NCBI GenBank assembly: GCA_945905765.1
Contig: CAMDPZ010000021.1
Span: 1 to 35,747 of the forward strand
DNA from: Nitrospira lenta
Lineage (GTDB): Bacteria; Nitrospirota; Nitrospiria; Nitrospirales; Nitrospiraceae
Length of the DNA stretch: 35,747 nt
Direction of reading: 5' to 3'
Shown here: positions 1 to 35,747 of the stretch, piece after piece
Layout: every line of letters starts with the position of its first letter
Position numbering within the stretch: the stretch's first letter is position 1
The notes under the pieces: model-generated
Seen by the model: the letters and a program-made list of their open reading frames with translations, nothing else
Database searches by the model: none
What the model was told of the DNA's origin: nothing
Program-made: the position numbers and the translations under genes

Positions 1-200
1 GATTGACTGGATTGGATACGTTCAGCGAGCTGGACTTGCGACAGTCCCTGTTTATTCCTCCGGTCCCGGAGACTCCGGCTGAGCGCCAGCTTCAGTTCGA
101 TGAGGGTCGCATCCGCTTCCGACAAGCCGAGAAACTCCTTCACGGACCCGACCACCCAACCGGCCGCTTCCAGCTTTGCGCGTTTCGTTTTCTTCATCAT
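1..200 (-). CDS. XRE-family antitoxin (HigA-like), truncated by window edge
   Basis: Reading the minus strand from a double ATG (codons at 200-198 and 197-195) gives an open frame that leaves the window at base 1, so the C-terminus is missing. The visible 66 or so residues begin MMKKTKRAKLEAAGW and end in RNKQGLSQVQLAERIQSSQ, which looks like the first helices of an HTH_3/XRE DNA-binding domain. It starts 7 bp after the stop of the HigB-like toxin at 208-540. Toxin-first order followed by an XRE protein is the usual arrangement of HigBA modules, where the antitoxin neutralises the toxin and represses the operon. Family assignment rests on the HTH motif and the neighbour. The rest of the gene lies outside the window. 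Confidence 0.8.
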   Translation of the reverse strand, partial: MMKKTKRAKLEAAGWVVGSVKEFLGLSEADATLIELKLALSRSLRDRRNKQGLSQVQLAERIQSSQ

Positions 201-207
201 GTTACTC

Positions 208-540
208 CTACGGCGCCATGAGTCGTTCATAGTCTCGGAGCCGCCGCTTGCAGGTCTGAATGACCGATTGTGGTGTTTGTTCCGTCTTCTTCTTCACTAC
301 ATCGAGAATGACCACCGCATCAGTATCCGCCCGGTATATGATGCGAAACGTGCAGGATTCATCGTTGATTCTCAACTCATGACATCGTGGCCCAATGACC
401 GGCATGGGCCGTGAGTGAGGCAGTCCAAGCGATTCGCCCTGCTGCAATAATCTGAGCGCATATCCCGCTTCGAGGCGAGCAGCCTGAGAGAACGGCGGTG
501 TCTTGACCTCGCCACGAAGCCAGACGAGTGGTTTGTCCAT
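208..540 (-). CDS. HigB-like toxin, RelE superfamily (phage Gp49-like)
   Basis: A protein of 110 residues from ATG at 540 (MDKPLVWL), or 115 from GTG at 555. The ATG is preferred because GGAGAGG lies just before it and homologues of this type begin close to the KPLVWL segment. The N-terminal KPLVWLRGEVKTPPFS, the middle EAGYALRLLQQGESLGLP and the later FRIIYRADTDAVVILDV match the general plan of the Gp49-like/HigB branch of RelE toxins, which are mRNA interferases acting at the ribosome. The adjacent XRE protein downstream supports a HigBA module. A palindrome at 578-603 upstream could be its operator. Activity is inferred, not visible. No frameshift or missing segment is seen. Confidence 0.82.
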   Translation of the reverse strand: MDKPLVWLRGEVKTPPFSQAARLEAGYALRLLQQGESLGLPHSRPMPVIGPRCHELRINDESCTFRIIYRADTDAVVILDVVKKKTEQTPQSVIQTCKRRLRDYERLMAP

Positions 541-577
541 CCTCTCCACCGTCACGCGATAATCCCTTGACCTACAC

Positions 578-603
578 GATATTATGTCATATCAGACATA
601 TCG
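578..603. promoter_or_regulatory. Palindromic operator candidate upstream of HigBA module
   Basis: ATGTC at 584-588 and GACAT at 595-599 form an inverted repeat around a 6-bp centre. The symmetry extends outward to CGATAT at 578-583 and ATATCG at 598-603, with a one-base offset. It lies 38-63 bp upstream of the toxin ATG, where HigA-type antitoxins normally bind. An AT-rich CATAAT sequence on the minus strand inside it could serve as a -10 element. Confidence 0.5.
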
Positions 604-649
604 TCAAGCCCCTCATCGATACCGCGAAGGGAGAAAGGTCGCACGAGAC

Positions 650-808
650 GAGCGGGACTGGCAGGAAAGGCGAGACGCGGAGATGGTCTATCGGGTCTGT
701 CTGGTCTATCTTGTCTGTCTGGTTGGGATTGCGGGATGAGCGGGACTGGCGGGAAAGGCGAGACGAGGGAATGGTCTATCTGGTCTGTCTCGTTGCCTGG
801 CTGACCGG
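650..808. repeat. 9-bp repeat array, copy A (with 53-bp direct repeat)
   Basis: Two 53-bp copies at 650-702 and 738-790 differ at about five positions. Each contains a G-rich lead (GAGCGGGACTGGC) followed by 9-mers related to GGTCTATCT: 685-693, 694-702, 703-711, 712-720, then 773-781 and 782-790. On the other strand the consensus is AGACCAGAT. The array fills the gap between the HigB-like toxin and the end of the ParE-like toxin. Open frames through it give low-complexity products and are not genes. Confidence 0.8.
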
Positions 809-841
809 GCTGGAAACACGTCAGAGGAACAGAGGGAGGAA

Positions 842-1135
842 CTACCCCACCCGCGACTTCCAGTATCCTGGTGCTCGCCGTAGATGCATGACCGCAAGGA
901 TCTCTATGGCATCTGGCTTCGCCCGATAGATAATTCCATAGGGGAAGCGGGGGAGTTTGCACTTGTGGATGTCGCCATCGACCGTCGGGTGCATCTGAGG
1001 GCGCCGGAGTATTCTATGGAGGGCATCTTCAAGAATATCGAGAAACCGCTGCTCAAGGCCTGGCTGTCTTTCCCCGTAAAATCTTGCCGCTTCGCCAGCC
1101 TCAGATTGAGCACCCGGATGCCACCGGATCTGCAT
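842..1135 (-). CDS. RelE/ParE-family toxin
   Basis: A 97-residue protein starting MQIRWHPGAQSEAGEAARFY and containing ERQPGLEQRFLDILEDALHRI, then FPYGIIYRAKPDAIEILAVMHLRRAPGYW. The early helix, the YGIIYR strand and the final H-x-R-R-x-P-x-x-W segment are typical of ParE/RelE plasmid-stabilisation toxins. These act on either the ribosome (RelE) or gyrase (ParE), and the sequence does not tell which. Its ATG shares one base with the TAA of the antitoxin gene just upstream (TAATG), which implies translational coupling. Length is normal for the family. Confidence 0.85.
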   Translation of the reverse strand: MQIRWHPGAQSEAGEAARFYGERQPGLEQRFLDILEDALHRILRRPQMHPTVDGDIHKCKLPRFPYGIIYRAKPDAIEILAVMHLRRAPGYWKSRVG

Positions 1136-1365
1136 TAGGTGTGCTTCTTCCGGAGTTCTGCCATCACGCTATCGGAGTCAACCAGGGTGACCGTCCCGCG
1201 ATCGATTTCATCGCAGCGACGCTGAATCTCTGTCTTCCATGCCTGGCTGACTTCGAAGTCTTGCTCGAAATCGAGGCCTTCCAGGAGCGTTTCGGCGATA
1301 AACGCTCTGGTCGCAGGCTCCAACTGCATCGCGTCTTCCAGGATTTTTTTTGCGTCAGTTTTCAT
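1135..1365 (-). CDS. Addiction-module antitoxin (small RelB-like/TIGR02574 type)
   Basis: A 76-residue acidic, helical protein. The body LEPATRAFIAETLLEGLDFE followed by SQAWKTEIQRRCDEIDRG and a short charged tail is the plan of the addiction-module component family (TIGR02574). These proteins pair with ParE/RelE toxins. AGGAGG sits nine bases before the ATG, which supports this start. The gene precedes its toxin, the usual order for this class, and overlaps it by one base. No DNA-binding motif is obvious, so any autoregulation is uncertain. The sequence immediately upstream is a duplicated MNT promoter and gene start (1441-1540), which may now drive this pair. Confidence 0.82.
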   Translation of the reverse strand: MKTDAKKILEDAMQLEPATRAFIAETLLEGLDFEQDFEVSQAWKTEIQRRCDEIDRGTVTLVDSDSVMAELRKKHT

Positions 1366-1474
1366 GGTTGCGTTCCTCCTTCAACTCAGCTTCCCACGCA
1401 CTATTCAAATCTCGTTGTTCTCTGCGAGGTGAGGGTGTTCTCCGTTTGAATTTACGTAGGCCCGTGGCACCCAT
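1355..1474 (-). pseudogene. Remnant 5' end of an MNT antitoxin gene
   Basis: An ATG at 1474 opens a 39-codon frame beginning MGATGLRKFKR, matching the start of the intact MNT gene at 2312 (MGIADLLKFKR) in the same frame. After that the two diverge, and nothing of the nucleotidyltransferase active site remains. The frame ends at 1355, inside the start of the addiction-module antitoxin, which it overlaps by 11 bp. The DNA behind it aligns without gaps to the intact copy (see the 1441-1540 repeat). It is best read as a broken duplicate. Whether it is translated as a leader peptide is unknown. Confidence 0.6.
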
Positions 1475-1540
1475 TGTGCGTTCTCTGTTCTGTCTGTCGC
1501 TCTTGAAGGATACCGATTTGTTTACATCCTGACAAGCAGG
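1441..1540. repeat. 100-bp duplication of MNT promoter and gene start (partner 2279-2378)
   Basis: Positions 1441-1540 and 2279-2378 align over 100 bp without gaps at roughly 80% identity. The last 37 or more bases, which contain the promoter hexamers, are identical. The conserved block covers the promoter, leader and first 11 codons of the MNT gene. The duplication lies within the toxin-antitoxin island, 838 bp apart. The 1366-1680 stretch without a full gene consists of this duplication plus the 9-bp array at 1564-1664. Confidence 0.85.
1507..1535 (-). promoter_or_regulatory. Duplicated sigma-70-like promoter
   Basis: On the minus strand TTGTCA (1535-1530) and TATCCT (1512-1507) are separated by 17 bp. 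The block is identical to the promoter in front of the intact MNT gene. Here it reads into the MNT remnant and then the addiction-module antitoxin/toxin pair. Confidence 0.6.
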
Positions 1541-1563
1541 CGCATGAACTGGTGAGAGTGGGT

Positions 1564-1664
1564 GTTCTGTCTGGTCTATCTCGTCTATCTCGTTGGCCGA
1601 GCCGGAGTTCCCACCGGGCAAATTAGAGAGACCAGACAGACTAGAAAGACCAGATGAACCCGGT
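1564..1664. repeat. 9-bp repeat array, copy B (inverted two-arm form)
   Basis: The left arm has GGTCTATCT-type 9-mers at 1564-1572, 1573-1581 and 1582-1590. The right arm has the complementary type at 1629-1637, 1638-1646 and 1647-1655 (AGACCAGAT), then GAACCCGGT at 1656-1664. The centre contains CGGAGTTCCCACC, also found in copy C near 10515. The arms could pair into a long imperfect hairpin. It lies directly downstream of the HEPN toxin stop, and its CCCGGTCTCAGG edge is shared with copy D next to lipA. Confidence 0.82.
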
Positions 1665-1680
1665 CTCAGGGGACCTGCTG

Positions 1681-2025
1681 TTACGGTGCGGGGGGGAGTG
1701 TCGCGAGCAATTCATTCACTTTCTCATACAACTGCGGAAGGTCGCGCTCCACTGCCTCCCATACTAACTGCACATTCACCCCGAAGTAATCGTGAATCAG
1801 CTTATCTCTCATGCCTGCAATGGGTTTCCATGCAACATCGGTATGCGCCGACTTCAGACCGGGCGATATTCGCTTGGTGGCCTCCCCGATGATTTCCAGA
1901 TTGCGGATCACGGCGTCTTGGGTTTTCCGGTCCGCCAGGAAGCTGTCCTTTTCGGTCGCGGTATATTCCACGATCTGCCGAATGGCATCTCGAATATGAA
2001 GCAGGTAGATGCGGTCGTCCTTCAT
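1681..2025 (-). CDS. HEPN-domain toxin (HepT-like, DUF86)
   Basis: A 114-residue helical protein with the segment GMRDKLIHDYFGVN. This contains the R-x4-H-x-Y motif (RDKLIHDY) that forms the ribonuclease site of HEPN toxins. The preceding AVIRNLEIIGEATKRIS is also typical of the DUF86 branch. Its ATG overlaps the stop of the MNT gene by 4 bp. In characterised HepT/MntA systems the MNT partner neutralises the HEPN RNase, in some cases by adding AMP to the tyrosine of this motif. That tyrosine is present here. Length is normal and no defect is seen. Confidence 0.9.
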   Translation of the reverse strand: MKDDRIYLLHIRDAIRQIVEYTATEKDSFLADRKTQDAVIRNLEIIGEATKRISPGLKSAHTDVAWKPIAGMRDKLIHDYFGVNVQLVWEAVERDLPQLYEKVNELLATLPPAP

Positions 2026-2312
2026 AGAGGGACAGCTTCGGCGTGGATTCGCTGCTCAAGGTAGGGACTCATGCCCTGATCCGTGAGTACATCGACTTTG
2101 CGCTGCAGCAATGTTTCGAGGTCCTGGCTCAGCCCAATCAGGTCGAGCAGACTCCGTCCGTTATCCATTTCAACGAGAAAGTCGATATCGCTATCCGGGC
2201 GTGACTCTCCCCTCGCCACGGACCCGAAGACACGTACGTTGTGGGCGCCATGCGCCTCTGCGAGTCGTAAAATTTCTATCCGTTTGAATTTGAGTAAGTC
2301 TGCGATACCCAT
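2022..2312 (-). CDS. MNT-domain nucleotidyltransferase antitoxin (MntA-like)
   Basis: A 96-residue minimal nucleotidyltransferase. VRVFGSVARGESRPDSDIDFLVEM carries the GSxxxGx(n)DxD active-site signature, with both aspartates of SDID present. It should therefore be catalytically competent. It is the upstream partner of the HEPN gene and overlaps it by 4 bp, a standard HEPN/MNT layout. GGGAG lies 7 bp before the ATG. A TTGTCA-17-TATCCT promoter lies at 2345-2373. The first 11 codons plus promoter are duplicated at 1441-1540. The role as antitoxin, probably by AMPylating the HEPN partner, is inferred from the family. Confidence 0.9.
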   Translation of the reverse strand: MGIADLLKFKRIEILRLAEAHGAHNVRVFGSVARGESRPDSDIDFLVEMDNGRSLLDLIGLSQDLETLLQRKVDVLTDQGMSPYLEQRIHAEAVPL

Positions 2313-2344
2313 TGCGCGCTCCCTGAGAAGGCTCTCGTCCTTGA

Positions 2345-2373
2345 AGGATACCGATTTGTTTACATCCTGACAA
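2345..2373 (-). promoter_or_regulatory. Sigma-70-like promoter of the MNT/HEPN operon
   Basis: On the minus strand TTGTCA (2373-2368) and TATCCT (2350-2345) are spaced 17 bp. They lie 33 bp upstream of the MNT ATG. An identical copy exists at 1507-1535, so this block has been conserved or recently duplicated. Confidence 0.6.
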
Positions 2374-2436
2374 GCAGGACGTGCTAAGTGCCGCCCTGGG
2401 CACGGGCAGGACGTGGGACCGTGTGAAAGGACAGAT

Positions 2437-2490
2437 AGACGAGACAGACCAGATAGACCAGATGAACCAGCCAGACCAGCTAAGCCCGGT
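2437..2490. repeat. 9-bp repeat array, copy D, abutting lipA
   Basis: Six consecutive 9-mers run 2437-2445, 2446-2454, 2455-2463, 2464-2472, 2473-2481 and 2482-2490; the second and third are exact AGACCAGAT. The array ends two bases before the lipA stop. The adjoining CTCAGGGAAC is shared with copy B and forms the lipA stop codon and last codons. Confidence 0.85.
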
Positions 2491-2491
2491 C

Positions 2492-3406
2492 TCAGGGAAC
2501 TTGCTGCTCTGCATGGTAGGAGCTGCGGACGAGCGGGCCTGATTCGACGTGGGTGAAGCCGAGGGCGCTCCCCTCCTCTTTTAAGATCGCAAACTCGCCG
2601 GGATCGTAGTAGCGGGCCACCGGCAGGTGTTCTCTCGTGGGTTGGAGATATTGGCCGATGGTCATGATATCGCAGCCGACGGAGCGGAGGTCTCGCAGGA
2701 CCTCGCGGGCTTCGTCCAGGGTTTCGCCCATTCCCAGAATCAAGCCTGATTTGGTCGTCATCCCCAGTTGCTTCGCCAGGGCCAGGACTTCAAGGGATCG
2801 TTGATACTTCCCCTGGGGCCTGAGGGAGGGAAATAATCGTTTGACGGTTTCGATGTTGTGGTTGAGGATCTCTGGTTTTTCGGCGCAGACCGTCGCGAGG
2901 GCTGCGGCATTGCCTTCGAAGTCGGGAATCAAGACTTCAATCGTGCAGTCGGGGCTGAGCTGTCTGGTCTGGCGGATCGTGTCGGCAAAGGTGGCGGCGC
3001 CACCATCCTCCAATTCGTCCCGGTTCACCGAGGTGATCACGGCATGTCTCAGGCCCAGGGCCTGGACCGCTTCTGCCACACGTTTGGGTTCTTCATGATC
3101 AATGGCCAATGGCCTGCCTGTTTCGACGGAACAGTAATGGCAACGTCTGGTGCAGATGTCGCCCAGGATGAGAAACGTGGCGGTGCGGGCGTTCCAACAT
3201 TCCCATCGGTTCGGGCAGCGGGCTTCTTCGCAGATGGTATGGAGCTGGAGCCGGTCCATCGTCTGTTTGATGTCGAGGTAGTCGGGGCCGGTCTTGGCCT
3301 CCACCTTGAACCAAGGGGGAAGGCGTCGGGAAGGACTCACGGCTGAAGGCTGAAGGCTGAAGTCCTTGGCCGACGATCTGAGTTGGTCGAGAGGGATGAA
3401 GCTCAT
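2492..3406 (-). CDS. lipA: Lipoyl synthase
   Basis: A 304-residue radical-SAM enzyme that inserts two sulfurs into the octanoyl group on lipoyl domains of 2-oxoacid dehydrogenases and the glycine cleavage H protein. The auxiliary cluster cysteines are C59, C64 and C70 (CEEARCPNRWEC). The radical-SAM CxxxCxxC is CTRRCHYC at 85-92. GMGE and the C-terminal RSSYHA are also characteristic. It is the last gene of an operon starting with mrp, nine bases after the preceding unknown gene. Two oddities stand out. A (GGCTGAA)3 repeat at 3341-3361 adds seven codons near residues 16-22, before the conserved LPPWFK. Also the final codons and stop fall in sequence shared with a dispersed repeat. Confidence 0.96.
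   Translation of the reverse strand: MSFIPLDQLRSSAKDFSLQPSAVSPSRRLPPWFKVEAKTGPDYLDIKQTMDRLQLHTICEEARCPNRWECWNARTATFLILGDICTRRCHYCSVETGRPLAIDHEEPKRVAEAVQALGLRHAVITSVNRDELEDGGAATFADTIRQTRQLSPDCTIEVLIPDFEGNAAALATVCAEKPEILNHNIETVKRLFPSLRPQGKYQRSLEVLALAKQLGMTTKSGLILGMGETLDEAREVLRDLRSVGCDIMTIGQYLQPTREHLPVARYYDPGEFAILKEEGSALGFTHVESGPLVRSSYHAEQQVP
3341..3361. repeat. Heptamer tandem repeat (GGCTGAA)3 inside lipA
   Basis: Three exact heptamers at 3341-3347, 3348-3354 and 3355-3361. Being 21 bp, they keep the frame and encode FSLQPSA in a non-conserved N-terminal stretch of LipA. Confidence 0.85.
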
Positions 3407-3415
3407 GGGCTGGGG

Positions 3416-3778
3416 CTATTCCTTGATCCTGCTTGGGCGGAACCAGCTCAAGAGTTGTGTCATGAACCCTGGCGGCTCCGGTTCAACCACCTGGTCCGGA
3501 TACTCGACCCACAGTTCTTGCGAGCCCAGATACACGCCGCTGCGAAAGCTCACCTGGGTTCGGAGTTGCCGATAGCCGTCTGTCTGCAAGGTCTCGATGA
3601 GCCGGCGCAGGGCTTCGTCCTGTGTGGTGTGAGGTTCGGTCTCGATCAGGACCGTTTCATACCGGAGGATGGCGCGATAGCCCTCCCCTGCCTGGACGAA
3701 CGAGACCGGCCTGTTGAAACCCCTCTCTCTGGCATCGAGCCCGGCCAGTTGATGTTTGTCGAGGCCTGGCTGATCCAT
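3416..3778 (-). CDS. Unknown protein in the mrp-lipA operon
   Basis: A 120-residue protein that I do not recognise. It starts MDQPGLDKHQLAGLDARERG and shows mixed strand/helix character: VSFVQAGEGYRAILRYETVLIETE, then a helix DEALRRLIETLQTDGYRQLRTQVSF, then YLGSQELWVEYPD. The last third is proline-rich and ends MTQLLSWFRPSRIKE. No cysteines, signal peptide or membrane segment are seen, so it is probably cytoplasmic and not itself a cluster protein. It lies 5 bp after the upstream unknown gene and 9 bp before lipA, so co-transcription is very likely. A role tied to Fe-S or lipoate metabolism is only suggested by context. Confidence 0.8.
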   Translation of the reverse strand: MDQPGLDKHQLAGLDARERGFNRPVSFVQAGEGYRAILRYETVLIETEPHTTQDEALRRLIETLQTDGYRQLRTQVSFRSGVYLGSQELWVEYPDQVVEPEPPGFMTQLLSWFRPSRIKE

Positions 3779-3783
3779 CGTGG

Positions 3784-4146
3784 TTACTCTAAGGCGCGGA
3801 AGACTGCGACGAGATCGCTCAAGGCGATGGTTTTACTTTTGAGGATGGCCCGCTCCGCTTGAATGGCCTCGCGCGTGGTGGCATCGGCCGCGCCTTTGAG
3901 GCAGGTGGCGCCCAAGGCCAGGATACGGTCGCATTCCTGCGAGAGCTTGTTCTTCACAACCGGATTGACGGAGAGGATCTCCATGAGCTGGCGCCTGGTC
4001 TCGGTGAGATGGCCTTGCAACTCGGAGTCCGGATAGCTCTTGCGAGCGGCTTCGTCGAAACAGCGGTCGAGGTATTGCGCCAGAAACACATAGAGGCGCA
4101 CGAGGGCTGCTGCGATGTCGAGCTGTTCTTTGGCGGAGGTAGCCAT
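3784..4146 (-). CDS. Unknown all-helical protein in the mrp-lipA operon
   Basis: A 120-residue protein not recognised. The sequence is almost entirely predicted helix: EQLDIAAALVRLYVFLAQYLDRCFDEAARKS, then LTETRRQLMEILSVNPVVKNKLSQECDRIL, then EAIQAERAILKSKTIALSDLVAVFRALE. Three cysteines are scattered and do not form a motif. There is no signal peptide or clear membrane segment. It lies 32 bp after the Rieske gene and 5 bp before the next unknown gene, inside the same operon. A small helical scaffold or adaptor is possible but unproven. Confidence 0.8.
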   Translation of the reverse strand: MATSAKEQLDIAAALVRLYVFLAQYLDRCFDEAARKSYPDSELQGHLTETRRQLMEILSVNPVVKNKLSQECDRILALGATCLKGAADATTREAIQAERAILKSKTIALSDLVAVFRALE

Positions 4147-4178
4147 GATGAGTGGGCCCCCCTTTCATTGCAACGGAA

Positions 4179-4484
4179 TTAGAGGAGAACTTTTACGTCA
4201 GCGCCCTCAACCTTCACTTCGTAGACTTCGACTTTGGCCATGGGGTTGGCCTGGCAGGTGCCGGTGGTGACATCGAATTTCCAGCCGTGCCAGGGGCAGG
4301 TCACGATGGACCCTTCGACATCCCCTTCGCCGAGCGGACCGCCCCGATGGACGCAGGTATTGTCGATGGCGTGAAAAGTGCCGTCGACATTGAAGACCGC
4401 GAGGGTCTTGCCGTTCACTTCTGCGACGATTCCGTGGCCAGGCTGCACCTCGCCACTGCCTGCTACCCGTACGAACTCTCCCAT
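4179..4484 (-). CDS. Rieske [2Fe-2S] ferredoxin-type protein
   Basis: A 101-residue single-domain Rieske protein from ATG at 4484, with AAGGA eight bases or so upstream. Longer upstream frames overlap mrp and are not used. The cluster ligands are visible as CVHRGGPL and CPWHGWKFD, i.e. C-x-H and C-x-x-H separated by the usual 15-17 residues. The layout resembles the soluble Rieske ferredoxins and NirD-like subunits that pass electrons to oxygenases or reductases. No oxygenase lies nearby. It sits 23 bp after mrp in an operon ending with lipA, so a link to Fe-S enzyme maturation or electron supply is possible. Confidence 0.93.
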   Translation of the reverse strand: MGEFVRVAGSGEVQPGHGIVAEVNGKTLAVFNVDGTFHAIDNTCVHRGGPLGEGDVEGSIVTCPWHGWKFDVTTGTCQANPMAKVEVYEVKVEGADVKVLL

Positions 4485-4507
4485 CGCCCCCGTCCTTTCC
4501 GCTGTCG

Positions 4508-5383
4508 TTATGTTTTCGTAAAGGGTTTTTTGAGTTTGCTCAGGAGGCTTTCGATCGGTGGCACGCCTGCTGCCGCGCCGGTGACGGCCGTGACAATCTT
4601 TTGGGCGATCTCCCGGAAGGCCGCCGATTGCGGAGAGGCCGGGTCTGCCACGACGATCGGGATGCCCGAATCGCCACCATCGCGAATGGCCGGATCGATC
4701 GGGATGCGACCGAGGAAGGGAATGCCGACGGTGGCGGCGGCGCGCTCCCCTCCCCCATGCGAGAAGATCTCCGTCCGCTCGCCGCAATGGCCGCAGAGGA
4801 AGTAACTCATGTTCTCCACGATGCCGAGGAGCGGCACATTCACCTTTTGGAACATCATCATGCCCTTGCGCACATCGGCCAAGGCCACTTCTTGCGGAGT
4901 GGTGACGGTGATCGCGCCGGTGAGGGGGACCAGCTGCGTGAGGGTGAGCTGCGCGTCGCCTGTGCCGGGGGGCAAATCGATGAGCAGGTAATCCAGCTCG
5001 CCCCAGAGCACGTCGCGGAAGAGCTGCTGAATGGCTGTGTGGACCATTGGCCCGCGCCAGACGATCGCGGTGTCTTCTGGGACGAAGAAGCCCATGGAGA
5101 TGAGTTTGACGCCGTGGCTTTCGGCGGGCACGATTTTGCCGTCTTTTTGTTCCGGCTGCTTGGTCACGCCCATCATCATGGGGATGTTGGGGCCATAGAT
5201 GTCGGCATCGAGCAGTCCGACCTTGGCGCCGCTTACGGCGAGGGCCACGGCGAGATTGACGGAGACGGTGGATTTGCCGACGCCGCCTTTGCCGCTGCTG
5301 ACCGCGATGACGTATTTGACGCCCGGAATGAGATTGTCTTTACCGTGGCCGGTTTGGGGTCCTGCTGGTTGTTCGTCTGCCAT
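4508..5383 (-). CDS. mrp: Mrp/NBP35-type Fe-S carrier P-loop ATPase
   Basis: A 291-residue MinD-like ATPase of the Mrp/ApbC/NBP35 family, which carries and transfers [4Fe-4S] clusters to target enzymes. The deviant Walker [12 protein letters not shown] spans about 29-39, DLPPGTGD follows near 135-142, and the cluster-binding CGHC is at 196-199. It lacks the N-terminal DUF59/MIP18 domain of longer Mrp proteins and starts directly before the P-loop. AAGGAG lies 9 bp before the ATG. It heads the operon that ends with lipA, whose product needs two [4Fe-4S] clusters. That makes LipA a plausible client, though this is inference. Confidence 0.95.
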
Positions 5384-5477
5384 GGAGTCGGTCTCCTTCT
5401 ACGTTCGCTCTCAAATCTGATTGGCTCTCGGGCCAGCGATTCCATCATAAGCGAAGGAGTGCGCGAAAGAAAATAGG

Positions 5478-5508
5478 CCTATTGCGCTATCGTCGATAGC
5501 GCAATAGG
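5478..5508 (-). terminator. Intrinsic terminator of the desaturase gene
   Basis: A perfect 15-bp inverted repeat (CCTATTGCGCTATCG and its complement) is centred on 5493. On the minus strand it is followed by TATTTTCTTTC, as expected for rho-independent termination of transcripts coming from the desaturase. It also separates that unit from mrp. Confidence 0.8.
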
Positions 5509-5562
5509 GGTATGGATGGCTGAGGATGAAGAAGCCGGCGTCGGACTGCTTCGTGAACCTAG

Positions 5563-6423
5563 TTACCCGACGGTGGGGTCGTTGCGCCGCAGATTATGGG
5601 CCAACTCGAAGAGCCAGAGGGTATAGATGATCCACTTGGAGGGATCGAAGTTGTACCACTTCGGTCCGTTGCGGAAGTCGCGCGCGTAGGTGTGGTGGAA
5701 ATTGTGATAGCCCTCGCCGAAGCTGACGAAGGAGACGAGCCAGCTATCGCGGCTGCTGTCCTGCGTGCCGTGCGGCTGGGTGCCGATCATGTGGCAGAGC
5801 GAATTGATCGTGAAGGTGGAGTTCAACACCATGAACATCCGGAAGAGCCCGCCCAGGAGGAAGGCGGCGATGCCGCCGTGGAGACCGCCATGCCAGACGC
5901 CCAGCGCAAAGGGCAGCGCCAGTCCCGTGACGACGATCGGCCAATAGTAGCGATGTTGCCACATCACGATCGGGTCGCGGCGCAGGCGGATCTCGTACTT
6001 CTCCGTGCGATGAGGCGTGTTGTAAAAGAGCCAGCCGCAGTGGCTGTGCCAGAATCCTTTGCTGGCATTGTAGGGATCTTCTTCTTGATCGGTTTTGGCG
6101 TGATGGCGGATATGGTCGCCGCCCCACTTGAGGGCGGAATTTTGCAGCGCCCAGCCGCCGGCGACGAGGATGCAGCGTTTGACCCAATCGGGGCATTCAA
6201 AGCTCTGATGGGAGACCAAGCGGTGGTAGCCGACGGTGATCCCCATGCCTGTGACGATGTACATCACAAAGGACAGGATCCAGTCGAAGCGGCTGAATCC
6301 GTAGTAATAGCCATAGAGCGGGATGCCGACCACGGTGGCGGCGACGATGGCGCAAAACAGTATGAAATTTAAGGGTACGAACACATCTTCGGTCGGGGGG
6401 GCTTCAGTAGTTGTATGGACCAT
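5563..6423 (-). CDS. Acyl-CoA/acyl-lipid delta-9 type fatty acid desaturase
   Basis: A 286-residue membrane di-iron desaturase that puts a double bond in long-chain acyl groups, adjusting membrane fluidity. The three histidine boxes are HRLVSH at 67-72, HIRHH at 104-108 and HNFHH at 240-244, in the spacing of the stearoyl-CoA desaturase family. Four or so hydrophobic segments are visible (about 17-41, 48-65, 161-180 and 183-205). AAGGAG lies 5 bp before the ATG. It is monocistronic, with its own terminator at 5478-5508 and a TTGAAA-17-TATGCT promoter at 6494-6522. A 17-bp inverted repeat between promoter and gene may be an operator. The exact substrate cannot be told. Confidence 0.94.
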   Translation of the reverse strand: MVHTTTEAPPTEDVFVPLNFILFCAIVAATVVGIPLYGYYYGFSRFDWILSFVMYIVTGMGITVGYHRLVSHQSFECPDWVKRCILVAGGWALQNSALKWGGDHIRHHAKTDQEEDPYNASKGFWHSHCGWLFYNTPHRTEKYEIRLRRDPIVMWQHRYYWPIVVTGLALPFALGVWHGGLHGGIAAFLLGGLFRMFMVLNSTFTINSLCHMIGTQPHGTQDSSRDSWLVSFVSFGEGYHNFHHTYARDFRNGPKWYNFDPSKWIIYTLWLFELAHNLRRNDPTVG

Positions 6424-6454
6424 GACTTCTCCTTGGGGAGCGGATCTCTTGCGT

Positions 6455-6471
6455 CATCGGACTATCCGATG
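6455..6471. promoter_or_regulatory. Inverted repeat, candidate operator in desaturase leader
   Basis: CATCGGA (6455-6461) and TCCGATG (6465-6471) form a perfect 7-bp inverted repeat with a 3-bp centre. It lies 23 bp downstream of the predicted -10 of the desaturase promoter, a typical repressor site position. No regulator gene is adjacent. Confidence 0.45.
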
Positions 6472-6493
6472 GGGAAGACAAAACACTTGTATC

Positions 6494-6522
6494 AGCATAC
6501 CGAAGAAACGCGAAGGTTTCAA
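6494..6522 (-). promoter_or_regulatory. Sigma-70-like promoter of the desaturase gene
   Basis: On the minus strand TTGAAA (6522-6517) and TATGCT (6499-6494) are spaced 17 bp. They lie about 70 bp upstream of the desaturase ATG. Confidence 0.6.
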
Positions 6523-6531
6523 CCAAGCGGG

Positions 6532-6547
6532 CTCAGTGTATACTGAG
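6532..6547 (+). promoter_or_regulatory. Inverted repeat overlapping a putA -10 element
   Basis: CTCAGT and ACTGAG flank a 4-bp centre in perfect symmetry. TATACT at 6539-6544 lies inside and is a good -10 sequence for putA, about 30 bp upstream of its start. The -35 match is poor. A repressor or activator site overlapping the promoter would fit, but the cognate regulator is not visible. Confidence 0.45.
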
Positions 6548-6575
6548 GTCGTCCCTTCGTCTCAATGAGAGCGGG

Positions 6576-9545
6576 GTGCCGATGTCATCCAGTGTTGCTT
6601 CATTTGAGTCAGCCGTTCGCCGTATCGGTGAACGGCTCGCTCGTCTCTCCGCCGATCAAGCTCCCACGATTTTCACACGCCATTGGTGGTCGCACCAGGC
6701 GCTGAACCTGGCCATGCAGGACCCTGTCTTCAAGGCGCAGTTGTTCCGATTTATCGATGTCCTGCCCTCGATTACGGAAGACGAGCACGTTGTCGCACTG
6801 GCTCGCGAGTATCTGGGCGATGGGACCGTGCACTTGTTCGGCGCGCAATGGGGCCTCAAGGCCCTCGCCGCGACCAGTTTGGGCGCTCGGCTCAGCGGCA
6901 AAGCGATCAGAAGCCAGGTCGAGCAGATGGCCCGTGCCTTCATTGCCGGAGCGACCGTCGAGGAGGCGACGCCTCGGCTGGCGGATCTCTGGCAGCAGAG
7001 GCGAGCCTGGTCGGTCGATTTATTGGGCGAGGCCACGATCAGCGACCGTGAGGCGGATCGCTACCGCGATCGTTGTCTGGCTGCCTTGACCTCGCTTGCA
7101 GGAGCGGCAGCCTCGTGGCAGCCGGTTCCTTCCCTGGAGCGGGACCATCTCGGGCCGATCCCGCGCGTCCAGCTCTCGCTCAAAATCTCCGCCCTCTCTC
7201 CCCATCTCGACCCGATCGATCCGGAAGGCAGTTACCAGTCTGTGGCGGCGCGGCTTCGGCCTCTCCTCGATCTGGCGATGCGACTCCCCGCTTCGTTGAT
7301 CTTCGATATGGAACAGGCTGAGACGAAAACCTTGTTGGTCGAGATCTTCACCAGGCTGTTCTCCGAGCCTCCCTACAAGACCTATCCCTATGCGGGGCTC
7401 GCATTGCAGGCCTACCATCGAGAGACGGCACAGGATATCGAGGGGCTGCTGGCTTGGGTCCGGCAGCGTGGAGTTCCTATTACGATTCGGCTGGTGAAGG
7501 GCGCTTACTGGGATTCGGATACGATCCGCTATCGGCAACGAGGCTGGCCTGTTCCTCTCTTTGAGCAGAAGACAGAGACCGATGCCAACTATGAGTCGCT
7601 CGCAGGCCTTCTCTTGTCTCAGGCTGCCCTCATTCGCCCGGCCTTCGGGACGCATAATCTCCGAACGCTCGCCTATATCGAAGCCGTGGCTGAATCGCTG
7701 GGGCTCTCTCCGGAGACGTGGGAATATCAAATGATCTTCGGGATGGCTGAGCCCTTTCAACAGGCAGTCACGCAGCAGGGGCGCCGGCTGCGGCTCTATA
7801 CCCCGGTGGGAGATCTGTTGCCTGGGATGGCCTATCTCGTGAGGCGATTGTTGGAAAACACCTCGAATGAATCGTTCCTCAGGAAGGAATATGTGGAGTC
7901 TCAGCCGTTAGAGCAGCTGTTGGCCTCCCCTGTTCGCGAGGAACTGAGTCGCGCTCCGTCTTCCCTTTCGCAGCCGGCCGGAGGGAGGGAGTTTCGCAAT
8001 GAACCACAGCGGGATTTTGCGCAGGCACAGAATCGAGCGGCGATGCAGCAGGCTGTGGCGACGGTGCGGACGCAACTGGGCCAGCAATGGCCGTCGTCGT
8101 TGGGAGGACTAAGTCTGACCGGTCCTGTGGTCGAGTCCCGCAATCCGGCCTGTCCGGATGAAGTTGTGGGCCGGTTGGTCAGCGCGAGTCAGGCAGATGC
8201 AGCACGGGCGGTGCGCCTGGCTGGCGAGGCCTGGGTATCCTGGCGCGAGACTCCCTCTGAACGGCGGGTGGAGATCTTGGGGGCGGCCGCTGCGATCATG
8301 CGGACGAGACGGGATGAGTTGGCAGCCTGGGAAATTCTAGAATGTGGAAAGCCTTGGCGGGAGGCGGATGCGGACCTGGCTGAAGCGATCGACTTCTTGG
8401 AATTTTATGCGGAAGATTGGCTTAGGCTCTCTCCCCCCAGACGGCTGGGCCATGTGCCGGGTGAACTGAATCAGTCTGTCTATCGACCGCGCGGCGTGAC
8501 GGCCGTCATCGCCCCCTGGAACTTCCCTCTGGCCATTCCCACCGGCATGGTGGCAGCGGCGCTCGTGACGGGAAATCCCGTGCTCTTCAAACCCTCCGAA
8601 CGTTCGCCCATGATGGGCCACTGGCTTACGGAGATCTTGAGGGAGGCTGGTCTGCCGGATGGAGTTCTGTGTTGTCTGCCTGGCGGTCCTGCTATCGGGC
8701 GGACCTTGGTGCGCCATCCAGAGATTGCGACCATTGCCTTTACCGGCTCGAAGGATGTGGGGCTCGGTATCCTGCAAGAGGCAGGCAGTCCTCTACCGGG
8801 ACAACGGCTGGTGAAGCGGGTGCTGGCGGAAATGGGAGGAAAGAATGCGATCATCGTGGATGAAACGGCGGATCTCGATGACGCGATCGCGGGCGTGATT
8901 GCATCGTTCACCGGCTATGCGGGACAGAAATGTTCCGCCTGCTCCAGGGCGATCGTCCATGCCGCGATCTACGAGACGTTTCTGGATCGCCTGACAGAGG
9001 CGGTGTTGAGCCTGAAGGTCGGCAGTCCGGAAGAGCCTGGCACACAGGTTGGGCCGGTGATCGACCGGCGAGCGCAGGAGAAGATTCGGGAGTTTATCGC
9101 GATTGGCAAGCAGGAAGCGCGTTTGTTGGTGGGAGGGACTGCGACGGGACCAGGCTGGTATGTCGGGCCGACTGTTTTTGTCGATGTGGCCTCGACCGAC
9201 CGGATTGCCCAGGAGGAAATCTTCGGGCCGATTCTGTCGGTGTTGAAGGCCTCGTCGTTTGAGGAGGCCCTGACCCTGGCCAATTCGACTGCCTATGCCC
9301 TGACGGGAGGCGTCTATTCACGCAGCCCGGTGAATCTGGAACTGGCGAGGCAGCGGTTCGATGTAGGGAATCTGTATCTGAACCGTCCGATTACCGGCGC
9401 GTTAGTCGGTCGTCAGCCCTTTGGCGGCCATCGGCTGTCCGGAGTCGGAGCGAAGGCGGGAGGAGACGAGTATCTGACGCAATTCGTGGTGGCCCAGGTC
9501 GTCAGCGAGCAGACCCTCCGCCGGGGATTCGCCCCGCCCGAGTGA
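6576..9545 (+). CDS. putA: Bifunctional proline dehydrogenase / P5C dehydrogenase
   Basis: A 989-residue enzyme oxidising proline to glutamate in two steps and feeding electrons to the quinone pool. The FAD-binding proline dehydrogenase barrel occupies about 150-450, with IRLVKGAYWDSD near 304-315 and the YTPVGDLLPGMAYLVRRLLEN region near 408-428. The aldehyde dehydrogenase half spans about 510-980, with APWNFP at 646-651, FTGSKDVG at 722-729, catalytic glutamate E752 (LAEMGGKN) and catalytic cysteine C786 (GYAGQKC). There is no N-terminal ribbon-helix-helix domain, so it is not an autorepressor. Start is GTG 6576 or ATG 6582; both have weak G-rich sites upstream. Its last 144 bp overlap the converging gene on the other strand. 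Confidence 0.96.
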   Translation: MPMSSSVASFESAVRRIGERLARLSADQAPTIFTRHWWSHQALNLAMQDPVFKAQLFRFIDVLPSITEDEHVVALAREYLGDGTVHLFGAQWGLKALAATSLGARLSGKAIRSQVEQMARAFIAGATVEEATPRLADLWQQRRAWSVDLLGEATISDREADRYRDRCLAALTSLAGAAASWQPVPSLERDHLGPIPRVQLSLKISALSPHLDPIDPEGSYQSVAARLRPLLDLAMRLPASLIFDMEQAETKTLLVEIFTRLFSEPPYKTYPYAGLALQAYHRETAQDIEGLLAWVRQRGVPITIRLVKGAYWDSDTIRYRQRGWPVPLFEQKTETDANYESLAGLLLSQAALIRPAFGTHNLRTLAYIEAVAESLGLSPETWEYQMIFGMAEPFQQAVTQQGRRLRLYTPVGDLLPGMAYLVRRLLENTSNESFLRKEYVESQPLEQLLASPVREELSRAPSSLSQPAGGREFRNEPQRDFAQAQNRAAMQQAVATVRTQLGQQWPSSLGGLSLTGPVVESRNPACPDEVVGRLVSASQADAARAVRLAGEAWVSWRETPSERRVEILGAAAAIMRTRRDELAAWEILECGKPWREADADLAEAIDFLEFYAEDWLRLSPPRRLGHVPGELNQSVYRPRGVTAVIAPWNFPLAIPTGMVAAALVTGNPVLFKPSERSPMMGHWLTEILREAGLPDGVLCCLPGGPAIGRTLVRHPEIATIAFTGSKDVGLGILQEAGSPLPGQRLVKRVLAEMGGKNAIIVDETADLDDAIAGVIASFTGYAGQKCSACSRAIVHAAIYETFLDRLTEAVLSLKVGSPEEPGTQVGPVIDRRAQEKIREFIAIGKQEARLLVGGTATGPGWYVGPTVFVDVASTDRIAQEEIFGPILSVLKASSFEEALTLANSTAYALTGGVYSRSPVNLELARQRFDVGNLYLNRPITGALVGRQPFGGHRLSGVGAKAGGDEYLTQFVVAQVVSEQTLRRGFAPPE

Positions 9546-10331
9546 GGCCTTCGGCGGTTTGATCTCGTAGGACTCCAGTTCCTCGGTGATATCCGTGACC
9601 AGGCCCCGGTCTTCCAGCGGCGTGAGTTCCTGCCGTTCGATATACTTGACCAGCCCCACGCCCTTCACGAACCAGGCGGTCATGACATCGGTGCCACGGG
9701 CAATCCGGTCCGTGCCGGAGAGATGAATCTGCATAAACATGCGCGCCTCGACCTTCACGGCCTCGTGGAAGGCGCCGGCCGGTACGGTCACCGACTCCTG
9801 CCCCACCACCGTGGAGTCGCCCTGCACATCGACCTTTTCATTCTCGCCGTCGCGATCCATGTCTGTGCCGAAGTCCAACCCCTTGCGGTTGAATTGCACG
9901 AACGAGGTCGCGACCTTCATGGGGAACCGCGCGATCTGATAGGGCACGAGCTGCCGCTCCAAGGGCGTGCCTGGCTCAGAGCCATGATAGATGATGCCGA
10001 CGCTGTCGCGGCGGTAGAAACTATCCGAGGGGCCATGGTTGCCGGGATTGGTATCGTGGAACACGGTGACGGTCATGCCCTTGATGGTCTTCGTGCCGGT
10101 GACGGTGGAGACGTTGGAGAAGAACTTATGATCGATGGTTTGGAGCGGGCCGTCCGTGATCTGCCCCCGGTAATGCCATTCGTTGCCGATCTGATCGGGA
10201 AAATAATCGGAGGACTGGACAATGATGCCAGCCTCTTCCGCTGCAAGAGGCCCTGCCCAGGTGGCGCATGCGGCGAGCAGGAGGGTGCTCACGATGAGAG
10301 TCGTTCGATATCTACGTGTGTACAGCGGCAT
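9402..10331 (-). CDS. Exported protein, possible lipoprotein, unknown function
   Basis: A 309-residue protein from ATG at 10331. The N-terminus MPLYTRRYRTTLIVSTLLLAAC is a signal sequence with a lipobox-like LAAC ending at C22. A signal peptidase I site after PLAAEE is the alternative. The mature part starts YFPDQIGNEWHYRGQI and is rich in strands, with GTDMDRDGENEKVDV, which resembles an acidic metal-binding loop. An upstream ATG at 10394 would only add a non-secretory extension. The last 48 residues are encoded antisense to the 3' end of putA. I do not recognise the family. A cell-envelope location is likely. Confidence 0.75.
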   Translation of the reverse strand: MPLYTRRYRTTLIVSTLLLAACATWAGPLAAEEAGIIVQSSDYFPDQIGNEWHYRGQITDGPLQTIDHKFFSNVSTVTGTKTIKGMTVTVFHDTNPGNHGPSDSFYRRDSVGIIYHGSEPGTPLERQLVPYQIARFPMKVATSFVQFNRKGLDFGTDMDRDGENEKVDVQGDSTVVGQESVTVPAGAFHEAVKVEARMFMQIHLSGTDRIARGTDVMTAWFVKGVGLVKYIERQELTPLEDRGLVTDITEELESYEIKPPKASLGRGESPAEGLLADDLGHHELRQILVSSRLRSDSGQPMAAKGLTTD

Positions 10332-10468
10332 ATGCGAGGTTCTCCACCGGTTGAGCAATGGTGGACCGTACCATAGGAATCCTGAACGCGGCAAGAAGAT
10401 CGGCGTTCATCTCCGCCCTGCCTGCGCGCTTGCCTTCACTCTAGAATCGACCCATAATCCACCGACGT

Positions 10469-10604
10469 GGTCTATCTGGTTCATCTGGTCTCTCTCGTCT
10501 GTCTGGTTGTCGGATCGGAGTTCCCACCAGGCGAACCAGATAGCCCAAAGAAACGAGACTGACCAGAGAGACAAGACAGACCAGATGAACCAGATGAACC
10601 CAAG
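10469..10604. repeat. 9-bp repeat array, copy C, containing the SDR start codon
   Basis: The left arm has 9-mers at 10469-10477, 10478-10486, 10487-10495 and 10496-10504 of the GGTCTATCT type. The centre carries CGGAGTTCCCACC. The right arm has eight 9-mers from 10533 to 10604 of the AGACCAGAT type, the last two reading GAACCAGAT and GAACCCAAG. The ATGs at 10585 and 10594 are created by the repeat. The arms are complementary and could fold back on each other. Confidence 0.85.
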
Positions 10605-11319
10605 ACAAGCAGTGCTGGTGACCGGCGCGTCCGGAGGGATCGGCCGTGCGATCAGTCTCGCCTTTGCGGAAGCAGGCTGGTCTGTGGGAGTTCATTACCA
10701 TCGCAATAAGGCAGCGGCGGAGGAAACCCTCAGGCAAGTGGTGGCAGCCGGAGCAGCCGGATCGCTCTATGCCGCCGACATTCGCCAGTCCCATGCGGTG
10801 CAACAGATGGTGGATGTGTCCTGCCGTCACGTGCCTGTGCCCTCGGTGTTCATCTGCAATGCAGGCATCGGAGGGAGCCAGCTCCTTCTGCGGCAAGATG
10901 AAACAGCCTGGGCTGAGGTCTTGGCCACGAACCTGACGGGAACCTTTCATTGTCTTCGCGCCATGGCGCCGCCTCTCCTGGCCAACGGAGGCGGGTCGAT
11001 CGTCGTGATCGGATCGCATGCCGGTTTTCATGGCTCGACGGGACAGGCCGCCTATGCTGCGTCCAAAGCCGGCCTCATCGGCCTGGTGCAGACGGCGGCT
11101 CAAGAATGGGGCGTGGGCAACGTCCGGGTGAATCTGCTTTTGCCTGGCTGGCAGAAAACCGGACTGACGACAGACATCATGCCGGAAGGCGATCAATGGC
11201 AGGATCATGCGTTGGGCCGTCCTCCGTCGCGAGAAGAAGTGGCCAGGACTGTCTTGTATCTGGCGCAACTCAAGGATGTGTCGGGACAGGTGTGGAATTG
11301 CGATAGCCGAATTCTTTAG
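10594..11319 (+). CDS. SDR-family oxidoreductase (FabG-like)
   Basis: A 241-residue short-chain dehydrogenase from ATG 10594 (244 from ATG 10585). The NADP-binding TGASGGIGRA lies at 10-19, NAG at 89-91, and N113, S141, Y154 and K158 (YAASK) form the catalytic tetrad. The closest well-known relative in plan is 3-oxoacyl-ACP reductase FabG, though the real substrate is unknown. The gene precedes bioD, separated by a 122-bp repeat element, so a link with biotin or acyl-chain synthesis is possible but weak. Both start codons lie in a 9-bp repeat array and no strong ribosome site is seen; GAGAG further upstream is the best candidate. Confidence 0.88.
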   Translation: MNPRQAVLVTGASGGIGRAISLAFAEAGWSVGVHYHRNKAAAEETLRQVVAAGAAGSLYAADIRQSHAVQQMVDVSCRHVPVPSVFICNAGIGGSQLLLRQDETAWAEVLATNLTGTFHCLRAMAPPLLANGGGSIVVIGSHAGFHGSTGQAAYAASKAGLIGLVQTAAQEWGVGNVRVNLLLPGWQKTGLTTDIMPEGDQWQDHALGRPPSREEVARTVLYLAQLKDVSGQVWNCDSRIL

Positions 11320-11320
11320 C

Positions 11321-11442
11321 AGGATGCTGAAAACGTCCGCCAGCGTCGTTCTCGCATCGTTCAGACCCTCAACGTACCCTGAAGGGTACGATTCGGTCCT
11401 TCACTCGCTGCGGCCTTGCTGGACGAACGTTTTGAACATCCT
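11321..11442. repeat. Dispersed inverted-repeat element, copy 1
   Basis: A 122-bp palindromic element starting AGGATGCTGAAAACG and ending CGTTTTGAACATCCT, with shared inner parts CGTTCTCGC, CTCAACGTA and CTGCGGCCTTGCTG. A second copy lies at 30085-30207. It begins two bases after the SDR stop. There is no open frame inside it. It may form a long hairpin in RNA. It resembles a MITE or REP-type element, but no transposase is in the window. Confidence 0.8.
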
Positions 11443-11489
11443 GCGGGAACTGTCCAATCGAGTTTTTAATAATCTGCTGGATTCCAGAT

Positions 11490-12260
11490 ATGCGACGAAC
11501 TACAGCCACATCTCGCCAGTCTAGCCCGCGAGGGGTCTTCATCACTGCGACCGATACGGGCGTCGGAAAAACGCTTGTGGCTGCTGCCTTGGTGGCGCAT
11601 CTGAGGCAGCGGGGAATCGACGTCGGCGTGATGAAGCCGGTTGAGACCGGGGTTACACGAGCGACCAGGGCCCAGTCCGATGGAGTGAGGCTACAGCAAG
11701 CGGCGGGAAGTGATGACTCGATGGCAGAGGTCTGCCCCTATGTCTTTCGATTGCCGCTGGCGCCTCTCTCTGCCGCGCGGGAAGAAGGACGGACGATCCG
11801 GATCGCGGCCATCCTGCAAGCCTTCCGTGCTCTGCGCCGGAAGCACGATTTGCTGATCGTGGAAGGAGCAGGCGGTTTGCATGTGCCGATCACGGAAGCC
11901 GTCGATGGGCTGGACCTTCTGGAACGTATGGGGCTCCCCGTCATTGTGGTGGGATCGTCGGGCCTGGGAGGAATCAATCATGCGCTCCTGACGCTGGCCG
12001 CGCTCCGGCAGCGAAAGATCCCTGTCGTCGCGCTGGTCTTGAATCGATTGAAGCCTGTCCGCACGGCGATCGCGCGCGCGCAGGAAGAATCGACGGTGAC
12101 GCTGTTGCGACGGCTGGCGAAGGTTCCCGTTGTGGGGCCCCTCCCCTATAGTGCCAGCGTGACGAAGCATTGGCAGGATGGCATGATGCAACTGGCCTGG
12201 GCGGCGGAGATTATGACGCTGGCGAAGCTGGTGTCGGCATACGGGAAAGAAAGGTCCTGA
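11490..12260 (+). CDS. bioD: Dethiobiotin synthetase
   Basis: A 256-residue ATP-dependent enzyme making the ureido ring of dethiobiotin from DAPA and CO2, the step before biotin synthase. The P-loop is ATDTGVGKT at 20-28, VMKPVETG follows near 48-55, and the Mg/ATP-side VEGAGGLHVPI is present. The ATG at 11490 has no clear ribosome site, and about 14 residues precede the conserved core, so a slightly different start is possible. The 3' end overlaps the opposing thiE by 50 bp. Other biotin genes are not in the window. The product supplies biotin for the AccB protein encoded 2-3 kb away. Confidence 0.94.
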   Translation: MRRTTATSRQSSPRGVFITATDTGVGKTLVAAALVAHLRQRGIDVGVMKPVETGVTRATRAQSDGVRLQQAAGSDDSMAEVCPYVFRLPLAPLSAAREEGRTIRIAAILQAFRALRRKHDLLIVEGAGGLHVPITEAVDGLDLLERMGLPVIVVGSSGLGGINHALLTLAALRQRKIPVVALVLNRLKPVRTAIARAQEESTVTLLRRLAKVPVVGPLPYSASVTKHWQDGMMQLAWAAEIMTLAKLVSAYGKERS

Positions 12261-12867
12261 CCGCTTCTCGAATATCCGCGGCTTTCAGGATGGCCGAAAT
12301 GACCGCGACGCCATCGGCTCCCGCCTCCATCACATCCCCGACCTGGCCGATCTGAATGCCGCCGATCGCAAAGACCGGTAGCGACGTCAATCTGCGTATC
12401 GCCCGTAATCCCTCCAGCCCCACCACCGGGTCGTGATCCAGTTTAGAGCCTGGCGTAAAGATCGGACCAAAGCCAAGGTAGTCCGGTTGTCCGGCGCTGG
12501 CTTCCTTCACCTGCTCGGGATTGTGGGTGGAGATGCCGATCAGCTTGTCCGGCCCCATGATCTTGCGGGCCAGATCGAGCGGTAAGTCTCCCTGCCCCAC
12601 ATGTACGCCATCCGCATCGACAGCCAGGGCCAAGTCGCAGCGATCGTTCACGATGAAGAGGACGCCGGCCTTCGCCGCTGCCTGCCGAAGCGGCAAGGCT
12701 TCGTGATAGGCCTCCTTCATCGAGGCGGTCTTATTGCGATATTGGAAGAGGGTGGCGCCAGCCTCAGCCGAGGTGGTCAGCACGTCGATCAAGGGACGCT
12801 CAGGACACACAGAGGGATCGAGAATGATGTAGAGGCGATTGAGGTTGGAGCTGGTTCTTGGGGCCAT
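12211..12867 (-). CDS. thiE: Thiamine-phosphate synthase
   Basis: A 218-residue TIM-barrel enzyme joining HMP-PP and thiazole phosphate into thiamine phosphate. LYIILDPS opens the barrel, QYRNKTAS binds the pyrimidine pyrophosphate (family consensus QxRxK), NDRCDLALAVDADGVHVGQGDLP and GPIFTPGSK follow, and FAIGGI ends the phosphate-binding part. It lies 50 bp after accC on the same strand and is probably the last gene of that long operon. There is no room for a TPP riboswitch directly upstream. Its 3' end overlaps bioD tail-to-tail by 50 bp. Confidence 0.94.
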   Translation of the reverse strand: MAPRTSSNLNRLYIILDPSVCPERPLIDVLTTSAEAGATLFQYRNKTASMKEAYHEALPLRQAAAKAGVLFIVNDRCDLALAVDADGVHVGQGDLPLDLARKIMGPDKLIGISTHNPEQVKEASAGQPDYLGFGPIFTPGSKLDHDPVVGLEGLRAIRRLTSLPVFAIGGIQIGQVGDVMEAGADGVAVISAILKAADIREAVRTFLSRMPTPASPAS

Positions 12868-12917
12868 GCTGCGACGAATTGTACCAGGAAGAAAAATTCG
12901 CTGCGAATCGTGAGCCG

Positions 12918-14258
12918 CTAATTGGCGAGGAAACGCTCCAGGAAGGTGGTGGAGACATGCCCCTTTTGGAAGTCGGGATCGTTCAGGATGCGCTTATGCA
13001 GCGGGATGGTCGTCTTGATGCCTTCGATCACGAATTCGTCGAGGGCGCGGCGCATGCGGGCGATGGCTTCCGAGCGGTCGCGGCCATGGGTGATGATCTT
13101 GGCGATCATGGAATCGTAGTACGGGACGACCATCATGTTCGATTCCATGGCCGAGTCGACGCGGACGCCGAACCCGCCAGGCGCGCTGTATTTGGTGATC
13201 ATGCCGGGACAGGGCGTAAATTTCTCCGGGTCTTCGGCATTGATGCGACATTCGATGCTGTGCCCGTTCAGCTTGACGTCTTGTTGTTTGAACGAGAGCG
13301 GTTGTCCGTCGGCGATCCGGATCTGCTCCTTGATAAGATCGATGCCGGTCACCATTTCCGTAATCGCATGTTCCACCTGGATGCGGGTATTCACTTCCAT
13401 GAAGAAGAAGTTGTGGTCCTTGTCGAGCAGGAACTCGACGGTGCCGACGTTCCGGTAGCGCACGGCTTTGACGGCTTCGACGGCCACGCGGCAGATTTCC
13501 TTGCGGAGCTTTTCATCGACGGCGGGCGAGGGCGTTTCTTCGAGCAGCTTCTGATGCCGGCGCTGGATCGAACAGTCGCGTTCGCCGAGATGCACGACAT
13601 GCCCGCGATGATCGGCGGCAATCTGCACTTCGATATGGCGGGGTTCGAGAAAGTAGCGTTCGAGATAGACGGCGTCGTTGCCGAACGTCGTCTTGGCTTC
13701 CGCTTGCGCGGCTTGAAAGGCGCGCGCCAGGTCTTCGGCTTTGTTGACGACGCGCATCCCGCGTCCTCCCCCGCCGGACGAGGCCTTGATGATGACGGGA
13801 TAGCCGATCTTGCCGGCGGCTTCGAGGGCTTCCTGTTCGCTCTTCAGTTCGCCGGGACTCCCAGGCGTGACGGGCAGCCCACGGCGGGCGACGATTTCGC
13901 GCGCTTTGGCTTTGTCGCCCAGGAGCGCGATATGTTCGGACGTCGGTCCGATGAATTTCACGCCGATGGATTCGCAGACTTCCGCGAAGTGGGCATTTTC
14001 CGAGAGGAATCCGTAGCCGGGATGGATGGCGTCCGCCCCGGTGATCTCGGCTGCGCTCAGGACGTTGGGAATATTGCGATAGCTCAGGGCCGCATCGGGA
14101 GGCCCGACGCAAATCTTTTCATCGGCGGCGCGCACATGGAGACTCACGGCGTCGGCTTCGGAAAAAATCGCCACCGTCTTAATGCCGAGCTCTTTGCAGG
14201 CGCGAATGACTCGAAGGGCGATCTCACCGCGATTGGCTATCAATACTTTCTTGAACAA
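12918..14258 (-). CDS. accC: Acetyl-CoA carboxylase, biotin carboxylase subunit
   Basis: A 446-residue ATP-grasp enzyme that carboxylates the biotin on AccB, the first step of fatty acid synthesis. [20 protein letters not shown] opens the N-terminal domain, [10 protein letters not shown] is at 79-88, the glycine-rich ATP loop SGGGGRGM at 161-168, and [10 protein letters not shown] marks the catalytic glutamate/arginine region. Length matches the family (about 445-450). It lies 32 bp after accB in the order efp-accB-accC, common in bacteria. The 478-codon open frame on the opposite strand is a coding shadow caused by high GC. Confidence 0.97.
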
Positions 14259-14290
14259 CGCAAATACTCCGGTGTGGTCAGGGAAGAGGA

Positions 14291-14863
14291 CTAGGGCGCG
14301 GCGGTCGGATCGACGAGGAAGAGCGCCTGGCCATATTCGACGGGCTTGGTGCTCTCGGCCAGAATCTTCGTGATCCGTCCGTCCACTTCTGATTCAATTT
14401 CGTTCATCAGCTTCATCGCTTCGACGATGCACAGGACCTGGCCTTTTTTCACGTAATCGCCTTCTTCCACATAGGGGTCGGCATCCGGCGAGGGCGAGCG
14501 ATAGAAGGTCCCGACGATCGGCGACGGGATGGTGATCATGCCGGTCGTGTCTTCGGCCGGCGCGCTTGCCGCGCCCGTGGACGGAGATGAGGACGTGGAG
14601 CTGGAGTTTCCCTGGTCGGCGACGGTGGTCGTGATCGTTCGGATTTCGACTTCGTGCCGTACGCGGATTCTGAGGCCTTCGCGCTCCAGTTCCAATTCGG
14701 TCAAATCGTTTTTCTTCAGCAGGTCGATCAGTTCCTGGATATGCTGGCTCTGCTGTCCCGAGAGCAGAGGCAGGCCTTGCCTGCTCGCAGGGGCGGCAGA
14801 GGGCCGAGGAAGAATGATCCGTGTCCCGCGCTTCTTCGATTTGCTCATTTTTTGTTTGCTCAC
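14291..14863 (-). CDS. accB: Acetyl-CoA carboxylase biotin carboxyl carrier protein
   Basis: A 190-residue protein from GTG 14863. GGAG lies 8 bp before it and it overlaps the efp stop by 4 bp. An ATG at 14848 would remove five residues. The helical N-terminal part ([20 protein letters not shown]) is followed by a Ser/Thr/Pro/Ala-rich linker at about 85-108, then the biotinyl domain. EAMKLMNEI holds the biotin acceptor K151. The carried biotin swings between AccC and the carboxyltransferase AccAD, which is not encoded in this window. Biotinylation needs BirA, also not here. Confidence 0.95.
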
Positions 14864-15420
14864 CGAACACGCTCCACGTAAGACCTGGTCCGTGTATCGA
14901 TCTTGATCACGGTCCCGGTTTCCAAATAAAGAGGCACCTTGAGGGTGGCGCCGGTTTCCAGGGTGGCGAGTTTGGTGCCGCCCGTGGCGGTGTCGCCACG
15001 AAACCCCGGTTCAGTATCCGTGACTTTCAATTCGATAAAGTTCGGCAGCTCGACATCGATCGGACGATGCTCGTACACGAGAATCTTCACGATCATGTTT
15101 TCTTTCAGCAGATCCGCATTGTCGCCGAGCTTGCCCTTTTCGAACGTCAGTTGCTCGAAGCTGTCCGTGTCCATGAAGGTATAGGCGTCGTCGGTGGCAT
15201 AGAGGAATTGCATGTCCCGCTCTTCGAGATCCGGCTCTTCGAACCGCTCCCCCGACCGGAAGGTCCGGTCGATGACGCTGCCGGTGAGATAGCCCTTGAG
15301 CTTGGTGCGCACGAAGGCTCCGCCCTTGCCAGGCTTCACATGCTGGAATTCAATGATATAGAACGGCTGGTTATCAACCATGAGCCGCACACCGCCGCGA
15401 AAATCTGTCGTGGAAATCAC
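14860..15420 (-). CDS. efp: Translation elongation factor P
   Basis: A 186-residue three-domain OB-fold factor that rescues ribosomes stalled at polyproline stretches. The tip loop VKPGKGGAF holds K32, the site equivalent to the lysine modified by EpmA in E. coli. An arginine there would have pointed to the EarP rhamnosyl pathway, so the lysine type applies. No modification gene is nearby. The C-terminal [17 protein letters not shown] is the EF-P signature region. It overlaps accB by 4 bp. Confidence 0.97.
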
Positions 15421-15467
15421 TCAATGCTCCATTCGGACTGTAAGAGGTCGCTCAATAGACGCTGCAA

Positions 15468-15968
15468 TTATTTTGTGCCCTTTGCCGTCCGTCGCGCTGG
15501 GGCCGGCTTGGACGTCTTCTTCTGTCGTTTGGCTGCGGTCAGATGGTCGCAGAGTCCACGGAGCGCGAGGAGGTACCCGGTCGGCCCCAGCCCGGCAATT
15601 TGCCCCAGGGCGACTCCCGCAATATAGGACTGATGGCGAAACTCCTCCCGCTGATGAATATTGGACAGATGGACTTCCACCGTCGGGAGGCCCACTGCCG
15701 CAATCGCATCCCGGATCGCGATGCTGGTATGGGTATAGGCGGCCGGGTTGATGATGATCCCGTCGTATTCCTTGCGCGCCTCCTGAATCCAGTTGACCAG
15801 CTCTCCCTCGCTATTGGACTGGCGCAGGTCTACTTTGACGGCCAACTCCTGCGCCAACGTCCGGAGGGCCGAGTTGAGGTCGTCCAGGGACAGGGTGCCG
15901 TAAATCGACTGTTCCCTGGTCCCCAGGAGATTCAAATTGGGCCCATGTAAGACTCGTATGCGTAACAT
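15468..15968 (-). CDS. aroQ: 3-dehydroquinate dehydratase, type II
   Basis: A 166-residue enzyme of the shikimate pathway, dehydrating 3-dehydroquinate. [15 protein letters not shown] is the lid/active-site N-terminus with the catalytic tyrosine shortly after (SIYGTL). NPAAYTHTS and EVHLSN complete the site. The start at 15968 is right where the family begins; a longer frame to 16217 overlaps the TPR gene and is rejected. A lysine-rich tail ([22 protein letters not shown], split by a few small residues) extends about 20 residues beyond the usual end and may be disordered. It lies 47 bp before efp on the same strand. Confidence 0.95.
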
Positions 15969-16071
15969 GTCTGTTTCTTCAGGAACTGGGTACGTGAGGC
16001 CGATTCCTTGTGACAGGGTCCAGCAGGCCGGCATTGTAGCAGGCCGCCTCAAACCGGTCAAACTCGCAAAA

Positions 16072-16710
16072 TTATTGGGAAGTCTTGAGGTGCGAGCTGT
16101 TGGCCGCGGTATGGTCGCGACGCCGTGACTCGATGGTGCGAAGCCAGGCTTCCAGCTGGACCACGACTCCTGTGCGAGGCGATGGAGCAGGAACCACCGT
16201 CCGGTCTGACGACACATTGAGTTGCGGGGCGAAGGCTTGGGGCTCGCGAGGCGCCGATGGCTTGGGCTGCGCCGGTTCCTGTTGCACTGGTCCGCCTAAC
16301 GAGGCTTGGATCGAGAGGGCCTCTTCATCCCTGGGGTTGGCGGTCAGGATGGCGGCGCAGGATTGGAGCGCCAAGTCCTGTTGCCCCTGGTTCTGGTAAA
16401 TCTTGATTAGGGTCCGGTGGGCGCGCAGGTTTTCCGGGCTGAGCTTGATGGATTCTTCCAAGATCGCTTGAGCTTTGGCCGGTTGCTCCATCTGGTCATA
16501 GGCGCGGCCCAGCGCGACCATCGCGGTAATGAAGCCGGGATAGTATTTCAATCCGTCTTCGAGCACGCCCGCCGCCTCTTGCCACATGCCGGCTTTGCCA
16601 TAGGCTTCAGCCAAGGGCAGGAACGCTTTAGACTGAGGATCTTTGGCCAGCTGGGTGGCGAGCCGGTCGATTTCCAGCGCGGTCTCTGCGGCGTTATGAC
16701 TTTGTGCCAT
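16072..16710 (-). CDS. TPR-repeat protein
   Basis: A 212-residue protein from ATG 16710, with GGGAGG ten bases upstream. Residues about 15-130 form at least three tetratricopeptide repeats, seen as [60 protein letters not shown] and [26 protein letters not shown] (each is split here only for length). A proline-rich linker follows ([16 protein letters not shown]), then a short helical end, [17 protein letters not shown]. No signal peptide. Such proteins act as scaffolds; the partner is unknown. It begins 5 bp after coaBC. Confidence 0.85.
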
Positions 16711-16714
16711 GGGG

Positions 16715-17977
16715 TTACCGCCTCCCTGCAACCGGCTTGGAGGCCTGGTTCGATGCTGTGGCGCACAGCAGTGCGTGCGCTTTATTCAGAATGGCATCGG
16801 CCATCGCCCGTTTCGACATCAGCGGAAGTTCGATCAGGGCCCCCTGCCGGTCGATGAGCGTGGCGGCGTTGTGATCGCTGCCGAATCCCGCTCCCTCTGT
16901 CGTAATATCGTTGGCCACGATGAGGTCGAGTCCTTTGGCTGTCAGTTTGTCTTTCGCATGGGCGATCAGATCCTGGGTCTCTGCGGCGAAGCCGACGAGG
17001 AGCTGGGTCGTCCGTTGGGCCGAGAGCGCAGCCAGAATGTCGGTGGTCCGTTCGAGCGCCAGGGTCTGGTCGGTTTGGCCCTGCTTTTTGATTTTTTGCG
17101 AAGCGGGATGGAGGGGCCGAAAGTCCGCCACGGCGGCTGCCATGATCACGACGGTCGACCAGGCCAGACGCGCAGACAGGGCTTTCGTCATGTCTGCGGC
17201 TGTTTCAACCGGGACGACCTCGATGCCTCGTGGCGCAGGCAAGGCCGTGGGGCCACTGACGAGCACGACTTGGGCTCCCCTGGCCCTGGCTGCTTCGGCG
17301 AGGGCATAGCCCATCTTGCCGGAGGAGCGATTGGAGATGAACCGGACCGGATCGATCGGTTCTTGCGTGGGGCCAGCGGATATCAAGATCCGGTGTCCTT
17401 GCCAATCGCGTTGTGGGGCCAGGGCGGATTGCAGGGCTGCGAGAATCTTATGCTCGTCCGCCAGGCGGCCTTGGCCGACTTTCCCGGAGGCGAGCGGTCC
17501 TTCTTCTGGGTCGACGACGATTGTCCCCCTCGCGCGCAAGGTCCGCACATGTTCCGTGACGGCTGGGTGCATCCACATCCCCCCGTCCATCGCGGGCGCG
17601 ATAATCACGGGACATTGCGCCGTGAGGAGCATGGTCGAGAGTAAGTCGTCGCCCAGGCCCAGCGCCGACTTCGCCAGGCAATTGGCCGTGGCCGGCGCAA
17701 TCACGATGGCATCCGCCTGCTCGGGCAGCGACAAGTGTTTCATCTCCTGATGCGCTTCGAACACCTCCGTCGAGACGGGATGGCCGGAGAGCACTTCAAA
17801 CGTCAGGGGTGTGACGAACTTCGTGGCGGATGCCGTCATCACGACCTGGACGGTGGCGCCTTCGCGGAGCAGAGTCCGGAGCAGCGAAACCGCTTTGTAG
17901 GCCGCGATACTGCCGGTGACACCCAGCACGATTCGCGTCCCGATCAACGTCGGCCCGTTGGAGCCGGAGAGTGCCAC
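16715..17977 (-). CDS. coaBC: Phosphopantothenoylcysteine decarboxylase/synthetase
   Basis: A 420-residue bifunctional flavoprotein (Dfp) of CoA synthesis. The CoaC half (about 1-180) has GVTGSIAAYKA, the active-site histidine in KHLSLPEQAD, IAPATANCLAK, and the PAMDGGMW lid segment. The CoaB half starts at about 190 with SAGPTQEPIDPVRFISNRSSGKMG and binds CTP and cysteine; FAAET and NDIT follow. Length is normal. It lies 3 bp after rpoZ and 5 bp before the TPR gene. Confidence 0.96.
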   Translation of the reverse strand: MALSGSNGPTLIGTRIVLGVTGSIAAYKAVSLLRTLLREGATVQVVMTASATKFVTPLTFEVLSGHPVSTEVFEAHQEMKHLSLPEQADAIVIAPATANCLAKSALGLGDDLLSTMLLTAQCPVIIAPAMDGGMWMHPAVTEHVRTLRARGTIVVDPEEGPLASGKVGQGRLADEHKILAALQSALAPQRDWQGHRILISAGPTQEPIDPVRFISNRSSGKMGYALAEAARARGAQVVLVSGPTALPAPRGIEVVPVETAADMTKALSARLAWSTVVIMAAAVADFRPLHPASQKIKKQGQTDQTLALERTTDILAALSAQRTTQLLVGFAAETQDLIAHAKDKLTAKGLDLIVANDITTEGAGFGSDHNAATLIDRQGALIELPLMSKRAMADAILNKAHALLCATASNQASKPVAGRR

Positions 17978-17980
17978 GAA

Positions 17981-18337
17981 TTACTCCTCGCTCTCGCTGA
18001 CGGTCGGCTTCGGCGTGTCGTCGACATAGACGCTCAGCTCTTTTTTGATCTCTTTGGCATCGTCGCCGGTCATCATGGCAATGCGCTCCATTTCGCCTTC
18101 TCTGCCGCGCTTCGCTTCCTTCATCGCAGCCCGCGCCTCTTCGCCGACGAGGTACTTGGTCTGTCCCGTGAGGACTTCGTCGAGGGCGATGGTCGTTTCT
18201 TTGGTGAAGCGCGAGGGGGCATGACGCGAGCCCTGGACGATGTGCTTCGCCCGTTGGCCTGCGATGATCGCCAACCGGTGCCGTGAGTCAAATTCGCCGA
18301 GCGCGTATTGCGGTAACAGTCTCAACATGTCGATCAT
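17981..18337 (-). CDS. rpoZ: RNA polymerase omega subunit
   Basis: A 118-residue protein of the RpoZ family. FDSRHRLAIIAGQRAKHIVQG and TTIALDEVLTGQ correspond to the conserved omega core that latches the beta-prime C-terminus. The N-terminus (MIDMLRLLPQYALGE) differs from the E. coli type, and an acidic C-terminal tail ending SESEE is added. Position between gmk and coaBC is the common bacterial neighbourhood (gmk-rpoZ-coaBC), which strengthens the call. Confidence 0.9.
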   Translation of the reverse strand: MIDMLRLLPQYALGEFDSRHRLAIIAGQRAKHIVQGSRHAPSRFTKETTIALDEVLTGQTKYLVGEEARAAMKEAKRGREGEMERIAMMTGDDAKEIKKELSVYVDDTPKPTVSESEE

Positions 18338-18378
18338 GGATGCCGTTCTCCTTTGTGAGATGAAAGATCGTCGCGATC

Positions 18379-19068
18379 TTAGGACTTCTGTTCGTCGTCA
18401 AGAATGAAATTGTTTTCGATCCACGTCATGTTCAACCGTTTGGTCTTCAGCCGCTCCGACCAGAAGATGCTTTCGAGGTCGCGTAGCGACCGGGTGAGGT
18501 CGTCGTTCCGGACGATGTAGGCATATTCCCGATAACTCCAGACCTCTTCTTTGACCTTCTGCAGGCGGCGCTGAATCTCTTCGGGCGAGTCTGAGGCCCT
18601 GGTCTGCAGACGGGATCGGAGGACGGCGATCGAGGGAGGCAGAATAAAGATGGAGACCGAGTCTTCGAATCGTTTCTTGACCTGCATCGCCCCTTGCACG
18701 TCGATCTCCAGCAGGACGTCGATGCCCTGATCGATCTTTTCGGTCAGCGATTTCCAGGGGGTGCCGTAGAGGTTCCCGTACACGCGGGCCCACTCCACGA
18801 ACTCATTGCGCTCGACCATCTCCTGAAACGGCTGTTCGTCGATGAAGTAATATTCGCGCCCATGCTCTTCGCCGGGCCGCGGTTTTCTGGTGGTATAGGA
18901 CACGGAATGCCACAGGTCCGGCAGGTTTGCCGTGAGCTGTTTGCAGAGCGTGGTTTTCCCCGTTCCGGAGGGTGCGGAGATAATGAACAGAATCCCCCGT
19001 CGATCCATCGAGGATCGCGGCGCATTGGATACCGGGGCTGTGGAACTTGTGGTGGTCATAGAGCTCAT
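18379..19068 (-). CDS. gmk: Guanylate kinase
   Basis: A 229-residue enzyme phosphorylating GMP to GDP. The P-loop SAPSGTGKTT is at 31-40, SVSYTTRKPRPGEEHGREYYF binds GMP, and LLEIDVQGA is the conserved strand. The first 20 residues are a Ser/Thr-rich extension (MSSMTTTSSTAPVSNAPRSS) before MDRRGILF. ATG 19068 overlaps the yicC stop by 4 bp, which supports this start, although M21 is where most homologues begin. A C-terminal extension past residue 200 is also a little longer than usual. Confidence 0.95.
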   Translation of the reverse strand: MSSMTTTSSTAPVSNAPRSSMDRRGILFIISAPSGTGKTTLCKQLTANLPDLWHSVSYTTRKPRPGEEHGREYYFIDEQPFQEMVERNEFVEWARVYGNLYGTPWKSLTEKIDQGIDVLLEIDVQGAMQVKKRFEDSVSIFILPPSIAVLRSRLQTRASDSPEEIQRRLQKVKEEVWSYREYAYIVRNDDLTRSLRDLESIFWSERLKTKRLNMTWIENNFILDDEQKS

Positions 19069-19943
19069 TCGACGTTTTGCACCTGTTCACGGATACGTTC
19101 GAGTTCGGCCTTCATCTGCACCACATGGCCGACGATCTCGGCGTCATTCGCTTTTGACCCGATCGTGTTGACTTCCCGCCCGACTTCCTGGAGCAGGAAA
19201 TCGAGTGTTTTACCCACAGATTCTGCGCGGTTGAGCGTCTGCTCAAACTGTATCATATGCGAGTCCAGTCTGACTATTTCTTCCGTGATGTCCCCACGGT
19301 CCGCATACACGGCCAATTCCTGATAGAGCCTGGGGGGGTCCGGGATTTCCGACCCCAGCAGCTTCTCGACACGGGCTTTCATCCGGTCAAAGGCTTCTTG
19401 CGCCAGCAGCGGAGTCCTGGCTGCGACCAGGTCCTTGTGCCCCCGAATGGTCTGGACCCGTGTTCGCATATCCTCGGCCAGGGCCTTTCCCTCGCTTGTT
19501 CGCATCCCCTCCAAGTCCGTCAGGGCCTCGGTCATTAGTTGTTGCACGAGCTTCGCCAGTTTTGGGTCTTCCGTCGGCTGGTCCGATACCGACACCACGT
19601 CACGAAGCCCGGCCATGAGCGCCAGGTCGACCGACCCGCTCAGCTTCAGGGATTTCTTGAGAGTGAGGAAGGCATGATGGTACTGCTTTGCGAGCGCCTG
19701 GTCAAGATTGACGCTTCCGGCGCGGCCTTTGCCGGCCTGGACCGTTACCGTGATGTCGACGCGGCCACGGGTGCAGCGCTGCTGGATGGCTTTTTTGAAG
19801 GCATCTTCCAGCTGGCTCAGGGGCCGGGGAAGGCGGCAGGCGATTTCAAGAAACCGATGGTTGACGGAGCGCATTTCAACCGTGACGGATCCATCTTGCC
19901 AGGGAGCCTGTCGACGGCCGAAGCCGGTCATACTATGAATCAT
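19065..19943 (-). CDS. yicC: YicC-family endoribonuclease
   Basis: A 292-residue protein from ATG 19943 (MIHSMTGFGR, the family's classic start), overlapping nth by 4 bp and gmk by 4 bp. The N-terminal YicC domain has EMRSVNHRFLEIACRLP; the C-terminal DUF1732 part ends DRGDITEEIVRLDSHMIQF and NTIGSKANDAEIVGHVVQMKAELERIREQVQN. E. coli YicC has been reported to act in small-RNA decay as an endoribonuclease. Association with gmk is common. Confidence 0.94.
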   Translation of the reverse strand: MIHSMTGFGRRQAPWQDGSVTVEMRSVNHRFLEIACRLPRPLSQLEDAFKKAIQQRCTRGRVDITVTVQAGKGRAGSVNLDQALAKQYHHAFLTLKKSLKLSGSVDLALMAGLRDVVSVSDQPTEDPKLAKLVQQLMTEALTDLEGMRTSEGKALAEDMRTRVQTIRGHKDLVAARTPLLAQEAFDRMKARVEKLLGSEIPDPPRLYQELAVYADRGDITEEIVRLDSHMIQFEQTLNRAESVGKTLDFLLQEVGREVNTIGSKANDAEIVGHVVQMKAELERIREQVQNVE

Positions 19944-20602
19944 TGCGGGCCTTTCTCTTTCCATGGACAATGCCGGTAGACCGCACAGGCGCGGCACTGG
20001 GGTTTTCTCGCCAGACAGGTATAGCGGCCGTGCAACAGCAATCGTTGCGAGACGGCGGTCCATTGGGACCTCGGCATCAGTTGCTGCAAATCCTGCTCGA
20101 CCAGGTCAGGGTTGTCGGACTTGGTCAGGCCCAGTCGCTTGGCCACGCGTTTCACGTGGGTATCCACGACGATGCCGGGCTGGCCGAAGGCATTCCCGAG
20201 GATGACGTTCGCCGTTTTTCTCCCGACGCCAGGCAAGGTGATCAATGTTTCCATCGTCTGGGGGACCTGTTCGTGAAAACGCTCCGTCACAGCCTTGCTG
20301 CAGCCAATCAGATGCTTGGCCTTGTTTTTAAAGAAGCCGGTTGAGCGAATGAGCTGTTCCACGTCCAGCTGCTCAGCCCCTGCCAGATCCGCTGGCCCAG
20401 GATAGCGGCGAAAGAGCGCCGGCGTCACCTGATTGACTCGCTGATCGGTACATTGCGCGGAGAGGATCGTGGCCACGAGCAGCTCCCAGGGCGACCGGTG
20501 GTCGAGCTCCATTTGAGGGGCCGGCATCGTGCGCTGGAGTGCCTTGGCAATGGCCTTGAGGCGTTCTCGGCGATCCACGGCTGGTAAGGATTTCGTAGTC
20601 AT
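19940..20602 (-). CDS. nth: Endonuclease III
   Basis: A 220-residue base-excision repair glycosylase/AP lyase for oxidised pyrimidines. The helix-hairpin-helix LPGVGRKTANVILGNAFG holds the catalytic lysine (GRKTA) and VVDTHVKR the catalytic aspartate. The [4Fe-4S] loop is C-x6-C-x2-C-x5-C in CLARKPQCRACAVYRHC near the C-terminus. Length and motifs are complete. It lies 32 bp after hflX and overlaps yicC by 4 bp. Confidence 0.96.
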   Translation of the reverse strand: MTTKSLPAVDRRERLKAIAKALQRTMPAPQMELDHRSPWELLVATILSAQCTDQRVNQVTPALFRRYPGPADLAGAEQLDVEQLIRSTGFFKNKAKHLIGCSKAVTERFHEQVPQTMETLITLPGVGRKTANVILGNAFGQPGIVVDTHVKRVAKRLGLTKSDNPDLVEQDLQQLMPRSQWTAVSQRLLLHGRYTCLARKPQCRACAVYRHCPWKEKGPQ

Positions 20603-20634
20603 GGCTGGTAGGCGAGGTTCGATTGTGCCGTGAG

Positions 20635-22386
20635 TTAGGGCTGAGATGCAAGCGGGTCAGGGGGCGAGAATTTCCTGGACGCGCTTCCCTTCGGGACGAG
20701 TACGGCCAGCCGTTCTTCAAGTTGCTGGATGAGCGGGCGCAGAGTTTCCGGATGTAGCGCGGAAATCCCGATGGCCCCGTATCGTTGACAGAGGACCTCT
20801 GCCTGCCCGGCTGGAAGCTGGTCGCATTTATTGAAGACCAGGATCCGCGGAAGCTCGTCGAGGGTGAGGCTTTTCAGCACGGTCTCGACGGCGGCGATAT
20901 GGGCGTCCAGATCTTTGGTTCCTGCATCGACCACATGGAGGAGGAGGTCGGCATCGCGCAACTCGTCCAGCGTCGTCCTGAAGGCAGCAAGGAGATCTTT
21001 GGGCAGGTCGCGAATGAATCCGACCGTGTCGGTGAGGATCACTTCCCGGCCATGAGGGAAACGGAGCCTTCGGCTGGTGGTGTCGAGCGTTTCAAACACG
21101 CGCGGGGCTGCGCTCACCTGACTGTTCGTGAGGACGTTGAGCAAGGTGGATTTGCCGGCGTTCGTGTAGCCCACGATGGAGAGGACCGGGAAATCCTGCC
21201 GGACGCGGCGCGAGCGCCGTTGATCTTGATGCCGGGCAAAGCCTTCGATCTCTTTCTCTAAATAGTCGATCCGCTCTCTGATGCGGCGCCGGTCGGTTTC
21301 GAGTTTCGTCTCACCGGGTCCCCTGCTGCCGATGCCCCCTCCTAAACGCGAAAGGCTCGTGCCCTGGCCGGAGAGGCGGGGGAGCAGATAGCGCAGTTGC
21401 GCCAACTCGACCTGTACCTTGCCTTCCCGGCTATGGGCCCGTTGCGCAAAGATGTCGAGGATCAGCTGGGTTCGGTCGATGACCGTCAGGTCGCTGATTT
21501 CCGCAATGGCGCGCAGCTGTCCGGGCGCCAGGTCCTGATCGAAAATAATGAGGTCTGCCCCCTTTTGCATGGCCTGCGCCAGCACGTCTTTGAGTTTGCC
21601 GCTTCCCAATTGAAACCGGTGGTGGCCGCCCTGCGTGCGCTGCACGAGGCGGTCGATGACCGTGAGGTCTGCGGAGGAGGCCAGTTCCGCCAGTTCGGCG
21701 AGACGTTCTTCCTGCTCGGCTTTGCTCTTGGGCGAGGCGCTCACGAGGATGGCGGTCTGACCCTGGGCCATCGTGTGCGACGCGCTTTCGCGCTGGAGCT
21801 CTGATTCCAGTTCGTGAATAAAGGTTTCGAAGCTCACCGGACATTGCTGCACTTGCGTGGGTTTGAGCAACGTGTAGAGAAGCTCGTTGGGCTTGGGTGG
21901 ATTCAGATGGGCCAGGGAGAGCAGCCCCGGTTCGCCCTTGGGAGTGACGGCCAGCGTGCCGATCATGTCGAGACGGAGCAGGCCCAACATGGTGAGGTCT
22001 TCCTGGCTGATCGGTTCTGCTTTCAGGCTGGATCGAATCACTCTCAGGCCCCTGAGCGAGCGAGGGCTTGCCCGAAACGTCGTCAAGGTCGTTGGCGACG
22101 GTTCGGCGCCGGCTCCGACCAGGACATCTTGCACGGCGCCACGTCTGGTGATGACCAGGCCGATGGGGCGGCGAATCTCAAGAGTAAACTGGGCGAGCGT
22201 CTTGGCCGCTTCTGAGGAGATGACGTCATCCGCAGGCATGCGCCGGCGATAGAGCCGCTCAAGCATAGCGAGCTGGCTGGCGCGGAGACCGAGTGTTTGT
22301 CCGTGAATTTCAGGAATGGGCGTCGTTCCTTCGTGTGAGTGGTTACAGTGTTTGTGCGAAGGGTGCAGCCATGGAGGCCTGGGCAT
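20635..22386 (-). CDS. hflX: GTPase HflX
   Basis: A protein of about 560-583 residues of the HflX family, ribosome-associated GTPases that split stalled or hibernating ribosomes. The HflX N-terminal domain contains LVQRTQGGHHRFQLGSGKL and DLIIFDQDL. The linker has SGQGTSLSRLGGGIGSRGPGETKLE. The G domain has G1 GYTNAGKS, G3 DTVGF and G4 NKCDQL. The start is unclear. ATG 22386 overlaps the tsaD end by 44 bp and adds an unconserved leader. No ATG, GTG or TTG lies nearer the conserved IHGQTLGLRASQ, yet AAGGA stands nine bases before an ATT at 22317 in frame. Confidence 0.93.
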   Translation of the reverse strand: MPRPPWLHPSHKHCNHSHEGTTPIPEIHGQTLGLRASQLAMLERLYRRRMPADDVISSEAAKTLAQFTLEIRRPIGLVITRRGAVQDVLVGAGAEPSPTTLTTFRASPRSLRGLRVIRSSLKAEPISQEDLTMLGLLRLDMIGTLAVTPKGEPGLLSLAHLNPPKPNELLYTLLKPTQVQQCPVSFETFIHELESELQRESASHTMAQGQTAILVSASPKSKAEQEERLAELAELASSADLTVIDRLVQRTQGGHHRFQLGSGKLKDVLAQAMQKGADLIIFDQDLAPGQLRAIAEISDLTVIDRTQLILDIFAQRAHSREGKVQVELAQLRYLLPRLSGQGTSLSRLGGGIGSRGPGETKLETDRRRIRERIDYLEKEIEGFARHQDQRRSRRVRQDFPVLSIVGYTNAGKSTLLNVLTNSQVSAAPRVFETLDTTSRRLRFPHGREVILTDTVGFIRDLPKDLLAAFRTTLDELRDADLLLHVVDAGTKDLDAHIAAVETVLKSLTLDELPRILVFNKCDQLPAGQAEVLCQRYGAIGISALHPETLRPLIQQLEERLAVLVPKGSASRKFSPPDPLASQP

Positions 22387-23404
22387 CCAAGTCGAATGAG
22401 GCCCGGACCCCAGCGCGAAGGGCCTGCCTCCCCGCCGCGGCAATCATCGCCGCGTTATCGGTGCAGTAACTCAGCGGGGGAAGACTCAGGCGAATCTGTT
22501 CGGAGTCGGCTCGCTGCTGAAGCAGCTGGCGTAATCGAGAATTGGCGGAGACCCCTCCGACCACGGCCAGGGCTTGTGCGTTCGATGCCCGGACTGCGGC
22601 AAAGGCCTTCTCGGCCAGGATGGTGACGATGGCCTCTTGATAGCCGGCTGCAAGATCGGCCGATTGTGAGACGCGAGATTGCTCAGGCATCGCTTGAACT
22701 GTATAGAGCAAAGATGTTTTGACACCACTGAAACTAAAATCGAGACTCCCCTTCTTCAGCCGGGATTTCGGGAAGCCAATGGCCTGCGGATTGCCCTGTC
22801 GAGCCAAGCGATCGATGGCGGGCCCTCCAGGATATTCCAGCCCCAGCATCTGCGCGCCCTTGTCAAAGGCCTCCCCAGCCGCATCGTCTTTGGTCGCGCC
22901 CAGGAGCCGGCAGTGACCGAGCGGGTCTTTGAGGTAGAGATGCGTATGGCCTCCCGACACCACGAGGACCACACAGGGGAGCGGGAATGACGGGTCCTGC
23001 AACCAGGCGGAGGCGATATGGCCTTCCAGGTGGCTTACGCCGACGATCGGAATATTCAAGGCATAGGCCAGGGCTTTGGCATAGTTGACTCCCACGAGGA
23101 GCGCACCGGCCAGACCGGGGCCCTGAGTGACGGCAATGCCGGAAAGATCCGGCCAGGCGAGACCTGCCTGCCGCAGCGCCTCGCTGGAAACCTGTTCGAC
23201 CGATTCGATATGGGCACGGGAGGCGAGCTCGGGCACGACGCCGCCGAATCGCTGATGCACATCATGCTGCGAGGTAATAACGTTCGAGAGGACGGAGCCG
23301 TCCGTTGCCAGCACCGAGGCGGCCGTTTCATCGCACGAGGTCTCGATTCCGAGGATGGGGCCAGGTGTCCAGGCGGAAGTGGGGCGTGGTGCGAGCATAG
23401 TCAT
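22343..23404 (-). CDS. tsaD: tRNA N6-threonylcarbamoyladenosine transferase subunit
   Basis: A 353-residue Kae1/Gcp-type enzyme placing the threonylcarbamoyl group on A37 of ANN-decoding tRNAs, with TsaB and TsaE. GIETSCDETAASV opens the ASKHA fold, HLEGH is the metal-binding H-x3-H pair, and VSGGHTHLYL, DDAAGEAFDKGAQMLGLEYPGG and the late VVGGVSANSRLR follow. Start is ATG 23404 or ATG 23398; neither has a strong ribosome site. It seems to be the first gene of the long operon running down to thiE, about 140 bp after clpC and beyond its terminator. Confidence 0.96.
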   Translation of the reverse strand: MTMLAPRPTSAWTPGPILGIETSCDETAASVLATDGSVLSNVITSQHDVHQRFGGVVPELASRAHIESVEQVSSEALRQAGLAWPDLSGIAVTQGPGLAGALLVGVNYAKALAYALNIPIVGVSHLEGHIASAWLQDPSFPLPCVVLVVSGGHTHLYLKDPLGHCRLLGATKDDAAGEAFDKGAQMLGLEYPGGPAIDRLARQGNPQAIGFPKSRLKKGSLDFSFSGVKTSLLYTVQAMPEQSRVSQSADLAAGYQEAIVTILAEKAFAAVRASNAQALAVVGGVSANSRLRQLLQQRADSEQIRLSLPPLSYCTDNAAMIAAAGRQALRAGVRASFDLDAQASMAAPFAQTL

Positions 23405-23467
23405 GAAGCCTGGTTGCCTGTTTGCCGACAGAGTCGCAAAGTCGATCGTTCTTCGTGCATTAAAATA

Positions 23468-23503
23468 ACACGACCCTTGTGGCCTATGCCACAAGGGTCG
23501 TGT
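23468..23503 (-). terminator. Intrinsic terminator of clpC
   Basis: ACACGACCCTTGTGGC (23468-23483) pairs perfectly with GCCACAAGGGTCGTGT (23488-23503) around CTAT. On the minus strand TATTTTAATG follows the stem. It lies 37 bp after the clpC stop and before tsaD, so it would separate the two units. The 16-bp perfect stem is unusually strong. Confidence 0.85.
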
Positions 23504-23540
23504 CGTTCATCTCTGCGATGCGATCGCGCACGGCCAGGCC

Positions 23541-25967
23541 TTAGACGACGGCCATAGCCTCCTGCTCGACGAATGCCGGCGCGCCGTCGCGCAGCACCAC
23601 GCGGATCTTTCGGCAATCCTTGAACCGGCCCTTGATCATCTCTTCGGAGAGAGGATCGCCGAGCGCGCGCTGAATCGTCCGGCGCATCGGTCTGGCCCCG
23701 TAGAGCGGCTCGTAGCCTTCTTTGATCAACCACTGCTTGACGTCGTCTTCGACCTCGAGCTCCACACCCTTCTCCATCAAACGAAGGTTGAGTTCGCTCA
23801 AGAGGATATCGAGAATGTTGGAGAGATGCACTTTGTCCAACTGATGGAAGACCACGACTTCGTCGATCCGGTTCAGGAACTCCGGACTGAACGAGCGGCG
23901 CAATTCGCTCAGGACTTCTTCCTTCTTGTGGCGCGCCTGATCGCCTTCCGTGTTCTGGAAGCCGAGCGAGACACCCTTCTGGATCATCTTGGTCCCGATG
24001 TTGGATGTCATGATGATGACGCAATTCTTGAAATCGACCTTGCGTCCGAGGCTGTCGGTCAGCACGCCGTCGTCCAAGACCTGTAAGAGGATGTTGAACA
24101 CGTCGGGATGGGCCTTTTCGATTTCGTCAAAGAGGACCACGGAATAGGGCCGGCGTCGGACCCGCTCCGTCAATTGGCCGCCCTCTTCATAGCCCACGTA
24201 TCCCGGCGGCGCGCCGAAGAGCCGCGAGCTGGTGAACTTCTCTTGATATTCGGACATGTCGATCCGGATGAGCGAATCTTCACTATTGAAGAGGAACTCG
24301 GCCAGCGTGCGCGCCAGCTCGGTTTTTCCGACTCCGGTGGGTCCCAGGAAAATGAAGGAGCCGATGGGCTTCCGCGCTTCCTTCAGGCCGGCGCGTGAGC
24401 GCCGGATGGCCCGGGCCACGGCGGAGATCGCTTCGTTCTGGCCGACCACGCGCTTGTGGAGGAATTCCTCCATGCGCAGGAGCTTGTTCGATTCTTCTTC
24501 TTCGAGCTTGAAGAGCGGAATGCCCGTCATCTTTGAGACGACATAGGCCACGTCTTCTTTGCCGATCGTCGGCTTGTTCTTTTCCTGATTCTTTTTCCAC
24601 TCGCGCTTGGATTCGTCGAGGAGCTTACGCAGCCGTTCCTCTTCTTCGCGATGGCGGACCGCCTCCTCGAAGTTCTGCATCGAGATGGCCTGTTCCTTTT
24701 CGCGAGACACCTTTTTCAGCTCTTGCTCCATCGCCTTCAGTTCCGACGGCAAGGCATAGGTCTGCAGCTTGGCCCGCGACCCGGTCTCGTCGATCAAGTC
24801 GATCGCCTTGTCCGGGAGGAACCGGTCGCTGATGTAGCGGTCGGACAGTTTGACCGCTTCGAGAATGGCTTCCTCTGAAATCTCGACGCCATGATGCTCC
24901 TCATACCGGTCGCGCAGCCCTCTGATGATCTGCACCGTTTCATCGATGCTGGGCGGCTGGACGTGAATCGGTTGGAACCGGCGCTTAAGGGCTCCGTCTT
25001 TTTCAATGTGCTTGCGATATTCATCCAGCGTCGTGGCGCCGATGCACTGAATTTCGCCGCGCGACAAAGCCGGCTTGAGCATGTTGGAGGCATCGATCGA
25101 TCCCTCCGCCGCCCCTGCTCCGACTAAGGTATGCAGTTCGTCGATGAAGATGATGATGTTGCCGGCCTGGACGATTTCCTTCATCACGACTTTCAGCCGC
25201 TCTTCGAACTGGCCGCGATATTTCGTCCCTGCGACCAAGGCTCCGAGGTCGAGGGCAATGACGCGGCGTGAGAGCAGATTGTCCGGCACTTCCGATTGGA
25301 CGATCCGCTGGGCGAGACCTTCCACGATGGCGGTCTTGCCGACGCCGGCTTCCCCGATGAGCACAGGATTATTTTTGGAACGGCGACTGAGGATCTGTAG
25401 GACTCGTTCGATTTCGTCGGCGCGTCCGATGACGGGATCCAGATGCCCTTCCTGGGCCAGCTGGGTCAGGTCGCGGCCGAACTCGTCGAGCGCGGGCGTG
25501 TTGCTCTTCCGGTCGCGCTCGCGTGGAGCGGATTTCCGCAAGAAGGTGACGGTCAATTGTCTGGCAGTCAGAAGATTCGCGCCTAAGCTGCGCAGGATCT
25601 TTCCGCCGATCCCCTCTTCTTCCCGAAGCAGTCCCAATAAGAGGTGTTCGCTGCCGATATGATTGTGTCCGAGCAGGCGGGCCTCTTCGACCCCGTACTC
25701 GATCACTTTTTTCACCCGGGGGCTGAAGGGGATTTCCCCAAAGGTCATCGTGGTTCCCCCGCCAGGCAAATTCCGTTCAATCTCCAAACGGATTTGTTCG
25801 GTCGAGAGTCCCATCTTCTTCAAGATCATCAGGGCGATTCCGTCTGACTCACGGAGGATAGCCAAGACGAGATGCTCGGTGCCGAGGTAGTCGTTCTGAT
25901 GACGCTCTGCCTCTTCCCGCGCCAGGATGATGATCTTCCGACCCTTGTCCGTGAATCGTTCGAACAT
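23541..25967 (-). CDS. clpC: ATP-dependent Clp protease ATP-binding subunit ClpC
   Basis: An 808-residue class I Hsp100 unfoldase that feeds proteins to ClpP. The double Clp-N repeat covers about 1-145. The first AAA+ domain has GEAGVGKT at 205-212. The middle domain includes the UVR-like segment [20 protein letters not shown] that distinguishes ClpC from ClpB. The second AAA+ domain has [10 protein letters not shown] and the arginine-finger region, ending with the C-terminal [26 protein letters not shown] precedes the ATG. It is monocistronic with a TTGACA-17-TAGAAT promoter (26037-26065) and a strong terminator. No mcsAB or ctsR gene is nearby. Confidence 0.97.
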
Positions 25968-26036
25968 CCTGCCTCCTTTTAGGTGGGCCTAAATAACCAG
26001 GTAACGGTGTGCAAACCTATCGAAAAATCTGGTCTA

Positions 26037-26065
26037 ATTCTAACCAGAAGGATTTTAGGTGTCAA
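26037..26065 (-). promoter_or_regulatory. Sigma-70 promoter of clpC
   Basis: On the minus strand TTGACA (26065-26060, exact consensus) and TAGAAT (26042-26037) are 17 bp apart, 70 bp upstream of the clpC ATG. This is the best promoter match in the window. Confidence 0.75.
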
Positions 26066-26146
26066 GGCTGCGAGGGAATCGCACAGCCCGATAAAAAGCC
26101 ACTCAAACGACACCCGCTCCGAAGTAGACGATCCCTCTTTCGTTCG

Positions 26147-26176
26147 TTGACTTCAAAAGAATGCTCCCGATACAAT
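26147..26176 (+). promoter_or_regulatory. Sigma-70-like promoter of nadK
   Basis: TTGACT (26147-26152) and TACAAT (26171-26176) are 18 bp apart, about 50 bp upstream of nadK. It diverges from the clpC promoter. Confidence 0.65.
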
Positions 26177-26226
26177 CTCGAACTTTTTCACCGCTATCTT
26201 AATAGCCCCACGACTGGTTTCTCTCT

Positions 26227-27087
26227 ATGAAGAACAAAAGTATCGGAATTCTTACCAAGCCGAAGTTCCCTGAGATCAAAAGCACCCTGCAGGATGTGGT
26301 CGCCTGGCTCAGGGCTCGCAGTATTAATGTCATCTTGGACACGACGTCGGCGACTTTGCTGGGTGAGCAGGGCGGCGTTCAGAAAACCCAGTTGGCGAGC
26401 AAGGCGGATGTGCTGCTGGTTCTGGGCGGTGACGGGACGATGTTGAACGCGGCAAGACTTGCCGGGGAGCGAAGCATTCCCATCCTGGGTGTGAACCTTG
26501 GGGGATTAGGATTTTTGACCGAGGTTCGACTGGAAAACTTGTATCCCTCGCTTGAGCGGGTGTTTGCCAATGACTTCGTGCTCGATGAGCGGCTCATGCT
26601 GCAGACGCATGTCCATCGGCATGGAGAAACGGTGGCGCGCGGCGTGGTGTTGAACGATGTGGTGATCAGTAAGGGGACGCTGGCCCGGATGATCGAGCTG
26701 CGGATTTCCATTCAAGGCCAGTTCGTCACCAATCTGCGTGGCGATGGCGTGATCGTCACGACACCGACCGGATCGACCGCCTATTCGCTTTCAGCCGGCG
26801 GACCCATTATCAATCCGGCCGTGCAATCGTTGATGGTTACGCCCATCTGTCCCCATACGTTGACCCACCGCCCGCTGATCGTTCCGGCTACGGCCGAAAT
26901 CGAGGTGACGCTCACCAGTAAAGACGATGGCGCGATGGCGACGCTGGATGGTCAGGTCGGGGTGGCGATGATTCAGGGCGATACGGTTGAAATCAAGATG
27001 TCCGAATACCGGACGAGACTCATCCGCTTTCCGGAAAGCGGCTACTATGAAGTCCTGCGAGAGAAACTCAAGTGGGGGGACGGGTAA
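26227..27087 (+). CDS. nadK: NAD kinase
   Basis: A 286-residue enzyme phosphorylating NAD to NADP. GGDGT at 67-71 is the family signature, LNDVVISKG the NE/D-type motif near 142-150, and TTPTGSTAYSLSAGGPI the substrate loop near 178-194. The ATG at 26227 is close behind the predicted promoter; a weak purine site precedes it. It is transcribed alone and converges with the reductase gene at 27112, leaving 24 bp between stops. The product NADP serves the reductase encoded next door, though they are on opposite strands. Confidence 0.95.
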   Translation: MKNKSIGILTKPKFPEIKSTLQDVVAWLRARSINVILDTTSATLLGEQGGVQKTQLASKADVLLVLGGDGTMLNAARLAGERSIPILGVNLGGLGFLTEVRLENLYPSLERVFANDFVLDERLMLQTHVHRHGETVARGVVLNDVVISKGTLARMIELRISIQGQFVTNLRGDGVIVTTPTGSTAYSLSAGGPIINPAVQSLMVTPICPHTLTHRPLIVPATAEIEVTLTSKDDGAMATLDGQVGVAMIQGDTVEIKMSEYRTRLIRFPESGYYEVLREKLKWGDG

Positions 27088-27111
27088 CCGTTCAACCGAC
27101 CGGCCTAGGCT

Positions 27112-28461
27112 CTAGGCTGTCCCCTTCTCGATCAGTTCGATCATTTCCAGGTTGCTCGCGTATTTGAACTCCCCGATACAATCTGTCTCACCCTGGTGTT
27201 GCTTCTCGATCGATTCAAGTACGCGGAGTCCCTTCACGTCGACGGGGTGACTCTTGTGGGCCTTGAGGATCGTGGTGAGCTTGTCGAGGACGACTTTTGC
27301 GTTAACCGGTGTCTTCGCCGCAAGGTAACGGCTGACGACTTCCGCGCACCAATCCCCGTCCCGTTTGGCAATGCCGACTAAGCCCTCGCTGGCTTTACGA
27401 GCCCAGCCTGCGAGAAAGACCCCGTCGATGACCTGGCCGGTCGTTTCGTCATAGGCCTGGAACAGCGCGTCGTCCGGGTCGTTGCCGGTCTTATTGGGGT
27501 TCGTGACGAACACGCCATTTTTATAGGGAAGGCCCAAGGCGGCATCGACTTTATCTCCGACGGCGAAGACCACGCTGTCGCAGGCGAACTCGTAGGATTG
27601 TTTGAGTCCGACCGCTGCCGTGTCGTCCCCTTTCGGTTCAAGCTTGTTCTCTTCCAGTTCAAGGCCGCGCACCCGATTGTGTGCGTCGACGAGAATGCGT
27701 TTCGGCGAGGCGAGAAACCGGAAGCCCATCTTCGTGTCGCTGACCTTCGGCTCGCACTTGGTAAACTCGTCCGTCAAACCTTTCTGCACAGCATCGGCGT
27801 TTTGCCCGACAGCCGCGAGGCGATCCTTGATCCGGACAAATTCTGCCGCGATCCCCTCCAGGTCCATATTGGAACAGACCGAGCGGATTTCTTTCGGGTT
27901 GTATTTCCGTTCAACAGGGCCGCGGCGCGCAATCGCGGTGACCCGCTCGACCTTCTTGTAGTTGATCAGCCAGCGGGCGATATCGACCATGACGTCGCCC
28001 ACGCCGATGATGCCGACATGTTTGCCCATCTCAAAGGGCCGATCCCCGTAGCCCGGCAGCCGGTTGAAATGAAACACGACATCTTTTGCATGGAAGACGC
28101 CTTGGGCCGAGTCCCCTTCAACGCCGATGCTTTTTGTGCCCTGCGCCCCGCTTGAAAAGACGATGGCGTTCGCGCCGAGTCCACGGAGGTCTTCCACCGT
28201 GAGGTCTTTGCCGTTTCCGATTGTGACGTTGCCGAAGTAATGGACATTGGGCTGCTGGAGCAGTTCCCAATATTGCTTTTTCAATCCGCCGCGCAGCTTC
28301 AGCTTCGCGGGGAAAATGCCATATTCCGCCAGTCCGCCGAATTTGATATCCCGATTCAGTACGATCACTTCATGGCCCGCCTTCGCCAGGCTGCTGGCGA
28401 CGGCCATGCCGGCCGGCCCTGCGCCGACCACAATAATCACCTGCGAGTTTGTTGCGCTCAT
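27112..28461 (-). CDS. Adrenodoxin-type ferredoxin-NADP+ reductase
   Basis: A 449-residue flavoprotein of the adrenodoxin reductase/FprA/GltD-like family. The FAD site is GAGPAGMAVASSLAKAGHEV at 13-32. The NADP site is GIIGVGDVMVDIARWL, matching the GxGNVxxDxAR pattern of FprA with D in place of N. The C-terminal VFLAGWARKASEGLVGIAKRDGDW is equivalent to the GWIKRGPTGVIG segment. It should move electrons between NADP(H) and ferredoxin. In organisms with a reductive TCA cycle such a reductase could help supply reduced ferredoxin, but that is inference. It lies 96 bp after fumC on the same strand. A reductase for another iron-sulfur partner cannot be excluded. Confidence 0.85.
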   Translation of the reverse strand: MSATNSQVIIVVGAGPAGMAVASSLAKAGHEVIVLNRDIKFGGLAEYGIFPAKLKLRGGLKKQYWELLQQPNVHYFGNVTIGNGKDLTVEDLRGLGANAIVFSSGAQGTKSIGVEGDSAQGVFHAKDVVFHFNRLPGYGDRPFEMGKHVGIIGVGDVMVDIARWLINYKKVERVTAIARRGPVERKYNPKEIRSVCSNMDLEGIAAEFVRIKDRLAAVGQNADAVQKGLTDEFTKCEPKVSDTKMGFRFLASPKRILVDAHNRVRGLELEENKLEPKGDDTAAVGLKQSYEFACDSVVFAVGDKVDAALGLPYKNGVFVTNPNKTGNDPDDALFQAYDETTGQVIDGVFLAGWARKASEGLVGIAKRDGDWCAEVVSRYLAAKTPVNAKVVLDKLTTILKAHKSHPVDVKGLRVLESIEKQHQGETDCIGEFKYASNLEMIELIEKGTA

Positions 28462-28557
28462 GCGTTGTTTCCTAGATAAAGTGAACAGAGAAGTGAGGAG
28501 AACCTCAACAGTTCCGCGGACGTTAGCATAGGGACTTTTGGGCTGTCAAAGCTCGAT

Positions 28558-29994
28558 TTACCCGCCCGCACTGCCAACCGGCCCGCCCGGCTCAGTCATG
28601 CGCCAGGGGTCGAGCAGTTGGGTCAGCCGCTTCTCCGAGAGGACCCTTTGTTCCTTGGCCATCTGGCGCACGGTCTTGCCGGACTTATAGGCATCCTTGG
28701 CCAGTTTCGCGGCTGCTTCGTAGCCGATCTCCGGAGCCAGAGCCGTGCACATGGCCAGACTTTCCTCGATCAAGCTCTTGCACCGTTCCTCGTTGGCTTT
28801 AATCCCGTCAATACACTTGACCGCGAAATTGGTCGAGGCGGTTGAGAGGAGCTCGATGGATTGCAAAAGATTGTAGGCCATGACCGGCAACATGACGATC
28901 AATTCGAAGTTGGCCGCCTGCCCTCCCACTGTGACCGTGACATCGTTCCCGATCACCTGGGCGCAGACCATCGTGACTGATTCGGCAATGACCGGGTTCA
29001 CTTTGCCCGGCATGATGGAGGAGCCAGGTTGTGTTTCGGGAAGATTGATCTCTCCGAGCCCGCAGCGAGGGCCTGAACCGAGCCAGCGAATGTCGTTGGC
29101 GATTTTCATAAGGCTCACGGCAATGGTCTTCAGCTCCCCGCTCGCTTCGACCAAGGAATCCTGAGCGGACTGCGCTTCAAAGTGGTTCTTCGCTTCCTTG
29201 AAGGTACAGCCGGTCTCTTTGGAAATGATGGCCATGACCTTGGAGGCGAACTTCGGATGGCAATTGAGTCCTGTGCCTACCGCGGTGCCGCCGAGCGCGA
29301 CTTCGCTGAGGGCTTCTTGCGCGCGCCGGACCCGTTGAATGCCTAATTCGATCTGCCTGGCATAGCCGCCGAATTCCTGTCCCAAACGCACCGGCGTCGC
29401 ATCCTGCAAGTGGGTGCGGCCGATCTTGACGATCTTGTCGAACTCCTTGGCTTTGCGGGCGAGCGCCTTCTGTAAGCAGGTAAGGGCTGGAATGAGTTGC
29501 CGCTCCAGCATCTCCCCGGCGGCGATATGAATCGCCGTGGGAATGACATCGTTGCTGGACTGGCCCAGATTGACGTGGTCGTTGGGATGCACCAGTTTGC
29601 TGCCGCGCGCGCCGCCCAACAGTTCGGTTGCGCGGTTTGAAATCACCTCGTTGGTGTTCATGTTCGTCGAGGTGCCGGAGCCGGTTTGGAAAATATCCAC
29701 GGGGAACTCGGCGTCGAGCCGGCCCTCGATCACTTCGGTCGCGGCCTTGGTGATCGCATCAGCCGGTTTCTTGTCGAGGAGACCCAGGGACTGGTTGACG
29801 GTCGCGGCGGCGCGTTTGAGCATTCCCATCGCCCGGATCATGGCGCGGGGAAATCGCAAGGAGCTGATGGGGAAGTTCTCGATGGCGCGGGCGGTCTGCA
29901 CACCATAATAAGCTGTGGCCGGCACGGCCAGCTCGCCCATGGTATCTCGTTCAATTCTGGTCGCAGGGGGTGACTGAGTCCTGGTCTTCTTCAT
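28558..29994 (-). CDS. fumC: Class II fumarate hydratase
   Basis: A 478-residue oxygen-stable fumarase interconverting fumarate and malate in the TCA cycle. TGSGTSTNMNTNEV is at 104-117, HPNDHVNLGQSSND at 136-149, GRTHLQDATP at 192-201, and the signature GSSIMPGKVNP at 324-334 holds the catalytic serine. GGAG lies 8 bp before the ATG. A glycine/proline-rich tail (EPGGPVGSAGG) follows the end of the conserved region. It lies upstream of the reductase gene and near citrate synthase, but with its own promoter-like region. Confidence 0.96.
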   Translation of the reverse strand: MKKTRTQSPPATRIERDTMGELAVPATAYYGVQTARAIENFPISSLRFPRAMIRAMGMLKRAAATVNQSLGLLDKKPADAITKAATEVIEGRLDAEFPVDIFQTGSGTSTNMNTNEVISNRATELLGGARGSKLVHPNDHVNLGQSSNDVIPTAIHIAAGEMLERQLIPALTCLQKALARKAKEFDKIVKIGRTHLQDATPVRLGQEFGGYARQIELGIQRVRRAQEALSEVALGGTAVGTGLNCHPKFASKVMAIISKETGCTFKEAKNHFEAQSAQDSLVEASGELKTIAVSLMKIANDIRWLGSGPRCGLGEINLPETQPGSSIMPGKVNPVIAESVTMVCAQVIGNDVTVTVGGQAANFELIVMLPVMAYNLLQSIELLSTASTNFAVKCIDGIKANEERCKSLIEESLAMCTALAPEIGYEAAAKLAKDAYKSGKTVRQMAKEQRVLSEKRLTQLLDPWRMTEPGGPVGSAGG

Positions 29995-30036
29995 GGATAC
30001 TACTCCGGTGTAAGGATGCTAGCTGTCGCGGGCGCC

Positions 30037-30066
30037 ATAATAAACGTTGGTAGCCTGCTTACACAA
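30037..30066 (-). promoter_or_regulatory. Possible promoter of fumC
   Basis: On the minus strand TTGTGT (30066-30061) and TATTAT (30042-30037) are 18 bp apart, 43 bp upstream of the fumC ATG. The -35 match is weak. The surrounding 29995-30327 gap holds this element, the inverted-repeat element at 30085-30207 and the hsp20 terminator; no gene is seen. Confidence 0.4.
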
Positions 30067-30084
30067 GAGTGTCGGCTGATTGAG

Positions 30085-30207
30085 AGGATGCTGAAAAAAG
30101 CCGTCAGCTGCGTTCTCGCCTTGAAAGCATCCTCAACGTAGCCAGGGGCTACGCCTCCGGTGCTTTCATCGTCTGCGGCCTTGCTGAACGGCCTTTTTGA
30201 GCATCCT
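30085..30207. repeat. Dispersed inverted-repeat element, copy 2
   Basis: A 123-bp palindromic element from AGGATGCTGAAAAAAGCC to GGCCTTTTTGAGCATCCT. It shares CGTTCTCGC, CTCAACGTA, CTGCGGCCTTGCTG and both ends with copy 1 at 11321-11442. It lies between the hsp20 terminator and the fumC promoter region. No coding capacity. Confidence 0.8.
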
Positions 30208-30276
30208 CAAGGTATTCCATCTGCAATGACTTTTCGTTGGCCGTCCAGGGGAATGGCCGGAGGAGGCTGAAAAAGA

Positions 30277-30300
30277 AGAGGCCCGCCGGAGCGGGCCTCT
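30277..30300 (-). terminator. Intrinsic terminator of hsp20
   Basis: AGAGGCCCGC and GCGGGCCTCT form a 10-bp GC-rich stem around a 4-base loop. On the minus strand TTCTTTTTC follows. It lies 28 bp after the small heat-shock gene's stop. Confidence 0.85.
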
Positions 30301-30327
30301 GTTCAAACAGGATGAGACAGTTGCGGA

Positions 30328-30783
30328 TCAGCCAACCGTCACTTCGATGGATTTGGGTTTCGCCTTCACGGACTTTGGCAGCTGGAGATTCAGGACTCCA
30401 TCCTTGAATTCCGCCTTCACCTTTGCTTCATCCACGAGGTCTGGCAAGGTGAAACTTCTGATGAAGCTGCCATAGGAGCGCTCCACCCGATGGTACTTCT
30501 TGCCCTTCTCTTCCTTCTCATATTTGCGCTCACCCTGAATCGTGAGGACTCCGTCTTCGACCGTCACCTTCACATCCTCTTTCTTTACGTCAGGGATTTC
30601 TGCTTTGATCTGGTACTCCCCTTCCGTTTCGCTGACATCGACGGAAGGCACCCAGTCGGCCACGATCATGGTCTCTTTGTTGGTGCCATTCGTCTGAGGC
30701 AGAGCCGGACGTCGAAACATCCAATTCAACCGACTCGATACATCTTCAAGGTCACGAAACGGATCCCACCGTACGAGTGTCAT
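30328..30783 (-). CDS. Small heat-shock protein, Hsp20/alpha-crystallin
   Basis: A 151-residue holdase chaperone from ATG 30783, with AGGAGG five bases upstream. A longer frame to 30843 is rejected. The N-terminal arm MTLVRWDPFRDLEDVSSRLNWMF is typical. The alpha-crystallin domain spans about 43-138, with AEIPDVKKEDVKVTVEDGVLTIQGER and the A-x-x-x-n-G-V-L segment FKDGVLNLQLPK. The C-terminal SIEV provides an I-x-V anchor for oligomers. It is transcribed from a region of 110 bp after citrate synthase and has its own terminator. Confidence 0.95.
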   Translation of the reverse strand: MTLVRWDPFRDLEDVSSRLNWMFRRPALPQTNGTNKETMIVADWVPSVDVSETEGEYQIKAEIPDVKKEDVKVTVEDGVLTIQGERKYEKEEKGKKYHRVERSYGSFIRSFTLPDLVDEAKVKAEFKDGVLNLQLPKSVKAKPKSIEVTVG

Positions 30784-30861
30784 AGAGACCTCCTTTGCAG
30801 TCCCGGTCATTATTCTCAGTAGTGTATGGGCGGCGCGCGCCACTTCGCCTGTCTGATGAAG

Positions 30862-30889
30862 GAGATAATCCTTGCTGCGGCAGAGTCAA
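30862..30889 (-). promoter_or_regulatory. Possible promoter of hsp20
   Basis: On the minus strand TTGACT (30889-30884) and TATCTC (30867-30862) are 16 bp apart, about 80 bp upstream of hsp20. It overlaps the citrate synthase stop region. No sigma-32 or CIRCE sequence was recognised. Confidence 0.35.
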
Positions 30890-30893
30890 GGGG

Positions 30894-32030
30894 CTATTGG
30901 CGCTGTTCGATCGGCAGGTAGGATCGACCATGTTCGCCGGAGTAAATCTGGTCCGGGCGGAACAGTTTATTTTCACGCAATTGCTCAAGCCAATGGGCCA
31001 GCCACCCGGAGACCCGGGCCATTGCGAAGAGCGGTGTGAAGAGATCGGTTTCGATACCCATCTTTTCGTAGATGATTCCGGAGTAAAAATCGACGTTGGG
31101 ATAAATCCCCTTTCCTTGTAACAGTTCTGCCGCAACCCTTTCGACTTCGAGGGCAATATTATAGAGGGGGGAGCTGCCGGACTCCGTGAAGAGTTGTTCG
31201 CAGAGACCTTGTACCACTGTCGCGCGGGGATCCTTGACCTTGTAGACCCGGTGACCGAAGCCCATCAGCCTCTGTTTCGTGCGGATCTGTTCTTCTAGGT
31301 ACGGGCGGGCCTTCTCAGGCTGACCGATCTCTTTCAGCATCTGCACGACTTCCTCATTGGCTCCGCCATGCAGCGGCCCCTTCAAGGCCCCGATGGAAGA
31401 GGCAACAACCGTATAGGGATCGGCCAATGTCGAGGCTGTGACCATCCCGGTAAAGGTTGAGGCATTCATCGTATGTTCTGCATGGAGGATCAGGCAGTCG
31501 TCGAACAGATCGGCCCACAAGGGAAGCGGCTCCGTTTCGGTCAGCATGTAGAGGAAGTTTTCTGAAAACCCGAGATCGTCGCGCGGTGGAATGTATTCGT
31601 TCCCCTGCCGCAGACGCGCCCAAGCTGCGACGAGGGTGGGCAGTTTGGCCACGAGGCGGACGGCAGACCAATAGTTATTCTCGATGTCCTGCACGTTTCG
31701 TCCGGGATAAAACATGCCCCGGGCGGCAACCGACGCCTGCAAGGCATCCATGGGATGACCCTGCTCCGGCAGACATTTCAGCAAATCGACGATTTTGAAC
31801 TTGATGCGGCGGTGATGGTCGATGTCTTCCTGCCATCGCGCGAGCTGCGCTTGCGTAGGGAGATGCCCGAACAGCAAGAGATAGGCCGTTTCGAGATAGG
31901 AGGATTTCAGGCAGAGCTCTTCGACTCGGATGCCGCGATATTCCAGCACCCCGCGCTGCCCGTCCACATCGCTGATGGAGGATTTGGCTGCTGGCACGCC
32001 GGCGAGCCCCGGCATAAAATCCTGTGGCAT
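30894..32030 (-). CDS. gltA: Citrate synthase
   Basis: A 378-residue enzyme of the short, archaeal/Gram-positive-like citrate synthase type, condensing acetyl-CoA and oxaloacetate. HAEHTMNAST is at 183-192, the substrate-binding H221 in GPLHGGANEEV, the catalytic H260 in GFGHRVYK, and the catalytic D314 in VDFYSG. All three catalytic residues are present. GAGGAG lies 8 bp before the ATG. A methylcitrate synthase activity cannot be excluded from sequence, but no prp genes are nearby and fumC is close. It diverges from the small secreted protein gene at 32170. Confidence 0.94.
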   Translation of the reverse strand: MPQDFMPGLAGVPAAKSSISDVDGQRGVLEYRGIRVEELCLKSSYLETAYLLLFGHLPTQAQLARWQEDIDHHRRIKFKIVDLLKCLPEQGHPMDALQASVAARGMFYPGRNVQDIENNYWSAVRLVAKLPTLVAAWARLRQGNEYIPPRDDLGFSENFLYMLTETEPLPLWADLFDDCLILHAEHTMNASTFTGMVTASTLADPYTVVASSIGALKGPLHGGANEEVVQMLKEIGQPEKARPYLEEQIRTKQRLMGFGHRVYKVKDPRATVVQGLCEQLFTESGSSPLYNIALEVERVAAELLQGKGIYPNVDFYSGIIYEKMGIETDLFTPLFAMARVSGWLAHWLEQLRENKLFRPDQIYSGEHGRSYLPIEQRQ

Positions 32031-32169
32031 GATCGCGCTCCTCTACCTAAGTGGTAAGATATATGACGCGTGACGAAAGTTTAGCATGTTCGGCGAGCAA
32101 GATCTTGAAATGACTCCGGCCGATTGGCATACTGAGACCGGTCGCGGCCTGGGAATCGGAGAAACGTGT

Positions 32170-32547
32170 ATGTCCCTTCTGCTGTTGCTCTTCAGCGTCA
32201 TCGCGATGGGGTCAGCCTCTCTGGCTCAGGCAGACGGAGAGGTTCTCGGTTTTGCCGTGGTGAGCGAGGCGCCGAAAGATAAGGCGCGGGTGGCGGCAAA
32301 GGTTTCGGTGAATGACGCCGTGTCGGACATGAAGCTTCTCGCGTCGGACACGATTCTGAATAATCTGATTTGGAAGAAACTCGAAATCTGCCATGCTATG
32401 AAGCTGGAAGGCTATAAAGTTGCGGAAGGCTTTCAGGTGGTCACGGTGCACGTGATCGACGCCAGCATGTTGCCGATGTCGCTTCAGTCTTTTGCAGGCG
32501 ATTGCTTGATCAAGAAAGCGCTGGAGATCGCGCCGATGGTGGACTAG
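32170..32547 (+). CDS. Small secreted protein, unknown
   Basis: A 125-residue protein from ATG 32170, with GGAG eight bases upstream. A longer frame from 32086 is rejected because the signal peptide begins at MSLLLLLFSVIAMGSASLAQA, with cleavage expected before DGEV. The mature part has VVSEAPKDKARVAAKVSVNDAVSDMKLLASDTILNNLIWKKLE (split here by function only), then CHAMKLEGYKVAEGFQVVTVHVIDASMLPM. Two cysteines in the mature region (ICHAM and GDCLI) could form a disulfide. I do not recognise the family. A periplasmic location is likely. Confidence 0.75.
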   Translation: MSLLLLLFSVIAMGSASLAQADGEVLGFAVVSEAPKDKARVAAKVSVNDAVSDMKLLASDTILNNLIWKKLEICHAMKLEGYKVAEGFQVVTVHVIDASMLPMSLQSFAGDCLIKKALEIAPMVD

Positions 32548-32582
32548 CCGGATAGCAGAGCGTGACTAGCGAGACGCGAGAG

Positions 32583-32641
32583 TTCGACGTCCGAAGTTCG
32601 ATGTTTCCAGAACGTCGAACCTAGAACTTGGAACTTCGACA
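32583..32641. repeat. GTTCGA-type imperfect repeat reaching into a gene end
   Basis: GTTCGACG (32583-32590) and CGTCGAAC (32613-32620) are inverted copies. GAAGTTCGA, GAACTT and GAACTTCGAC repeat around them on both strands. The right half runs into the gene at 32621-33004 and encodes its last residues (SSKF) and the stop codon. Confidence 0.7.
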
Positions 32642-33004
32642 TTCCGGGCAGGCAGCGGGTTCTTCCGGCGCGTCACATTCATCGGCAGTGAGAGGGAACA
32701 GTTGTTCGCATTGCCGGCAGGGGCGAATTTCGAAGTAGGCGATTCCCTTGTCGTCGATGTCGGTCGGTAAGAGCAGTTCCAGCGGGTCATAGCCGATTGC
32801 GCCGCCATCTGAGAACTTGACGAGTGCCAGGCGATCGTTAAAGACCTCGAAGATCCCTTCCTGACCTTTTCTCGCCAAGACATGTCCCAGGACGAAGACC
32901 GGTTGTCCTTTTCGTTTCGTGCGGAGGTCTCGTAGGGTATGCTGGCTGTCCGTGGCGCAGGAGAATTGGCCGGTAGAGCTCGTTCCGAAGATGGGTGTCA
33001 GCAT
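32621..33004 (-). CDS. Unknown protein with C-terminal zinc-ribbon-like cysteines
   Basis: A 127-residue protein not recognised. The middle GQPVFVLGHVLARKGQEGIFEVFNDRLALVKFSDGG looks like a small beta-barrel. The C-terminal part has two CxxC pairs, CRQC and CPEC, separated by about 23 residues (with one further cysteine between them), a spacing compatible with a zinc ribbon. No signal peptide. The final codons and stop come from a dispersed repeat. A nucleic-acid or protein-binding role is possible but not shown. It diverges from the ArsC-like gene. Confidence 0.7.
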   Translation of the reverse strand: MLTPIFGTSSTGQFSCATDSQHTLRDLRTKRKGQPVFVLGHVLARKGQEGIFEVFNDRLALVKFSDGGAIGYDPLELLLPTDIDDKGIAYFEIRPCRQCEQLFPLTADECDAPEEPAACPECRSSKF

Positions 33005-33035
33005 AAATGGGCGTTCATGTGAATAGATTGAGGAT

Positions 33036-33065
33036 GATGTATCACAGGGGTAAAAATGGCGTCAA
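33036..33065 (-). promoter_or_regulatory. Possible promoter of the zinc-ribbon-like gene
   Basis: On the minus strand TTGACG (33065-33060) and TACATC (33041-33036) are 18 bp apart, 31 bp upstream of the ATG at 33004. Confidence 0.4.
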
Positions 33066-33097
33066 GGTAAGCAGGACGCTGAGACAAGGAGTGTAGC

Positions 33098-33448
33098 ATG
33101 GCCGAGGTAACGATTTATCAAAAACCGACCTGTAGCACCTGCCGTCAGGCGGTGCAGTTGTTAAAGGAAAGCGGCCAACCCTTCACGGCCGTCAACTACT
33201 ACGAGCAGCCCTTCACCAAGGCTCAGCTCAAGGGCCTCTTGAAGAAGGCGGGATTGGCGCCGAAAGACATTCTTCGCACCAAAGAAGAGATCTATAAGGA
33301 GCTCGGGTTAGCCAAAAAGACCCTCTCGGATGATGAATGGCTCGATCTGATGATCGCCCACCCAGACCTCATTCAACGTCCGATTGTCGCAAAGGGCGAA
33401 CAGGTGATCCTGGCCAGACCGGCTGAATCGGTCAAAGAATTACTGTAA
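33098..33448 (+). CDS. ArsC/Spx-family thioredoxin-fold protein
   Basis: A 116-residue protein with VTIYQKPTCSTCRQAVQLLKE at the N-terminus, i.e. a CxxC at 12-15, and the family's late RPIVAKGEQVILARP. The ArsC/Spx superfamily includes glutaredoxin-coupled arsenate reductases and the RNA-polymerase-binding regulator Spx. ArsC proper has a lone cysteine, whereas Spx-like members have CxxC as here, yet no other Spx feature can be confirmed. No ars genes are nearby. AAGGAG lies before the ATG. It converges with rnd, leaving 7 bp between stops. Confidence 0.88.
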   Translation: MAEVTIYQKPTCSTCRQAVQLLKESGQPFTAVNYYEQPFTKAQLKGLLKKAGLAPKDILRTKEEIYKELGLAKKTLSDDEWLDLMIAHPDLIQRPIVAKGEQVILARPAESVKELL

Positions 33449-33455
33449 CTACGCG

Positions 33456-34670
33456 TCAGTTCGCAGTCTTGGAGAGATCCTCCTGCGCCATCTTGAGGGC
33501 GCCGGAGGTTCGGTCGACCGTAATGGTGACCGCTCCATCCAAGACTTTGAGCAACAGATCTCCTGCCAGTTGCCGTCGCCAGCCCCGGAGGATGGGCACA
33601 TCGAGGGTGGCCCGATTCTGCTTCGCTTCCACGAGCGTTTGGAGGTCGGAGCTGGTGGCGAGCATGGTGGGGGCAATCCCCTCCTCTGCGGCGCGGGCCT
33701 TCAGCACGGCTTGCAAGAGCTCGACGATGCCGGTGGATTCAGGATCCGGATTCCGTTCGCGAGGGACTTCCGGCCAGGAGGTCGGCGGGAGCGCCAAGGC
33801 CGAGGTGATGGTGCCTAACAGTTGCTCTCCATGGCGATCCACCTCCGAAGAATGAACGCCGCGAAGTCCACGGAGCTCGCTGACCGATTTGGGCGGATGG
33901 CGCGCGAGTTGGAGAAGCACCTCGTCCCGCATGACCCGCCCGCGCGGCACGTTTCGCCTTCTGGCTTCCGCCTCTCGCCAGGCAGCCAATTCACGAAGCA
34001 CCGCCGCCCCTTTAGGCTTGAGCGTATCCCACCCGCGAATACGCTGATAGCGTTCTTGCGGTTCCCGACTTTTCTCTCCCACCGCTGTTTCCAGCCGCGC
34101 AAATTCCTCTCCGACCCATTCCAGCCGACCGAGCGAGCTCAGACGGTCCTGTAAATGCGTATGGATCGAGAGGAGAAACTCGACATCCTCCAAGGCGTAG
34201 GCAATCTGGTCATCCGAGAGGGGTCGCGCACTCCAGTTGGTAAAGGTATGGGCCTTGGCCAACTTTGTGCCATGGAGTCGTTGGACCAGGTTCGCATAGG
34301 CCACCTGAGCTCCGTACCCGACCATCGCTGCGGCGATCTGTGTGTCGAAAAATGGCTTCGGGATCTGCCCCGCATGGGTGGCAAAGAGATCGAGGTCTTG
34401 CCGCCCCGCATGGACGATCTTTTCAATCTTGGTATCGCAGATGAGCTCCCAAAAGGCGTCGAGCGATCCCTTGGCCTGGACGGCGGGAAAGTCGATGACG
34501 GCAGCGGTCGTGGCGGTGGCGACTTGGATCAGTTCGAGTCGCGGGACGAAGGTGTCTTCCCCGACGAATTCCGTATCCAGGGCCAGCCGAGAGCTTTGCT
34601 TCAGCGTCAGGCACAGGGTTTCAAGGGCAGACTGGTCGGTTACATACAGCATCGGTGGTTTGGGTGTCAC
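33456..34670 (-). CDS. rnd: Ribonuclease D
   Basis: A 404-residue 3'-5' exoribonuclease for tRNA 3'-end maturation, from GTG 34670 (398 residues from ATG 34652). The DEDDy active site is visible as DTEFVGEDTF (Exo I), HAGRQDLDLF (Exo II) and YALEDVEFL (Exo III with Y and D). An HRDC domain follows at about 220-290 (LKPKGAAVLRELAAWREAEARRRN). The C-terminal 100 residues are longer than in E. coli and probably form a second HRDC-like domain. It begins 7 bp after the J-domain gene, with which it is probably co-transcribed. Confidence 0.94.
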   Translation of the reverse strand: MTPKPPMLYVTDQSALETLCLTLKQSSRLALDTEFVGEDTFVPRLELIQVATATTAAVIDFPAVQAKGSLDAFWELICDTKIEKIVHAGRQDLDLFATHAGQIPKPFFDTQIAAAMVGYGAQVAYANLVQRLHGTKLAKAHTFTNWSARPLSDDQIAYALEDVEFLLSIHTHLQDRLSSLGRLEWVGEEFARLETAVGEKSREPQERYQRIRGWDTLKPKGAAVLRELAAWREAEARRRNVPRGRVMRDEVLLQLARHPPKSVSELRGLRGVHSSEVDRHGEQLLGTITSALALPPTSWPEVPRERNPDPESTGIVELLQAVLKARAAEEGIAPTMLATSSDLQTLVEAKQNRATLDVPILRGWRRQLAGDLLLKVLDGAVTITVDRTSGALKMAQEDLSKTAN

Positions 34671-34677
34671 AGGTCTC

Positions 34678-35310
34678 TCATTCGGTTGGATTGTAAGTAT
34701 GGTCAGGGGATCGCGGAGGCTCCACATTGCTGAGGCTCAAGTATTCTTTCAAAAACTGATAAGCCTCCAGCATGCGGCGTAATTCCGGCTCGGCGCTACG
34801 GTCTCCGTTATTCGAGTCGGGATGGAGTTGCTTGGCCTTCTGGCGGAACGATGCGGTGACTTCGGCGAGCGAACTGCCGAATTCCACGCCCATGGCCGCA
34901 TAGGCGTCCATGGCATTGTTGATGCCGCTCATTCCTTGCGAAAGGTCGCCGCCGCCCCCGCTTGCAGCTTTCAACATATCGGCCAGGCTGACTTTCTTGC
35001 GCCGGCGACGGGGTCGCTCCCGAATCTCGCTATCGAAGTCGTCCCAGCGGTCTTCGACGAACTCCAGGCGGGATTCCAGCCGCATGGCGCCGGAGAGATC
35101 GCGGATCTCCGCCAGCTCATCTTCGATCTGGATCAGAGACTTGATGATTTCCTCCAGCCCCTCTTCGACGCGGAAGAAACTGTCGACCCGCTCCTGCATC
35201 ATCGTATCGACGGCGAGCTCCAGACTTTCCTCAGCCTTCGGGCGCAAGGAATCGATCCGTCGTCTCATGCCGTTTTGAAACTTGATGTATTTGCTTTGCG
35301 AAAACGCCAT
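34678..35310 (-). CDS. Protein with C-terminal J domain
   Basis: A 210-residue protein from ATG 35310. A long helical N-terminal region, with coiled-coil-like stretches AEESLELAVDTMMQERVDSFFRVEEGLEEIIKSLIQIEDELAEIRDL (shown only to mark its extent, residues about 25-71), is followed by a basic patch RPRRRRKK at about 104-111. The C-terminal J domain has FRQKAKQLHPDSNNGD with the HPD motif that stimulates DnaK ATPase. This is a J-domain co-chaperone with an unusual architecture, the J domain being at the end. A GGGAGA site lies about 12 bp before the ATG, rather far. Client and partner are unknown. Confidence 0.82.
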   Translation of the reverse strand: MAFSQSKYIKFQNGMRRRIDSLRPKAEESLELAVDTMMQERVDSFFRVEEGLEEIIKSLIQIEDELAEIRDLSGAMRLESRLEFVEDRWDDFDSEIRERPRRRRKKVSLADMLKAASGGGGDLSQGMSGINNAMDAYAAMGVEFGSSLAEVTASFRQKAKQLHPDSNNGDRSAEPELRRMLEAYQFLKEYLSLSNVEPPRSPDHTYNPTE

Positions 35311-35414
35311 ATGAACCAGCTTTTCTCCCGGAGGCGCATTGTAGCACAGCCTGGTCGCAGGCCTGAAGGGCGGTGGGCTCTGCCGGCATTCCATCAAGAA
35401 AGCGAAATAGGCGG

Positions 35415-35443
35415 TTGACAATAGGGCCTGTTTTCGATACCGT
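35415..35443 (+). promoter_or_regulatory. Sigma-70-like promoter of the Lys/Glu-rich secreted peptide
   Basis: TTGACA (35415-35420, exact consensus) and TACCGT (35438-35443) are 17 bp apart. They lie about 70 bp upstream of the gene at 35511. Confidence 0.55.
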
Positions 35444-35510
35444 AGCGCCCGTTTGCCCTATGTGAAGGGCAGGCAATATTCACACTAACATTTAAAGGGG
35501 GTGACATATT

Positions 35511-35738
35511 ATGAAGAGCATCTTGATGGCAATCATGGCAGTGGCAGTGGCAGTGACGTTCAGCGCTCCTTCCTTCGCTGAAGAGAAGAAGGCGGAGAAG
35601 AAGGACGAGAAGAAGGGCGGCCACGTCCTCGTGTACGGCGAAGAGAAGAAAGAGAAGAAGGACGAGAAGAAGGGCGGCCACGCTGACACGTTCGGCGATA
35701 AGAAGGACGAGAAGAAGAAGGACGAGAAGGGCAAGTAA
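35511..35738 (+). CDS. Small Lys/Glu-rich secreted peptide with internal repeats
   Basis: A 75-residue protein with a clear signal peptide (MKSILMAIMAVAVAVTFSAPSFA, cleaved before EEKK) leaving a mature part of about 52 residues. GGGGGTGA precedes the ATG at good spacing. The mature part repeats a unit of about 19 residues: EEKKAEKKDEKKGGHVLVYG, EEKKEKKDEKKGGHADTFG, then DKKDEKKKDEKGK. It has no cysteines. Each unit carries one histidine after GG. The DNA repeats too (GAAGAGAAGAAG and GACGAGAAGAAGGGCGGCCA). Function unknown: periplasmic or surface-bound charged peptide is as far as the sequence goes. Confidence 0.78.
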   Translation: MKSILMAIMAVAVAVTFSAPSFAEEKKAEKKDEKKGGHVLVYGEEKKEKKDEKKGGHADTFGDKKDEKKKDEKGK

Positions 35739-35747
35739 TCACGACAC

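Follow-up and report, generated by a model that had tools for sequence, protein, structure and literature searches.

Small periplasmic proteins under sigma54 control are known from the ZraP type, and a hydrophilicity index over 1 is one of the criteria that define hydrophilins. A glycine content over 6% is also a criterion for that class (PMC4190154). Asr of E. coli is a small, disordered and highly inducible acid-shock protein of the periplasm, described as a disordered chaperone that supports the integrity of the outer membrane (PMC10746267). The open reading frame at the very end of the Nitrospira lenta window (the whole stretch of 35,747 nucleotides that was analysed) is a genuine gene for a tiny putative secreted protein, and its features are collected in Table 1.

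Table 1. Features at and beside the gene, in positions of the window
Feature	Positions	Strand	Description
RNase D-like gene	33456-34727	-	Neighbour at locus A by flank comparison; Pfam PF01612 and PF00570
DnaJ-domain ORF	34678-35421	-	Neighbour at locus A, adjacency kept at many A loci; Pfam PF00226
Locus A promoter	35415-35443	+	TTGACA (35415-35420), 17-nt spacer, TACCGT (35438-35443)
5'UTR dyad	35451-35474	+	GTTTGCCCT-atgtga-AGGGCAGGC
Shine-Dalgarno sequence	35495-35504	+	AAGGGGGTGA, strong, before ATG; alike in aligned A loci
Gene	35511-35738	+	75 codons, 75 amino acids; very end of contig
Predicted signal peptide	35511-35579	+	23 codons, MKSILMAIMAVAVAVTFSAPSFA; Sec type, by eye
Repeat unit 1	35580-35639	+	EEKKAEKKDEKKGGHVLVYG
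Repeat unit 2	35640-35696	+	EEKKEKKDEKKGGHADTFG
Short unit 3 and stop codon	35697-35738	+	DKKDEKKKDEKGK

The window is an entire contig (C21) of a draft genome of 2.33 Mb in 115 contigs, and only 9 bases separate the stop codon from its end. Contig C94 starts within the same gene, overlaps the end of the window and supplies the 3' flank, where a terminator-like dyad is followed by a gene taken by eye for DUF255. A second, near-identical copy is found in the same genome (C1:6659-6886), its product being the same protein with one additional alanine, and the assembly probably broke inside the window gene because of this copy. The first-pass annotation had described a secreted peptide with a mature part of about 52 residues built from repeats. 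Secretion is borne out as a prediction by the Sec-type signal peptide recognised by eye, and the repeat architecture is confirmed: the mature chain has 52 residues in two full units and one shorter unit, and TRF reports an array with a period of 57 bp, 2.3 copies and a score of 180.

Elsewhere in the window, TRF marks short tandem repeats whose units measure 9 bp (and 18 bp) at 684-790, 1566-1593, 2432-2479 and 10534-10600, with the related unit types TGGTCTATC, TCTATCTCG, CAGATAGAC and ACCAGATGA. An ORF of 153 amino acids (32086-32547, + strand) contains a signal-like hydrophobic stretch and has no Pfam match at E<=0.01. A plasmid link was considered for positions 30000-35747 and rejected, the one match being of 54 bases and lying elsewhere in the query.

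A search of 100 genomes, counting that of the window, finds the family gene in 49, and the public genome collection holds at least 53 loci, 52 of them with titles naming Nitrospira, Nitrospirae, Nitrospiraceae or Nitrospirota and one titled 'uncultured Nitrosospira'. Run over 295 genomes from the phylum, a profile of 23 sequences matches 80, 74 of these within the window's own family; the other six matches are marginal (E 1.7e-4 to 9.1e-4) and were taken for low-complexity chance and not for true members. Among Nitrospiraceae genomes that are at least 90% complete, 113 of 120 match (107 at E<=1e-15, the remaining six weakly), and seven give no match. Judged by these searches, this is an undescribed protein family that is nearly confined to Nitrospiraceae. 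A Pfam scan to E 1 returned DUF6520 alone (E 0.17, under the cut-off), and nine NCBIfam models were all under their own cut-offs, the best with E 0.0039 and 17.7 bits against a cut-off of 47. Searches of the open-access literature on Nitrospira brought up no account of the family among the papers listed; Fig. 6 of one paper omits hypothetical proteins (PMC8115632).

The mature proteins, 84 of which are distinct, are dominated by charged residues (median 61%) that are gathered in blocks. Two blocks are found in 8 proteins, three in 66 and four in 10, which upholds the earlier suggestion that the number of units can change. In 77 proteins the net charge lies between +1 and +5; it is 0 in five and negative in two. 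Binding of nucleic acid, another early proposal, looks unlikely for a predicted exported protein with so small a net charge. An AlphaFold2 model computed from the single sequence without alignment has a mean pLDDT of 60.7 and places one helix at residues 3-17, in the signal; the mature part has a pLDDT of about 52-60 and no structure in this model of low confidence.

The regularly placed histidines had been proposed to bind metals, and the GGH steps might hold copper, nickel or zinc in the periplasm. Of the 177 positions directly after K[GSV]G, 137 carry histidine and the others mostly lysine, tyrosine or glutamine, and histidine is present in 74 of the 84 distinct mature proteins. The ligands are nevertheless not conserved in all members, since ten of the 84 proteins contain no histidine; cysteine is absent from all 84, as is tryptophan, and no metal gene was recognised among the compared flanks. 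The histidines thus stand as a common feature, metal binding as a shared core function is weakened by the ten proteins that lack them, and we regard a metal-binding peptide as improbable. Still further from what the data suggest is a RiPP precursor (ribosomally synthesised and post-translationally modified peptide) with repeated cores. The protein is small and repeated with a leader-like N-terminus, and one NCBIfam model of a RiPP precursor gives a weak match under its cut-off (E 2.5), but the N-terminus is a Sec-type signal peptide in place of a RiPP leader, there is no cysteine, and no maturation enzyme was recognised beside A or B in the parts of the flanks that were scanned. This explanation is very improbable.

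Comparisons of the flanking regions show that most of the fetched copies sit at one of two syntenic loci, although many loci come from close relatives and their counts are not independent events. Locus A, which holds the window copy, lies between the RNase D and DnaJ-domain genes on one side and a DUF255-like gene on the other; the true start of the DnaJ-domain ORF is probably downstream of its first codon. Locus B is bordered by putative uracil-DNA glycosylase and fabI genes and, at its opposite end, by putative NUDIX and gcvT genes. The names DUF255, UDG, fabI, NUDIX, gcvT, FKBP and CCA-adding enzyme were assigned to genes by eye. N. defluvii and members of several genera have both loci, which makes the pair older than the genus of the window. 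Near a gene resembling the CCA-adding enzyme lies a third site, C, and there is also a divergent group D. Downstream of the family gene at locus C comes a small gene, lipoprotein-like and carrying a fibronectin type III domain (Pfam PF00041 in L036; L049 and L100 by eye). The D member L137 adjoins a trehalose-phosphatase gene (Pfam PF02358), as does L110 by eye. Two copies are aberrant: L115 (G011, locus A) is shortened to 34 amino acids by an early stop, and L132 (G003, locus B) runs into unrelated sequence, perhaps through misassembly.

If the two loci had evolved separately, the A and B copies of one genome would be no closer to each other than A and B copies taken from different genomes. 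Over 18 author-picked genome pairs, likeness is higher within than between genomes for the mature protein (0.887 against 0.801), for its nucleotides (0.900 against 0.843) and for its synonymous codons (0.845 against 0.799), each with p=5e-5, the smallest value that 20,000 permutations allow, in a comparison where short-read assembly may blur near-identical copies of draft genomes. The set excludes G003, G008, G011 and G018, where a copy is cut, short or misassembled, as well as G033, G044 and G048, whose second copy was not fetched, and others in which the second copy is absent, unfetched or of unclear class. The excess is unchanged after removal of four near-duplicate genomes. Synonymous codons of the signal peptide also show it (0.748 against 0.680, p=0.001) because the whole coding sequence is alike in some genomes.

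From the N. defluvii clade 12 genomes including G059 were fetched, ten with both copies. In these ten, a genome's own A and B genes are 63% alike in signal-peptide DNA and 94% alike in mature DNA, with 61% upstream and 57% downstream, while A genes compared across the clade are 94% alike in both the signal-peptide and the mature part. In N. defluvii itself, a single-contig genome, the likeness sets in about three codons ahead of the putative cleavage site and runs to near the stop codon. In G020, G015 and G000 it covers nearly the whole coding sequence, between flanks that are about 55-65% alike. Among the 36 genes of the 18 picked genomes, the nearest sequence is that of the own partner in 11 cases by nucleotide and in 6 by synonymous codons. 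These sequence comparisons show that the mature coding regions of A and B undergo concerted evolution, which is episodic, while the flanks stay locus-specific.

Parallel selection together with shared codon bias might produce the same likeness in place of gene conversion, as the protein is of low complexity and uses few codon types. Within the N. defluvii clade the excess is significant for mature protein and nucleotides (p about 2e-4) and weak for synonymous codons (0.852 against 0.838, p=0.09), with none in the signal peptide, and a locus-specific form of B, APKMVQMINA, is retained in G014, G022 and G031. Against this stand the synonymous excess that holds over the 18 genomes and a likeness that is bounded near the cleavage site and the stop codon or by the coding sequence, and parallel selection is in our judgement an unlikely source of the pattern.

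The two loci also differ in their promoters. All 182 fetched loci, 176 of them with the gene, were assigned to classes from their flanks and nothing else, and upstream regions that were identical were counted once; L081, which matches both flank sets, is shown apart, and the count leaves out L003 and L127, where the contig cuts the gene, and L030, L134 and L078, which have too little upstream sequence. The known consensus sequences of IHF and sigma54 were used. A sigma54-type core, GGCA-N6-TTGC, is present at all 60 distinct B loci, at none of 34 A loci and at 10 of 15 other loci; group D accounts for the five that lack it. The pattern TTGAC[AT]-N15-19-TA..[GC]T is found at 30 of 34 A loci, 1 of 60 B loci and none of the 15 others. 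In the window, TACCGT agrees with TATAAT in three of six positions. The promoter and ribosome site of its own that the first-pass annotation had given to the gene are thus borne out, with the promoter type kept at those 30 distinct A loci. An IHF-like site occurs in 27 of 60 distinct B loci, at about -120 as placed from hand-picked B loci. Markov shuffles of hand-picked lists, in which group C (11 loci) included L096 and L143 that are B in the full count, give 0.23/45 for the sigma54 core and 0.20/45 for the IHF-like site; a slightly wider A-type pattern is found at 22 of 25 hand-picked loci against 0.20/25 in shuffles. There are two kinds of promoter as read from these motifs, sigma70-type at A and sigma54-type at B, and rpoN was found in the window's genome.

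Farther upstream, B and C share the block TGAGGCGGTTTAGC...CATTCTGCCACAG (alignment of 35 loci, 27 B and 8 C). A strict two-part pattern of this region has four matches in 12 genomes, all of them about 190-220 nucleotides before a family gene; it has no match in eight of the 12, the window's own included, and none in the reversed control. The inner palindrome TTYTGCCACAGAA is found in two places in seven genomes, both upstream of a family gene as judged by coordinates, and once in the reversed control. The shorter YGGCAY-N5-TTGCT was rejected as a regulon marker on its own, with six matches in the window's genome against four in the reversed control. Most A, B and C messages would, from their predicted starts, begin with a short dyad: the best stem has a mean score of 9.2 in A, 8.6 in B and 9.1 in C, and of 6.8, 6.8 and 6.5 in shuffled sequences. 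Several members, including B of the N. defluvii clade, have weak dyads only. Among A relatives the arms differ yet stay complementary, a covariation noted by eye, and the dyad in the window is likely to be an RNA hairpin or an operator.

Taken together, the gene probably encodes an undescribed cell-envelope protein that is important to the Nitrospira group. The strong matches in 107 of 120 genomes (E<=1e-15), the apparently dedicated upstream block and the copies kept alike point to a dependence of the lineage on this protein. For its function we tentatively favour, by analogy and with somewhat less than even confidence, a small exported, disordered polyampholyte typical of Nitrospiraceae that protects against stress like a hydrophilin or Asr. 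Locus A with its sigma70-type promoter would give a basal supply, and locus B, activated through sigma54, would add an inducible supply of nearly the same protein. The protein would be exported and abundant in the periplasm or at the surface, where alternating charged blocks and short hydrophobic linkers might protect the outer membrane or proteins of the envelope against osmotic, pH or similar stress. The trehalose-phosphatase neighbour of the divergent relative L137 is a weak hint of osmotic stress. The neighbouring genes otherwise give no pointer to stress, which counts against a protectant.

The main rival to a protectant is a polyampholyte of the cell surface or matrix, released or coating the outer membrane, that binds flocs or biofilm through charge pairing. 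Export is predicted here as well, and the sigma54-type promoter of locus B would tie the protein to other exterior functions, with which sigma54 has been connected (PMC3162934). On the other hand no anchor, sorting signal or cysteine was seen, one copy has a sigma70-type promoter, and the sole neighbour of adhesive type that was seen is the fibronectin type III gene at the locus C copies (by Pfam in L036 only). A surface role, which the first-pass annotation had also named, deserves consideration, although we hold it to be unlikely.

The stress protectant, which remains the preferred reading, may be set in a wider frame. The periplasm of Nitrospira is wide. In many habitats nitrite oxidation and comammox are the work of Nitrospira, and little is known about their envelope. 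Their nitrite oxidoreductase has a periplasmic orientation (PMC8115632). It is conceivable, though rather doubtful, that the family is a lineage-defining periplasmic polyampholyte made in bulk, with nearly one mature protein supplied from two loci by two RNA polymerase holoenzymes, maintained by gene conversion and served by a near-dedicated sigma54 enhancer, and that it could be crowding or scaffold material facing nitrite oxidoreductase. Gene conversion would then homogenise the copies and could break off close to the point where the signal peptide is cleaved, and the enhancer of the sigma54 copy would mark almost only the family gene. PF09459 was tried as a marker of nitrite oxidoreductase and cannot discriminate, being present in 120 of 120 genomes. 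The strong matches in 107 of 120 genomes (E<=1e-15), the apparently dedicated upstream block and the copies kept alike point to a dependence of the lineage on this protein.

Compared with the described systems, the Nitrospira protein resembles each of them in part. Like ZraP-type proteins it is small and predicted to be exported, with a sigma54-type promoter at locus B, but the Pfam scan shows no likeness to them and the second copy has a sigma70-type promoter. With the hydrophilins and LEA-like proteins it shares composition and predicted disorder: taking -GRAVY as the hydrophilicity index, 82 of the 84 distinct mature proteins have glycine >6% and an index >1, and the window protein has 13% glycine and an index of 2.36. 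Unlike hydrophilins, it is predicted to be exported and is built of K/E blocks, and hydrophilins are a composition class to which many unrelated proteins belong and not a homology family. Like Asr, the Nitrospira protein is small and would be an exported, disordered chain, to judge by a signal peptide recognised by eye and a low-confidence single-sequence model; unlike Asr, with which it shares no Pfam family in the Pfam scan, it alternates acidic and basic blocks and has two loci and a sigma54-type promoter.
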